Shown here: positions 1-64,000 of the stretch, one piece after another
Position numbering within the stretch: the first letter of the stretch is position 1
How the letters are laid out: each line of letters opens with the position of its first letter
NCBI GenBank assembly: GCA_009777535.1
Contig: WRLP01000002.1
Span: 62,001-126,000, forward strand
DNA: 64,000 bases
Direction: 5' to 3'
Source: Treponema sp.
Lineage (GTDB): Bacteria > Spirochaetota > Spirochaetia > Treponematales > Breznakiellaceae
The notes under the pieces: model-generated
Databases searched by the model: none
Seen by the model: only the letters and a program-made list of their open reading frames with translations
What the model was told of the DNA's origin: nothing
Translations under genes and position numbers: made by a program

Positions 1-1239
1 TTCTCGGAGAACGGCATATATCACAGAGCGTTTTTGATCTGTCTTGCGCTTTGGTTTTACGCATGGTGGTACGGCGGGTGGTTTGCTGAATTTTATAGAA
101 CTTTCCCATATAGCCGCCAGGAATTTACCCATACCTACATGGAATTTTTCTTTCTTTTCTGTACCATTACCGCGCTGGCCGCTTTTTTATCTTCAATGCC
201 TCTGCGCTGCAGGCCGCTGCTTTTTGCCCTTGCCCCGGCGGTTGTCCTTGCCTTCGCCCTTGCTATAACCGGCATATTCAGGGGAGCACTCGGTTACTAT
301 GGCGGACGTCAGTCATTATTTGCACATAATTTTTTCCATGGGCTGTACTTGTGGGGCTGGATTGCCTTCTTTGCAGTCTATACGTTAGTCGCTGTTTTGT
401 CCAAAAAACACCTGCACGAAGGAGTGCGGGCGACATTGGTATTCATTTTAGTTTTAATCGCCGCCGCTGTTTTTGGATCATCGCTTCGGGCGCTGACAAT
501 TCATTTTGATCTCGCCCCATCCTGGCGCAGCCTTGCCGGGCTCCTGCCTGTCTTTGCATCAATGATAACTATTACGACGGTATACAGAAAAATTAACATT
601 GATAGTTATGGGAAAATCAGCTCCAGGATTTTATTTTTTGTTCTGCCGTTGATATTTTCGCTAATCCTGGGGCTCTGGTTCCTGGCAACCATATTCCGTC
701 CGGGCAATCCCGCGCCGTTGCCCCTGTACATTCCGTTGATAAATCCCCTGGACCTTCTTGAAGCCTTTTCGATTACACTCTTTATCTTCTGGCAAGCCTC
801 GCTGATGAAAATAAGTGCGGACAGCCCTTTGCAAATTAAAAGCCTTGGCAGGGGGGCGCTTTTTGTAATTTCAGATATCGCGCTGTTTCTTTTTATCAGC
901 GCCCTGCTGGCCAGAGCAGTGCATTTTTACAGGAATATACCATACGACACTCTTTTTGGCTCCGATGGATTCCAGCTCGGTCTGTTTATTATTTGGGCGC
1001 TATACGGCATTGCCCATATTGCCGCCGGTACAAAATTTGCCAGGCGCAAGATTTGGATAGCGGGGGCGATACTGACTATATGCGATATAGTTAAACTTCT
1101 TTTACTTGACCTGAAAGACGCCGGCACGGTAATAAGAATAATTTCCTTTTTCGCAGCGGGAATTGTCCTGCTATTTATCGGCTGGGTTTCCCCGCTGCCG
1201 CCCGCCGCAGGAAAATCCGCGATGGAGAAACAAGAATGA
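1..1239 (+). CDS. multi-pass membrane protein, 5' truncated by the window edge (possibly C-terminal part of a DUF2339-like protein)
   Basis: The reading frame is open back to base 1 with no in-frame stop upstream of the listed TTG at 34. Many hydrophobic helices. Stop overlaps the next ATG. DUF2339 is suggested only by the neighbouring DUF3999-like gene. Confidence 0.6.
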   Translation, partial: FSENGIYHRAFLICLALWFYAWWYGGWFAEFYRTFPYSRQEFTHTYMEFFFLFCTITALAAFLSSMPLRCRPLLFALAPAVVLAFALAITGIFRGALGYYGGRQSLFAHNFFHGLYLWGWIAFFAVYTLVAVLSKKHLHEGVRATLVFILVLIAAAVFGSSLRALTIHFDLAPSWRSLAGLLPVFASMITITTVYRKINIDSYGKISSRILFFVLPLIFSLILGLWFLATIFRPGNPAPLPLYIPLINPLDLLEAFSITLFIFWQASLMKISADSPLQIKSLGRGALFVISDIALFLFISALLARAVHFYRNIPYDTLFGSDGFQLGLFIIWALYGIAHIAAGTKFARRKIWIAGAILTICDIVKLLLLDLKDAGTVIRIISFFAAGIVLLFIGWVSPLPPAAGKSAMEKQE

Positions 1240-2099
1240 AGCTGATACTGTCGCTGGTTTTATCGTTTTTCGCAGTTCACCTGTTCGCCGATACTCCGGT
1301 TCCAAAACCTGAAGATTTTGCCGGTTCCATCACACTGGAAGGCGAGGGCGGGCGGCTGCTGAAAATCGAGATACCAGAAGCTGTTTATTCAGGGCTCCTG
1401 CGCCCGGACAGGGGAGACATTCGCGTTTTTGATGTAAGCGGGGCGATTGTTCCCTTTACGGTGCTGCCCGCCGCAGACAGGACAGGAGAAAAAATCATTG
1501 CAGGGCAGTTAAGCCCCGACAGAAGGTCAATGGAATTTAACACTGAAGGATTTTATCCCCTGGTTTCCATAAATTTTTTGCTTGGTGAAAACGATACCAT
1601 TGATGTCCGTGTAAGAAACAAATACAATGCCGCATATAACTGGAATTCTGTTGATTCTATTACCCTGTACCGGCTTAACTCCGAAACGGAATACACCGTA
1701 AACACTCCTCTTGCGGTAAGGTCAAGCGCTCCTTTTTGGCGTATAGAGGCGCGGGGGGAGTTCTCTTTTTCTTCCCCTGTTGAATGCCAAATAAAATGGA
1801 CAGTACAAGACCTTATCTTTTTTGGGCGCGGCGGCGGCCCCTGGACATTGGCATACGGAAACAGTGAATTTTCCCCAATGGAAGGGTTAAGGCTGGACGA
1901 ATACCCTTCCGGCGAAAACAGCATTTTTCAGACGGCGGTTGCCGGCGAACCGCGCTACATTCCCAGGGAAGAACAAATACCCGAAACAAGCCGGGGACAA
2001 TGGTTTTTGTGGACCATACTATCTCTTGCGGTTATAATCCTTTTAACGCTGGCTTTAATAACCGCTAAATCAATGAGCAAGAATAAATCAGGAGAATGA
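1236..2099 (+). CDS. DUF3999-like exported protein with signal peptide and C-terminal TM
   Basis: N-terminal signal sequence, C-terminal hydrophobic helix, translational overlap with both neighbours. Family recognised by general resemblance. Confidence 0.55.
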   Translation: MKLILSLVLSFFAVHLFADTPVPKPEDFAGSITLEGEGGRLLKIEIPEAVYSGLLRPDRGDIRVFDVSGAIVPFTVLPAADRTGEKIIAGQLSPDRRSMEFNTEGFYPLVSINFLLGENDTIDVRVRNKYNAAYNWNSVDSITLYRLNSETEYTVNTPLAVRSSAPFWRIEARGEFSFSSPVECQIKWTVQDLIFFGRGGGPWTLAYGNSEFSPMEGLRLDEYPSGENSIFQTAVAGEPRYIPREEQIPETSRGQWFLWTILSLAVIILLTLALITAKSMSKNKSGE

Positions 2100-4111
2100 T
2101 TATGAAGCATTTTTTTACACTAATTGTGTTACTCGCAATTTGTTCCGGCCTTCCGGCCCAGACGCAGACGGACGCTTTACTGCCGCTGAAAAGGGTAGTT
2201 ATCCTTTCATCCGGCCTTGCGTATTATGAACATTCGGGAACGCTAAACGGACAGTCGGTTCTGAGCCTTCCTTTCAGAACCGGCTCCATAAATGACGCGC
2301 TAAAATCGCTTGTTGTAAACGATCCCGCTTCGGCAAATCCGTCGGTTACTTACCAGTCCGAACAAACCCTGCTGGAGACCCTGCGCAGCCTGAAAATCGA
2401 TCTGTCCGACAGCCCGGATTTGCCGCGAATTCTTTCCAGGCTCAGGGGTGCCGAGGTAGAAATCACCGCTCCCTCTGTTTTCAGCGGCAGGATTGTCGGT
2501 ATTGAATACCGTTCATCGGTAGTATCGCCGGGTTCCCAGACCAATGAGCCCTGGCTCCTGCTTAACACATCTTCGGGCATGAGGCTTTTTAGCCTGAAAG
2601 AGATTAACTCGATTAATTTCAGGGAACCCGGCATGAACCAGGATCTAAACCGCGCCCTGGATCTTATTTCAGAGTCCAGGAATACAAACACAAGAAATCT
2701 GCTGATTAATTTAAATGGCTCCGGATCCAGACAGGCGTCCATTAGCTATGTGGTGCCGTCTCCTGTCTGGAAGGTTTCCTACCGCCTGGATTTGGGCGCA
2801 GCCAGCCCCCTGTTTCAGGGATGGGCAATTGTCGATAATGACAGCGATACGGACTGGCACGAAGTGGAACTCTCGCTTGTCGCCGGCCGCCCCGCTTCGT
2901 TTATTCAGAATCTATATCCGCCCTACTATGTTTCTCGCCCCGTCGTTCCCCTCTCGATAGCCGGTACGGCTCCCGCCGCTACCCACGACTACGGATATGC
3001 AGCCATGCCGGAAGCGGAAATAGCCATGCCCTCCGTTTCCGCCGCGAGAGCCAGAGCGTCGTCCTCTTATGACATGGCGGCAGAAGAATACGCTCCGGCC
3101 CCTATGGCTCAGGCCCTCGCCGGCGGAGCAGTCGAAACGGCCCGGGGCGGGGCGGCCGGCGACCAATTCGAGTTTACGATAAAAAGGCCGATAAGCCTCG
3201 ACAGAAGAATGAGCGCCATGCTGCCTCTTGTTGAAAGCGGCATCAATGCCCGCAAGGTGTTAATATTTTCCGGCTCCGGCGCCGCCGGCAGAACCACAAA
3301 CCCAAGGCTTGGAGCTGAAATAACCAACTCCAGCGGCATGAAACTTCCCGCAGGGCCGATTACAGTTTATGACGGCGGTGTTTATGCCGGCGACGCCCTG
3401 ATAGAGTTCTGGAATGAAAATGAAAAGCGGCTGATTTCCTACGGGGAGGATCTATCGGTTACGGGAGTTATCACACAGTCAAACACACGCGCCGTAAGCT
3501 CGGTAAATATTTCCGGCGGAGTTATGACAATTAACCGCAGCCTGACCCACATAAAATCCTATGTTTTCAGGAACACTGGCAATGTATCAAAACAGCTTGT
3601 GGTGGAACACCCGAAAACTCCGTCCGCAAATCTGGTCGCCCCGGAAGCTGACGAGCAGACTCCATCTTCATACCGCTTTAACATGACACTGGGCGCAGAC
3701 CGTGAACTGATGGTTAATGTCAGCGAAATGCAGCCCATTTCTGAGCGCATAACGCTTCTTTCGGTAAGACCCGACACCATTTTAAGTTATTCGACAAGTC
3801 AGGAAATACCGCAGAATGTGCGCACAGCCCTGCGCAGGGCTGTAGAGCTAAGGCAGGCAATAGAGACAGCCGAAACCGCAGAAAGGGATTTGGAAGGGCG
3901 GCGCACCCGCCTGGCAGCCGAGCAGGAGCGGATACGGCGCAATCTCGAGGCGGCCGGCAACCAGACACAGCAGGGGCAGGAATACCTGCGAAGGCTTGTA
4001 TCCATCGATAATGATATCGACCGTCTTGCGCCTGAAATCGAAAAAGCCCGTGCTGATACAAGAACCGCGCAAAGGGCATACGAAAATTACCTCAACGGCT
4101 TAAACTTGTGA
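2096..4111 (+). CDS. DUF4139 domain-containing exported protein
   Basis: Signal peptide, PSPVWKVSYRLDL-type motif typical of DUF4139, C-terminal coiled coil. Confidence 0.75.
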   Translation: MIMKHFFTLIVLLAICSGLPAQTQTDALLPLKRVVILSSGLAYYEHSGTLNGQSVLSLPFRTGSINDALKSLVVNDPASANPSVTYQSEQTLLETLRSLKIDLSDSPDLPRILSRLRGAEVEITAPSVFSGRIVGIEYRSSVVSPGSQTNEPWLLLNTSSGMRLFSLKEINSINFREPGMNQDLNRALDLISESRNTNTRNLLINLNGSGSRQASISYVVPSPVWKVSYRLDLGAASPLFQGWAIVDNDSDTDWHEVELSLVAGRPASFIQNLYPPYYVSRPVVPLSIAGTAPAATHDYGYAAMPEAEIAMPSVSAARARASSSYDMAAEEYAPAPMAQALAGGAVETARGGAAGDQFEFTIKRPISLDRRMSAMLPLVESGINARKVLIFSGSGAAGRTTNPRLGAEITNSSGMKLPAGPITVYDGGVYAGDALIEFWNENEKRLISYGEDLSVTGVITQSNTRAVSSVNISGGVMTINRSLTHIKSYVFRNTGNVSKQLVVEHPKTPSANLVAPEADEQTPSSYRFNMTLGADRELMVNVSEMQPISERITLLSVRPDTILSYSTSQEIPQNVRTALRRAVELRQAIETAETAERDLEGRRTRLAAEQERIRRNLEAAGNQTQQGQEYLRRLVSIDNDIDRLAPEIEKARADTRTAQRAYENYLNGLNL

Positions 4112-4120
4112 CTCATATAA

Positions 4121-4198
4121 CCACGGATTTTCACGGATGAACACAGATTGACAAGCTCTTTAGTTTTAAATCAGTGATAATCCGTGTTAATCTGTGGA
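4121..4198. repeat. imperfect inverted repeat of the CCACGGATT/AACACGGATT type in a convergent gap
   Basis: CCACGGATTTTCACGGATGAACAC... versus reverse complement of ...TGATAATCCGTGTTAATCTGTGG. Lies between a plus-strand stop (4111) and the argF stop (4226). Confidence 0.75.
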
Positions 4199-4225
4199 CC
4201 CTTTATAAAACTTACCTAAAATAAG

Positions 4226-5161
4226 CTATAAGGTTGCAAGCATTATTGCTTTGATCGTGTGTTTGCGGTTTTCACCCTGATCCCAGGCGCGGCTTTGCGG
4301 CCCGTCGATCACATCCTGGGTAACCTCTTCGCCTTTGACAGCCGGAAGACAGTGCAGAAAAATACTGGCACCGCTTCCGGTTTTGTCCATCAGCTTTTGG
4401 TTTACCTGGTAGGGGCTTAAAAGCCGCATACGTTCTTCTTTTTTATCCTCTTCACCCATCGAAGTCCATACATCGGTATAAACTGCGTTTGCTCCAGCCA
4501 GTGCGGAAGTATCCGGCGTTACAACAATCTTCGCCGCAGATACGGCGGCAAGCGTTAGGCATTTATCAGTTAGGTCCTTATCAGGATTAAGTTCGGGCGG
4601 ACATATCACCGTAAAATTAACGCCCAGCTTGGCGCAAATTACCATGAGAGAACGTGCTACATTGTTGCGGCCGTCCCCGACAAAGGCGAGTGTTTTTCCC
4701 TGGCAGGAGCCGAAACTTTCTTCCAGTGTCATTATGTCTGCCAAAGCCTGGGTTGGGTGGTACATATCTGTCAGCCCGTTATAAACTGGCACACCTGAAT
4801 ATTTAACCAATATTTCAACCGTTTCCTGCCTGAATCCCCTGAACTGAATGGCAGAGAACATTCTTCCAAGTATACGTGCTGTGTCCTCGATGGATTCCTT
4901 GCCCCCAAGCTGAATGTCGCTTGTGGAAAGAAACACCGGATGCCCGCCTTCTTCTCCAAAGGCTGTCTCAAAAGCGCATCTTGTACGGGTGGAGCGTTTT
5001 TCAAAAAGCATGGCAAGGGTTTTCCCCTCAAAACGCCGCGAGACTTCGCCGTTTTTGCTTTGTAATTTAACTTTTTTTGAAAGTTCCAGTAAATGGCGAA
5101 TTTCTTCCGGTGAAAAATCCAGCCATGTAAGCAGGGAACGCCCCTTAAGAGATACAGACAC
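4226..5161 (-). CDS. argF: ornithine carbamoyltransferase
   Basis: FEKRSTRTRCAFETAF carbamoyl-phosphate motif and FLHCLPA motif. Confidence 0.95.
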   Translation of the reverse strand: MSVSLKGRSLLTWLDFSPEEIRHLLELSKKVKLQSKNGEVSRRFEGKTLAMLFEKRSTRTRCAFETAFGEEGGHPVFLSTSDIQLGGKESIEDTARILGRMFSAIQFRGFRQETVEILVKYSGVPVYNGLTDMYHPTQALADIMTLEESFGSCQGKTLAFVGDGRNNVARSLMVICAKLGVNFTVICPPELNPDKDLTDKCLTLAAVSAAKIVVTPDTSALAGANAVYTDVWTSMGEEDKKEERMRLLSPYQVNQKLMDKTGSGASIFLHCLPAVKGEEVTQDVIDGPQSRAWDQGENRKHTIKAIMLATL

Positions 5162-5203
5162 AATAAACCTTCCTTTATCCGTAAGTAAATAATAACTTTA
5201 ACA

Positions 5204-5338
5204 AACTATGAAATGTATGCCCAGAAAAGTAACATTGGGGTGGCAGAGGCAAAAGTGCCATGCCTGCATGGTGCTTTTGGCCTCTGACAGGACCCCATGC
5301 AACTGTTTTAGGCATACATTTCCATCTTCGCTATAGTT
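5204..5338. repeat. long palindromic element, copy A (core 5210-5322)
   Basis: GAAATGTATGCCC...GGCAGAGGCAAAAGTGCCATGC CT GCATGGTGCTTTTGGCCTCTGACAGG...GGCATACATTTC folds into one long hairpin. Second copy at 23630-23773 in opposite orientation. Confidence 0.85.
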
Positions 5339-5429
5339 CTAGGAATATAATTATTATAATGTTATTTTTTAATAATTCATACTGGTTTATATCAAAAAAA
5401 CACGCTATTATTACATCAAAGGAGCGATT

Positions 5430-7169
5430 ATGGATAGAGCTGCGATAGCTGTCCGAGCGAAAGATTATATATCAAGGGAAAGAGATCCGGGCTTCCGCGC
5501 CGAGGTAGAAAAGCTGCTCAGTGCAGAAGACTGGAAAGAGCTGGAAGACCGTTTCTACCGCGATTTGGAATTCGGCACCGGCGGCCTGCGGGGGATTATC
5601 GGCGGCGGCTACAACCGCATGAATTCGCTCGTAGTAAAAAGCGCTACCCAAGGGCTGGCTTCATATATTATAAAAACATTCCCCGAAAAAGCGGGAAAGC
5701 TCTCCGCCGCCATCGCATTCGACAGCCGCAATTATTCCAGGGAATTCGCCGAAGACGCGGCACTGGTTTTTGCCGCCAACGGAATTAAGACCTATCTGTT
5801 TTCCGAATTAAGGCCCACGCCGCAGCTCTCATTTGCAATCAGATATCTTGGCTGCGATACAGGCATTGTTGTAACAGCCAGCCACAATCCTCCAAAGTAC
5901 AATGGATACAAGGCCTACTGGAACGACGGTTCGCAGGTAGTGCCGCCCCACGATACAGGAATAATTGATGAAGTAAACGCTGTTAGAGAAATAAAAGAAA
6001 TGCCGCGGCAGGAAGCTATTTCCAGGGAACTTCTTGAAATTATTGACAGAAAAGTAGATGAAGCATACCAGGCAATGGTTAAATCAAAGCTCTTCCGGCC
6101 AGGGCTGATAAAAGAAAAAGCCGGAGAAGTAAAAATAATCTATACTCCTCTTCACGGTACCGGTGCGATGCATGTCGAGAAGGTGTTAGGCGATCTTGGC
6201 CTGAAAGTGATCACCGTACCTGAACAGAGAGAAGGGGACGGTAACTTCCCCACGGTCGCATTCCCCAACCCGGAAGAAGCCGCTGCACTGGACATGGCGA
6301 TCAATCTGGGCATAAAGGAAAAAGCCGATGTGGTAATGGCAACCGATCCCGATGCCGACCGCTTCGGAATAGCCGTCCCGGACGCATCGGGAAAGTTCGT
6401 ATTGGTAACAGGAAACCAGATGGGAGTTCTGCTGGCGGATTATATATTTCTCTCTCTTAAAGAATTTGGAAAAACGCCCAAAAACCCGGCAATGGTAAAT
6501 ACGATTGTTACTACCGGAATGCAGAAAAAAGTCGCCGAATACTACGGAGCCCACTGCGTCGACTGTCTTACAGGTTTCAAGTGGATAGCTGATGTTATGC
6601 GCAAATGGGAAAACGCCGCCGCGCAGGGCAGGGCGGGTGTAAACAGCTTTGTTTTTGGCACCGAGGAAAGCTACGGCTACCTGGTAGAAACCGAGGTGCG
6701 CGATAAGGACGGCATTTCCGCTGCGGCCCTCACCGCCGAGATGACCCTGTACTGGCGCAGCATGGGAAAGAGCCTTCTTGACCGGCTTGATGAACTTTAT
6801 TGCTTATGCGGGTTTTGGCAGGAACTGGGAATTTCCAAATACTTTCAGGGACCCCAGGGACCGCAGATTATGCAGGGCATAATGGATAAATACAGGCAAA
6901 ACCCGCCGGCTGCCCTTGGCGGAATTGAAGTAACAAAAGTAAGGGATATTAAGGACGGCGTCGACGGCCTTCCGCCCAGTGATGTGCTTCAGTTTTTTTT
7001 ATCAGACGGCACCATTGTAAGCGTGCGGCCAAGCGGGACAGAGCCCAAAATTAAGTACTACGCCACCTGCTGTGCACAGACGGGCGGGGCGCTGGACGCC
7101 GCCCGTGCCGAAGCCGGACGCAAACTGGAAGCGATTGAAAAGGATATCCGCCTGGTTATAGGTGATTAG
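5430..7169 (+). CDS. phospho-sugar mutase (phosphoglucomutase/phosphomannomutase family)
   Basis: TASHNPPKYNGYKAYW phosphoserine loop, DPDADRFG metal loop, RPSGTEPKIKYY C-terminal motif. Confidence 0.95.
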   Translation: MDRAAIAVRAKDYISRERDPGFRAEVEKLLSAEDWKELEDRFYRDLEFGTGGLRGIIGGGYNRMNSLVVKSATQGLASYIIKTFPEKAGKLSAAIAFDSRNYSREFAEDAALVFAANGIKTYLFSELRPTPQLSFAIRYLGCDTGIVVTASHNPPKYNGYKAYWNDGSQVVPPHDTGIIDEVNAVREIKEMPRQEAISRELLEIIDRKVDEAYQAMVKSKLFRPGLIKEKAGEVKIIYTPLHGTGAMHVEKVLGDLGLKVITVPEQREGDGNFPTVAFPNPEEAAALDMAINLGIKEKADVVMATDPDADRFGIAVPDASGKFVLVTGNQMGVLLADYIFLSLKEFGKTPKNPAMVNTIVTTGMQKKVAEYYGAHCVDCLTGFKWIADVMRKWENAAAQGRAGVNSFVFGTEESYGYLVETEVRDKDGISAAALTAEMTLYWRSMGKSLLDRLDELYCLCGFWQELGISKYFQGPQGPQIMQGIMDKYRQNPPAALGGIEVTKVRDIKDGVDGLPPSDVLQFFLSDGTIVSVRPSGTEPKIKYYATCCAQTGGALDAARAEAGRKLEAIEKDIRLVIGD

Positions 7170-7177
7170 GAAATGCG

Positions 7178-8131
7178 ATGAAAAAACGAGCCCTGTTGTT
7201 AGTTCCCGCGATTATCGGCTGCCTGTTCGCACCGGCCTGTTCCATTAACAAAATGGCGATTAATGCCGTTTCCAATGCCCTTACAGGCGACGGAAGCTCT
7301 GATGTTTTTACCGGGGATTCCGATCCCGAACTGGTTGGAGACGCGCTTCCCTTTGCCATAAAAATGTATGAATCCCTGCTTTCGGCAAATCCAAAACATC
7401 AGGGGCTTATGCTTACAACCGGCTCGCTTTTTATCATGTACTCAAACGCTTTTGTCCAGGGGCCGGCAGATATGCTGCCGCGCTCCATGTATACAGAGCG
7501 TGAACAGGCAAAAGAGCGCGCGAAGAAGCTGTATTTAAGGGGAGTGGAAATACTTTACAGGGCTCTGGAGCTTAAATATCCGGGATTTACAGGCTCTTTC
7601 CAAAGCGGCGAACTGCCCGAAAAACTGGCTAAAATGAAAAAGGCCGATGTACCGTATTTGTACTGGGCGGCGGCCGGCGGCTTATCAGCCTATTCCCTAA
7701 ATCCCTTTGATCTGGATTTGGGTATCAGGATTTCTGAGTTTTACGCCCTTGTAAGCCGGGCCTATGAACTCGACCCGGATTTTAATTCCGGTGCGCTCGA
7801 CGATTTTCTTTTTCTTTTTTACGCCTCAGTCCCACAGGCCATGGGTGGCGACAAGGAAAAGGCAGAAATCCATTACCATCGTGCCCTTGAAAAATCAAAT
7901 GGGAAACTTGCCGGCCCTTATGTTTCTTACGCCCAGGCGGTCTCGATTCCGGCGCAGGATTATGATACATTTAAGGAGTTGTTGGAAACGGCTTTGTCCA
8001 TTGATCCGGATGAAGTCCCTCAGAACCGTCTGGTTAATGTTATGGCGCAGAGAAAGGCGCAGTATCTTTTGGATAATGCAATTCTTTACTTTGTTGATTT
8101 TGACCTTGACGATGACTGGGATGATGATTAA
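7178..8131 (+). CDS. TRAP transporter TatT component family protein (TPR lipoprotein-like)
   Basis: Lipoprotein-like signal (CLFAPACS), TPR-like helical repeats, directly upstream of dctP/dctQM. Confidence 0.85.
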   Translation: MKKRALLLVPAIIGCLFAPACSINKMAINAVSNALTGDGSSDVFTGDSDPELVGDALPFAIKMYESLLSANPKHQGLMLTTGSLFIMYSNAFVQGPADMLPRSMYTEREQAKERAKKLYLRGVEILYRALELKYPGFTGSFQSGELPEKLAKMKKADVPYLYWAAAGGLSAYSLNPFDLDLGIRISEFYALVSRAYELDPDFNSGALDDFLFLFYASVPQAMGGDKEKAEIHYHRALEKSNGKLAGPYVSYAQAVSIPAQDYDTFKELLETALSIDPDEVPQNRLVNVMAQRKAQYLLDNAILYFVDFDLDDDWDDD

Positions 8132-8137
8132 TGGACT

Positions 8138-8167
8138 TGTGAAGCAACCCGGTTGGTTGCCTCACAA
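8138..8167 (+). promoter_or_regulatory. intercistronic hairpin between tatT and dctP
   Basis: TTGTGAAGCAACC CGG TTGGTTGCCTCACAA inverted repeat, no following T-tract. Confidence 0.55.
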
Positions 8168-8192
8168 CTCTTACAAATAAAAGGGGTGAAAA

Positions 8193-9215
8193 ATGCGTAG
8201 GTCTTTCAATATCTCCCTCCGATTACTTTTTATTCCAGTTTTATTTTTATCCGTATGCCCCCTCTTTGCGCAGCGCAGAATTACCATCAGGCTTGCCTCC
8301 CTTGTTCCTGAAAACACACCATGGGGAGCCGCGATTAACAAAATGGCATCCGACTGGGCGCGTGTTACAAACGGAGAGGTCGAAGTAATTGTTTACCATA
8401 ACGGAACAGCCGGCGATGAACCGGAAACTCTGCGCAAACTCAGGCTAAACCAGATACAGGCGGCGGTTTTTACCAGCCTTGGATTAAATTCAATAATGCC
8501 GGAAGTGATGGCGCTAAGTTATCCGTTTTTAATCAGGGACAATGCAGAGCTGGACGAAGTCTTAAGCAGGATAAAGCCCGAACTTAATGAAAAAATCCAG
8601 CAGAATGGTTTTACCACTCTCGCCTGGGCGCGCGCGGGGTGGATAAAAATTTTTTCCAAATCGCCGGTTCATGTTCCCAACGATCTTAGGAGGCTGAAAC
8701 TGGGCACAAGCTCGGATGAATTGCAGATGATTCAAGCCTTCAGGCTGATGGGATATCAGATTGTTCCCATCTCCATCAATGATATTCTTGTTTTCCTGAA
8801 CGGCGGCATGATAGACGCTATATATCAAAGTCCAATTTATGCCGCAGGAACCCAAATATTCGGCGTAGCAAAAAATATGTCCAGCATAAATATCGCTCCC
8901 TTTATGGGAGGCATTTTAATGAACAATACAGCCTGGCGCAGAATCCCCGAAAGATACAGACCCCAGCTTATGGAAATATGCAGAGAGATGGAAGCAACCA
9001 TCGAGGCCTCAATTGTCAATCTGGAAACAGAGGCGGTTTCTACCATGCTAAGGCATGGTTTAATCCTCAACGAACTCAGTGTGCAGCAGGAACAGGAATG
9101 GTACACCGACATGGGCAGGTACGAAAACTCGCTTGTCGGCACAGGCCAGATTTTTAACAGGGAATATTATTTGAAAATCAATGACATTTTAACAAACTAC
9201 CGGAGAGGCCGTTAA
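8193..9215 (+). CDS. TRAP transporter substrate-binding protein (DctP family)
   Basis: Signal peptide, IRLASLVPENTPWGAAINKMASDW start, periplasmic DctP-like sequence. Confidence 0.92.
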   Translation: MRRSFNISLRLLFIPVLFLSVCPLFAQRRITIRLASLVPENTPWGAAINKMASDWARVTNGEVEVIVYHNGTAGDEPETLRKLRLNQIQAAVFTSLGLNSIMPEVMALSYPFLIRDNAELDEVLSRIKPELNEKIQQNGFTTLAWARAGWIKIFSKSPVHVPNDLRRLKLGTSSDELQMIQAFRLMGYQIVPISINDILVFLNGGMIDAIYQSPIYAAGTQIFGVAKNMSSINIAPFMGGILMNNTAWRRIPERYRPQLMEICREMEATIEASIVNLETEAVSTMLRHGLILNELSVQQEQEWYTDMGRYENSLVGTGQIFNREYYLKINDILTNYRRGR

Positions 9216-9218
9216 TAT

Positions 9219-11111
9219 ATGGCGGATAATCATGAAACCGAAGGGAAGCCGCCGCGAATAAAAAGCGTTCTGCACCATGTTGAAGAGTTATTCTGCATAG
9301 TATCCCTGGTTTTTATGGCATTACTGCCGTTAGCGGAATCCGCCGCCAGGATTTTTTTCAAATCAGGCGTTCCCGCTTCATCGGGACTAATGACCCATTT
9401 TCTGCTGCTCTCCGGGCTGCTCTCGGGAATGATATGTACCAGAAATAACAACCATCTTTCAATCGGCCTGATTCAGTACTTAAAGGATGGAAAATTAAAA
9501 GATATTTTCAGGCTTCTGGGTAATCTGTTATCGGCCTTTGTCGCCGCCCTTATCGCCTGGTCTTCCCTCTCTTTTATTAAAATAGGCCTTTCAGATAAAA
9601 AAATAGGCTTTATTTCCGAGCGTGTCTTTGCCCTGATAATACCTGTTTCTTTTACAATTATCGCGCTTCGTTTTGCCCGCAGTACAGGGCTTAAGGGCCG
9701 AAAAATTATTTTCCCCATACTGGCTCTCCTGCTTGGAACCGCCGCAGCCTTTCCGGTAATCGCAAAATTTATATGGGGTTTTGATTTACCGGACGCTGTT
9801 TTTGACATTTGCGATAAATTTTATTATCTTGCCTATTATTTAAGACTGCCCCTGGTTGTAATGCTGATTTTTGCCGCCCTCGCAGGAACTCCGCTTTTTG
9901 TAATAATCGGAGCCATGGCCCTGCTGCTGATGCACGCCGCAGGAGGGGAAATGGATTCCGTTTCGGCGGATATTTATACAAGCCTTACAAATGGCAACAT
10001 TATAGCAATCCCATTATTTACCCTCGTCGGCTTCTTCCTTTCCGAAAGCAGGGCAGGTGAAAGGCTTGTAACAGCTTTCCGCAGTCTTTTCAGCTGGATG
10101 CCCGGGGGGATAATACTTGCCTCGGTAATTATCTGCGCTTTTTTTACATCGTTTACAGGCGCCTCGGGGGTAACAATACTCGCCCTTGGAGGAATTTTGT
10201 ACACGATTCTAAGTGAGCATATAAAATATCCCCCAAAATTTTCCATCGGGCTTTTAACCTCTGTCGGCTCAGTCGGCCTGCTTTTTCCTCCAAGCCTTCC
10301 GCTGATCCTTGTCGGAACTACAACCCAGACCAATATTGTTCACATGTTTGTCGGCGGCCTAATTCCGGGACTCATTCTGGTTCTGGCGATGGCAGTTTTC
10401 GGCTGTATTGCATCAATTAAAATAAAAATTCCTGTTGAGAAATTTGACGGCAAAAAGGCGCTCGCAGCCGTTAAAAATTCTATACTGGAAATTTTACTGC
10501 CGGTGTTTTTGATTTTCGGTTACTTTACCGGAATATTTTCGCTGGTAGAGATAAGTGCGGCGGCGTTATTTTATGTTTTTATTGTTGAAGTGTTTATCCA
10601 CCGTGATATTAAACTGTCAGAAATTAAAAGGGTTTTTGTTAATGCCATTCCGATAATCGGCGGAGTGCTCTCGATCCTTGCCCTGTCGAAGGCCTTGTCC
10701 TATTACATTGTAGATACCCAAGCCCCTGCAAATGTCGCGCGTTGGATGCAAAACGTTGTTTCGTCCAAATTTGTATTTCTGCTGCTTCTAAATATTGTTC
10801 TGCTTGTTGTCGGCTGCCTAATGGACATATTTTCCGCCATTCTGATTGTCCTGCCGCTTGTGGCGCCTTTGGGCTCCGCCTATGGCATAGATCCGGTACA
10901 TTTGGGCATAATCTTTATTGTTAACCTGGAGGTCGGTTTTCTAACACCGCCTGTTGGAATGAATCTGTTTTTGGCAACATATCGCTTCAAAAAATCTTTT
11001 GTTGATATTTGCCGTTATGTGTTTCCATTCCTGATTATTCAGTTGGTCGTAGTGCTTTTGGTAACCTATTTGCCGTTCCTTTCAACATTTTTGGTTGGAT
11101 TAATAAAGTGA
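9219..11111 (+). CDS. TRAP transporter fused DctQ-DctM permease
   Basis: N-terminal DctQ-like TM block followed by a DctM large permease (FFTSFTGASGVTILALGG, LFPPSLPLILVG). Confidence 0.92.
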   Translation: MADNHETEGKPPRIKSVLHHVEELFCIVSLVFMALLPLAESAARIFFKSGVPASSGLMTHFLLLSGLLSGMICTRNNNHLSIGLIQYLKDGKLKDIFRLLGNLLSAFVAALIAWSSLSFIKIGLSDKKIGFISERVFALIIPVSFTIIALRFARSTGLKGRKIIFPILALLLGTAAAFPVIAKFIWGFDLPDAVFDICDKFYYLAYYLRLPLVVMLIFAALAGTPLFVIIGAMALLLMHAAGGEMDSVSADIYTSLTNGNIIAIPLFTLVGFFLSESRAGERLVTAFRSLFSWMPGGIILASVIICAFFTSFTGASGVTILALGGILYTILSEHIKYPPKFSIGLLTSVGSVGLLFPPSLPLILVGTTTQTNIVHMFVGGLIPGLILVLAMAVFGCIASIKIKIPVEKFDGKKALAAVKNSILEILLPVFLIFGYFTGIFSLVEISAAALFYVFIVEVFIHRDIKLSEIKRVFVNAIPIIGGVLSILALSKALSYYIVDTQAPANVARWMQNVVSSKFVFLLLLNIVLLVVGCLMDIFSAILIVLPLVAPLGSAYGIDPVHLGIIFIVNLEVGFLTPPVGMNLFLATYRFKKSFVDICRYVFPFLIIQLVVVLLVTYLPFLSTFLVGLIK

Positions 11112-11154
11112 AAGATGAGTTGCAATTAAAAAAAAATGCCTTTATAATAATGCC

Positions 11155-11901
11155 ATGAAAATTAAATATCTTGTATTTTTGGCCGCCGCCGGTATTTTAT
11201 TGTTTTCCGCGTGTAAATCTTCGCCAAGACCAAGGGGAAAGGATTTTTCGCCTCATGCACCGCTTGCCCTGGTTACGGTTGTATCAAACCAGGACATCAA
11301 CTGGGAAGGGGAGAAAACCAGAGAAGAAGATTTTATCAGCGGCTTTATAAGAAATACGCTCAGGCTTAACAGAGACGCCTCACGGGTCAGGATTTCATCG
11401 GCAGACACGATGATAGATGAGGCGGACGAAATTTTAAGAAAAGTAATTGCTGACGCCAGGGTCTTCGTGCTTGCCGATAAGGAAAGGATTACTGACAGCC
11501 ATGCTTACTGGACAAGCAGCAGAAATGCGAATTTACCGTCCGGCCAAATCGTCGCGCAAGGGTATCGTTATCTTAATCACAGGGACAGGCAATTTGCCGC
11601 GCAGCTTTCCGAAGAAAACGGCGTTCGATCGCTGCTCTATGTAAATTTTACTTTTAACAAAAAAATGGTTTCCGGTTTTGCCAAAACCGGAAGATGCCGC
11701 GCACTGGTAAAAATGAGGGCGGTAGTAGTTAGCCCTCAGGGAAAAACTGTTTTCCGTTACGAGATAGAAACCCGAAGTTCCGACAGAATAGATGTAAAGA
11801 GCGGCTCATACGATGAAGAAGAATTTATGGATCTGTTAAGAGAGGCAATCGGCGAAGCCTGCTATCGTTTTATATGGAAATTCAGGGGAACGAGAATTTA
11901 A
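11155..11901 (+). CDS. putative lipoprotein, LpoB-like
   Basis: Lipobox LLFSAC at N-terminus. LpoB assignment is by general sequence resemblance only. Confidence 0.5.
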
Positions 11902-12680
11902 TTCTTTAACACGCTCTGTAAAAACTGCCTCGTGCGCTCGTTTACAGGATTGCTGAATATCGCTTCCGGCGTGCCGCTTTCAAGAAGAGCGCCATCGTAC
12001 ATGAAAATAACCTTGTCGGCAACTTCCCTGGCAAAACCCATTTCGTGGGTAACAACCAGCATAGTCATACCGGCTGAGGCCAGTTGTTTCATAACAGCGA
12101 GAACTTCGCCGACCAGCTCGGGATCCAGGGATGAGGTCGGCTCATCGAAAAGCATGATCCTCGGCTCCATGGCAAGCGCCCTGGCAATGGCAACTCGCTG
12201 CAACTGCCCGCCGGATAATTTGGCAGGGTATTCGTCGACCTTGTCCGCCAGACCTACACGTTCGAGTATTTGTATGGACTTTTCCCTGGCTTCAGCCGGC
12301 GGGAGTTTGCGGACATGAACAGGGGCAAGCATCACATTTTCCAGGGCTGTTTTGTGCGGGAAAAGATTAAAACGCTGAAACACCATGCCAACTTCGAGCA
12401 GAATCTTGCTGCGCTCTTCCTGATTCATTTTAGCTCTGTTTACACCCCGGTGGCAGTCAAAGAGCAGCGTATCTTCAATATAAATTTGACCTTCGTCGAT
12501 TGTCTCCAGCCTGTTTAATGCACGCAGATATGTTGATTTACCGGCGCCGGACGGGCCGATAATGCAGACCACTTCTTTTTGCTCGACTGTAAGCGACACA
12601 TTTTTAAGAACCTCAAGGGGCGCCCTGCCGCCCGGAGTTTGAAAAGCCTTGCAGACATTTACTGTTTTGATCATTGACAT
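11898..12680 (-). CDS. polar amino-acid ABC transporter ATP-binding protein
   Basis: Walker [10 protein letters not shown], signature [16 protein letters not shown], Walker [15 protein letters not shown]. Confidence 0.95.
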
Positions 12681-12686
12681 GGCAGC

Positions 12687-13364
12687 TCACTCATACACAG
12701 AATATTTTTTCTCCAGCTTGTGAAAAATGAAAGAAAAAACCCATGTAATAATTAAATAGAGAATCATCGCCGGAATATAGACAAGGGCGGAGCGGGTTGA
12801 GCCCTCAATATTTCTTGTGGCCTTGGTTATATCTATCAGCGCAATCATGGAAACAAGGGAAGCGTCTTTAAGTATCATAATAAATTCATTCCCTACAGGA
12901 GGAATAAGCCGCCTTATTGACTGGGGAATAATCACAAGCCGCATTGTCTGGGCATAAGAGAGCCCCAGGGCGCGGGAAGCTTCAAACTGCCCCTTATCAA
13001 TGCTCTGGATTGCCGCGCGGACAATCTCCGCGGAGTAGGCTGCAACATTCAGGCTGTACGCAATAAAGGCATATATAAAGCGATTCAGTTCCTGATTTCT
13101 TATGGGAATAAGAAAAACAGGTGAAATAAGGGGAAGAGCATAATAGATAAAATAAAGCTGCATCAGAAGGGGAGTGCCCCTGAAAAAGAAAATATAGGCG
13201 CTGCATAATTTATTTATTATTACACGCCTGGACATCTTCCCCAGAGCCAAAAATATACTGAGGAATACCCCGGCTGTAACAGAGGTGATTGTAAGAGCAA
13301 TGGTAATCCTGGCCCCGCCCAACAGGGCGGGAATCCAGGATATTATCTTTTGCAATGTTCCCAT
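12687..13364 (-). CDS. amino-acid ABC transporter permease (His/Glu/Gln/Arg family)
   Basis: EASRALGLSYAQTMRLVIIPQSIRRLIPPVGNEFI motif. Confidence 0.95.
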   Translation of the reverse strand: MGTLQKIISWIPALLGGARITIALTITSVTAGVFLSIFLALGKMSRRVIINKLCSAYIFFFRGTPLLMQLYFIYYALPLISPVFLIPIRNQELNRFIYAFIAYSLNVAAYSAEIVRAAIQSIDKGQFEASRALGLSYAQTMRLVIIPQSIRRLIPPVGNEFIMILKDASLVSMIALIDITKATRNIEGSTRSALVYIPAMILYLIITWVFSFIFHKLEKKYSVYE

Positions 13365-13380
13365 TGGGTTTTGTTCGTCA

Positions 13381-14181
13381 TTACCTGGCGGAACTTACCA
13401 TATCAACGTTAAATATTTCCTGGGAAAGCCTGTGCATTGTCCCGTCGGCAAAAAGCTCATCCAGCGCCTTGTCTATGGCTTCGGTAAGCGCATCATTTCC
13501 CCTCTTTATGCAGATGCCAAATACCTCGTCTGCTTCGCCCTGCCATACAATTTCGTACGGAGAATTGGGAATGGCGATATAATCGACGGCGACCAGCGAG
13601 TCGGTTACAATAACGTCCACGCGGCCAAGCAGAATCTCGTCAAAGCAGCTCATTACCTTATCGTACTCAAAAGGTGTATACCTTATCCCTTCTTCAACGA
13701 GTTTAGCCATAAAAAATTTAGCGGTAGTTTCCGCCTGATATGCCACTCCAAGACCGGCCAGTTCCTGGGGACTCCGCGGCTTAATGGACGAATTTTTAAG
13801 TGATACAATCGCCATGGCATTGCCGATATAGGGCTTTGAAAAATTATGAGCCCTCTGCCGCTCGGGAGTAACGGTAACCGAAGACATAATGCAGTCATAT
13901 CTGCTGGTTTCCACACCGGCAAAAATCCCGTCCCAGGCAGTATCGACAAATTCTACCGAGAGCCCCATTTTTTCGGCAATGGCCTTACCCATGCTGACAT
14001 CAAAGCCGATGGGGGTTACTCCGTCGTCGTCATAGTATTCCATCGGCGGATAGCCAATTTCCATACCTACCATGAGTACGCCGGGTTTTACGGTTAAACC
14101 TTCTGATTTTTTTGCACATCCGGAAAGAAGGAACGTACATGCCGTAAAAGCGGCCAAAACAATTAACGCTGTCCTTTTCAT
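13381..14181 (-). CDS. amino-acid ABC transporter substrate-binding lipoprotein
   Basis: Lipobox LLSGCAKK, SBP_bac_3 signatures (PIGFDVSMGKAIAEKMG). Confidence 0.93.
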   Translation of the reverse strand: MKRTALIVLAAFTACTFLLSGCAKKSEGLTVKPGVLMVGMEIGYPPMEYYDDDGVTPIGFDVSMGKAIAEKMGLSVEFVDTAWDGIFAGVETSRYDCIMSSVTVTPERQRAHNFSKPYIGNAMAIVSLKNSSIKPRSPQELAGLGVAYQAETTAKFFMAKLVEEGIRYTPFEYDKVMSCFDEILLGRVDVIVTDSLVAVDYIAIPNSPYEIVWQGEADEVFGICIKRGNDALTEAIDKALDELFADGTMHRLSQEIFNVDMVSSAR

Positions 14182-14274
14182 TTATTCCTCCAAATAAAAG
14201 TAACTAAGTCTGGGTGAGTATACATTTTTAACGATATTAATGTCAATCAGCCGGCTGCCTTGCAGATTTTATCT

Positions 14275-17037
14275 TTACAGGTATTCTTTCATCAGTTTTA
14301 ACAATATTTCCAGATCTATTGGTTTACCCAGGTGGGCATCCATGCCGGATTTAATGGCTCTTTGTATGTCTTCCTGCATTACATTCGCTGTCATCGCGAT
14401 TATTGGAACTGATGCAGCATCGGCGCGATCCAGTTTCCTTATTTCCTCGGTGGCTGTACAGCCGTCCATAACCGGCATTTGCATATCCATCAGAATGATG
14501 TCGTAGTAACCTTCCTTCGATTTCCTGAATTTTTCAAGAGAGTCCCTGCCGTTCCCTGCGGTTTCAAATTCAATGCCTGTAGAGGAAAGCAGTTCAATTA
14601 TTATATCGCGGTTAATTTCGATATCGTCGACTACCATGCATCTCTTGCAGGAAAAATCATAACTTATGTTACTAACAATATTTTCCGGCTCGCCCTTTTT
14701 ATCGATCGAGGGATTGGCTGAACATCGTATTGTAAAAGAAAATATGCTTCCTTGCCCTTCCTTGCTCTTAAGTGATATACTGCCGCCCATCATTTCTACA
14801 AGCGATTTACAGATAACAAGGCCGAGACCTGTACCGCCGTAGTTTCTAGTTGTACTGCTGTCGGCCTGTTCAAACGGCCGAAACAGCCTGGAAGCCTGAT
14901 ACTCGCTTAACCCAATGCCCTGGTCTATTACCTCAAAACTATAAGTGCTTATGCCATGGGTTGAATCAATTTCCCTTACATTAATAAAAATATCACTGCC
15001 GTTATTGGAAAATTTAATCGCATTGGAAAGCAGATTGATCAGCACCTGATTAAGCCTTAAAGAATCGGTTCTTACCCCATCGTTTTGGATATTTTCAATA
15101 TTGAGCTTAATATCAATATTTCTTTGCCTTGCTCTTGAATTCATCATCGAAACCACAAAATTTAAATCGTCCGTAAGTGAAAAATCCGTAATATCCAGGG
15201 CAAGCTTGCCGGACTCAACCTTGCTGAAATCCAGTATATCATTGATAATGCCCAAAAGATGATTCGATGAGTATTCAACCTGTTCAAGGCAGCTGTTTAT
15301 TTTTTCGCTTTCCCGAGAATTCTTTGCGATCTGAGTCAGCCCTATTATCGCGTTCATGGGCGTGCGTATTTCGTGGCTCATTCGGGAGAGGAAATCGCTT
15401 TTTGCGCTGCTTGCCGCTTCGGCGTCAATCTTCGCCTGTGTCAGCAGGGTAACATCGTTTAACAACAGAATCGCGCACGCAGAATCCGGTGCGGGCATAT
15501 TGTCCTTAACACGCTGAAGACTCAAATTAAAATTGTCCGCCCCATAAACACCTAACAGGGCAATATCCGTATTGAAGGGCCTGCGCCCCTGGGTGTCCGA
15601 ATCAAAAATAGCCGCCGCCTTTGGATCAAGTGAAGCCACTGTTTCATTGCCTCCGCCGGCAATCTGCTCCAAAAGCCCGGGGTCTTCAGCGTCAAGACCG
15701 TGTATTATAAGAAATTCGTCCATTGCGCTGTTTCTGAACAACATCTCTTTTCTGTTATTAAAAAGCGCAAGCGCCACGGGTATCGCATCCAGATATGAGC
15801 AAATAACATCCAGTGAACCGTTAACTCCGGCCGCAATCCTTAAAAAATCCCCTTTAAGATTTGAGAGTTCAGCGCGCTCCCCAAGTCTGCCGGCGCTGGC
15901 GGCCGCAGTAATACGATCTATTTCAACTATTACTTCCTCAACAGATTGCGACATCGATAAAAATGCTCCGGCCAACTGGCCTATCTCATCGCTTCTGCCC
16001 AGTATTTCCGGCGGAAGTGTATTTTGGAACAATCCCTGATTTAGCCTGTTGGCCTTTTCGGTGATTATATTTAAGGGCTCCGTCAGCAAATTGGAAATCA
16101 ACAAATTGGCGACATATAAAAAAACAGCGAGCAATATTATTGTTATCGCGGTGCTGAATAATACACTTTTTTGTATGGCCGCTATAAAGTCGTTTCGAAG
16201 CACTTCGATGACCATTATCCACCGGATACCCTCAATCGGCGCAAGATAAAGTATTTTCTGTACGCCGCCGTTTGACTGGATATAGCCTGTCTCGCCCTGT
16301 TTTAGTCCGGCGATAGCATCTATCAAAGACGGAAGTGTTTGATAATCGGAAAACATGGATTCGCCCCAAAGAACTTTATTGATGTTCTGATGAGCCATGT
16401 ATTTGCCCTGTTCATTGATAATATACGCGGCATTTCCGGAAGAAATATTAATGCCGGCCAAAATGTTATTCAATATATCATAATTGCAGCTTCCAACAAG
16501 GTAATTGGAAATATGACCCTCTGTTATTACCGGAATTCCCACAATTATTTCCGGTTCAAGGGCAAAATTTATATATATATCATCAACCACAGGCTTTAGC
16601 GATTCTTTCATCTTCCCGTAAATCCCCAGTTCCATAATATCCTCTGGAGAATACCGGCTGCCGGTTTCCAAAATACCGTCAGTATCGTATCGGCCCAGCC
16701 ACAGTAATTCATCGCCGATTTCAATCACATCGGAAGTTCTTTTATTATCCTGGCCGGCAGCATCGAAAAAACCGGCCTCTTTAATGAGCGTTATTCTGTC
16801 GGTTATCATTTTCAGGCTGACCTGGATACTCCGTGCGGCAGTTTTTACCATTGGCCGCATGGTCTCCATAAGAATGGCATCGGTCAGCGCTCCCATAAAA
16901 TTTACCTTGATAAAAACCAAAGCGCCGGCCAAAAGAATAGACGCGAAAATAGAAGCCGTAACGATCTTTGTACGTAAACTGCTTTGCTTCTTCATACTAA
17001 CTGTAAAAACTATAACACTTTTTAAGAAAAATACCAA
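14275..17037 (-). CDS. hybrid sensor histidine kinase/response regulator with extracellular Cache-like sensor and HAMP
   Basis: FLSRMSHEIRTPMNAIIGL H-box, GTGLGLVICKSLVEMMGG G-box, C-terminal receiver (DIILMDMQMPVMDG). Confidence 0.93.
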   Translation of the reverse strand: MVFFLKSVIVFTVSMKKQSSLRTKIVTASIFASILLAGALVFIKVNFMGALTDAILMETMRPMVKTAARSIQVSLKMITDRITLIKEAGFFDAAGQDNKRTSDVIEIGDELLWLGRYDTDGILETGSRYSPEDIMELGIYGKMKESLKPVVDDIYINFALEPEIIVGIPVITEGHISNYLVGSCNYDILNNILAGINISSGNAAYIINEQGKYMAHQNINKVLWGESMFSDYQTLPSLIDAIAGLKQGETGYIQSNGGVQKILYLAPIEGIRWIMVIEVLRNDFIAAIQKSVLFSTAITIILLAVFLYVANLLISNLLTEPLNIITEKANRLNQGLFQNTLPPEILGRSDEIGQLAGAFLSMSQSVEEVIVEIDRITAAASAGRLGERAELSNLKGDFLRIAAGVNGSLDVICSYLDAIPVALALFNNRKEMLFRNSAMDEFLIIHGLDAEDPGLLEQIAGGGNETVASLDPKAAAIFDSDTQGRRPFNTDIALLGVYGADNFNLSLQRVKDNMPAPDSACAILLLNDVTLLTQAKIDAEAASSAKSDFLSRMSHEIRTPMNAIIGLTQIAKNSRESEKINSCLEQVEYSSNHLLGIINDILDFSKVESGKLALDITDFSLTDDLNFVVSMMNSRARQRNIDIKLNIENIQNDGVRTDSLRLNQVLINLLSNAIKFSNNGSDIFINVREIDSTHGISTYSFEVIDQGIGLSEYQASRLFRPFEQADSSTTRNYGGTGLGLVICKSLVEMMGGSISLKSKEGQGSIFSFTIRCSANPSIDKKGEPENIVSNISYDFSCKRCMVVDDIEINRDIIIELLSSTGIEFETAGNGRDSLEKFRKSKEGYYDIILMDMQMPVMDGCTATEEIRKLDRADAASVPIIAMTANVMQEDIQRAIKSGMDAHLGKPIDLEILLKLMKEYL

Positions 17038-17118
17038 TCACATGAATTTTCGACAATTCAGGAAAAAACATTGCCAACAAAGTCTTTATAGACTATCTTA
17101 TATACATAGGAGAATAAA

Positions 17119-18453
17119 ATGCAAAAAATCATATTAATCGGGGCAAATCATGCCGGAACCGCGGCGGCCAATACAATTCTGGACAATTATCCGGATAATG
17201 AGCTTACAATATTCGACAGCAACAGCAATATCAGTTATTTGGGCTGCGGAACCGCACTTTACATCGGGAAGCAGATTGATGAAACAGACGGGCTTTTCTA
17301 TTCGTCCAGGGAAAAACTTGAGGCGAAAAAAGCGAAAGTGCACATGGAAACAAGGGTAAACCGCATCGACTTTGACAAGAAAGTTGTCTATGCTGCGGCA
17401 AAGGACGGGAAGGAAATTGCTGAAAATTATGACAAATTGATCATTGCCACGGGTTCATTGCCCATATCGCCCCCAATAAAGGGAATTGATATTCCAAATG
17501 TGGCCTTTGTAAAGCTGTTTCAGGACGGCCAGCAAATCGACAATCTACTTTCAAAGCCGGAAATAAAGAGCGTAGCGGTAATTGGAGCGGGCTATATCGG
17601 AGTAGAACTTGCGGAAGCTGTCAAGCGCCGCGGCAAGGAAACCCTTCTTTTCGAGGCCGCCGATACCAGCCTTTGTACCTACTATGATGAATGGTTCACA
17701 CATGATATGGACAAGGTACTCTCTGATAACGGTATCAATCTGCATTTTGGCGAACTTGTCCAGGAAATAACCGGCACCGACAAGGTTACCGGCATTAAAA
17801 CCAATAAGGGGGAGTACAAGGTTGATATGGTCATAATGGCGATAGGCTTTAAGCCTAACTCGTCACTTGGAAAGGAATCCCTGGAAATCCTTCCAAACGG
17901 CGCCTACAAGGTAAATAAAAGGCAGGAAACCAATAAAAAAGATGTATACGCCATCGGCGACTGCGCTTCGGTTTTCAGCAATGCAGTCGAAGACAGCGCC
18001 TACATCGCCCTTGCAACCAATGCCGTAAGAAGCGGTATTGTAGCCGGCCACAATGTCTGTGGTACGGCCATTGAATCGGCAGGGGTTCAGGGGTCTAACG
18101 GCATCTGTATTTTTGACTACAAAATGGTGTCCACCGGCCTTAATGTTAAAGCTGCGGAAAAAGCGGGATATACTCCCGTTACAACACAATTTGAGGATTT
18201 ACAGAAACCGGCGTTTATCAAGGAAAACAACAACAAGGTAAAATTACGCATTGTTTATGATAAAAATACACGCCGGATTCTGGGCGCCCAGATGGCTTCG
18301 TATCATGATATATCAATGGGCATACATATGTTCTCTCTTGCCATTGAGGAAAAACTTACCATTGATAAATTGAAACTGCTGGATATTTTCTTCCTGCCTC
18401 ATTTTAACCAGCCGTACAATTATATTACGATGGCCGCATTGGGGGCAGCATAA
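17119..18453 (+). CDS. nox: FAD-dependent NADH oxidase / CoA-disulfide reductase family
   Basis: GANHAGTAAANTIL FAD motif, SYLGCGTAL active-site cysteine, VIGAGYIGVELAEA NAD motif. Confidence 0.9.
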   Translation: MQKIILIGANHAGTAAANTILDNYPDNELTIFDSNSNISYLGCGTALYIGKQIDETDGLFYSSREKLEAKKAKVHMETRVNRIDFDKKVVYAAAKDGKEIAENYDKLIIATGSLPISPPIKGIDIPNVAFVKLFQDGQQIDNLLSKPEIKSVAVIGAGYIGVELAEAVKRRGKETLLFEAADTSLCTYYDEWFTHDMDKVLSDNGINLHFGELVQEITGTDKVTGIKTNKGEYKVDMVIMAIGFKPNSSLGKESLEILPNGAYKVNKRQETNKKDVYAIGDCASVFSNAVEDSAYIALATNAVRSGIVAGHNVCGTAIESAGVQGSNGICIFDYKMVSTGLNVKAAEKAGYTPVTTQFEDLQKPAFIKENNNKVKLRIVYDKNTRRILGAQMASYHDISMGIHMFSLAIEEKLTIDKLKLLDIFFLPHFNQPYNYITMAALGAA

Positions 18454-18479
18454 TCAGAAAATCCGCCATCGTTTAAGCA

Positions 18480-18519
18480 TACTGGTGATTTATACCGAAA
18501 AGTGGTATAATTCACCAGT
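18480..18519 (+). promoter_or_regulatory. near-perfect 16-bp inverted repeat directly upstream of a start codon
   Basis: ACTGGTGATTTATACC GAAAAGT GGTATAATTCACCAGT, ending 2 nt before the ATG at 18522. Confidence 0.7.
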
Positions 18520-18521
18520 TA

Positions 18522-19640
18522 ATGAAACTCGATCCTGTATTAAACAAGGCTATTCGACTCGCCAGATCCCGTAATTTCGAGGGCGCCTTCAAGGTCATGG
18601 AAAGCGAGGTTAGCCGTTATTCAGGCTCATTCAGGTTTTATTATCTGTTTGCGGTTATATGTCTTTATTCCGGCGATCGCGGCGGGGCCATTGTTTACTT
18701 TCGTCTTGCCCGTGAAATAAAGATGCGCGATCCAAAAGTAATGCTGGGTCTTGCCGCGCTTTACATGCACAGAAAAGAAACCGGAAAGGCAGTCGATTAT
18801 TATCTTGATGTGCTGGAAATGGAACCGAAAAACAGTATCGCAAAAAAAGGGCTTGCCGTTATTCGAAAATATTCGGATTCTGACTCGTTTTCCGAGTGGC
18901 TTGAATCGGGAAAAATACCGGCGTTATATCCCCCCATTCCTTCGGCTGGTTTTACCCCCCGCATGATTGTTACTGGCTGCGCCGCTACCGCTGCCGCCTT
19001 AATCCTTTTATTCGGAATTCTAATAAGCACCCGTGTAGTGCCTAATCCATTCAAGCGCGCCGGCACCCGCCCTGTCGCTGAATTTCACCTTTCCAGGGAA
19101 GAGCGTATCGCCCCTGTCCAGCTTGGCGGTATATACAGATACATTTTAACGCGTGATCAGACAGTCGAAATTTACGACAGAGCTCTTTCTCTTTTTACAT
19201 CTTACAGGGACGAAGCGGCAAAAATTAATTTGAATAGAATTCTGGAGTCCAATGCATCCGATGTAATTAAAAATAAAGCGCGGCTGCTAATGGATTTTAT
19301 GGAAGTGCCTGGCTTTGACAATTTTAAGAGGGGCGATAATGTTTCCATTTCGGATGTTATTTTAGAGCCCGTACTTTACCGCGATGTTCATGTTATATGG
19401 AGGGGCATGGCTACGAATGTAGAAACCCATGAGAGTACCACCAGTTTTGATTTTTTGGTCGGCTATGATACAAGAAGAACACTGGAAGGCATTGTAAATG
19501 TTGTGTTCGACAGCGCCGTAGCTGTAAATACTGAACGGCCTCTTGAAGTATTGGGTAAAATTATTCCTCTTGGCTCACATGAAGAATCCATAATGCTGGA
19601 AGGGGTGGCCTTACACCAATCAGGCCGGCTTACCGAATGA
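18522..19640 (+). CDS. TPR-repeat membrane protein
   Basis: TPR-like N-terminus and one TM segment. The stop overlaps the dtd start. Confidence 0.75.
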   Translation: MKLDPVLNKAIRLARSRNFEGAFKVMESEVSRYSGSFRFYYLFAVICLYSGDRGGAIVYFRLAREIKMRDPKVMLGLAALYMHRKETGKAVDYYLDVLEMEPKNSIAKKGLAVIRKYSDSDSFSEWLESGKIPALYPPIPSAGFTPRMIVTGCAATAAALILLFGILISTRVVPNPFKRAGTRPVAEFHLSREERIAPVQLGGIYRYILTRDQTVEIYDRALSLFTSYRDEAAKINLNRILESNASDVIKNKARLLMDFMEVPGFDNFKRGDNVSISDVILEPVLYRDVHVIWRGMATNVETHESTTSFDFLVGYDTRRTLEGIVNVVFDSAVAVNTERPLEVLGKIIPLGSHEESIMLEGVALHQSGRLTE

Positions 19641-20134
19641 AAACTGTAATTCAGCGGGTTTCAAATGCGCAGGTTTCAGTTGATGATATTGTTAAGGGGC
19701 GTATCAAATACGGGCTGCTTGTCTACCTTGGAGTAGGGCACGAGGACACCGAAAAAGACGCCGACTGGCTCGCCGAAAAAACCGTTAATCTGCGTGTTTT
19801 TTCCGATGAGAACGATAAAATGAATTTATCAATTATCGATATGGTTAACCATGTAAACACCTCGGTTAACGAAAATGCCCCCTCTATCGGCGTCCTCGCA
19901 GTCTCGCAATTTACATTGATGGGGGATGCGCGCAAGGGCAGGAGGCCCTCCTGGGATAAAGCAGCGCCGCCCGAAAAGGCAAACAAGCTTTACGATTACT
20001 TTACGCAAAAAATTCGCGGATACGGGCTTCTCTGCGAAACCGGAGAATTCCAGGCGCACATGATGGTAACATACACAAACGACGGCCCTGTTACAATTCT
20101 GCTTGATTCGAAAGAAGACTCCGGCAGTCAGTAA
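19637..20134 (+). CDS. dtd: D-aminoacyl-tRNA deacylase
   Basis: MKTVIQRVSNAQVSVD start, SQFTLMGDARKGRRPSW motif; C-terminal TNDGPVT in place of the canonical TNDGPVT/NSGPVT type. Confidence 0.95.
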   Translation: MKTVIQRVSNAQVSVDDIVKGRIKYGLLVYLGVGHEDTEKDADWLAEKTVNLRVFSDENDKMNLSIIDMVNHVNTSVNENAPSIGVLAVSQFTLMGDARKGRRPSWDKAAPPEKANKLYDYFTQKIRGYGLLCETGEFQAHMMVTYTNDGPVTILLDSKEDSGSQ

Positions 20135-20137
20135 ATA

Positions 20138-21142
20138 TTAGAGCTTTGTGTTAATGGCACGGTTTATCATGTAAGTAACATCATCATTTGCGTTATGCGC
20201 TGTTATAGTCGTGTTTGGGTTAAAATTATTGAATACACGGAATATTTCGTCCGCAAAAGCCTGACCAATGTATTCAATGCCGCTGAAATCCAGAACAACT
20301 TCTTTGAATAATTCCAGCCCGCTTAGGACTCTGCGTGCCTGAGAACGGGATACCAAATCGCTGCTGTTTACAAGCTGCACAGGAACAACGGTCTTGTCAA
20401 AATCTCCGGGAATTTCAGTGGAAAATTTGTCAAATACACTTTTAAGAATTTTATCGTTGTTGTTTGCCAAACGCATATAAACCAAAGTAGATGACTGCGC
20501 CTTGCTTGTCTTTACCATGCTGTTTTTTTCCGGTATTATCCCATACACTAGGCCATTTGAAGCAATATAAAAAACATCAAAAATCTTTGAAGTAAAAAAG
20601 ATGCCCTGCCCTGAGTGCCGTGTTTTATCAGTCGTTCTTTTACCCTTTGCCAATTCAAGCAATGCGTCTTTTTCATCAGTCAACTTTAATCCTTTTTTAA
20701 TATTATTAAAAATTCCAACCCCATCATCCGAGATGGTCATTGTTGTGAATAACCTGTTTTCGTTTATAACAACATTTATTTTTTTCCCCCTGGAGTGTTC
20801 TATAGCGTTGTTGAATATTTCCAAAAATCCATAAATCCAGATATTCCATACATTTTTTGGAACATTGATAAAATGTTTTTTTATGTCTTTTTCCCAAACA
20901 GTGTCCTCGGATATTATATCTTTTATTTTATAGGTGTATCTGCATTGTTTGGACTGTAGAATATACTGCCCATTTTTTTTTGTTATTTGGTTTTCACAGA
21001 CAAGCCTGTCGAAGTGCTTGTAAACCGCAGGCAGCGAGATATTAAACTTCTCCGATGTCAAAGCGGCTATGTTTCTTTTTCCGGTTATATTCTCCAGAAT
21101 AAAAAGCCGAATTTCCTCTCCGCGTTTACGAAGGCCAGGCAT
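20138..21142 (-). CDS. winged-HTH + HATPase_c + STAS-like (DUF4325) regulator
   Basis: N-terminal HTH-like region, IYGFLEIFNNAIEHSRGK N-box, SDDGVGI G1-box, C-terminal VVLDFSGIEYIGQAFADEIFRVF DUF4325 motif. Confidence 0.8.
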   Translation of the reverse strand: MPGLRKRGEEIRLFILENITGKRNIAALTSEKFNISLPAVYKHFDRLVCENQITKKNGQYILQSKQCRYTYKIKDIISEDTVWEKDIKKHFINVPKNVWNIWIYGFLEIFNNAIEHSRGKKINVVINENRLFTTMTISDDGVGIFNNIKKGLKLTDEKDALLELAKGKRTTDKTRHSGQGIFFTSKIFDVFYIASNGLVYGIIPEKNSMVKTSKAQSSTLVYMRLANNNDKILKSVFDKFSTEIPGDFDKTVVPVQLVNSSDLVSRSQARRVLSGLELFKEVVLDFSGIEYIGQAFADEIFRVFNNFNPNTTITAHNANDDVTYMINRAINTKL

Positions 21143-21162
21143 GTTTTCCCCCTTTTTAATAT

Positions 21163-21213
21163 AACCTTATTATTTATATTATAAACCTTATCGGCTAGAA
21201 GAATCAACCTTAT
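21163..21213. promoter_or_regulatory. three direct AACCTTAT repeats at 21-22 bp spacing (candidate operator)
   Basis: AACCTTAT at 21163, 21184 and 21206 in the gap between the divergent regulator and kbl. Confidence 0.6.
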
Positions 21214-21266
21214 CGCAACGGCCGAAAACAGGAAATTTATGTTAAAATTAATATAGAGGCGCAAAA

Positions 21267-22448
21267 ATGAGAAGGGATTTTTATAAACAACTAGATAAAG
21301 AAATCAGTACATTGAAGCAAAATGGCACTTATAAATACTATAAATACAACACTGGTGCGCTGGACGGCAAAATCGGCGTGGAAAACCTGGGCGAAAAAAT
21401 TGTACTCTGCTCGAATAATTATTTAGGGCTGGCAAACCATCCCGATATCATAAAGGCGGCGCATGAAGCCCTGACGCAATACGGCGCCGGAGCCAGCAGT
21501 GTGCGCTTTATCTGCGGGACTTATGATATACACCGTACCTTGGAAAAAAGGGTCGCAGACTTCCTCGGAATGGAAGCATCGCTAACATATACTTCCTGCT
21601 GGGCTGCCAACACCGCCTGCATTCCCGCACTGCTTTCAGACGGCGATGCGGTAATCTCCGACGAACTAAACCACGCCAGTATAATCGACGGCTGCAAGGC
21701 GGCGGGGAAGGGCGTTAAAAAAGCCGTGTACAAACATTCCGACATGATAGACCTGGAAGAAAAATTAAATGAAAACAGCGGCTGCGGCGCCGTACTTGTC
21801 GTAAGCGACGGCGTATTCTCGATGGAAGGGGACATCGCTAAATTGCCGCAGCTTGTAGACCTGTGCGGGAAATATAATGCCCTGCTAATGCTGGACGACA
21901 GCCATGCAACTGGCGTAATCGGGAAAACCGGCCGAGGCACAATGGAGTACTACAATATAAAAGAGGGCGTTGACATTATCTCGGGAACCTTCGGCAAAGC
22001 CCTTGGCGGAGCGGGAGGCGGCTTTGTAGCCGCTTGCGAAAGCATCTGCGCCATGCTGGCCCAAAGGAGCCGCCCCCATCTGTTTTCCAACTGCCTGCCG
22101 CCGGTGTTATGCGCCATTGCATTAACCGCCATCGGCTGCCTGGAACAAAACCCGCAGATTGTTGCGTCTCTGGCGGAAAAAACCCGGTACATGCGCCGCA
22201 GGCTTAAAGAAATGGGCTTAAACCCCCTGGAAGGGGACTCTGCCATTGTACCGATTATTGTCGGGGATACAGCCAGGGCAATAGAGCTCGCGGAAAAAAT
22301 GATGGCCGGCGGCGTTTTTACAATCGGCTTCGGCTTCCCCGTAGTCCCCGAGGGAATGGCGAGGGTCCGCCTGCAAATCTCCGATGCCCTGAGCTATGAA
22401 GAACTGGATCATGCCCTGGCCGTGATCCAAAAGGCTTTTTTGGGTTGA
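21267..22448 (+). CDS. kbl: glycine C-acetyltransferase / 2-amino-3-ketobutyrate CoA ligase family
   Basis: Alpha-oxoamine synthase signatures (NNYLGLANHP, DDSHATGVIGKTGRG, GTFGKALGGAGGG). Confidence 0.88.
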   Translation: MRRDFYKQLDKEISTLKQNGTYKYYKYNTGALDGKIGVENLGEKIVLCSNNYLGLANHPDIIKAAHEALTQYGAGASSVRFICGTYDIHRTLEKRVADFLGMEASLTYTSCWAANTACIPALLSDGDAVISDELNHASIIDGCKAAGKGVKKAVYKHSDMIDLEEKLNENSGCGAVLVVSDGVFSMEGDIAKLPQLVDLCGKYNALLMLDDSHATGVIGKTGRGTMEYYNIKEGVDIISGTFGKALGGAGGGFVAACESICAMLAQRSRPHLFSNCLPPVLCAIALTAIGCLEQNPQIVASLAEKTRYMRRRLKEMGLNPLEGDSAIVPIIVGDTARAIELAEKMMAGGVFTIGFGFPVVPEGMARVRLQISDALSYEELDHALAVIQKAFLG

Positions 22449-22510
22449 ATTGATAATATAACCCTCCGCCAACGTTCCATTCAATAGTTCGGGCATATAT
22501 TTTTGGCATC

Positions 22511-23617
22511 TCAATAGCCGTGGAAAAGATTAGGCGATCTTAGGTAAATACCCGCGTCAAAGGGCCTTAGAAGTTTACTCATCGATTCATTTTTTACAAT
22601 GTTTCTTATAATCCTGGCCGACTGTTCGGCAGAGGACACTACCTCCAGACATGGAATTCGATCGGTTACAGAATGGTGGCAGCATACTGTATCGGTTACA
22701 ATAATTCGTTTTAACAGACCTTCTTTTATAAGGGCGGATATAGTTTCCACAGCAGGCTCCGAAAACAGGGCATGAACGGCAATGATATTTATTTCCCTGG
22801 GGTTATGAGCAGCAAGAGCGCGGATTAATTTTTCGGCGGATGTCGCGGTATCCACCATATCATCTACTATCCACAAATTCTTTCCCTCAATCGGTTCTGC
22901 TGAAAGGATATTGATAGACTCGACTGAATTTGACTTGGAATAATCCCTCTGCTTGTGGGCTACAACAAGTGGCGCGCCGAATGCATTTGCAAAGCGGCGT
23001 GTCAGCTTTTCCCCGCCGGCATCAACGGAGCAGAATGCCCATTGGGGGCGGACTTCCTGTTCCAGTTTTTCAATTGTCTTGATATAAACATCGCACAGAT
23101 AACGTTTAAGAAGATTAAGGGCGGGAACATCGTCTATCGCACATATCGTCGGATCAAGCATTGTTCTCGACTTGTCAGAATGGAGTTGGTAGGTAACTAC
23201 ATGCCGTGCGCCCAGGCTCGAAAGAATTTTTAAGTGAACCCACAAGCCCACCGAGTTGCGGCGGGTTGTCCTGTCCGAGCGGGAACAGGAAACGAACGGT
23301 TCAAATATAATGATTTTTTCCGCCTGAGACCTTTTTAAGGCATCTACAGAATGATACAGCTCGATTTTTGCCTGTTCTACGGAAATTCCCGCATCGTTTC
23401 CGGCGCTGGAAGTAAACAGGATAACGTTCCTGCCCCTTATGGAAGTATTAACTTCCACCTCCATTTCCCCGTCGGCAAAACACTCGGCGTGCAGTAAATC
23501 AACACCGTTAATGCGCTCCGAAATATCCGAAAAACTGGGAAATTTAGATAAAGAAGAAATAACCCGGGAAGCATAATTCCGCATTGAACGAGTAGCGCAT
23601 ATCAAGAAATCATCCAT
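22511..23617 (-). CDS. prs: ribose-phosphate pyrophosphokinase
   Basis: IVDDMVDTATSAEKLI PRPP-binding motif. The internal ATG at 23617 (MDDFLIC) is preferred because the upstream ATG at 23635 falls in the end of a palindromic repeat. Confidence 0.9.
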   Translation of the reverse strand: MDDFLICATRSMRNYASRVISSLSKFPSFSDISERINGVDLLHAECFADGEMEVEVNTSIRGRNVILFTSSAGNDAGISVEQAKIELYHSVDALKRSQAEKIIIFEPFVSCSRSDRTTRRNSVGLWVHLKILSSLGARHVVTYQLHSDKSRTMLDPTICAIDDVPALNLLKRYLCDVYIKTIEKLEQEVRPQWAFCSVDAGGEKLTRRFANAFGAPLVVAHKQRDYSKSNSVESINILSAEPIEGKNLWIVDDMVDTATSAEKLIRALAAHNPREINIIAVHALFSEPAVETISALIKEGLLKRIIVTDTVCCHHSVTDRIPCLEVVSSAEQSARIIRNIVKNESMSKLLRPFDAGIYLRSPNLFHGY

Positions 23618-23629
23618 GTTGCTCTTCCA

Positions 23630-23773
23630 AACCATAGCAACTCAGAAATGTATGCCTAAAGCATCCAACGGGGGGCCTGTCAGAGGTCAAAAGCCCCGTG
23701 CGGGCACGGCACTTTTACCTCTGACACCCCTCGTTACCATTTTTTCAGCATACATTTCTGAAGTAACTATAGT
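23630..23773. repeat. long palindromic element, copy B (core 23645-23758)
   Basis: CAGAAATGTATGCC...TGTCAGAGGTCAAAAGCCCCGTGC GG GCACGGCACTTTTACCTCTGACA...GCATACATTTCTG. Same family as 5204-5338, inverted. Confidence 0.85.
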
Positions 23774-23965
23774 CTTATATCGCTGAAGGTAAGGAGACTA
23801 TTCTGTCATTTTAGAACTTTCTCCATTGTCTATTTTACATTGAGAGGGATGAAAATATCAACATCGCATCGCCTTATAACTTCCCAAAATATCTCCGTGA
23901 ATTCCTCCGTGCCCCCGCGTACTCCGTGCGAAATATTGGGGTTGCATGCCGTCGCCATAGTTGTG

Positions 23966-23987
23966 AAAGGCTGACTATAGCCTTTTT
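23966..23987 (+). terminator. terminator-like hairpin in the recA leader
   Basis: AAAGGCT GACTAT AGCCTTTTT: 7-bp stem followed by a short T-run, about 75 bp before the recA ATG. Confidence 0.45.
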
Positions 23988-24063
23988 ATAAAAAAAATGA
24001 TAGAATTACCCAAAACACTAAAGCAACAACCATCTGTGCGCCATATATGGGGAGGGAGATTTT

Positions 24064-25152
24064 ATGGCAAAGTCAAATGATTCAGAAAAGACAAGGGGTA
24101 ACCCGAACGCTTCAAGCGAAGAAAAAGCGAAAGCGTTGGAAGCGGCCAGGCTCCAGATTGAAAAGCAATTTGGCGCCGGTTCGTTAATCAAACTGGGCTC
24201 TCACAACAATGCAGCCGGAATCGAGGTTGTTCCTTCCGGCTCCATTCTGCTGGATGAGGCTCTGGGAATAGGCGGATATCCGCGGGGACGAATAATCGAA
24301 ATATTCGGCCCTGAATCGTCGGGGAAGACCACCCTGGCGCTGCATGCCATTGCCGAGGCGCAAAAACTCGGCGGGAACGCGGCCTTTGTGGACGCCGAGC
24401 ATGCTCTTGATCCTGTTTATGCAAAGAATCTGGGCGTAAACATCGACGAGCTTTGGGTATCGCAGCCTGATAACGGGGAGCAGGCGATGGAAATTACCGA
24501 AAGCCTGGTCAGATCCGGAGCCGTAGACGTAATCGTTGTGGACTCCGTAGCCGCCCTTACTCCGGTTGCCGAAATTAACGGCGAAATGGGGGACGCCCAA
24601 ATGGGCGCTCAGGCCAGGCTGATGAGCCAGGCTCTGCGGAAACTTACGGCAACAATCGGTAAATCCAGAACAGTCCTTATTTTCATCAACCAGATTCGAA
24701 TGAAAATCGGCGTCTTTTTCGGCAATCCCGAAACCACCACCGGCGGTAACGCCCTTAAGTTTTATTCTTCACTGCGGCTGGAGGTCCGTAAGACCGAAAC
24801 AATCGAGGTGTCCAAAGATACCGATGCCATCGGCAACCGCGTCCGGGTAAAGGTAGTAAAAAATAAAGTGGCGCCTCCGTTCAGACGCACAGAGCTGGAA
24901 TTGATGTTCGGCAAGGGGATTTCCGCCGTCGGCAGCCTGCTGGACTGCGCTGTTAAAAACGACATCATAGTGAAAAGCGGCGCATGGTATTCGCATAACG
25001 AAGAAAAAATAGGGCAGGGCAGGGATAATGCGCGCGCCTACCTGGAGCAGCACGCCGACTTTACAAAAGATCTGGAAGTTAAATTAAGGCAGATAATTTT
25101 TCCCGGCAGGGAAAAACAGGCGGCTGTCGCAGCTCCCAAGGAACAAAAGTAA
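24064..25152 (+). CDS. recA: recombinase RecA
   Basis: [63 protein letters not shown]. Confidence 0.99.
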
Positions 25153-25871
25153 TGCCGGAAACCGGCCATGAGCGCAGTTTCAAACTGAGCGGATTCGAGG
25201 GCCCGCTGGATCTGCTTCTTTTTATGATACGTAAAAACGAGATCAATATCTATGATATTCCAATCGCCCAAATTACCGATCAGTTTATTGAATATCTGCG
25301 CTATGCCGACAGCCTGAACCTGGAAGAGCTCACGGCCTTTCAGGTAATGGCGGCAACCTTGCTCTATATCAAAAGCCGGACCTTGTTACCGGTCGAAATT
25401 GATGAAGACGGCGAAGCGGCCGATCCCAGGCAGGAACTGGTGGAAAAACTGATTGAATATCAAAAATTCAAGAAGCTGTCCCAGCTCATGGAAGAAAAGG
25501 AAAGGGAAGGGGAGTGGGTTGTAGAACGGCGCAGGCTGCAGCATACATTGCCATTTACCGACGACAATCTATGGGAAAAAGTTGATATATGGGATCTCTT
25601 TAAGGTATTTTCCGCGTTAATGCAGAAAATACCCGGAGAAACCATTATGGATCTTTACGAAGAGATCACGGTAAATGAAAAACTCACACTTCTTGCAGAA
25701 CTTCTTGAAAACCGGGGCCAGTGCAGCTTTAACGATCTTGTGGTACGTTCAAATGTAATGGACATTGTTTGTGCGTTTATCGCGCTGCTGGAAGCAGTAA
25801 AAACCAATATGGTACTGATTTTCCAGAACCGCATGTTCGGCGATATCCTGATAAAGCCCTGTACAAAATAA
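25152..25871 (+). CDS. scpA: segregation and condensation protein A
   Basis: FEGPLDLLLFMIRKNEINIYDIPIAQIT. Confidence 0.95.
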   Translation: MPETGHERSFKLSGFEGPLDLLLFMIRKNEINIYDIPIAQITDQFIEYLRYADSLNLEELTAFQVMAATLLYIKSRTLLPVEIDEDGEAADPRQELVEKLIEYQKFKKLSQLMEEKEREGEWVVERRRLQHTLPFTDDNLWEKVDIWDLFKVFSALMQKIPGETIMDLYEEITVNEKLTLLAELLENRGQCSFNDLVVRSNVMDIVCAFIALLEAVKTNMVLIFQNRMFGDILIKPCTK

Positions 25872-26440
25872 TGGAGTTTTTGGTGTCTGAAAACATTGAA
25901 AAAGAAGCGGCTCTGGTCGAGGCAATCCTCTATCTTGAAGCCGGTCTGATTGATGAGGCGGCCATCAGCCGTATTTCCGGCCTTTCCGGAGAAGCCGTAA
26001 AAGCCGCTCTCGAAAAATTAAATGAGCGTTATGCAGCCGCCGGTTCAGGAATTGAAATATCCGGTATAGGCGGCGGCATAATGATTTCCCCAAAAAGAGA
26101 GCATTGGGAAAAACTGAAAGAACGTTATGGAAGAAAAAACGAAGCGAAAGTTTCCCGCGCCGCCATGGAAACACTTTCGATCATCGCATATTCCCAGCCG
26201 ATAACAAGGGCAGAGATCGAAAAAATACGCGGAGTTTCGGCGGATAATATGATAAGGCTGTTACTCGAAAAAGAATTAATCCGTGAAACAGGGAAAAAGG
26301 ATGTTCCCGGTAAACCAACGTTATACGGCACTACAAAGGATTTTTTAAGGCTCTTCCGCCTTAATTCCATAGCGGAGCTTCCAAAACTAAGCGACAGTGA
26401 TATTGAAAGGTTCGAGCTTACCGGAGAACAAATTTACTAG
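25871..26440 (+). CDS. scpB: segregation and condensation protein B
   Basis: Starts MEFLVSENIEKEAALVEAILYLEAG; TAATG overlap with scpA. The listed 25769 start is an upstream extension. Confidence 0.93.
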   Translation: MEFLVSENIEKEAALVEAILYLEAGLIDEAAISRISGLSGEAVKAALEKLNERYAAAGSGIEISGIGGGIMISPKREHWEKLKERYGRKNEAKVSRAAMETLSIIAYSQPITRAEIEKIRGVSADNMIRLLLEKELIRETGKKDVPGKPTLYGTTKDFLRLFRLNSIAELPKLSDSDIERFELTGEQIY

Positions 26441-26442
26441 AG

Positions 26443-27162
26443 ATGTTATCAGAAGAACAAAACGGAGAAAAAGGGCAAAGGCTACAGGTTTATCTGGCTC
26501 ATGCCGGTGTCGCATCACGCAGGGCGGCCGAAGAGATTATCGCCCAGGGCAGGGTGTCGGTAAACGGGAAAGCGGTAACCACACCTGGAAGCAAGGTATA
26601 TCCCGATGATACCGTGCTGCTGGACGGCAAACCAGTTCAAACCGAAAGCCGTCTGCTCCGCCTTGCCCTGAACAAACCGCCCGGCTATATTTGCAGTTCC
26701 AGCGATCCGCAGGGGCGGCCCCTGGCGCTCTCCTTATTGCCGGAGGGCAGGGAAAGACTCTACAGTGTGGGCAGGCTGGACTATTTGTCCAGCGGTCTTA
26801 TTTTTTTTACCAACGACGGTGCTTTTGCCGCCGCAATCGGGCATCCCAGATCAGAACTGGAAAAAGAATATATAGTCGAGGCAAGCGGCCAAATACCGGA
26901 TGCAGTGCTCGAAGCATTTAATCAGGGCATAACGGTCGATGGCGTCCATTACCAGGCAAAGGAAGCAAAAAGAACCGGCCGGAAAAGCATCAATGTAATA
27001 TTGGTCGAAGGCAAAAACAGAGAAATTCGGCGTGTTTTTTCCCATTTTCATCTGCATCCGGTTTTACTTCGCCGCATTCGCATCGGGCCGGTATCTATAG
27101 GAGACTTAAAAGAGGGTAGTTCACGCCCGCTTACCGGAGTAGAGCTTGAAGGTTTAGGATAG
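26443..27162 (+). CDS. 23S rRNA pseudouridine synthase, RsuA/RluB family
   Basis: S4 domain start, GRLDYLSSGLIFFTNDG motif, EGKNREIRRVF. Confidence 0.93.
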   Translation: MLSEEQNGEKGQRLQVYLAHAGVASRRAAEEIIAQGRVSVNGKAVTTPGSKVYPDDTVLLDGKPVQTESRLLRLALNKPPGYICSSSDPQGRPLALSLLPEGRERLYSVGRLDYLSSGLIFFTNDGAFAAAIGHPRSELEKEYIVEASGQIPDAVLEAFNQGITVDGVHYQAKEAKRTGRKSINVILVEGKNREIRRVFSHFHLHPVLLRRIRIGPVSIGDLKEGSSRPLTGVELEGLG

Positions 27163-27175
27163 TGGGAGCAGAGTT

Positions 27176-27838
27176 ATGGTAATAGCAATTGACGGCCCGG
27201 CCGGTTCAGGAAAAAGCACCATTGCAAAATTGTTGGCTGAAAAGCTGATTGGCAGGGACGGCAGCGGCTTCACCTATATTAATTCAGGCTATCTGTACCG
27301 GACAATAACCCTGGGATGCCTAAGAGCAAAAATCAGCCCTACAGAAAGCGCTCCGGTACTGGAATACGCCAAAAACGCCAATATCAGCTATCAAAAAGAC
27401 AGTGTCTTTCTCGATAGCGAAGATGTAACCAACCTTCTCCACAGCGATGAAATCGATCGTTATTCAGCTCCCCTTTCCGCCATAGTGCCTGTCAGGCACC
27501 TGGTCAACGATTTGGTGCGTGACATTGCTGGCGGGCAAAACGTGGTGGTAGAGGGCAGGGACATGACTACCGTTGTTTTTCCCGGCGCCGAATACCGTTT
27601 TTATTTGGACGCATCGCCGGAAGCAAGGGCAAAACGCCGCTTTGATCAAGGCGTTTCCAGGCTAAGCCTTGAAGAAATAAGGGAATCAATCCTTAAACGG
27701 GACGAGATTGATAAAAACAAGCCCGAAGGAAGCCTTAAACTGGAGGCCGGAGTTTATTATTTGGATACATCGGACTTGACCTTAATGCAAGTTTATGACA
27801 AATTGATAGAGGTAGTAAAACTTGAAACTAAAGCATAA
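27176..27838 (+). CDS. cmk: cytidylate kinase
   Basis: IAIDGPAGSGKSTIAKLLAEKL, VVEGRDMTTVVFPGA. Confidence 0.97.
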   Translation: MVIAIDGPAGSGKSTIAKLLAEKLIGRDGSGFTYINSGYLYRTITLGCLRAKISPTESAPVLEYAKNANISYQKDSVFLDSEDVTNLLHSDEIDRYSAPLSAIVPVRHLVNDLVRDIAGGQNVVVEGRDMTTVVFPGAEYRFYLDASPEARAKRRFDQGVSRLSLEEIRESILKRDEIDKNKPEGSLKLEAGVYYLDTSDLTLMQVYDKLIEVVKLETKA

Positions 27839-27841
27839 GGA

Positions 27842-29617
27842 TTGAACATGGCTCAAATGGAAGTGGAATCGGACACTGGTCCGGTAAAAGACGGAGAGAA
27901 CATTCAGACACAATTGCAGGAAGAGTACTTGAAATCCCTTGAACAGCTGGAGGAAGGACAGTTGGTTGAGGGAAATGTAATTCAGATTACCCCCGATCAG
28001 GTATTTATCGACGTAGGCTACAAATCGGAGGGGAAAATTCCCATTTCAGAATTCACGGAAATTCCCAAAATCGGCGATACTGTGCCGGTTATTTTAATTA
28101 CAAAAGAAAACAGGCATGGAGAGGTGATTGTCTCCAAGCAGAAAGCGGATATAAAAATTTTCTGGAAAAATCTGAGACAGGCCCACACGGAGCATAGTAC
28201 GGTAGAAGGTACTGTAGAAAAGCAGGTAAAGGGCGGTTTTGATGTAAATCTGGGTGCGGGCGTTCATGCTTTTCTTCCAATCAGCCAGGCGGATATCTTA
28301 AAGATTGATAAACCGGAAAAACTTCTGGGGCAGACAGTAAAATTCTACGTAGAGCGGCTTTATTCAGACGGCAAGATCAATATTGTTGTTAACCGCCGGA
28401 AATATATCGAGGAAGAGCTGGAGCGCAAGAGAAATGAGTTCTTCGAGAATACTCCGGTAGGTTCAGACGTTGCCGGCGTGGTAAAAAGTTTTACCTCGTT
28501 TGGGGCTTTTATTGATCTTGGCGGCTTTGACGGCCTGTTGCACATAAACGACATGAGCTGGGGTCATGTAACAAAACCAAAGGATTTTGTAAAAAAAGGC
28601 CAGGAAATTCATCTAAAAGTAATTCGAATAGATCGTGCGGAAAAACGAATCAACCTTTCATTAAAGCATTTTACCGATGATCCGTGGGTACACTTTGAAG
28701 AAAAATATCATGTTAACGACATTGTCAAAGGCAAGGTAACAAAACTGACCGACTTTGGCGCTTTTATTGAGCTGGAGGAGGGCATCGAAGGGCTTGCCCA
28801 TATTTCAGAATTCTCCTGGGTTAAAAAAATCCAGAAACCGCAGGAATTGGTAAAAGCAGGTGATGCCGTAGAATGTATGGTACTCGGCTACGATTTACAG
28901 GCGGGCAGGGTATCATTGGGTCTAAAGCAGGTTCAGGCAAATCCCTGGGACGATATTGAAGAAAAATATCCTGTTGGAACAAGACTTTCCCGTAATGTAG
29001 TAAAGCTGACGAACGCGGGCGCTTTTATCTCTCTGGAGGAGGGAATAGACGGTTTTCTGCACGCAGATGACATTTCCTGGACAAAGAAAGTAAAGCATCC
29101 CGGCAGCGAATTAACCGTTGGCCAGGAAATAGAAGTAATGGTTATAGCGGTCGAAAGGGAAAGCAGGAACATCAAACTTGGCATAAAGCAGCTTAAGGAA
29201 GATCCCTGGAAGAGTTTCAGCGAAAGCTACATTGTTGGCTCACCGGTAGAAGGAGAGGTAGCGTCTATCACAGATTTTGGAATCTTTGTGCGTATTCCCG
29301 GCGGCATCGAAGGGCTTATCCACAAGACAAACCTCGTTGAAAACCGCGATGATGATCCCGATGAGGCTCTTAAAAAATATAAAGTCGGCGATAAGGTCAA
29401 GGCGATAGTTTTTGAACTACAGGGGGATAAACAGAAAGTCGCTTTTTCTATTCGGGATTATCAAAAGAAGGTTCAGCGCGATGAACTGTCCCGATATATG
29501 GCAAAAGGGGAATCAGACGATTCCACATACACCCTGGGTGCGGTATTAAAGTCAAAAAACAGTTCCGACTCCGTATCAGAAGAAGCTTCCCATGATACTA
29601 TTGCGGATACAAATTGA
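27842..29617 (+). CDS. rpsA: 30S ribosomal protein S1
   Basis: Several S1 repeats (GAFIDLGGFDGLLHINDMSW, GAFIELEEGIEGLAHISEFSW) downstream of cmk. Confidence 0.97.
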   Translation: MNMAQMEVESDTGPVKDGENIQTQLQEEYLKSLEQLEEGQLVEGNVIQITPDQVFIDVGYKSEGKIPISEFTEIPKIGDTVPVILITKENRHGEVIVSKQKADIKIFWKNLRQAHTEHSTVEGTVEKQVKGGFDVNLGAGVHAFLPISQADILKIDKPEKLLGQTVKFYVERLYSDGKINIVVNRRKYIEEELERKRNEFFENTPVGSDVAGVVKSFTSFGAFIDLGGFDGLLHINDMSWGHVTKPKDFVKKGQEIHLKVIRIDRAEKRINLSLKHFTDDPWVHFEEKYHVNDIVKGKVTKLTDFGAFIELEEGIEGLAHISEFSWVKKIQKPQELVKAGDAVECMVLGYDLQAGRVSLGLKQVQANPWDDIEEKYPVGTRLSRNVVKLTNAGAFISLEEGIDGFLHADDISWTKKVKHPGSELTVGQEIEVMVIAVERESRNIKLGIKQLKEDPWKSFSESYIVGSPVEGEVASITDFGIFVRIPGGIEGLIHKTNLVENRDDDPDEALKKYKVGDKVKAIVFELQGDKQKVAFSIRDYQKKVQRDELSRYMAKGESDDSTYTLGAVLKSKNSSDSVSEEASHDTIADTN

Positions 29618-29652
29618 GCCGCCGCTTGCGACGGAGGCATTAGACGGCCGGT

Positions 29653-31167
29653 ATGCTGTCAAAGATTGATGTTAATAAATTTAATACTCTTATCGAGATT
29701 AACACTCTAATAAGTTCTAACTATAAGGATATTCATGCACTGTTACAGAGAATTCTGGAATCTGTAACCCAGCTTTGCGGCGGAGACGCTTCCAGTCTTC
29801 TTTTGGTAGACAAGGATAAGCAGGAGCTTTTTTTTGAGGTTGCTACCGGTTCCAAAAGCCAGGAAGTAATGCACTTTACAGTTAAACTTGGCGAAGGAAT
29901 TGCCGGCTGGGTTGCCCAGCACAATAAATCAATTATTGTTAATGATGTGGCCACAGACAAACGCCATTTAAGAGAAATATCAAAAAAAATTAATTATCCC
30001 TCCAATACAATGATGGCTGTTCCAATGCGGATCAAAGATGAATGCATTGGTGTAATCGAAGTAATAAACAAGGTTGAAGCCGGGGGCTTTACACAGGATG
30101 ATCTGGAATGGCTGGAAATTTTTGCAAACCAGGCTGCTCTGGCAGTTGTAAACACCAAAAGTATTGTGCAGGCAAACAGTGAAATTCAGATATTACAGGA
30201 TCGTCTGAACACCAATCAGAGTTTCCATACAATGATTGTAAAAAGCCCCATGATACTGGAAATAATCGAAATTATAGACAGGGTGGCAAAAACCGATTCG
30301 TCCGTGTTAATTCTGGGCGAAAGCGGGGTAGGGAAGGAGCTTTTTGCCGAGAGAATACACTTGCAGAGCCCCCGCAGCGGCTTTCCCTTTATAAGGGTTA
30401 ACTGCGCGGCCCTGCCTGAAGGACTGTTGGAAAGCGAACTATTCGGACATGTAAAAGGCGCCTTTACAAATGCGGTGGCGAACCGGCAGGGACGCTTCGA
30501 GATGGCTGACGGCGGTACAATCTTCCTCGATGAAATCGGCGATCTGCCGCTGCCGCTTCAGGCAAAGCTTCTGCGCGTTATCCAGGAGAGAAGCTTTGAA
30601 AAGGTGGGGTCGGATTCTACTGTAACCGTGAATGTTCGTATTCTTGCGGCGACAAACAAAGACATAGAGAAACAGGTGGCAAACGGTGAATTCCGCGGCG
30701 ATCTTTATTACCGGCTGAATGTACTGCCGATATATATTCCGCCACTGCGGCAGAGGCCGGAGGATATACCCGAATTGGCAAATCATTTTCTTGCCAAATT
30801 TATAAGGGAGACCAAGAAGCAATTTGATGGTTTTACCGAAGAAGCGCTGGAAGAAATACTTACCTATTCGTGGCCGGGTAATATCAGAGAACTTGAAAAT
30901 TGCATAGAAAGGGCATGCGTTATCGGTAAAAATAAATACATTCAGCGCTCGGATTTATTCCTTAACACCGGCTTTGACATGACGGATAGCATGCATGGCA
31001 ACCGCGACTTAAAATTGGCGATAAGTGTTTTCAAAACACACTTTATCCGGAAAGTGCTCGAAGAAAAAAACTGGAACCAAACCGAGGCTTCAAAAGTCCT
31101 GGGTATTCAACGTACTTATTTATCAAGATTGATAAAGGAACTGGAAATAATTAATCCTAAGGAGTGA
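29653..31167 (+). CDS. sigma-54-dependent transcriptional regulator with N-terminal GAF domain
   Basis: GESGVGKELFAERIH, GAFTNA, ELENCIERA, C-terminal Fis-type HTH. Confidence 0.95.
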   Translation: MLSKIDVNKFNTLIEINTLISSNYKDIHALLQRILESVTQLCGGDASSLLLVDKDKQELFFEVATGSKSQEVMHFTVKLGEGIAGWVAQHNKSIIVNDVATDKRHLREISKKINYPSNTMMAVPMRIKDECIGVIEVINKVEAGGFTQDDLEWLEIFANQAALAVVNTKSIVQANSEIQILQDRLNTNQSFHTMIVKSPMILEIIEIIDRVAKTDSSVLILGESGVGKELFAERIHLQSPRSGFPFIRVNCAALPEGLLESELFGHVKGAFTNAVANRQGRFEMADGGTIFLDEIGDLPLPLQAKLLRVIQERSFEKVGSDSTVTVNVRILAATNKDIEKQVANGEFRGDLYYRLNVLPIYIPPLRQRPEDIPELANHFLAKFIRETKKQFDGFTEEALEEILTYSWPGNIRELENCIERACVIGKNKYIQRSDLFLNTGFDMTDSMHGNRDLKLAISVFKTHFIRKVLEEKNWNQTEASKVLGIQRTYLSRLIKELEIINPKE

Positions 31168-31865
31168 TAATGCAAAACAAAAGTGAAAAACAAAGCATGG
31201 GTGAAAGTATTAACGATTTTGTTCAAAAAAACAGAAAGCCTATTTTTATTTCTGTAGGCATAGTCGTTCTGCTTTTTGTAGGTTCGGTGATTACTCTTTC
31301 TTTGATCGATGTATTCAGGAAAAAGGCGATAAGCGAAGTAGAGGAGTTAAGCCGACGTTATGAATCAATTCAGTACAACGTAGAAGATACCGAAAGCGAC
31401 GAGCTGCAAATCCTAATTAATGATCTGGAAACTTTTGCAAAAAAAAAGTCAGGCTTTGCCGGAGGAAGGGCATGGGCAATCATCGCGAACATTCACTCGA
31501 ATAAGAGGGAATGGCCGCAGGCTGAAACTGCCTGGCGTAATGCCGCAAAAGCATCGGCAAAAACCTATCTGGGGCCTGTGGCTCTTTTTAACGCGGCTGT
31601 TGCCGCAGAAGAGCAGGGGAAGATTACCGATGCCATTGAGCTTTTTTCCGCATGCGCTTCCCACCCGGCCGCCTTTCCCTCGGCTCCGCATGCCCAATTT
31701 GCCGTTGGCAGATTGTACGAAACAATTGAAAACCGCGCCGCAGCCATTGATGCATACCGTACTCTGCTCACCAAATGGCCGAACAACCCGATGCAGAATG
31801 ATTCTGTCTGGGCTGCTCTTGCTCAAAACCGGATTATAGCTTTGGAGACGACAGAAAATAGATGA
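31164..31865 (+). CDS. TM-anchored TPR protein (YfgM-like)
   Basis: Single N-terminal TM then TPR-like repeats. Confidence 0.65.
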   Translation: MIMQNKSEKQSMGESINDFVQKNRKPIFISVGIVVLLFVGSVITLSLIDVFRKKAISEVEELSRRYESIQYNVEDTESDELQILINDLETFAKKKSGFAGGRAWAIIANIHSNKREWPQAETAWRNAAKASAKTYLGPVALFNAAVAAEEQGKITDAIELFSACASHPAAFPSAPHAQFAVGRLYETIENRAAAIDAYRTLLTKWPNNPMQNDSVWAALAQNRIIALETTENR

Positions 31866-32614
31866 ATTTGACCCGTTCGTCGATAATAATACTATTCGCA
31901 TTAATAATGCTTTCCTGCGGACTGGAAGAATATTATTATCTTGAACAGGTACCCGAAGAATATATTGAGGCAGAGTTTGTAAATAAGGCAACTGTCAGGC
32001 TTCCGTCTCTTACCGCTCATTACGCCACCAATTATGGTATTTTCTACCGGATATACATAAGCGGCCACCTGACAGATTCAATACAGTTATCCAGCGCGGA
32101 TCTTGGACTAATTAATTCAACCCTGGCAGCGGATTATAGTGCGATATATCCAAGCACTGACCCAACCAGTACGTCTATTAACACGGCAATTGGTACATTG
32201 TTTCGCAATAGAAGGTATTATGAACTGGCGCTTGATGGAACCAACATAAGAAACGTTTTAACCAGAAACGGCGGCACTCTTATATTTGAGTTCTCGACGG
32301 TACCCGGTGAAGTACCGACATTGTCCCTAAATGCCGGAACCCCGATTCCCTTGTTCCGCTCTAATGGGGAAGGGACATTCATTCCTGAACCTGATCGCTA
32401 TTTTTTCAATTCACCGGATTTAAATGATAATGCAAAAACAACTGAAACCATCAATGCCGATACTAATCCAAATACCGGTATTCAGGAAGGGGCTTTTCGT
32501 TATACATACGTCTCCCTTTATGTGGTTGCCATGGGAATGGACGACAGAAATTTTTCAACAATATTCAGTAAACCTACCCATATAGGAATATTCAAACTTC
32601 CGGATTCATTTTAA
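31862..32614 (+). CDS. hypothetical lipoprotein
   Basis: Lipobox-like IMLSCG; overlaps the preceding stop. Confidence 0.6.
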   Translation: MNLTRSSIIILFALIMLSCGLEEYYYLEQVPEEYIEAEFVNKATVRLPSLTAHYATNYGIFYRIYISGHLTDSIQLSSADLGLINSTLAADYSAIYPSTDPTSTSINTAIGTLFRNRRYYELALDGTNIRNVLTRNGGTLIFEFSTVPGEVPTLSLNAGTPIPLFRSNGEGTFIPEPDRYFFNSPDLNDNAKTTETINADTNPNTGIQEGAFRYTYVSLYVVAMGMDDRNFSTIFSKPTHIGIFKLPDSF

Positions 32615-32708
32615 TTTACCGGGCAGAAGTGCGGTTTTTGCCCTTGGAGCGCCTATGCGTTCTACTATACATAATGTATATTCTGTCTACTTGCACTAAT
32701 TGTATGCC

Positions 32709-35114
32709 TTAAATGCCGGGCGGATACAGGGAACGGTAAACATCAAAATAAGAGGCCCATTCAGGCTCTTCGTTGCAGTTTTCGCCGGCATTATTATTTT
32801 TTGCCAAAACTTCAAGTCTCCTAAGCGAAAAAAACGATGCTTTGCGTTTTTCCATCAATCCATCATCAAGCGTCTTTAACCTGAATTCTTTTTCTTCCCT
32901 AAACCTTACATACTCAATATTGTTGGCCCCGGCGTATGCAAAGCCCCATAAAAGTGAGGAAAGAGAATGTTTCTTTACCCCCGAACCGATATAAAAGATT
33001 TCCGCTCTTTTAATAATAATCCCGTCCGGCAAATTACAGTTAAGCTTTTGGACAAAATCAGTGCAATTAAATGTATGCATAAAATCGACGGCAGCAAACT
33101 CAGAATCAGCACTGACACCTGTTGTTAAAGGAGCCGCGATTTCTATTTTGGCAAGCGGATTAAAGCCCTGTGTATATTGAACCGGAATGCCTGCTCTGTT
33201 AAATGCCATTGAAAAAATCTCCACAAGGCTTAAATGGCCAATACACACCGCACTTCCCTGCTTGCTGAAACTGAATAAAATCCTGTATATATAAGGATCG
33301 CTTTTATGTCCCGTAGTACCGTTAACCCGATTAAATAAATAGTTAACGGCAGTAGTTTTATTGGTTATAACACCAAGATTCTTATTGCATATTCCGCATT
33401 TTTCCTTGCAGCCTTCTTCACATTTACGGGTAAATATGGAGCTTTCCGACTTTTCCAATTCCTTCTTCAAATAGGCATGTGAAACCCCGGAATTAATTTC
33501 CTGCCAGGGTAAGGTTTCCCTGGATTCCCTGCCATGAATAATCTCGTCTACCAAGTCCTGATTATTCTCAATTATTTCCCGCCAGATATCTTTTTTTATA
33601 TATTCAGACCAGGAATCCAGCCTGCTGCCGCGCGTCCACGCTTCCTCTGCCAGCAAGCCGATGCGTTCATCTCCCCTGCTTAAAATACCTTCGATAAGTG
33701 AAACAAGGGGATCGGACACACTTACCTTGTGCCCCCTGGTTTTAAGTCTTGTTTTAATAAAATCGAGTTTAGCGGCAGCAGTCCTGCTGTCCAGCTGTTT
33801 AGCCCACTGATAGGGAGTATGGGGCTTGGGTACAAAGATTCCAACATTGATATTAAAATGCATATTGGTTCTGCGCCCCGCATCTGTAATAAAATCTACA
33901 ATAGCGGTTTCTTCGCTTTCAGTGGCCGGAGCGGGAACAGGAAGCCCAATCATAAAATAAAATTTTACACTCCGCCATCCCCGCTTTTTGGCTTCAATGA
34001 TTATCGCCGTAACCGAGTCAATGGAAGCCTCTTTATTGATCGACATCTGCCATGCATCCAGCGGAGTTTCAACGGCAAACGTCAGGCCGCTCTTTCGAGT
34101 TTGTGAAATTTGTTCCAACAATGAAAGGGAAAAGCCGGATATTTTAAGAGACGGCAGCTGAAAAGAAATATGCCTGTCGGCAAAGCAATGGTTTAGATTC
34201 TCTACAAGATTTTCAATTCCGTTATAGTCACCTGAAGAAAGGGAAGAAAGGCTTATTTCACGCCAGCCGCCAAGATTAACAAGATCTGCGGCTTCGGTGA
34301 GTATATCCCTGTGTCTTTTTTGGCGCATGGGCCGGTACCAAAAACCCGCATGGCAAAAACGGCAGCCATTTGGGCAGCCTCTCATTATTTCCACCACACC
34401 GTGATGTTGTACTGTTTTCATGCTGGGAACCGGAAACACGTTTTTACCTGCCGTTGTCAATTCAGGTACAATGGCGCGTAATGTTTTGGGTTTTCCTTTT
34501 ACCCATACATTGGGGTGCGATGCTATTTTTTCGAGCAGGGCAGCCCTGCCCTCCCCTCTTTTTTTCAATTCCAGCAGCTCAGCGGCAAGTTCAAAAAAGC
34601 CGGCTTCCGCCTCTCCAATCCAGAAAGCGTCCACGAATTGGGAATAAGGAAACGGGTTGCAAACGGCCGGACCGCCGGCAATTACAATTGGGTCTTTTTC
34701 GTTTCGTCTAGTGCGGTGAATGGGAATGCCGGCAACATCGAGCATTGTAAGCACTCCGTTTATTCCCAGTTCATAGCCAAGGGTAAACATTAAAAGGTCA
34801 AGATTATCCAGTGATATACCTGTGTCCAGTCCATACAGTGGCAAATCCCTGCTTCTTAGAAGTTCTTCAAAATCAGGAGCAGGTGCAAAAGCCCGGTCAC
34901 ATGAAATATCCGCAATCTCATTAAGACGGTTGTAGATAATACGCAGCGCCTGGTTTGACATTCCGATCTCATACAGATCGGGAAATGCTATAAGGGTATG
35001 GAGGACAGCATCTTTTTTTGCAAGACGCCCGAATTCACCGCCCGCATAACGAGCCGGCTTTTCCACTTCAAGAAGCAGGCCGCCAAGGTCCTGTGCGGGA
35101 TCGATGAACCTCAC
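32709..35114 (-). CDS. B12-binding-type radical SAM protein (TIGR03960-like) fused to a DUF2344 (TIGR03936-like) domain
   Basis: RGCPNGCRFCHAGFWYRPMRQK radical SAM motif; C-terminal FSKQGSAVCIGHLSLVEIFSMAFNRAGIPVQYTQGFNPLAKIEIAAPL DUF2344 motif. Confidence 0.9.
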   Translation of the reverse strand: MRFIDPAQDLGGLLLEVEKPARYAGGEFGRLAKKDAVLHTLIAFPDLYEIGMSNQALRIIYNRLNEIADISCDRAFAPAPDFEELLRSRDLPLYGLDTGISLDNLDLLMFTLGYELGINGVLTMLDVAGIPIHRTRRNEKDPIVIAGGPAVCNPFPYSQFVDAFWIGEAEAGFFELAAELLELKKRGEGRAALLEKIASHPNVWVKGKPKTLRAIVPELTTAGKNVFPVPSMKTVQHHGVVEIMRGCPNGCRFCHAGFWYRPMRQKRHRDILTEAADLVNLGGWREISLSSLSSGDYNGIENLVENLNHCFADRHISFQLPSLKISGFSLSLLEQISQTRKSGLTFAVETPLDAWQMSINKEASIDSVTAIIIEAKKRGWRSVKFYFMIGLPVPAPATESEETAIVDFITDAGRRTNMHFNINVGIFVPKPHTPYQWAKQLDSRTAAAKLDFIKTRLKTRGHKVSVSDPLVSLIEGILSRGDERIGLLAEEAWTRGSRLDSWSEYIKKDIWREIIENNQDLVDEIIHGRESRETLPWQEINSGVSHAYLKKELEKSESSIFTRKCEEGCKEKCGICNKNLGVITNKTTAVNYLFNRVNGTTGHKSDPYIYRILFSFSKQGSAVCIGHLSLVEIFSMAFNRAGIPVQYTQGFNPLAKIEIAAPLTTGVSADSEFAAVDFMHTFNCTDFVQKLNCNLPDGIIIKRAEIFYIGSGVKKHSLSSLLWGFAYAGANNIEYVRFREEKEFRLKTLDDGLMEKRKASFFSLRRLEVLAKNNNAGENCNEEPEWASYFDVYRSLYPPGI

Positions 35115-36418
35115 TAACGGTTGTACCTTCTTATGTGTATGCTCAGGGCAAGGCCAATTCCTGTCATCGCGGAGAAAACAGCGGAGCCCCCGTAAGACAT
35201 AAATAAAAGCGGAATACCTGTAATGGGCATAATTCCCATGGTCATGCCCACATTAATAAAGAAGTGAAAACTGATCATGCCGGCCAAACCGGCACAGACA
35301 TAGCTGGCAAAGGGATCTGCGGTAATTTTTATTATCCGCAAAAGCCTTATGCAAATTACCATGAACAGCAAAAAAACTACAAATCCGCCAAGAAAACCCG
35401 TTTCCTCGGAAAATATGGAAAAAATAAAATCAGTACTCTGTTCCGGCAGAAAACGGTAGTGGCTTTGAGTACCCTGCAAGTATCCCTGCCCTGTTACGCC
35501 GCCTGCGCCGATGGCGGTAATGGACTGAATAATATTCCAGCCCGCCCCCCTCGGATCAATATTCGGATCGAGGAAAACAATCAGCCTCATCATCTGGTAA
35601 CTTCTTAAAACCATTCGGGCCGCAAAAGAAACAACAAGTGAAAAAACAAAAATGGCAACGCCGTATACAATCCAGTAAAAATATCTTTTTTTGAATTTAA
35701 AATAACTGAAAAGCGCGATGGCGGCTATTATTCCAAGAAACAATGAAACTATCGCGATAAACCTCGGGTTTGTAAGCGCCACCAGTCCGGGAAGCGGCTG
35801 GCGGAAAATATGGGTCTGCCACAAAGGAAGAACCAGAAAAACCCCTGTAAATAATAAACATGAAACTACAAATATCACATAACGCATGGCTATACCGGCG
35901 ACAAAAGACATTGTTAAAAGAATGGGAATAAAAACAAGGGCTGTCCCAAGATCCGGCTGAATCAGAACTATAACCATTGGAATAAATACAATGACGCAGC
36001 TTACAAAAAAACACATGAAATTCTTGTTAAGTTTTGTATCCGCCAGGTAACGCGCCAACAGAAGAATAACCGCAATTTTAGCGAATTCGGAAGCCTGAAA
36101 ACTGAAAATGCCAATCCTGATCCAGCGGGAGGTGTTGAGTACACGCGAAAAAATACTGGCGTACATAAGTACTGCGACAGCGGCAAGATAGATATACAGT
36201 GAAATATCATAAAACCGGCGATAGTTCACCATCGCGATGCCAAGAGCCAAAATAAGCCCGCCGCCAGCCCAGATGATTTGTCTTTTGTATTCGCTGGATA
36301 CAAGAAGGCCGTCGGATGTTATTCCCGAAGAATATATAAACATTATTCCCAACGATAGAAGAATGATGACAGAAAAAAGAATGAAGAAATCAAGCTCCAA
36401 AAAATCGCGTAATTTCAT
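35114..36418 (-). CDS. rodA: rod shape-determining SEDS protein RodA
   Basis: SEDS family sequence (IQPDLGTALVFIPI, SEETGFLGGF, PITGIPLLFMSYGGS). Confidence 0.96.
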   Translation of the reverse strand: MKLRDFLELDFFILFSVIILLSLGIMFIYSSGITSDGLLVSSEYKRQIIWAGGGLILALGIAMVNYRRFYDISLYIYLAAVAVLMYASIFSRVLNTSRWIRIGIFSFQASEFAKIAVILLLARYLADTKLNKNFMCFFVSCVIVFIPMVIVLIQPDLGTALVFIPILLTMSFVAGIAMRYVIFVVSCLLFTGVFLVLPLWQTHIFRQPLPGLVALTNPRFIAIVSLFLGIIAAIALFSYFKFKKRYFYWIVYGVAIFVFSLVVSFAARMVLRSYQMMRLIVFLDPNIDPRGAGWNIIQSITAIGAGGVTGQGYLQGTQSHYRFLPEQSTDFIFSIFSEETGFLGGFVVFLLFMVICIRLLRIIKITADPFASYVCAGLAGMISFHFFINVGMTMGIMPITGIPLLFMSYGGSAVFSAMTGIGLALSIHIRRYNR

Positions 36419-38280
36419 TCCCTTCGCCCCTGTACCGGCATAAGGTACTGAAATCCAAGGGCTTGTACAGCTTCTTCATAGCTCTGTCCGGCGAAATACC
36501 CCTGAAAAATCACTGCCGATGCATAGGGCGCCCACCATTCCCATTTGTTAGCGGCTTCCACTATGACCGTAACAACTATCCGCTCATCAGTATTCTGGGT
36601 ATTGTAGGGCGCATAAGCGGTGAACCAGGAATGCCATCTGTCCTGCAATCCCACTTCACCGGTGCCTGTCTTGCCTGCAATTTCCACAGTTTTTATATTA
36701 AGCGGATACTGGGCGGTTCCCTCATTTATTACACCCCGCATATCGCGGCGGACATTTTCGAATATATCTGCACTTATGTCACTTTGAAACAACAACTCCG
36801 GCTGTACGCTCATTTCAACCGCTCCGGAAACAGGGTCTCGCACTTCTTTCAATAAGTGTGGTCGGAATACTTTTCCATCATTAACAACCATACAGACCAT
36901 ATTGGCCATTTGAAGGGGAGTTACCAAAAGGAAGCCCTGACCAATCGATATATTCATGGTATCGCCGTTTAGCCATTTTTCATGGAAACGGCGTTCTTTC
37001 CATTGCGGCGTTGGAATAAACCCGGTAATTTCTCCGGGCAGATCGATGCCCGTCGGCTGTCCGTATCCATATTCCCTTGTATAGTTTACAATTCGTTCCA
37101 CACCCAGATGATCCCGGCCTACCATCCAGTAATAAATGTCACAAGACTGGGCCATGGCGCCGAATAAATTTAACCTGCCATGCCCCGGCCTGCGTATATG
37201 GCATCTCCATTGTCTGTCGCCGTATCTGATCTCGCCGGGGCACAGAACATATTGTTCTTTTGGGAAAACATTTTCCGCCAGAATACCGGTAGTCATTACA
37301 ATTTTGAATGTCGAAGCAGGAGGGTAACTGGATTGTATTACACGATTAATGAACGGCTTGTTTGGATCATTTGCAAGAGCCAGATATTCTGAACGGCTGC
37401 CGTTTGTAAAAATATTCGGGTCATACCACGGGTACGAGACCATGGCGAGTATCTCCCCCGTCGCGGGGCGCATAACCAGGGCAGCTCCAATGCGTTCTCC
37501 AAGGGCCTTTTCCGTAAGAGTCTGAAGATTACTGTCTATTGTAAGCACGAGATTCTTGCCCATTTGCGGAATTTCACGGATTACGCTGTCCTGGCCTGCA
37601 ATACGCCGGCCCTTAACATCAACGGTTTTGGTTTCCCTTCCCTCTTTGCCCCGCAGTAGTTCATCGTACTGCCTTTCTATTCCGGCCTTGCCAATAACGT
37701 CCCCCTGCTGATACCCCTTGTTATACAGTGTGGTAAGCTCGTCTCGTGTAATGTCCCCAACATAGCCAATAATATGTGAAATGCTTCCAGATTCCCCGTA
37801 ATTGCGCATAAGCTTGCTGTGCCATGATACACCGGGCAGTAAATCTTTACGTTCAGCAAGAGATGCAACAACGGTATACGGGACATTTACCGCAATTTCT
37901 ACGGGCTGATAAAGCTGGTAGTATTGCGTAGGTATCTTTGTTCTTATTTCGTCATGGGGAACATTCAATATTTTCGAAACGGCGTCAATTATTTCACCAA
38001 TTTCTCCACGGGGCACATCCGCCGGAGTAATACTTACGGCAAAGGAATCCCTGTTCATCGCCAGGGGCTGATTGAAATTGCGGTCATAAATTTCGCCCCG
38101 TTGGGCAGGAATTACCGTGGTCCTGCGTGAAATATTCTGCGCCCTGGAACGATAAAGTTCACCGGAAAGAATCTGCATGCTGAAAAGGCGGAATGTATAA
38201 ACAACAAAAATTAAAATGAAAAAGAACCTTAGTATGCCGGTCCTACTGCCAAAATTGTTATCATGGTTATCTAATGACAT
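36415..38280 (-). CDS. mrdA: penicillin-binding protein 2
   Basis: PASTFKIVMTTG active site, KTGTGEVG motif, adjacent to rodA and mreBCD. Confidence 0.95.
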   Translation of the reverse strand: MSLDNHDNNFGSRTGILRFFFILIFVVYTFRLFSMQILSGELYRSRAQNISRRTTVIPAQRGEIYDRNFNQPLAMNRDSFAVSITPADVPRGEIGEIIDAVSKILNVPHDEIRTKIPTQYYQLYQPVEIAVNVPYTVVASLAERKDLLPGVSWHSKLMRNYGESGSISHIIGYVGDITRDELTTLYNKGYQQGDVIGKAGIERQYDELLRGKEGRETKTVDVKGRRIAGQDSVIREIPQMGKNLVLTIDSNLQTLTEKALGERIGAALVMRPATGEILAMVSYPWYDPNIFTNGSRSEYLALANDPNKPFINRVIQSSYPPASTFKIVMTTGILAENVFPKEQYVLCPGEIRYGDRQWRCHIRRPGHGRLNLFGAMAQSCDIYYWMVGRDHLGVERIVNYTREYGYGQPTGIDLPGEITGFIPTPQWKERRFHEKWLNGDTMNISIGQGFLLVTPLQMANMVCMVVNDGKVFRPHLLKEVRDPVSGAVEMSVQPELLFQSDISADIFENVRRDMRGVINEGTAQYPLNIKTVEIAGKTGTGEVGLQDRWHSWFTAYAPYNTQNTDERIVVTVIVEAANKWEWWAPYASAVIFQGYFAGQSYEEAVQALGFQYLMPVQGRRE

Positions 38281-38783
38281 TATTTTTTTTCCTTTTGGTT
38301 TGATAGAGGTTTAACACGCCTCAACAAGGCAAAGAGAAAAGGAGCGCATATACAGTTAAGCGCGAGCTCCACCCAAAATACAGGCGTTGTAAGGGAATAT
38401 ACAGGAACTATATCGGTGAGAAATAAATGCAGAATAAAAAGAAAGGCGGCTTTGGTAATTGTAGCTAATGCACAAAGAATCATGGGAAGGAAAAAAAAAT
38501 CCAGAAAAAAGTTTCCCTTCAGCAACCCTGCCAGGGCGCCCATAAGCGTCCGGATAAAACAATTTAAACCTAAAGGCCCCGCAGACATAAGATCCAGTAA
38601 AAGCCCTGAAAAAAACCCGGAAACCTGGCCGGACATTGAACCATTTACATAAGCGGTATAAACCACAATGCAAAGAGCCAAATCCGGAACCGCCCTGAAC
38701 AATGCGATATACGAAAACAAAGTTGATTGAAGAAGAGATGCCAGCAGGCAAAAAACAACAGACCAAACAGCCGGTTTTATCAT
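38280..38783 (-). CDS. mreD: rod shape-determining protein MreD
   Basis: Small polytopic membrane protein between mreC and mrdA. Confidence 0.88.
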   Translation of the reverse strand: MIKPAVWSVVFCLLASLLQSTLFSYIALFRAVPDLALCIVVYTAYVNGSMSGQVSGFFSGLLLDLMSAGPLGLNCFIRTLMGALAGLLKGNFFLDFFFLPMILCALATITKAAFLFILHLFLTDIVPVYSLTTPVFWVELALNCICAPFLFALLRRVKPLSNQKEKK

Positions 38784-39670
38784 TGTTCCGCTCCGGCAGG
38801 CTCAATCAAAAAAATATATTCGAGCCTGGAAAAATCAATCACCGGCTCAAGTTCTACTTCCATCGTTATATCATATTCACGAAAACTGATATTGCTTACC
38901 CTGCCGATATTAATTCCATTCGGGTAAACTCCGCCCATACCGCTTGAAACAACAAGATCCCCGACACTTATTTCGTTTCTCGCCCTTTTCTGGATAAAAC
39001 GCATTAGTAGCGTAGTATCCGGATTCCCCTGCCCTTCAACAATTCCCTCGTAGCGGGAAACGGAAAAACGTGAAGAGATCATTGAATTGGTATCATAAAT
39101 GGGCATGATAAGACTTTCGAATATTCCGGATTGGATAACTTTACCTACCAGGGCCTGAGAGCCATTCTGAAATGCGACGACAGCCATGTCCTTTGTTACC
39201 CCTGAGTAAGTACCCTTATTGATAACAAGGGCGGAAAAAAGATTACTTGGGTCCCTGCCGGAAATTTGCGCCGGAATATAGTTAAATTGAATAGTTCTGG
39301 CAAATCCCAACTGCTCCCTAAGACGGGCATTTTCCTGAATTATTTCTGCGTTGCTGCGCTCAAGCTCCTCATAACGGGTAATCTGCTGAAGCAGTTCCAC
39401 ATGCTCTTTTCTAAGGTCGGCAAGTTCCTTAACAGAAAGCACGGTTTTATAGACTGTGGAAGTAAGCTCATTAATCCCGCCTCTTACTCCCAAAAATACC
39501 GAGAGCCCCATATCTTTTACATCAGATGCGAAACTACGGGTGGAAATAAGCAGGAGCGACAAAGAAACCAACATTAAGGCAACAAATGTATAAATAGTCG
39601 CTGAAAAACGGCTCTTTAAGACAAAACCGCTTTTCTTTAACCCTGCCCTATAGCCTCCCCCCCTTTTCAT
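38780..39670 (-). CDS. mreC: rod shape-determining protein MreC
   Basis: TM + coiled coil + NLFSALVINKGTYSGVTKDMAVV motif. Confidence 0.95.
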   Translation of the reverse strand: MKRGGGYRAGLKKSGFVLKSRFSATIYTFVALMLVSLSLLLISTRSFASDVKDMGLSVFLGVRGGINELTSTVYKTVLSVKELADLRKEHVELLQQITRYEELERSNAEIIQENARLREQLGFARTIQFNYIPAQISGRDPSNLFSALVINKGTYSGVTKDMAVVAFQNGSQALVGKVIQSGIFESLIMPIYDTNSMISSRFSVSRYEGIVEGQGNPDTTLLMRFIQKRARNEISVGDLVVSSGMGGVYPNGINIGRVSNISFREYDITMEVELEPVIDFSRLEYIFLIEPAGAEQ

Positions 39671-39674
39671 GATT

Positions 39675-40703
39675 TTATCCGTTTAAGCTGTCGTAAATAT
39701 TCTTGTTATTGTCTAACCCTTTAAGATAATCAAAATACTTGCCGGCACCCATGGCAACACAGTTTAGAGGATGATCGGCGATGATAGCCGGAACACCTGT
39801 CTCCTTGGCTATAAGTCTGTCAAACCCCTTTAATAAAGAACCTCCGCCGGTCATTACTATTCCGCGATCCACAATGTCGGCGGCAAGCTCGGGAGGTGTT
39901 TTCCCCAGAGTGGCTTTTATCTCGTCTACTATCTGGGTAATCGGATCTTCTAGGGCTTCCCTTACTTCAACAGAATCGATCTCCAGCCTTCGGGGAAGCC
40001 CGGTAATCGCGTCATTCCCCTTCACTTCAAGTTTTTCTATTGTTTTATCCGGCGATGCATTTCCGATTTCCATTTTTAGACGCTCCGCCATCTGCTCTCC
40101 GATAATCAGATTGTGAACACTGCGAATATGCTTAATAATTGCTTCATCAAATTCATCGCCGCCAAGACGAATGGCGTTTGTTACAACCATGCCTCCCAGG
40201 GAAATAACCGAGATTTCCGTTGTACCACCGCCTATGTCGCAGATCATGTGCCCTGCCGGCTCCCTAATTGGAATGTCGGCTCCTATCGCAGCTGCCAGGC
40301 TCTCATCAATAACATGCACCTCTCTCGCGCCTGATTTGTAAGCGCTTTCTTCAACAGCCCGCCGTTCAACGTCTGTGATACATGAAGGAATGCCAATTAC
40401 CATTCTTGGTTTAATAAAACGGTAGCGGGGAAAAACCCTGGAGATGAAATAGCGGATCATTTTTTCGGTGGATTCGATATCGGCGATTACACCGTCACGC
40501 ATCGGCCTAATGGCTATAATGTTCTCCGGCGTTTTCCATAACATACGTTTGGCGTCGGTACCGACCGCCACTATTTTCTTGGTTCCCCTCTCCACTGCCA
40601 CAACCGACGGTTCATTTAATACGATTCCCTTGTTCTTTATATGAATCAGGGTATTACATGTTCCTAAATCAATGCCCATGTCCGATGAATTACTGCGAAA
40701 CAT
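39675..40703 (-). CDS. mreB: rod shape-determining protein MreB
   Basis: [42 protein letters not shown]. Confidence 0.98.
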
Positions 40704-40715
40704 TCTTCCTCCGTT

Positions 40716-41651
40716 TTAGTTGAGCCGCGCTCTTGCCTTTAAGTGTGCTGGATCTATTCTATATGCAAGCCTCCATTCAGAACGGGCTCTTGTTGTATCT
40801 CCTCTGGCGTAATACAGTTCTCCAAGTTGATAACGCACCTCGGCATTTTCACCGGTATCGTTCAGGATACTGATATAAAGATTTTCGCAAGCATCAATGT
40901 CTCCGATTTTCGAAAATACTTCGGCTAATAGCAGGCGGGCTGTCAAAACAGATTTCGCGTCGGGCGAAATATCAATACAGTGCAAAAGGTATGCTTTCGC
41001 CGCATCGTAGTCTTCCAGAGCTATGTATGATCGTACTATTGAGAGCAGGAGCGCATCAGTCGGTTTTGACTCCGGTCCCAAAGCCCGGGTAAACGCCTCA
41101 ATGCTTGAGCGGTAATCACCGATGGCAGCATAAGCCAATCCCAGATATTCGTTTATATCAGCGGCGTTATAAGACTTAACACGGGCAATTTCCAGATATT
41201 TAATTGCAAGATCGGCAAACTCCCTGCCTTTATAATTGTACGCCTTTCCCAGGACATAAAAAACCCGGCCGTCGCTTTCGGCTTCTTTTAACAGAAGAGC
41301 TTTACGCAGGGAAATAATGCTTTCATCAATAAACATCAGTGTATCGAAATAGTTGATTTGGGATATTCCAAGCTGAAAAGATGAAAAACCATTAATTGTC
41401 AGGAAAAAAAAGTCCATCGGCTTCGATAAAAGGGCATTTTTGCTAATTTCATAGGAATGGGTAAAATCTCCCGCTTCCCAAACACTTAAAAGCTCCTTTT
41501 TCTGGCTGTTTAGCCTGCTTTTGAACTTAAAAGTATAAAGAATTGGGATAGCCGCTACCAAAACAACCACAAATATTATCGCGGCGGTCTGTAAAGCTCT
41601 AAATCTATACTTGCGCAACCCATAACCGGATTGATTCTTATTTTTCAGCAT
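40716..41651 (-). CDS. TPR-repeat protein
   Basis: N-terminal TM and several TPR-like repeats. Confidence 0.8.
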   Translation of the reverse strand: MLKNKNQSGYGLRKYRFRALQTAAIIFVVVLVAAIPILYTFKFKSRLNSQKKELLSVWEAGDFTHSYEISKNALLSKPMDFFFLTINGFSSFQLGISQINYFDTLMFIDESIISLRKALLLKEAESDGRVFYVLGKAYNYKGREFADLAIKYLEIARVKSYNAADINEYLGLAYAAIGDYRSSIEAFTRALGPESKPTDALLLSIVRSYIALEDYDAAKAYLLHCIDISPDAKSVLTARLLLAEVFSKIGDIDACENLYISILNDTGENAEVRYQLGELYYARGDTTRARSEWRLAYRIDPAHLKARARLN

Positions 41652-41920
41652 TGCTTACCATATAATATTAATTTCGGCAGTGTGTCAATTATAATTAAAA
41701 AAAGCGATGAACCATAAGCCGGGTTCTGTATTAACCGCCATCTGTCTTGAAGAACCGTTATCGGCCCTTTCCAGGCAGTCTACCCGCGGTTTGCCAACGG
41801 GTCATTGGCCTGAAGGATCACCCTCAATCCCGCATGCTTGACTTTGCTCCTGATGGGGCTTGCCGTTCCGGCTGCGTTGCCGCCTCCGAGGTGGGCCCTT
41901 ACCCCGCCTTTTCACCCTTA

Positions 41921-42025
41921 CCTGACCACTTAATGCCACTGGATAAAAGTCTTTAATAATGACTTTCGTAACAACGATTTACATCACTACTTATTAACTT
42001 ATACCAATCACATTAAGTGGTCAGG
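41921..42025 (-). repeat. palindromic insertion in the P12 region of rnpB (105 bp)
   Basis: Perfect 15-bp arms CCTGACCACTTAATG (41921-41935) / CATTAAGTGGTCAGG (42011-42025). Confidence 0.9.
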
Positions 42026-42059
42026 CGGTATATTTTCTGTGGCGCTTTCCGTTCCCCAA

Positions 42060-42129
42060 CCTGACCACTTAAATATACTAACAAGCGTTAGCTTGATAAT
42101 TATTGAAGCCATGTATTTAAGTGGTCAGG
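42060..42129 (-). repeat. palindromic insertion in the P9 region of rnpB (70 bp)
   Basis: Perfect 16-bp arms CCTGACCACTTAAATA (42060-42075) / TATTTAAGTGGTCAGG (42114-42129). Confidence 0.9.
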
Positions 42130-42190
42130 CTAAAGACCCGGGCGTTACCCGGCATCATACCCTGCGGAGCCCGGACTTTCCTCCTGACCA

Positions 42191-42257
42191 TCTGACCACT
42201 TAAAATGCCAAAAAGTAAATGCTTTTCATTAAGAAATTAGCATTTTAAGTGGTCAGA
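42191..42257 (-). repeat. palindromic insertion in the P3 region of rnpB (67 bp)
   Basis: Perfect 18-bp arms TCTGACCACTTAAAATGC (42191-42208) / GCATTTTAAGTGGTCAGA (42240-42257). Confidence 0.9.
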
Positions 42258-42290
42258 CAGGCAGGCGGCGGTCTGGTTCATCGCTGTAAT

Positions 42291-42320
42291 ATTTTACAGT
42301 ATTTCAGTCCTCATAATCAA
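42291..42320 (-). promoter_or_regulatory. candidate sigma-70 promoter of rnpB
   Basis: Minus strand TTGATT (42315-42320), 18-nt spacer, TAAAAT (42291-42296), about 6 nt before the P1 start. Confidence 0.55.
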
Positions 42321-43152
42321 TGTTTACTTTTTCCTCTTCTTCAGCATCTTCATCTTCGTCTATATCATCTTCTTCCATCTCGTCAAGGTCCGAAAGTGAA
42401 CCGGTATCCTCGGCATCAAAGAAATTATCCTCATCGTCGGCGGATTCTTCATAGAAGAGAATTCGTGAACAATAGGGGCAAAAAACAAATTCTTCGCCAA
42501 GACGCACATCATTGGCGAATTGAATAGGAAGAATCATGTGGCAGCCCATACATACATTGCCCTTTATCGCAACGATTCCAACACCCATCTTGTTCCTGAT
42601 TATCCGCTCAAATTTAAAAACCACCTCTGTATCAAGATTTTCCGTTATCTCGCGCTCTTTCTTTATCAGCTCTTCAATCTGTTTTTGCTTGTCTTTTATT
42701 TCGGTTTCTATTCCCAGCCGACGCTGGCCCAGCTCATTTTCCTGCTGTTCAATCAAATTCGCATGCTGCTTAATCTGCTCATCAAGTTCCGCAAGAAGCC
42801 TTTCCCTCTGCTGAAGCTCTTTACGGTATTGCTGTTCCTTTTCCGATGCATCCCGAATTTCCTTATCGAGAGCTTCATATTCCCTTTGGGTGGTAATATG
42901 ATCCATGTTCTTTTCCGCTTTTTCCCGCATGGATTCAGCGTCCAGTAAGAGGTTTCTGAATTCGGACTCAGCGGATTTTACTCTTTCGAATTCCTGATTT
43001 TTGTCAATAAAGGTTTTTTTTAACCGGGTAAGGAGTTCTTCCTGGGTGCCCAGCAGTTTGGGGATTTCCTGGATTGTGCTTTCCAATGTAATTTTCTCGG
43101 ATATAATATCCTGCAGTGACCTGAGCCTGTCCAATTCGTTGTCTGTTACCAT
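42304..43152 (-). CDS. coiled-coil protein with C4 zinc ribbon (CT398/CdsZ-like)
   Basis: Long coiled coil followed by CMGCHMILP...FCPYCSRIL and an acidic tail. Confidence 0.85.
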   Translation of the reverse strand: MVTDNELDRLRSLQDIISEKITLESTIQEIPKLLGTQEELLTRLKKTFIDKNQEFERVKSAESEFRNLLLDAESMREKAEKNMDHITTQREYEALDKEIRDASEKEQQYRKELQQRERLLAELDEQIKQHANLIEQQENELGQRRLGIETEIKDKQKQIEELIKKEREITENLDTEVVFKFERIIRNKMGVGIVAIKGNVCMGCHMILPIQFANDVRLGEEFVFCPYCSRILFYEESADDEDNFFDAEDTGSLSDLDEMEEDDIDEDEDAEEEEKVNIDYED

Positions 43153-43220
43153 GATTTCTCCTATCCTTGTTCTTTTAATTTATCCAATTATGGCCCATTG
43201 TCAATGGGGTGGAACCGCCT

Positions 43221-45143
43221 TTAATGATCCAGATAATCTTTAAGCCTCCGGCTTCTCTTGGGATGCCGCAGCCTGCGAAGGGCTTTGGCTTCTATCTGCC
43301 TGATCCTCTCCCGTGTAACATTAAAGTACAGCCCAACCTCTTCCAGCGTCAGTGAATAACCATCATCCAGCCCAAAGCGCATTTTTAACACTTCCTGTTC
43401 ACGGAATGGCAGAGTAGAGAGCACACCCGCAAGCTGCTCCTGTAACAAAGTGAATGCGGTCTGGCTGGCTGGATTTTCGACATCCTTATCCTCAATAAAA
43501 TCCCCTAAAAGCGAATCTTCTTCTTCGCCGATGGGTGTTTCCAGCGATATAGGCTCACGTGCGACATTTTTGACCGATTTTACCCTAAGCGAAGTCCAGC
43601 CAAGGCGATGGGCGATTTCTTCGTCTGTTGGTTCTCTGCCCAGAGTCTGCATCAACTGCCTGGACTCACGCACTACCTTGTTTATCTGTTCAATCATGTG
43701 AACAGGCACACGGATTGTTCTTGCCTGATCGGAAATGGAACGGGTTATTGCCTGCCTTATCCACCATGTTGCGTAAGTGGAAAACTTAAAGCCTTTTTGA
43801 TATTCAAATTTTTCTACAGCTTTAATCAATCCGATATTCCCTTCCTGAACAAGATCAAAAAAATGCAGCCCGCGGTTGGTATACTTTTTTGCAATCGAAA
43901 CCACCAGCCTTAAGTTTGCCTTTATAAGACGGTCTTTTGCTTTTTTCATCATAACACGGCCGCGGCTAATCTCTCGTGCCATTTGATTAACATTTTCGAT
44001 AGATTCCTCGAATTCTGTTTCGAGCTGACGGAGTTTTTTTTCCGTTACCTGGATTAATCTGATTTTTTCCTTTATTTCATCGGAAGAAAGCCCCAGTTTA
44101 TCTTCCAGCTTCTCCCTTTCGTCCCTGATTGTTAAATAACGGCCGAGAGTACGCAGTTCCTTTAGTGATGCAACCTGTAAATGTTTCTCTATGCGCTCCT
44201 GTTCTTTTTTGAACCTTTTTATTTTTTTGGCAGCCTGAATGAATTTTTCTGAAAACGCGGCTATTTCTTCCGGGTGAATTTGCGCATTTGCAACCGCCCT
44301 CATAATCCTCTTTCGGATTGGAAAAAGCTCCTTGTCTTCAAGATAATCCGCATCCCTGGCAATCAATTGTTTTTTTATTTCTATATAATTCCTTATATCG
44401 CCCAATACTGTTCGCAATGTATCCTTGTAGAATGAATTAAGACGGCGGCGCTCTGTCATGTGTTCAGTAATCTCTTTTTTGGAAAGATTAAGTTCCCTTA
44501 GATCCTTTTTCGAAAAAGCTTTTCCGGCGATGTGATAAAATTCAAGAATAACCATTCCTGATTTTTTTATCACACCTTTAATAATATTTTCTCCTTCTTC
44601 CATCTGTTTGGAAAGTTCAATTTCCTGCTCTGCTGTAAGAAGATTTTCCCGCCCAATTTCCCGAAGGTAAAGACGTATTGGATCATCTACAAGAGAAGAT
44701 TCCTTGTCGCTGTATGTAGCCCGCTTTTTTCCGGATTCGGATTTCTTGCGTTTGCCGTCGCTTTCTTCTTCTTCCGTTCCAGCGCTGTCTTCTTCCACAA
44801 GCTGTACATTATTGGCTTCCAGCAGCGCAAGCACCTGTTCAATTTTATCCGTATTTGCAATATGTTCCGGAAGATAATCGGAAAGCTCCTCGTATGAAAG
44901 ATTTTTTTTATCTTTCGCGTATTCGATAAGTTTGATAATCGCGGGATCGAGCGCCGCATCGGAATCTTCAGCCGGATTTGCTGCATCGGTACCTGCAGCT
45001 TTTACAGCCTGATTCGCTGTCTTGCTGCCGGGATTTAATTTCTTCTGCCGTATGTTTTTTTTATCCGCATTTGAATCGGATGCGGTTTTCTTTCCTTTTT
45101 GTTCTTTGTCTGTCTTTCTTTTAACGGTCGTTTTTGTATGCAT
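43221..45143 (-). CDS. rpoD: RNA polymerase primary sigma factor
   Basis: [59 protein letters not shown]. Confidence 0.97.
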
Positions 45144-47042
45144 CTATCTTCCTTCGAATAATCTAATCTGCGAATCGACGAACATCTTTTCGGCCAGTAA
45201 TTCGTCAGTATCCTGATTTTCCGAATCAACACTGCGTTCACTTTCACGCAGCATTCTGCCAATCTCAACCAGCCTTCGGCGGAGCTTTTTTTTCTTGATC
45301 CCTTTAATTCCATCCTCCAATAACTTTTCGGGATCACCGGAATTTCCGCCTTCAAATTCCGCTGTTGTTCCGCGGCTTATAATTAAATTCCGCAGCGATT
45401 GTGAGCCAATCCTGGCAAGCAGATCATCAATACTGGTTTCATCGTTTATATAACACTCTTCCAGGGCAATAAAAAGCTCTTTGGCGGCAGGATCCTCTAT
45501 ATCCTTTATTTCCAAAGCCTTACGAAATTCAGGATACAACCTCATATTAACCGATACAACAATAAGCGTAAAAAGCTCACTGTTCATGCGGATTAGCCGG
45601 TCTGCAGTATCGTCAGCCGAATTCTCCCGAACTTCGAGCCGGGATTTTTTATTTCCTGAATGCCGCCTTAAATCCTTTACTACCGCATCACGATCTACCC
45701 CGAAAGCATCTGCTGCGGAGTTTATGCAGTCATCCCGCTCAATTTCGGAATCCAGCACTTCCAGATAGGGAAACAACAATGCAAACGCTTTATTCTTGCC
45801 CTCCGGCACCGATACATCATACAGAAATTTTCCACGGGAAATTAAATACTCGAAGTCATTTATACAATATTTCAATGTTTTATACAATATCTCGTGTCCA
45901 TATTTCTGCAAAATATCGGCCGGATCTTTTAATTGATCCGCCTGTATATGTATATTTTCGGCTTTTTCTCCTTCATTGGAGAGTAATACGGCATTTGCCG
46001 CCTCCCGGGCATGAAAAAGAGCGCTGGTCAGACCGTTTTTGCGGCAGGTAATGATCGCTTTTAAGGCAGCTTTTTGTCCGGCTTCATCGGAATCGAATAT
46101 CAGTACCGCCTTTTCCGCCCAGCGCTTAAGTAATTTAGCCTGCTCATCGGTAAAGGCCGTGCCAAGGGGAGCTACCGTATTTTTAATTCCAGCCTGATGC
46201 AAAGCGATTACATCCATGTAGCCCTCAACAATATATACGGTTTTACTCTGCCTGATTTCCGGCAGGGCAAGATCCAGTGCAAACAGGGTCTGACCCTTTT
46301 TGTATGTTTCCAACTCCGGGGAGTTGATATACTTGGGAGGCTCTTTGCCATCACTTTGGAGTATTCCCGGTAAAGCACGCCCTCCGAAAGCGACAACCCT
46401 GCCCTGCCGGTCAGTGATTGGAAACATCAGCCTGCCACTGAACAGGGACATTCCTTTATAGCGGGAGGAAAATAATCCGGATTTATCAAGAAAATCTTCA
46501 GAATATCCTTTTCCCATTAAAAACTTGTAAAGGAAATCACGATCCGAGGGAGCATAACCCAGCCTGAAACGTTCTACCATTTCTTCACTTATCCCTCTAC
46601 CCAAAATATACTGAAAAGCCGCCGAGCCATCAGGTTTTTTTTTCAAAAAAAACTGAAAAGTTGTTGAAGTTCTTCGATACAGTTCCAGTAACTCTTCAAT
46701 TCTTGTATTATTTGTTTCATCCGCTTCTCCGCCGTCATCATTAACAATTTGTATGCCATACTTGCGGGCAAGGGTTTTGATAGCTTCCGGATAAGAAAGT
46801 TTATCCATTTCCATGATAAAACCGATTACGGTATCGCCCTTATTGCATCCGAAACAATAATATGTTTTTAGATCCGGCTCGACCTTAAAAGAAGGCGTCC
46901 TTTCCTGTCCTCCTCCATGAAAGGGGCACCTTCCCCACCAGCGGCCGCTTCTTTTTTCCAGGCGCACATAGTCATTTATTACCGCAACAGCATCCAGACG
47001 ATCGATTACTTCCTGAATTGTTGTTTTAGAAATGCGCTTCAT
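45144..47042 (-). CDS. dnaG: DNA primase
   Basis: CHC2-type zinc finger (CPFHGGG...YYCFGCNKGD), TOPRIM EGYMDVIALHQAG. Stop abuts the rpoD ATG. Confidence 0.97.
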   Translation of the reverse strand: MKRISKTTIQEVIDRLDAVAVINDYVRLEKRSGRWWGRCPFHGGGQERTPSFKVEPDLKTYYCFGCNKGDTVIGFIMEMDKLSYPEAIKTLARKYGIQIVNDDGGEADETNNTRIEELLELYRRTSTTFQFFLKKKPDGSAAFQYILGRGISEEMVERFRLGYAPSDRDFLYKFLMGKGYSEDFLDKSGLFSSRYKGMSLFSGRLMFPITDRQGRVVAFGGRALPGILQSDGKEPPKYINSPELETYKKGQTLFALDLALPEIRQSKTVYIVEGYMDVIALHQAGIKNTVAPLGTAFTDEQAKLLKRWAEKAVLIFDSDEAGQKAALKAIITCRKNGLTSALFHAREAANAVLLSNEGEKAENIHIQADQLKDPADILQKYGHEILYKTLKYCINDFEYLISRGKFLYDVSVPEGKNKAFALLFPYLEVLDSEIERDDCINSAADAFGVDRDAVVKDLRRHSGNKKSRLEVRENSADDTADRLIRMNSELFTLIVVSVNMRLYPEFRKALEIKDIEDPAAKELFIALEECYINDETSIDDLLARIGSQSLRNLIISRGTTAEFEGGNSGDPEKLLEDGIKGIKKKKLRRRLVEIGRMLRESERSVDSENQDTDELLAEKMFVDSQIRLFEGR

Positions 47043-47058
47043 TTTATCCGGATCTCCG

Positions 47059-48168
47059 TCACGGCTGGCTCTTCAGCAAGAGTTGGCCCGCGCGTATATG
47101 TTCATCCAGTGTTTGCGAAAAATAGTGCCTTCCGCTGACAATATTGGTCAGTCTGAAATAAAGATAGTCGTTTTGTTCGGGATTGAATACCGCATTCAAA
47201 GCAACCGCCCCAGGCGAAGAAATCGGCCCTGGCGGCAGACCCGGTAAAATGTATGTGTTGTATGGATTGCGTATTTCAAGATCAACATTATATAGAACCT
47301 GCGGATGCGGCCTTCCCTGGATTTCTGTTATAATATATTCAACAGTCGCACAGGATTGCAGGGCCATTCCAATTCTAAGCCGGTTGTAAAAAACCCCCGC
47401 CATGACGGGAGCTTCATCGCTTACCCGGTATTCTCGTTCAATAATTGAGGCGATGATCACAAAACGGTTGAGCTCATGCGGATCCATATCCAGCGCTGAA
47501 TTGTTTATTTCCGTTATTCTTTGAAAAAAGTTATCCGCCATCGAGCGAAGCACCCTCACTGCCGGATAATTTTCGGGGAACAGATAAGTATCTGGAAAAA
47601 GATATCCTTCCATGCTCGCGTTTGGAATACGATAATATGCTATTGTATCCGGGTCATTTGCTGCGGTAAGAAAATCCTGCGCAGGACATATATTGTTATC
47701 TTCAAGTATTTTTGCAGTTTTTTTAAGAGTTGTTCCCTCAGGAATTGTTACACGCAGCAATATTTGTTTTCCGGAAACAAGAAGCCGGTGGATTTCCATC
47801 TGGCTTGCCGGAATTTCCAGCAGATATGTGCCGCTTTTAATATATTCCTTTTCAAAACGGCATAGCCAGTACCAATAAAGATTGCTCCGTATCAGCCCTG
47901 CCCGCTGAAGTCTTAATCCTACCGAATTGGCGCTTTCTCCGTTACGAACCTCTATTAAGTATTCTTTGCCGTCACTGCTTCTAATCCCGTCCAGATCATA
48001 TCCGGTAAATTCCAAAGCTTGCGGCGGCGCATTCAGATATATGATTAGGCCCAGAGAAGAAACGGCCAGTAACAGCAGTACTCCCACCAGTACAGCCAAA
48101 AAAACGGATATACGGATTATTAAACGGGATTTTTTCTTTTTCATATTCCCGAACGGCCTCTGTGTCAA
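47059..48168 (-). CDS. mltG: endolytic transglycosylase MltG
   Basis: EGYLFPDTYLFPEN, ASIIEREYRVSDEAPVMAGVFYNRLRIGMALQSCATVEY. Confidence 0.95.
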   Translation of the reverse strand: MTQRPFGNMKKKKSRLIIRISVFLAVLVGVLLLLAVSSLGLIIYLNAPPQALEFTGYDLDGIRSSDGKEYLIEVRNGESANSVGLRLQRAGLIRSNLYWYWLCRFEKEYIKSGTYLLEIPASQMEIHRLLVSGKQILLRVTIPEGTTLKKTAKILEDNNICPAQDFLTAANDPDTIAYYRIPNASMEGYLFPDTYLFPENYPAVRVLRSMADNFFQRITEINNSALDMDPHELNRFVIIASIIEREYRVSDEAPVMAGVFYNRLRIGMALQSCATVEYIITEIQGRPHPQVLYNVDLEIRNPYNTYILPGLPPGPISSPGAVALNAVFNPEQNDYLYFRLTNIVSGRHYFSQTLDEHIRAGQLLLKSQP

Positions 48169-49106
48169 AGGCTGATTTCCAGGCCTTCTGCAGCCAGGGT
48201 TAACTCAATATCCCTGATATTCATTCTTTCTAGATACCAGCGGGCTGACTGTAAAATATTGTGAAGCTTGCGGTCACTGTATGTTGGATCGTGATGAAAC
48301 ATCACCATGTGTTTAATTCTCCAGTTTGCCGCAAAATCAACTGCCAGGCTGAAAGCGCTGTGCCCCCAGTTATACTTATCGATGGCTTCTCCAAGAGTAT
48401 ATTGGCAGTCAAGGACAATCAAGTCAGCATCCTGGAAAAATACTGTATTTTCTTCTGTTTTCAAAAAATCCTGAGCGGTTAGTTCCGTATCGGTTGCGTA
48501 AATAAAACGTTTGTCATTTTCATGTACGCAATACGCGTATGAATCACCGGGGTGATTCATTTTTTTGTACGATATAAGGTGGCTGCCAATCTTGATTGGG
48601 CCGTCCAGCTGATGATAGGATTTTATCGAGCCCATTGCATCAATATGAACCGGAAAGTAAGGAGGCTCCATTTGTCCGGAAAGTATTTTTTCCAGATCCG
48701 GTTTTGGAGAGTAAAATTCCATCCTTACCGAAGGATCATACGCGGGACTGAAAAAGGGCAGGCCCTGTAAATGATCCCAATGGAAATGCGAAAAAAATAC
48801 ATGATACTGGGTCGGGTGGAGAATTTCATCGTTCATTTGGTTTCCCAGTTGATGGATCCCCGACCCGCAGTCAAAAATGATGAATTCTTTTGATTCTTCA
48901 AAGGTAACGCTTACACAGGGAGTGTTGGCGCCGACCGTTCCAAAAAGCCAGGGCGGCAGCCCTGCAAGAAAACGCTCTTTGCTTTCCGCATTTTGCAGAT
49001 CTTCAACGGTAATTTGTTCAAGAATGGCGGAAAACTTGCTCTTAATCTGTGAAGGCGTCTGAGGCGCGGGTATGGAACCGCATACTCCCCAAAATTTAAC
49101 ACGCAT
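48165..49106 (-). CDS. MBL-fold metallohydrolase
   Basis: FFSHFHWDHLQGLPFF motif and GDSYAYCV..FIYATDTE. Confidence 0.88.
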   Translation of the reverse strand: MRVKFWGVCGSIPAPQTPSQIKSKFSAILEQITVEDLQNAESKERFLAGLPPWLFGTVGANTPCVSVTFEESKEFIIFDCGSGIHQLGNQMNDEILHPTQYHVFFSHFHWDHLQGLPFFSPAYDPSVRMEFYSPKPDLEKILSGQMEPPYFPVHIDAMGSIKSYHQLDGPIKIGSHLISYKKMNHPGDSYAYCVHENDKRFIYATDTELTAQDFLKTEENTVFFQDADLIVLDCQYTLGEAIDKYNWGHSAFSLAVDFAANWRIKHMVMFHHDPTYSDRKLHNILQSARWYLERMNIRDIELTLAAEGLEISL

Positions 49107-49566
49107 TTATGTTTCCCCCTTTCATGTTCTTTTCGACAAGCAGTTGCCCTGCCCTTAACAGAATAAAAGCGTCAATTTCTTCTCTATCGTACAATTTTCC
49201 AGAGTTAATTCCCGGACATCCCAGGGAAGCCATTTCCCAGGTATCATTGCCGGCAGTAAGCGATTGCCAGAAAGGAAAAGTTCGGCACTGAACAGGACGT
49301 GCATTGTATACTTTACAGCCGTAATCCCAAAAAATACAGTCAAAATTGGATTTTTCTTTTAATGACAGGTTTTCCTTTTTTTCTTCACTTTTAACCCAAC
49401 GGCAATAAGTCCTGATAAAGCCCGTTGTCTCCATATTTAGCTCTTTTGTAAGGACTTTTATATCATCCGCCGAAAGAAAGACAAAACCGCTCTCGTGTCT
49501 GCAGCATGCCGAACAGCGCCGGCAGGAAAACCTGAGGCCTGAAGCGTAAAAAGGCGTTTGTTTCAT
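49096..49566 (-). CDS. YkgJ-type cysteine-cluster protein
   Basis: RCSACCRHESGFVFLS, CKVYNARPVQCRTFPFW. Confidence 0.88.
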   Translation of the reverse strand: MKQTPFYASGLRFSCRRCSACCRHESGFVFLSADDIKVLTKELNMETTGFIRTYCRWVKSEEKKENLSLKEKSNFDCIFWDYGCKVYNARPVQCRTFPFWQSLTAGNDTWEMASLGCPGINSGKLYDREEIDAFILLRAGQLLVEKNMKGGNINAC

Positions 49567-49639
49567 GAATAGGGTTTTTTATCATGAATTGTGTTTGTTT
49601 TCAAGCCCCCGGCATAGTTTTGTAGCCGTTCATTACCCG

Positions 49640-50395
49640 TTAATCATAAAAAAGGCACAGACAGTAAACTTTTTCCGTTCCGCCTTTTTTCAGCGCTTCG
49701 GCGCAAACATCCAGAGTAGCTCCCGTAGTCATTACATCATCAATGAGCAATGCTGTTTTGGGAGTTTTGCCCTTTGGGATAATGCGTCCTTTCAGGTTTC
49801 TCATTCTGTCATCCCTGCCAAGTTCTTTCTGGACGCCAGACCGCAGTCTTTCAAGGCACCGGCAGATTTTAATTATGGGAAACGCTTTTCCTCCTCTTTC
49901 GAGCAGTCTTGTCAGAAATTCAATCTGGTCCCAGCCCTTTTGCTTTATCTTGCCGGGCCTTGGCGGAACAGGGACGATAACGGCATTTTCGGGCGCCGCC
50001 GCACAACTGCCGATAATTTTAAGAATTTTATCTGAAAAATAATTGCCCACGGCGATATTTCTGCCGAATTTATATGCGGCCAAAAGGCGCCGGTATTTTC
50101 CGGTATAGGGAAACAGAACCGTTACCCGGTCATATGAGCGTTCCCCCGTGTTCCGGCATGAAAGGCATCTGCTCTGTTCCGAGACCAGGGGCCTGCCGCA
50201 TAAATCGCAGTTTTTACCAGGTTCAGCGGCAATTCCGGCATGGCAGGGCTCACACAAGCCGTACCAGGTTTCGCTTAGGCTTACAAGACCACGACTGCAA
50301 AGAGCACATCCCGTGGGGAAAAAATATTCCCTGATAAAAAAGAGCGTTTTAACAATTTCGAGCCTGAAATTTTTGACATTTTCATAAAAACTCAT
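49640..50395 (-). CDS. ComF-family phosphoribosyltransferase-like protein
   Basis: Zinc-ribbon cysteines and ALLIDDVMTTGATLDVCAEALKKGG. Internal start MSFYENVKNF avoids overlap with the divergent tag gene. Confidence 0.88.
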   Translation of the reverse strand: MSFYENVKNFRLEIVKTLFFIREYFFPTGCALCSRGLVSLSETWYGLCEPCHAGIAAEPGKNCDLCGRPLVSEQSRCLSCRNTGERSYDRVTVLFPYTGKYRRLLAAYKFGRNIAVGNYFSDKILKIIGSCAAAPENAVIVPVPPRPGKIKQKGWDQIEFLTRLLERGGKAFPIIKICRCLERLRSGVQKELGRDDRMRNLKGRIIPKGKTPKTALLIDDVMTTGATLDVCAEALKKGGTEKVYCLCLFYD

Positions 50396-50460
50396 AACAC
50401 ATATATTGCACACGGCCGCATGGCGCTTTAGTAAAAATGTAAAATAATGTATAAATAGAC

Positions 50461-51081
50461 ATGAAATTAATAAAAAGATGCGAATGGTGTACTGGCTCAC
50501 AATTGTATATGGACTACCACGACAATGAATGGGGATCGCCTGTTTTTGACGATCGTAAACATTTTGAGTTTCTGGTTCTGGAATCGGCCCAAGCGGGCTT
50601 AAGCTGGATTACGATTCTAAAAAAAAGGGAAAACTACCGCAGGGCTTACAATGGTTTTGAGCCGGAAAAAGTCGCCCGTTACGGAGAAAAGAAAAAGGCG
50701 GCGTTGCTTGCCGATGCCGGAATAATTCGCAACCGGCTTAAAATTGAGGCGTCCATTAATAATGCCAAACACTTTCTTGAGATACAGAAAGAATTCGGCA
50801 GTTTTTCAAAATATATCTGGTCTTTTACAATGTCTAAAAAAGGCCAATGCAGGCAGATTACCGGAAAGTGGAAAACCCTTGCCGAAATTCAGGCAAGAAC
50901 AGAATTATCAGACAGGATTTCTGCGGATCTTAAAAAGCGGGGATTTAAATTTTTGGGCAGCATAATTGTTTATTCCCATTTGCAAGCCACAGGGATTGTA
51001 AACGATCATCTTACAAGCTGTTTCCGGTACAAGGAACTTGTTAACAAAGACCTTACGCAAAAGTTAAATAAAAATAAATAA
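50461..51081 (+). CDS. tag: DNA-3-methyladenine glycosylase I
   Basis: RCEWCTGSQLYMDYHDNEWG, FKFLGSIIVYSHLQATGIVNDH. Confidence 0.95.
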   Translation: MKLIKRCEWCTGSQLYMDYHDNEWGSPVFDDRKHFEFLVLESAQAGLSWITILKKRENYRRAYNGFEPEKVARYGEKKKAALLADAGIIRNRLKIEASINNAKHFLEIQKEFGSFSKYIWSFTMSKKGQCRQITGKWKTLAEIQARTELSDRISADLKKRGFKFLGSIIVYSHLQATGIVNDHLTSCFRYKELVNKDLTQKLNKNK

Positions 51082-51084
51082 TTC

Positions 51085-51218
51085 ATGTTACGCATATTCT
51101 AAAATTACCCACTGATTTACACTGATTATCACAGAGTTAATACTGAAATACTCATTTATCTGTGTTAATCCGTGCTAATCCGTGGTTAAATTTTATTATT
51201 TATATTTGTGCGTAACAT
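51085..51218. repeat. imperfect inverted repeat in a convergent gap, CCACGGATTAACACGGATT family
   Basis: Outer arms ATGTTACGCA (51085-51094) / TGCGTAACAT (51209-51218). Inner ACTGATTTACACTGATTATCACAG versus CTGTGTTAATCCGTGCTAATCCGTGG. Confidence 0.75.
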
Positions 51219-51225
51219 GGGTAAT

Positions 51226-53988
51226 TCAATCAAAAAGTGATAGCGTGGGGTTTTCTTTCGGTTTAGACCTGTTTGTTTTAACCTGGTTTTTTACAGGAAT
51301 AATGGGAGCCAGGTCTGCAGCCGTTATTTTCTTTTTCCATTCGCCAAGCAGTTTAAGCGCTTCCAGCGGTGTCATTAAATCCAGATCAAATGATTGCAAT
51401 AGCCGCAGAAATTCTGCGGACAGCCGTGTATTATTATCATTTCGCAATACATTTCCGTTAACCTGTTCGCCAAATTGGTTAACTGTATCCGTATCACCGG
51501 AAGCTGGCAGGTTTTCGCCAATGCCGCTATCCTTTTCTTTCAACTGTCTCATTAGTTGAGCCGCTCTGCCCAGCACATGCTCCGACAAGCCTGCCAGCCG
51601 CGCAACATGAATCCCGTAAGATTCCTCCGTCGGGCCATCACGCAGTTTTCTCAGGAAAATAATCTTTCCATCTTGTTCAAGAACTTCCATCGAGCGGTTT
51701 ACAATGCGCTGGTGTGATAACAGCGAAAGTTCATGGTAATGGGTGGCAAACAGTGTGCGGCATTTTACCATGTTAAGTAATTCCTCGCTTACTGCCCAAG
51801 CGATTGAAAGGCCGTCGTTTGTACCTGTCCCCCGCCCTACTTCGTCCATAATAACAAGGCTCTTTTCGGTAGCCGTATTCAGTATGTATGCAGTTTCATT
51901 CATTTCTACCAGAAAAGTTGATTCACCCCGTGCAAGATTGTCGCTGGCTCCAACCCTGCAGTATATTCTGTCGCAGATGCCTATCCTGGCCTCTCTGGCC
52001 GGCACAAAACTGCCCATTTGAGCCATAAGGGTAATAAGGGCCGCCGAGCGCAGATAGGTGGATTTACCTGCCATATTGGGGCCTGTAATAAGCACAAAAG
52101 AAAATTTATTACCCGGAGGATCTCCTGTATTCATTAGAATATCATTGGGAATATATTCACCGCGGCTTATGTGCGCTTCTACAACCGGATGCCGTCCCTC
52201 ATAAATTTCCAAAATATTGCTCTCATCTAACATAGGTCTAATCCAGCCTCTAATTGCCGCAGCTTTTGCCAGAGACTGGGCGGTATCAAGTTCCGCGATG
52301 CGGTGCGCGGCACAGGCGAGTTCAGAAAGTACAGATTTTGCTTCCTGTCGGATTTCCAGAAATATTTTTCTTTCAAGTTCAACAATCTTTTCCGAAGCGC
52401 CATTAATATCCGATTCCAGCTCTGCAAGCCTGTTGCTTGTAAACCTTTCTCCCCCGACAATTCCCTGCCGTCTTATAAAATGAGAGGGAACTTTTTCAAG
52501 ATGCGCTTTTGTAACCTCAAAAAAATAACCGATAAGCCTGTTGTAGCGTATCTTTAAGCTGGAAATACCAGTGGCAATCCTTTCAGTTTCAAGATACTCT
52601 TCGAGCAGCTGTCTTCCGGAATTTTTCAGTAATTTTAGCTGGTCAAGGTCGGGACTGTAACCATCTTTAATCAGATTACCCTCACTAAGCAAAATTGAAG
52701 GCTCTTCGCTTATGCTCTTTTCCAGTAACTTTCCAATCTCAATTAGTTTTTCAAAACCATCGGTTGAATTCTCTTCTGTTTCTGATTTATCTCCATCTTC
52801 GTTTTCTTCATGAAGGCGCAGCTCCTTTGTTAATTCCGACACTTCAAAAAAAATATCAAGTGCGTTTTTAATAGCCAGCATATCTCTGCCGTGAGCTTTA
52901 TCCATAGCCAGCCTGGAAGAAAGGCGCTCAAGATCCGGAGTTTTTCCCAATGAATCACGCAAACGGCTTAACAACCCCTGATCACGGAACAAGGCTTCCA
53001 CTAAATTCAAACGAGCCTCGATTTTATTAATATTTCTAAGCGGATGAAGCATGCGTCTTTTAAGAAGACGTAACCCCATCGCACATCTGGTTTCATTCAT
53101 TACTTCCAGTAATGAAAAACGTGTATCTCCGTCCCTAATATTACGTAACAGTTCAAGATTTCGCTGACTGGATTCGTCGATTCCGACAAAATCATTGTCA
53201 TTGTAAATATTAATGGTTCTTATATGCGGAATAACGGCTTTTGCTGTAGTATCAAGATAATCAAGCAGTGCTCCGGCGGATATTATCACCGGATTCCCCT
53301 CTTCAAGACCAAAACTTTTCAGGTTTGCAAGGCGAAATTGTTTTATAAGTCTCTTCTCTGCAGCTTGAGGGTCAAATAGCCAGTCTGCCCAGCGGTTCAG
53401 AACCAGTCCGCTGCGTTCATGTATCGCTGAGGCAATATCCGGATATTCTTCCAGAATGGATTCCTGTATCAGCATCTCGCGAATTTGCAGGCGCTCAAGT
53501 TCCTGCCTCAGCATTTCGGAAGAATCCCGCAGTGGGAAGAATGTTGCGAAAAATTCGCCTGTTGAAAGATCGATATATGAAAATGAAAGAGTATTCTGTG
53601 CGGCAGACAGGCAAGCCAGATAATTAGCACTTCCCTTATCAAGAAAATCTTCATCGACTGTTGTACCGGGAGTAATTATTTCCACTACCTGGCGTTCAAT
53701 TATTTTTTGTCCCTTGCTTGGCTGGGTAAGCTGTTCGCAAATCGCGATTTTTTTTCCAAGTTTAAGCAGTCTGGCAATATAAACCCTGGCTGCATGATAG
53801 GGAACTCCGCACATGGGAAGGCCGTTACGGCTGGTGAGTGTAAGGTTTAGAAGGGAAGATACCTCCAGTGCGTCATCGGCGAACATTTCATAGAAGTCGC
53901 CCAGTCTGAAAAAAAGTATGTTCCCCTTTTGCTCTTTCTTTATACGCCGGTACTGATCAAGCATGGGGCTTGTCTGAGCAGCGCTCAT
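51226..53988 (-). CDS. mutS: DNA mismatch repair protein MutS
   Basis: [40 protein letters not shown]-terminal MxxQYxxIKxxxxxxILFFRLGDFYEMF. Confidence 0.98.
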   Translation of the reverse strand: MSAAQTSPMLDQYRRIKKEQKGNILFFRLGDFYEMFADDALEVSSLLNLTLTSRNGLPMCGVPYHAARVYIARLLKLGKKIAICEQLTQPSKGQKIIERQVVEIITPGTTVDEDFLDKGSANYLACLSAAQNTLSFSYIDLSTGEFFATFFPLRDSSEMLRQELERLQIREMLIQESILEEYPDIASAIHERSGLVLNRWADWLFDPQAAEKRLIKQFRLANLKSFGLEEGNPVIISAGALLDYLDTTAKAVIPHIRTINIYNDNDFVGIDESSQRNLELLRNIRDGDTRFSLLEVMNETRCAMGLRLLKRRMLHPLRNINKIEARLNLVEALFRDQGLLSRLRDSLGKTPDLERLSSRLAMDKAHGRDMLAIKNALDIFFEVSELTKELRLHEENEDGDKSETEENSTDGFEKLIEIGKLLEKSISEEPSILLSEGNLIKDGYSPDLDQLKLLKNSGRQLLEEYLETERIATGISSLKIRYNRLIGYFFEVTKAHLEKVPSHFIRRQGIVGGERFTSNRLAELESDINGASEKIVELERKIFLEIRQEAKSVLSELACAAHRIAELDTAQSLAKAAAIRGWIRPMLDESNILEIYEGRHPVVEAHISRGEYIPNDILMNTGDPPGNKFSFVLITGPNMAGKSTYLRSAALITLMAQMGSFVPAREARIGICDRIYCRVGASDNLARGESTFLVEMNETAYILNTATEKSLVIMDEVGRGTGTNDGLSIAWAVSEELLNMVKCRTLFATHYHELSLLSHQRIVNRSMEVLEQDGKIIFLRKLRDGPTEESYGIHVARLAGLSEHVLGRAAQLMRQLKEKDSGIGENLPASGDTDTVNQFGEQVNGNVLRNDNNTRLSAEFLRLLQSFDLDLMTPLEALKLLGEWKKKITAADLAPIIPVKNQVKTNRSKPKENPTLSLFD

Positions 53989-53991
53989 GGT

Positions 53992-54513
53992 TCACCGTCT
54001 GGCTTTATCCAGCAGATTTTGTATTAACTTGTCGGTAATGTCTACAGTTGGACTGTACCACAAGATACCGGTGTTTTCCTTTAGATTCAGCACCATACTG
54101 TATCCTTCACTTTCGGCTATATAGCGTATCTCGTCGTAGACCTGATCCAGAAATGCTCCGGATTGTGAAAGTCTACGTCTTTGATCCTCAAGTTCCGCCG
54201 TTCTTGTATTGTAATAATCTTTTAAGAATTCAGAACGACGGTATATTTCACTTTCCAGCCGCAGGGACTCGCTCTGATCCCCGCGCATAGCCGCATCTAT
54301 CTGCCTTGTTTTTATATCCTGGATCTCCCTTGTCATCCGGTCAATATCCGCCTGTACCCTGGCGCTGCGTTCCTCAAATTCCCGTACAGCCCGGGACTCC
54401 CTGAAAAAAGCGGTGTAAACCTTCGGCAGATCCACCACCGCAAAACGTGTTAACTGTTGGGCAGGAAGAGAGCAGGCACTCGCCAACAGAATAAATATAA
54501 TCCGTTTTATCAT
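53992..54513 (-). CDS. OmpH/Skp family periplasmic chaperone
   Basis: Signal peptide MIKRIIFILLASACSLPAQ and helical Skp-like region. The longer listed start overlaps bamA. Confidence 0.85.
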   Translation of the reverse strand: MIKRIIFILLASACSLPAQQLTRFAVVDLPKVYTAFFRESRAVREFEERSARVQADIDRMTREIQDIKTRQIDAAMRGDQSESLRLESEIYRRSEFLKDYYNTRTAELEDQRRRLSQSGAFLDQVYDEIRYIAESEGYSMVLNLKENTGILWYSPTVDITDKLIQNLLDKARR

Positions 54514-54521
54514 AACTACCC

Positions 54522-57053
54522 CTAATACGACAGAACAAATGAAATAACCGGATCCATACCCATAGCCGGATTGGAAGAATCGCCCCCCAGCATGCCGGGT
54601 TCCCACTTTAACTCGCCGTCTTGAACAGTGAAACGTTTTGCCAGGCTGAAACGGAAAGGAAACTGCGGCAGGGTAAAACGAATGCCAAAACCGTAACTAA
54701 AACGCATATTTTCTATGGTGAAGTTGCGTTCATCTTCGTTGTTTATTCCAAAGTAATAACCCTGAGTGGTTTCTTTTCCTGCGGCATCAAAGAACAGATC
54801 GAAGGCTAAAATGCCGTATACAAGGGGAAATCGGAGTTCCACCCAGTTTTCCCAGAGTAAAAGGCCTTTATCCCTGTATTCAATGCTCCACCCCCTGCCT
54901 GTAAACATCCCATCAACAGAAAGTTTGCTTACATCTTCAATTGAAGGTGTAAGGGAATCCATGTCACGCCCAGGCTGCTTAAAGATAAAAGAAAGGCCTG
55001 AATGGACTGCAAACACACCCTTAAAACTCCATCTTTCGGTAACCGGTAAATTAAAAAGCGTATAAAAATATTCAGCCTTTGTGTCGCTGCGCATATAATG
55101 CTCTCTCTCCTCATCGAGAACACCGTAAAAACCCAAACGTTCCGACAGATAGTAGCCGCTTGAGGGATCATAGAATATATCTCTTTGATCCAGAGAACCT
55201 CCTGTCCAAACAGAATTCTTGGGCGTCCAGGAATTGTTTCCTGCCCTTAAAGCCGGGTCAAACGGCCTGTATAAATCGGCATCATAAGAGTTCCGGATTA
55301 AGCCTGTGCGGACTCCCCCATTCCATGTTACATTCCCAAGGAAAGTTGACCACCGGTATCCGGTTGAAAAACCGAGCGATAAGTATAACTGTTCATAATC
55401 CATCAAATAGTCTCTGGGCGGGAGCTTGTTATAGTATACGTATTCATCATAATTATAAAAACCATCAGGATACGCATACGGTTCATCGCCATTAAAAATG
55501 CTTGATGTATTGCCCATGGCTGCAAGGCGTTTTGCGTAATTAATCGAGAAATCAACCCCGCCGGAGAGTGGAAGACCGAATATCCAGCGGTGCAAATAAT
55601 TTATGGAAAAACTGGTTGTGTCTACAATGGAAGAATTCAACTCTGCGCCCAACTGGTTCCCTGTTCCAAATACATTGCGGTCATTCCATTTAATAAGTCC
55701 CGATATGGGAAATGTTTCAGGATCGGCGCTGCCGGAAAAAGTAAGTCCAAATTGTAAATCTGTGGTTGGCTGTTCCTCGACAGTAAAAATCAGATCCATA
55801 AGGCTGTCGGTACTCCCCTGCGGAGTATCGGGCAGTACCATGGAAAAGAACTGAAGATTGTATAAATTGCGAAGTGCATCCATGACTTTTGCTTTGGAAA
55901 AAACATCCCCGGGTTCCAAAGGAATTTCTTTTAAGATAACATCAGTCCTGGTTTTTACATTCCCCCTGACAATGATATTTTCTATGTGGGCTCTCCCGCG
56001 TTCAACAATATCAATGTGGTATGAAAGTATGTTGTTGTAGGTATCCTTGTTTTCTTCCCTTCCGATTGTATTGAATATATATCCGTTTTCATAATACAGA
56101 TCTGCTATTCTCTGAAAATCACTTTCCAGTCTGCGCTCGCTTACGGTATCGCCAATTTTCGATGTTACGAGCTTTTGGAGCTGTTCTGTGGTAAAAATTC
56201 TGTTTCCCTCGAATGTCATTCCGCCGAATGTATACATTCTTCCTTCAAAAATTCTGAAAGTAAGGATCAGATTATTGTTTCCCTTGGCGTCTCTTTCAAT
56301 ATCGCGAACAACATCAAGAACCATCGCGTCTACATAGCCGCGATCCCTGTAGTACCTGGTAATTGATTCACGGTCTGCCAGTAGTTTTGCTTCCTGGAAA
56401 GCTCCGTCATTTATAAGGGTTTTCGCTTTTAATGAAAGCTGTCCCCTCAGCGCTCTTGCGGAAAAAACAGAATTGCCTTCAAACCTGAAATCCCTGATTG
56501 AAATTTTTTCGCCCTCTGTAATGTAAAAAATAACAATCATGGAGGCGTCGCCGGCGCGTTGTGTCTCGGAACGCACCTGAATGTCGGGGTAACCTTTTTC
56601 CAGGTATTTGTTGATGATCGCCTGTTCATCTGCGCGTATTTTTGCCTGGTTAATAACATCACTTACCCTGATGCTTATTGTATCCAGCAGCTCGTTGCGG
56701 CGTAATCCGGAATTGCCGGTAAAATTGATACGGCTTACGATTGGACGTTCAACTACGGTAAACCTTATTATAACTTCATCACCGGCGGCGTCGGCGCGCA
56801 GGGCGCTTGGTTCCAGCCGTTCAAAATATTCAAGAGCATAAAGCTTTCCCTGAATTTCCCAGAATATATAATCATCGAAAATACGGCCCTTGTAGGGGTT
56901 TATCAGGGCTTCCAGTTCAGAGGCTCTGACATTCCGCAGCCCGGTAAAGACAATATCCTTAATTGGTTTGCCCTGATACCAATCATCCTGTTGCTGTGAA
57001 AAAGCCACCGCAGTTGTTACAATGAGAAGAAAAACCAGTATCCTGAAACGCAT
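54522..57053 (-). CDS. bamA: outer membrane protein assembly factor BamA
   Basis: POTRA repeats (VVERPIVSRINFTGNSGLRRNELLDTI) and a C-terminal beta-barrel ending in an aromatic-rich strand. Confidence 0.95.
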   Translation of the reverse strand: MRFRILVFLLIVTTAVAFSQQQDDWYQGKPIKDIVFTGLRNVRASELEALINPYKGRIFDDYIFWEIQGKLYALEYFERLEPSALRADAAGDEVIIRFTVVERPIVSRINFTGNSGLRRNELLDTISIRVSDVINQAKIRADEQAIINKYLEKGYPDIQVRSETQRAGDASMIVIFYITEGEKISIRDFRFEGNSVFSARALRGQLSLKAKTLINDGAFQEAKLLADRESITRYYRDRGYVDAMVLDVVRDIERDAKGNNNLILTFRIFEGRMYTFGGMTFEGNRIFTTEQLQKLVTSKIGDTVSERRLESDFQRIADLYYENGYIFNTIGREENKDTYNNILSYHIDIVERGRAHIENIIVRGNVKTRTDVILKEIPLEPGDVFSKAKVMDALRNLYNLQFFSMVLPDTPQGSTDSLMDLIFTVEEQPTTDLQFGLTFSGSADPETFPISGLIKWNDRNVFGTGNQLGAELNSSIVDTTSFSINYLHRWIFGLPLSGGVDFSINYAKRLAAMGNTSSIFNGDEPYAYPDGFYNYDEYVYYNKLPPRDYLMDYEQLYLSLGFSTGYRWSTFLGNVTWNGGVRTGLIRNSYDADLYRPFDPALRAGNNSWTPKNSVWTGGSLDQRDIFYDPSSGYYLSERLGFYGVLDEEREHYMRSDTKAEYFYTLFNLPVTERWSFKGVFAVHSGLSFIFKQPGRDMDSLTPSIEDVSKLSVDGMFTGRGWSIEYRDKGLLLWENWVELRFPLVYGILAFDLFFDAAGKETTQGYYFGINNEDERNFTIENMRFSYGFGIRFTLPQFPFRFSLAKRFTVQDGELKWEPGMLGGDSSNPAMGMDPVISFVLSY

Positions 57054-57061
57054 TAAATCTC

Positions 57062-60000
57062 CTAAAATGTCCAGTTTTTGCTTAAAGTAATTGAATTATC
57101 GTTTACCCACCAGTTCTCAGGATGGGCGGGAATAAAATCCCAGCGAATACTGAAAAAGGGACTCTGCAATTCAACCCCGATATCCGGCTCAAACCGCAAG
57201 CCGCCCATGTTCAACTGATTCTCGTCATAACGCATGGAAAGCATTCCCTGTATGAACATATCGGCGCCAATGTACTTGCCGCCAAAAACAGTTGTGTTAT
57301 TAAAATAGTTACCTACCCTGCTGTTCCTGTCAATCGGGTTCTGCATGGCGGCGTTCAAAAAGGCGTTTTGTAAAACCTGGGTTCTAACACTGAACATATC
57401 CAGATTCAGGAAATTTCTTATTTGCCTCTCCACCCGCCTTACAACCACAAATTGTGCCAGCAAATCAGCGGTGGAAGTCAGAAAAGCCCTTTGCATTGCA
57501 TCAGAAGCTTCGTTGTCGGGGTTGCCAATAAGGTTTTGCCCCAATAATGCGAAAATTTCTACCTGAGACAGGCTTGGAGCGGATTCAAAGCGCGGAACGA
57601 AACTCAGCAGAGGCTCATTATCAACTATCAATGAGATTCTGACAGGCCCTTCATCAGTACGGTCGCGTACTTCTGCCCTGGTTGTAAGACGGGGATTAAA
57701 CCGCTGTTCATTTTCCCTAAAAACAAGATTCCCGCTTCGGATATAAAAACTGCGCTCAAAATAAAACAATTCGCCCGAGCGGATTCTTACATCGCTGTTA
57801 ATCGAATATGTCCCTGCCTGAGAATCCGCCGAAACATGCAGAATCGTTCCTATATCGGCATTGGCTCTGAGAATCGGAAATCTTGTATCAGGCCAGATGA
57901 ACTCGACAGCCGGTCCGCTTGTAATCTGCATATTTACAACAAATGGAATTTTGGTTCCGGAAAACGGCGATCCGTCATTTATTATCATTCCGGTTTCTTC
58001 GGCAATAATTCCCATTTCGGCGTTATTTGCCAATAAATCCCCGGAAATATCAAAAGCCAAATTATCCATTGCGACTATAAGTTTACCGGCTGCATCACCA
58101 TGTACGGCAAATCTGGTAATATCAAACCCAAAAGGTATTGGGCTTTCCCTTGGAACTGAAATCTCGATGCTGAAAATATTTGGTATCCATCGGTCAAAAC
58201 GGAACCATGCGGAAGCCGTACCCGCACCCCTGCCGACTGTTGCCTGTACCGGGCCGAAATTCATCTCATTGCCCTCGATATATACATTGAAGGGTACGGG
58301 CCTGATATCCTGGGTAACAAACAAAGGTATTTTGATACGAGCGCTGTTGATTCTGGCGCTGCCGAAGAATTCCGGATCTCCCAGCGGCCCCCTGATACTG
58401 ACCTGGGCATTGCCATAACCGCCGCCGAGGGCAAAACCTTTTACAGGCGGGATTAGCGCCCACATGCCTCCCAGATCGACATAGATATCAGGGCAATGCA
58501 CATCAATAAAATTGTCCTTTATGCTTCCAATGGCACTGCCCCGCACCGGTGAGGGCCCGGCAACAGCCGCATAAATATTTCCATCCCTGTCGAGCTGAAG
58601 ACGGAGCATATCCTTTGGACCTCCGGAAACAGAAAACGCCCCATAATTATTCGAAAATAAAATATCAAAGGGTTCATCGGAAACTATATCTGCGTATTGG
58701 AAACTTTCGACATGAATAACACCATCGACAGAATTCAGAATATGCCTGATATCCACCCATGAATCAACCGGCTTGAATTTGGCGTCCATATTAAGAAGTC
58801 CGTCCAATCCGATTTCTTTTATCCGGCCAAAAATAATAGTGTCGTCAATGAATAAATTCCCGCCGCGGCTTAAACTCAGCAAAGGCATTAGTGTTTTAAT
58901 TCCGGCTGTATCAAGCTGTAAATTCTGGATTGTAAATTCATCTGCGTCAAGTTTTGCCACAGCCGACGCCTGAAAATCAATTTCATTTATTCTTGCATAA
59001 AGTGAGTTAAGGTTAAGAAGTGCAGAAAAATCATCAGGTGAATTCTGCGAGATTCTGAGGACTCCATCAATCCCTGTTTTTCCCATTTTTCCGGTCAGCC
59101 TGTCGAGCCTCATTCCGGTAACCGACATCAAAAGATCAAATTGTCCGTCGTTCCTGCTGCAATCAAGGTAATAATGCTCGTTTCTTTCCGGTCCTTCAGC
59201 TATACCGGCTGTTCCGCTTAATTCAGAAAAATTCCCCGACCAGGAAAAATTAACATTTCCAAATAGAGGACCGATACCGTCGCTATAATGCAGAACAGGA
59301 ATACTAAGACCGCTTTGATCAGCGCTTCCTGAAACCCGTAAATTCCCCAAACCGGCAGGCCCGGCTATATCCCTGATTTCCAAATTATCGACATCAAATG
59401 TCCAGAAATCTTTTGAGTCATAACGAATTGATGCATAAAAGCTTACGTAGGCATTATTATCCCGTATGGGGATCGTTATATTCAGTGCCTCGAAATAACC
59501 CGAATACGCGCCGGTATTCGATGTACTGATAAATGCATGAAGGCCGTGGGAGCCGTGGATGCTTAAAGTGTTGCGATCCAAAAGACGTCCATTCATATAC
59601 CAGAAAATATCATTATAATTTGCAGTAATTGTAAAATCGATATCGGTAGGATTGGAAAAATCTGCGTTTGCGGAATAAGACAATATCCTGCCTTCGTTAA
59701 TAAAACTGCCTTCATTCAGAACAAAAAACTGATCCGTGCCGGAGAGGGAAAAAATACTGCGCGGGCCGTTTTCTCTTGTCTCGAATGCAATTATAAAATT
59801 CGGAGTATTATACATAACATTTTTGAAATCCGTTGTAAAAAAGATCTCGGTTGTTACAGAAGCATTACGCAAATAAGACATTGCATAAGCAGGCATGACT
59901 GATTTTCGCACAAATGGCTGTAAAAAATTAACCATATCCGCAGGAGAAAAAGAATCTATTGACAGGCGGGCTTCCAGCCGCTGCGGTTCATGAGCCATAA

Positions 60001-61507
60001 AAGCTTCCAAACTTATTGTTCCCTGTGTTTCCCTGCCGTATACAGTATTCCAAAAACGTGAAATATTAACAGAAAAGCCCAGTTCTTCTTCTCCGGTTAC
60101 GACGGAAATATTCATAATGTCCATTGTCATCTTTCCCAAAATGACATCCTCGCCGGATATTTTAATTTCACCATCCCGGGTGCTTACTTTAAATTCGGCT
60201 GTAATATTTTCCCGTCCCGTAAGGCTGAAACCATCGAAATTGAATACTCCGTCAGGCGCAACAGGATTGTGTGCGATACTTCCGTCGAATCCTAAACTTC
60301 CGGTAAACAATCTTTCTTCATTTTCCACACCTTGTCGGGTGGCAGGTACAGAAGAGAAACGAAACTCATCAATAACCGTAATGTTTTCATCACCGCTGAC
60401 ACGAATTTCAAATGAATCTCCAGAGCCGCCCGGCCCCCTGCCCGCAATATCAATGTTATAACTCATTACACCGCCGTTGCGCGAAAACGCGGCGCTGCCG
60501 GCTACCCTCTGGTTCAGATGCCGGTTACCCGCCTTCCATCTTCCGGAAAGACTGAACAAGTCAGCCGGCACCATATTAAGGCATTCAAAGCCGGCATCCA
60601 TATTTCCGTTAATAAAACTATAGTTCAGATAACAGTCAAGAGGCGATTCTTCGCGTAACATTCGGATGGCAAGACTCTCTTTGTTCAGAAACAGGCCCAG
60701 GGAAACGGGATTTAGCCTTATAAGGGACTCCTGCTCTGTGCCGGACTGTGTAGAAATATTAATCGTTGCACTGCCCTCTTCCAGATCAGGTGTAAAGAGA
60801 CCGCTTAAACTTACATCAGTACCGGCGCTGATTGGCCTTCTTAACGGGCTCGCCAGTAACAGATCGGTTTTCAGTCTGCTGTTAACTGTAATTCTTCTGT
60901 CATCGGAATGAAGCTCCAAATTAGCGCCGCTTATTTGATACAGAAATATCGAGTCCTGAATATTGAAAGAACCATTAATAATCTGAAAATCCATGCGTGC
61001 GGGTAAATGACTTTTTATTTCCTGGAATAGCTTACTATCTGCATCCGGGCTTTCTTCCCGAACCGGAGAAAAAAGCTCAATAATGTCCCTGTCTTTTTTT
61101 GAATCGAGATTGATCAGGGGACGATCAAGCTGAACCCCCCTTACCGCCGTATTTTTTCTTAAAACAAGATCCAGCAGGGAAAAAGAAATTCGCATCCTGT
61201 ATACAGACAGGGTTGGCTGATTTTCATCGTTTGGCTCCTTCTCCAAAATACGCACATTCCGTATGTCGAAAGAGCCGAAGAGAGAAGGCCGGATCGATGA
61301 ATAGCGTATTTCCCTGCCGATAACGCTTTCCGCCCTGACAACAAGGCCGTCGCGAATGTGCGTCATTCCCCGATGAAGAGCCTGCTGAAGCGGCCTGAAG
61401 GCAAATACCGTCAGAAATACAAGCACGGTAAAAACCGCGATTTGTATAAAAACGGAGCGGGAAAATATCATTTTTCTGCTTTTTTCAGTAAAAAAAGACA
61501 TCGACAT
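57062..61507 (-). CDS. TamB-like translocation/assembly module protein (AsmA-like)
   Basis: 1481 aa, N-terminal TM, beta-rich repeats, C-terminal DUF490/TamB-like domain, downstream partner of bamA. Confidence 0.85.
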   Translation of the reverse strand: MSMSFFTEKSRKMIFSRSVFIQIAVFTVLVFLTVFAFRPLQQALHRGMTHIRDGLVVRAESVIGREIRYSSIRPSLFGSFDIRNVRILEKEPNDENQPTLSVYRMRISFSLLDLVLRKNTAVRGVQLDRPLINLDSKKDRDIIELFSPVREESPDADSKLFQEIKSHLPARMDFQIINGSFNIQDSIFLYQISGANLELHSDDRRITVNSRLKTDLLLASPLRRPISAGTDVSLSGLFTPDLEEGSATINISTQSGTEQESLIRLNPVSLGLFLNKESLAIRMLREESPLDCYLNYSFINGNMDAGFECLNMVPADLFSLSGRWKAGNRHLNQRVAGSAAFSRNGGVMSYNIDIAGRGPGGSGDSFEIRVSGDENITVIDEFRFSSVPATRQGVENEERLFTGSLGFDGSIAHNPVAPDGVFNFDGFSLTGRENITAEFKVSTRDGEIKISGEDVILGKMTMDIMNISVVTGEEELGFSVNISRFWNTVYGRETQGTISLEAFMAHEPQRLEARLSIDSFSPADMVNFLQPFVRKSVMPAYAMSYLRNASVTTEIFFTTDFKNVMYNTPNFIIAFETRENGPRSIFSLSGTDQFFVLNEGSFINEGRILSYSANADFSNPTDIDFTITANYNDIFWYMNGRLLDRNTLSIHGSHGLHAFISTSNTGAYSGYFEALNITIPIRDNNAYVSFYASIRYDSKDFWTFDVDNLEIRDIAGPAGLGNLRVSGSADQSGLSIPVLHYSDGIGPLFGNVNFSWSGNFSELSGTAGIAEGPERNEHYYLDCSRNDGQFDLLMSVTGMRLDRLTGKMGKTGIDGVLRISQNSPDDFSALLNLNSLYARINEIDFQASAVAKLDADEFTIQNLQLDTAGIKTLMPLLSLSRGGNLFIDDTIIFGRIKEIGLDGLLNMDAKFKPVDSWVDIRHILNSVDGVIHVESFQYADIVSDEPFDILFSNNYGAFSVSGGPKDMLRLQLDRDGNIYAAVAGPSPVRGSAIGSIKDNFIDVHCPDIYVDLGGMWALIPPVKGFALGGGYGNAQVSIRGPLGDPEFFGSARINSARIKIPLFVTQDIRPVPFNVYIEGNEMNFGPVQATVGRGAGTASAWFRFDRWIPNIFSIEISVPRESPIPFGFDITRFAVHGDAAGKLIVAMDNLAFDISGDLLANNAEMGIIAEETGMIINDGSPFSGTKIPFVVNMQITSGPAVEFIWPDTRFPILRANADIGTILHVSADSQAGTYSINSDVRIRSGELFYFERSFYIRSGNLVFRENEQRFNPRLTTRAEVRDRTDEGPVRISLIVDNEPLLSFVPRFESAPSLSQVEIFALLGQNLIGNPDNEASDAMQRAFLTSTADLLAQFVVVRRVERQIRNFLNLDMFSVRTQVLQNAFLNAAMQNPIDRNSRVGNYFNNTTVFGGKYIGADMFIQGMLSMRYDENQLNMGGLRFEPDIGVELQSPFFSIRWDFIPAHPENWWVNDNSITLSKNWTF

Positions 61508-61605
61508 TCCTTAATTGCACGACTACACCTATTATAACATAATTAAACGACAATGGTATCGGAAAAAGCCCATTAAGTTGAAATTATCGGCTATTTCGTG
61601 GTACC

Positions 61606-62244
61606 TTGTACGGGCCAATGAAGCTAATTCCAAATTTCGTAGTCCTTGAAGGGGGCGATGGAAGCGGTACAACAAGCCAAATATCGCTTCTGAAAGACCA
61701 TTTTGAAAAAATCCCCAATCCGGCTTTTTTCCCGACGTTTGAGCCAACCGATGGGCAAATAGGCAGGTTAATACGCGCCGCCCTAAAAAAAGAGATATTC
61801 CTGAAGCCGGATACAATGGCCATGCTTTTTACCGCTGATCGCAATGAACACCTATACAGCCAAAACGGCATAATAGAGCGCTGTACAAGGGGCGAATTAG
61901 TGGTTTGCGACCGTTATGTACTGTCTTCCCTTGTGTATCAGGGCATTGAATGCGGCGACGAAGTCCCTCTGGCTTTAAACAGCCGCTTCCCCGCTCCAGA
62001 ATTGCTCCTTTATTTCGACCTGGAGCCCGCAATAGCCTTCGAGAGGCTAAAAAGCCGCCAATCCCATGAAATCTATGAATACCCGGAATTTCAGGCAAAA
62101 GTCCGAGAAAAATACCTGGCGCTTTTGGGAATTTATCGGGAATCCGGTGCCAGGATCGAAGTCATTGATGCTTCTAAAACACAGCAGGAGGTCTTTTCCC
62201 GGGTGTGGAGCGCATTGAGCAAAATGCCGATATTCAAACAATGA
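61606..62244 (+). CDS. tmk: dTMP kinase
   Basis: NFVVLEGGDGSGTTSQISLLKDHF, CDRYVLSSLVYQG. Confidence 0.93.
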   Translation: MYGPMKLIPNFVVLEGGDGSGTTSQISLLKDHFEKIPNPAFFPTFEPTDGQIGRLIRAALKKEIFLKPDTMAMLFTADRNEHLYSQNGIIERCTRGELVVCDRYVLSSLVYQGIECGDEVPLALNSRFPAPELLLYFDLEPAIAFERLKSRQSHEIYEYPEFQAKVREKYLALLGIYRESGARIEVIDASKTQQEVFSRVWSALSKMPIFKQ

Positions 62245-62849
62245 GGAAATTTGTCTCTTTTACGGCGCTTCTGGCTTTTTTAGCGGCAGCCGCGCCTGTA
62301 AGTGCCTATTTTGTTACCTATAAGGAACAGTATTACAGACTCTTTCACCTTCACTATATTCAATACCCCGACGATACCATGGAAAATATTTACTGGCTCG
62401 AAAAGGCCATGCAGGCCGATTTCTGCAACCCTCTTTATGCACTGGCATTGATTGAGAATGAAATCCAGTATGAAAAATACCGTTATCTTTTCAACATGCA
62501 CATCAATCTGAAAATGATTGAACAGTACCTTTTTTTGGGAAACAAATGGAACAAGCGCAATGCGTATTTCTATAACGCTCCCTGGAGAGAACAAAACCTG
62601 GAAAGCCTTGAAACCGCTGAAACCTGTTTCCGCACCGCCCTTTTTTATTGGGAAGAAGCAAAATCCTGGGCAGAAAAAGCCCGGGTCGGCCGGTTTCGTT
62701 GGATAAATTTACAGAAAATTCAGTTCTGGGAAGATGAGGCTTTCAGAATGGAAAATGGTTCCCTGGACTACGGTAAAACCATAAACCGTGAGCTTAATCT
62801 GCTTGAAAAAGTCAGGGAAAGATTTCAGGCAATGGGCGGGGAGAATTAG
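62241..62849 (+). CDS. hypothetical exported protein
   Basis: MRKFVSFTALLAFLAAAAPVSAY signal peptide; this internal start overlaps the tmk stop. Confidence 0.65.
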   Translation: MRKFVSFTALLAFLAAAAPVSAYFVTYKEQYYRLFHLHYIQYPDDTMENIYWLEKAMQADFCNPLYALALIENEIQYEKYRYLFNMHINLKMIEQYLFLGNKWNKRNAYFYNAPWREQNLESLETAETCFRTALFYWEEAKSWAEKARVGRFRWINLQKIQFWEDEAFRMENGSLDYGKTINRELNLLEKVRERFQAMGGEN

Positions 62850-62902
62850 CACTGGACAAAGTGTCGTTTAAAGATTAGTATATTCAGTAATAAGGAGAGA
62901 TT

Positions 62903-63214
62903 ATGCCTAAATCCATTCAATCACCAGGAAGCGTTTTAAATTTATTTTTACGCGGTTATAGCCTGAATCCAACAAGCCTTTCAAAACAGATAAAATTAAG
63001 TCAGGCGACTGTAAGGTTAATAGCTCTTGATAAAACAAGAATTTCTGTATCTGTAGCCATGAGGCTCGCAAAGTTTTTTAAAATGAAACCGGAGTATTGG
63101 CTGAATTTACAAACCCAGTATGATTTATATCTTGCCGATTCCAACGCTAAACTGAAAAAGTTGATTAAGTCCATACCGACAGCTAAAAAGCCAAAAGCGC
63201 TTTCGCACCGTTAA
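62903..63214 (+). CDS. HigA-like HTH (XRE/VapI-type) antitoxin family protein
   Basis: HTH and ...VAMRLAKFFKMKPEYWLNLQTQYDL motif typical of HigA. Confidence 0.8.
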   Translation: MPKSIQSPGSVLNLFLRGYSLNPTSLSKQIKLSQATVRLIALDKTRISVSVAMRLAKFFKMKPEYWLNLQTQYDLYLADSNAKLKKLIKSIPTAKKPKALSHR

Positions 63215-63245
63215 AACCTGTTTAGGCAAGCGGCAAAAAAATAAC

Positions 63246-63986
63246 TTAAAATAATTCTCCCTGTTCCCATTCCTGCCGTTCTTTCTTTTCGGTTTTTTGT
63301 AGCATTGCAAGGAATTCTTCCTCGTCAATAATACGGACGCCCAGGCTTTTGGCTTTTTTGTTTTTTGCGGAGCCTGAGCCCGGGTCATTTGTTACAAGGT
63401 AGGAAAGCTCTTTTACAACAGCGGATTTTGCCAACGCTCCGAGCGCTTTTATTTTTTCTTCGGCTTCGCCGCGTTTCATTGATTTCAGCTCACCTGTAAA
63501 ACAAAATGATAATCCGCGCAAGGGCGCCGCTTCCGCTGGTGGAGAAAGCCTTATGCTTATTATTCCGGTTTTAAGGACATTATCCATCTGTGCTGTTGTT
63601 TCCCTTAGTCCCTCGATAATAACAGAAGCCGTGATCTTTCCCAAACCGTGAACAGAAGCTATTTCTTCTGCAGTTGAGGCACGGAGTTTTTCCAGCGTGT
63701 CAAAACCGGCTGAAACAACTTTTTCCATGGTTGTTTCGGCAATGCCCTCCAGATCAAAGCCTGCAATAAAAGCCGCAAGTGATAGCTCACGTTTAGTATT
63801 TATATGGCGTATAACCTTGGAAGCAGAAAGAGTTCCCATTCTCTCAAACTCCGCGAGCTCCTCTGTAGTAAGGGTATATAATTCATGAATATACCTTACC
63901 CGTTTTTTTTCAAAAAGCTGTAAAATCAGTTTTTCACCAAGTTCACGAATATCCAGCACGGAAACCCATTTTTCCAGCCTGTGCAA
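63246..63986 (-). CDS. ligA: NAD-dependent DNA ligase, C-terminal part (truncated by the window edge)
   Basis: HhH repeats (IASVHGLGKITASVIIEGL) and a BRCT domain (GLSFCFTGELKSMKRGEAEEKIKALG). Confidence 0.88.
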   Translation of the reverse strand: MHRLEKWVSVLDIRELGEKLILQLFEKKRVRYIHELYTLTTEELAEFERMGTLSASKVIRHINTKRELSLAAFIAGFDLEGIAETTMEKVVSAGFDTLEKLRASTAEEIASVHGLGKITASVIIEGLRETTAQMDNVLKTGIISIRLSPPAEAAPLRGLSFCFTGELKSMKRGEAEEKIKALGALAKSAVVKELSYLVTNDPGSGSAKNKKAKSLGVRIIDEEEFLAMLQKTEKKERQEWEQGELF

Positions 63987-64000
63987 TAAACGCTTGGGGC

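Follow-up and report, generated by a model that had tools for sequence, protein, structure and literature searches.

How a single catalytic RNA gene came to hold three related palindromes is the question raised by rnpB in the stretch of Treponema DNA analysed here (64,000 nucleotides; hereafter the window). The gene lies on the minus strand (42284–41700, 585 nt) and was matched by cmscan to RF00010 with 246.5 bits (E = 1.5e-80). The class A covariance model aligned end to end (model positions 1–367) and the conserved core was present, as expected for a bacterial class A RNase P RNA. Without the inserts, 349 of the 585 nt are left. A search of the whole draft of the window's own genome (G000, metagenome-assembled, 92.8% complete, 47 contigs) returned this copy as the sole rnpB match, and the gene for the RnpA protein is present elsewhere (G000:C36:9980).

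All three inserts carry the perfect inverted arms CTGACCACTTAA...TTAAGTGGTCAG, a pattern expected by chance about 2e-8 times in 64 kb. They belong to one palindromic family (family A), and the features given here all lie on the minus strand. The element in P12 (41922–42024, 103 bp) is a member of a ~104-bp subfamily, with a perfect 15-bp terminal stem and a folding energy of -45.2 kcal/mol. At the tip of P9, a 68-bp element (42061–42128) has a perfect 15-bp terminal stem, which together with the P9 strands on either side stacks without a break over 23 bp; in the folded context, the 5′ strand of the carrying stem (42129–42136, TCTTTAGC in RNA sense) pairs with its 3′ strand (42053–42060, GTTGGGGA in RNA sense). 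The 65-bp element at the P3 tip (42192–42256), of the AAAATGCTAA subfamily, has a perfect 20-bp terminal stem that reaches a 24-bp stack in context. It is framed by two outer P3 strands, 42257–42264 (CTGCCTGT in RNA sense) and 42184–42191 (ATGGTCAG in RNA sense), the latter matching the element arm in sequence. This frame is like the nested CTGACCAC[insert]GTGGTCAG arrangements of relatives, and CTGCCTGT is possibly a decayed older arm; P3 without an insert is seen in relatives. Folded in place, the inserts lengthen their host helices, the longest uninterrupted stacks being 17 bp in P12, 23 bp in P9 and 24 bp in P3. The first-pass annotation, made from the sequence alone, had described three perfect-armed palindromes in rnpB, and this was borne out; its block sizes of 105, 70 and 67 bp included one flanking base per side, the elements proper measuring 103, 68 and 65 bp. 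Its placement in P3, P9 and P12 agrees with the covariance model, in which the P12 arms fall within P12 and the P3 and P9 blocks fall in unaligned stretches of their helices; all three are variable peripheral helices. As it had also stated, the 64-kb window contains no further arm copy, with up to one mismatch allowed.

Outside the window, copies exist elsewhere in the genome and in the genus. Pattern searches, from which the copy number is taken, gave 14 palindromes with these arms in the own genome, 3 in rnpB and about 11 elsewhere. The lengths of the latter fall into two classes, one of ~104 bp, whose interiors are related, and one of 26–67 bp. The interior of the P12 insert is 85% identical to that of a copy on another contig, at a terminator-like site (G000:C27:19692-19794), 73% identical to that of C8:700-803 and 70% identical to that of C10:25956-26059, against a 99th percentile of 62.5% for shuffled interiors. 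Sharing 85% of its interior with a dispersed copy, the P12 insert is no ordinary lineage helix but a dispersed repeat. The loops had been called unrelated in the first-pass annotation, which does not hold for this insert, whose subfamily has other copies in the own genome. The annotation had further named two findings that would count against it, ordinary conserved helices without copies elsewhere and blocks that the covariance model does not assign to variable peripheral loops. Neither was obtained: dispersed copies were found, and the model locates the blocks in peripheral helices that vary. Close relatives, moreover, lack the inserts. The probability of at least three of 14 copies falling within 341 nt is 7e-10, and that of at least three of 14 falling in rnpB is 7e-7 if insertions are acceptable in only 10% of the genome.

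Family A, with arms YCTGACYACTTAA...TTAAGTRGTCAGR, measures 24–108 bp and has no coding capacity. A scan of 85,488 species, one genome each, gave 16 stretches, of which 15 lay in metagenome-assembled genomes (MAGs) titled Treponema; the remaining match, 46 bp in Colwellia, was taken as chance. The arm pattern had no match in viral contigs, and the 24 genomes searched from the order's other families yielded no copy of family A. As far as these pattern scans reach, family A is confined to termite-gut Treponema, the termite-gut origin of the MAGs being read from isolate and project names. By the same reading, the host of the window is a termite-gut treponeme. A degenerate-arm search of 40 genomes of the genus raised the collection to 76 distinct places, mostly intergenic. 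The bases flanking the elements were Y on the left and R on the right in 73/74 copies. Target-site duplication was not detected: flanking dinucleotides matched in 10/74 copies, compared with 13.3 expected by shuffling, and longer flanking repeats were absent across the 74 copies, bar one 4-base match. Most DDE transposons make target duplications. Their absence here argues against ordinary DDE transposition, while single-strand or recombinase-like routes remain. Separately, we noticed family-A hairpins with different interiors that share one position in the rpsB leader of four genomes (L058, L124, L126 and L152), one position in the rpmE leader of two (L063 and L118) and one just 3′ of the rpsG stop codon in two (L068 and L144).

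The history of the inserts was followed in 152 rnpB sequences parsed from 120 metagenome contigs and genomes of the genus. Of the 152, 50 carry one or more inserts, belonging either to family A or to the second family (B) described below; 17 carry at least two and 3 carry all three, namely the window and L221 (both A) and L205 (B). L221, with three inserts, and L222, with none, have flanks that are 89.3% identical over 4 kb; L225, with inserts in P9 and P12, and L257, with none, are 88.8% identical over 5.6 kb and 91.4% over 5 kb. Similar copies occupy different helices: the 79-bp copies in P3 and P12 of L232 are identical (interior 1.00), the P3, P9 and P12 interiors of L221 are 0.78–0.91 alike, and the P3 interior of L226 is 0.95 alike to the P12 interior of L237. 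Among the family-A rnpB inserts, 14/55 are nested in an older-looking CTGACCAC...GTGGTCAG stem, and L188 carries an element copy at a fourth place in rnpB, near the 3′ end. Parsimony on the rnpB core tree gave 11 changes at P3, 9 at P9 and 19 at P12; as this tree is weakly resolved, with 6/81 branches strongly supported, the number of gains is a parsimony count only. Short P9 and P12 helices in many relatives carry CTGACCAC-like stems. Many P9 and P12 helices look like eroded elements, and the inserts probably erode to short stems.

Family B has arms (CCAGCACCTAA) that differ from those of family A, and the inner motif CACYTAA...TTARGTG is common to both. The two families occupy the same rnpB positions, P3, P9 and P12. 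Within one rnpB they agree in 16/17 cases, compared with 10.4 by shuffling (P = 0.0007), L074 being scored as mixed by hand. Larger palindromic repeats, too, have either family at their tip. In the own genome (C17), tandem tRNA-Val remnants carry A in one unit and B in the other at the same site, with about 50 nt identical to the left of the junction and 26/28 on the right. These shared sites fit related elements with similar machinery and the same target preference, or an exchange of hairpin cassettes at the site. The remnants (G000:C17:55300-55800; L020 1560-2320) adjoin an intact tRNA-Val(CAC) gene and have structured insertions of about 120 nt at the would-be anticodon loop, with B and then A at their tips.

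We consider it highly probable that the window rnpB received three insertions of one small, non-autonomous palindromic mobile element family, which repeatedly enters the single rnpB at the tips of P3, P9 and P12. The elements are mobile, they have entered rnpB repeatedly, and they are tolerated there, with the core intact and no other rnpB copy found. In the mechanism that we propose, family A would spread through termite-gut Treponema genomes, moved by a trans-acting factor that recognizes the arms, and hairpin tips such as those of P3, P9 and P12 would be favoured targets. Each hairpin would only lengthen a peripheral helix coaxially, so that the RNA would stay functional. The continuous stems of 17–24 bp may in addition be RNase III substrates, in which case the ribozyme would be in pieces but would still work. 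The own genome has an RNase III gene and the stems are of sufficient length for the enzyme, so that fragmentation of the RNase P RNA is a prediction of this model and not a result.

Whether the elements choose their sites is less clear-cut. It is possible, though less probable than not, that they home to hairpins, with a mobilizing system that recognizes stem-loops or single-stranded hairpin DNA and deposits or swaps a palindromic cassette at the tip. The rnpB inserts, some dispersed sites and the tRNA-Val remnants speak for a preference for hairpin tips, for which the support outside rnpB is only partial: some dispersed copies sit at terminator-like tips (C27 and C43) or within other palindromes, and flank complementarity exceeded 95% of local controls at 7/41 independent family-A sites outside rnpB. 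Uniform hairpin targeting was rejected, as it would describe only this subset of dispersed family-A sites and none of the family-B sites. Insertion could instead be blind to structure, with the rnpB excess due to survivorship if a paired stem is selected in rnpB and copies elsewhere decay or are deleted. This is a serious rival because the other 34/41 dispersed family-A sites are without a flanking hairpin and family-B sites show no excess of them, and we regard it as quite possible, if somewhat short of probable. The mostly intergenic location of dispersed copies and the resemblance of many P9 and P12 helices to eroded elements also fit it. However, 12/67 distinct copies genus-wide lie in rnpB, about 0.016% of the genome, which is a large excess for survival alone; the copies at terminator-like tips or inside other palindromes, the rapid turnover within rnpB and several recent inserts, such as the identical pair in L232, also speak against it. 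Selection for paired arms in rnpB could produce part of the excess. If hairpin homing is true, the hot spots would be rnpB, terminator-like hairpins, the anticodon-loop region of tRNA-Val and older element copies, and the peripheral helices of the RNase P RNA of this lineage would be continually rebuilt from mobile DNA.

Mobility itself has been weighed against three further explanations. The palindromes could have arisen in place, from lineage helices P3, P9 and P12 grown by slippage or template switching, with arms made alike through exchange between helices. The CTGACCAC-like stems already present in short helices of many relatives agree with this, and local exchange would also give the family agreement within one RNA. 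Same-subfamily copies at unlinked intergenic sites of the same genome largely refute it, however, and multi-copy subfamilies in G013 and G009 are without any tie to rnpB, so that we regard an origin in place as improbable. The recurrence at the rpsB and rpmE leaders and after rpsG, with arms conserved and interiors different, would suit beneficial or regulatory RNA modules, for instance sites bound by RNase III or by a protein, that stable RNAs and r-protein leaders had recruited, and not selfish DNA; but presence is patchy between close relatives, many copies lie in unremarkable intergenic DNA, and the arms are kept equally well outside transcribed structured RNAs, which makes such a role unlikely. 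That the inserts are an assembly or binning artefact is very hard to credit: the genome is a metagenome-assembled draft and palindromes are hard for assemblers, yet these arms recur across MAGs and contigs of several projects and several termite hosts, and the inserts lie within long contigs, here one of 165 kb, between conserved rnpB blocks that are intact.

The search for the machinery behind these mobile elements covered 1.35 Mb of DNA and the own genome draft, in which no autonomous parent or transposase with these ends was found and no arm pairs stood 140–4000 bp apart around a gene. The sole pair at this spacing was a nested 165-bp case (L156). An unpaired exact arm lies at the end of a glutaminyl-tRNA-synthetase-like gene of the own genome. 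The RAYT-type Y1 transposase (PF01797) had no match in G000 and had matches in 18/40 genomes of the genus. A REP/RAYT identity was rejected for the own genome, which is without a Y1 transposase and has symmetric arms with no tetranucleotide tag at a single end. Elsewhere in the genus, one family-B hairpin (L183, G009:C87) has a Y1-type (RAYT-like) transposase gene at a distance of about 1 kb, in a genome with 13 family-B copies. Other Rfam families gave nothing relevant above the gathering score at element sites, and eukaryotic microRNA models, which matched at a relaxed threshold, were dismissed as reflecting hairpin shape only.

Several known systems resemble parts of this picture. The RNase P RNA of heterocystous cyanobacteria has short tandem repeats in P12, so that repetitive DNA enlarges P12 there too, but as short tandem units in one helix and not as dispersed palindromes. 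The nearest known case is that of the Rickettsia palindromic elements (RPE), which a review reports in tmRNA and M1 RNA (Ogata et al. 2002, cited by PMC2229807). Rickettsia had been offered as a loose precedent in the first-pass annotation; it is closer than that, as palindromic elements are reported inside M1 RNA itself (PMC2229807). RPE are ~100-bp repeats with one long stem-loop and ~12-bp terminal inverted repeats, intergenic and in the RNase P RNA gene (PMC2229807); our elements fit the general description of an RPE-like element, a long stem-loop of ~60–150 bp with ~12-bp perfect arms that occurs in genes and spacers. RPE belong to an unrelated lineage, and the review does not mention multiple copies in one RNA (PMC2229807). 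Unlike RPE, most family-A copies lie outside open reading frames, conserved arms enclose variable interiors, and the same sites are used by two families. Rickettsia gave no match in the arm-pattern scan (one genome per species, 85,488 species), which was a pattern scan and not a comparison of RPE-family homology. The elements also share with bacterial MITEs (Correia/NEMIS, ERIC and RUP) short, non-coding sequences in several dispersed copies, terminal inverted repeats and long hairpins, and NEMIS hairpins are proposed RNase III targets (PMC2229807). They are unlike MITEs in having no target duplication, no parental transposon that we could find, and much shorter minimal forms (24–38 bp). REP sequences mobilized by RAYT (TnpA_REP) are GTAG/CGTC-tagged palindromes (PMC3733652), and our elements resemble them in being small and palindromic and in having the tetranucleotide GTRG in their arms; they differ in their symmetric arms, the lack of a single tagged end and an own genome without Y1 transposase. 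Mitochondrial double-hairpin or repetitive hairpin-forming elements are likewise mobile hairpins inserted in structural RNA genes (rnl and rns), reported to stay unremoved from transcripts (PMC10085805, PMC2800124); they are organellar and often two in tandem, and no report places them in three helices of a bacterial ribozyme. Helices of 23S rRNA, e.g. in Coxiella, can carry intervening sequences (IVS), which are selfish inserts in a peripheral helix of an essential RNA, with RNase III processing as a plausible parallel (PMC4990558); IVS are longer, some encode S23p, and they are located in rRNA.

In the open-access literature we found no description of an RNase P RNA with several palindromic elements spread over several of its helices, and nothing on two families sharing RNase P RNA sites or on rapid turnover between relatives. 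Palindromic elements in RNase P RNA thus have the Rickettsia precedent, and the multiple copies, the two families, the fast turnover and the marked rnpB bias appear to be new. The first-pass annotation had placed the novelty in three palindromes within one RNA; the phenomenon is lineage-wide, involves a second element family and extends beyond this one gene. RNase P RNA is essential and among the oldest conserved ribozymes. Its peripheral helices vary widely between lineages, and to our knowledge the source of this variation is not known. One source is visible here, in mobile hairpins that enter P3, P9 and P12, duplicate between helices and nest in older copies. Because hairpins come and go in the rnpB of relatives, the outer parts of an ancient ribozyme are renewed by selfish DNA. 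Close relatives in the lineage, with between 0 and 3 inserts, also form a natural set of insertion variants of one ribozyme, and the elements may be a case of mobile DNA that prefers hairpins.

Some further sites of both families were noted. A conserved motif, GCGCCTTTCCGAGAGACGTCGTC, is flanked by A or B hairpins in L123 (1600-1670), L319 (complement), L017 (2006-2030) and L309, and adjoins tRNA-Thr in L123 and L319; near tRNA-Thr the motif has A on both sides in G021 but B on both sides in G017. Multi-copy structured repeats of other treponeme genomes have an A or B hairpin at the tip (L061, L066, L092, L094, L098, L102, L103, L110, L113, L139 and L315), with outer stems of about 24–30 bp in several copies, compensatory changes and a conserved inner core. 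The repeats of L061, L066 and others matched no Rfam family, and they may represent a structured RNA not yet described or else a larger mobile element. Finally, Termite-flg RNA motifs (RF01729) lie near some element copies (L011 2159-2258, L115 and L116).
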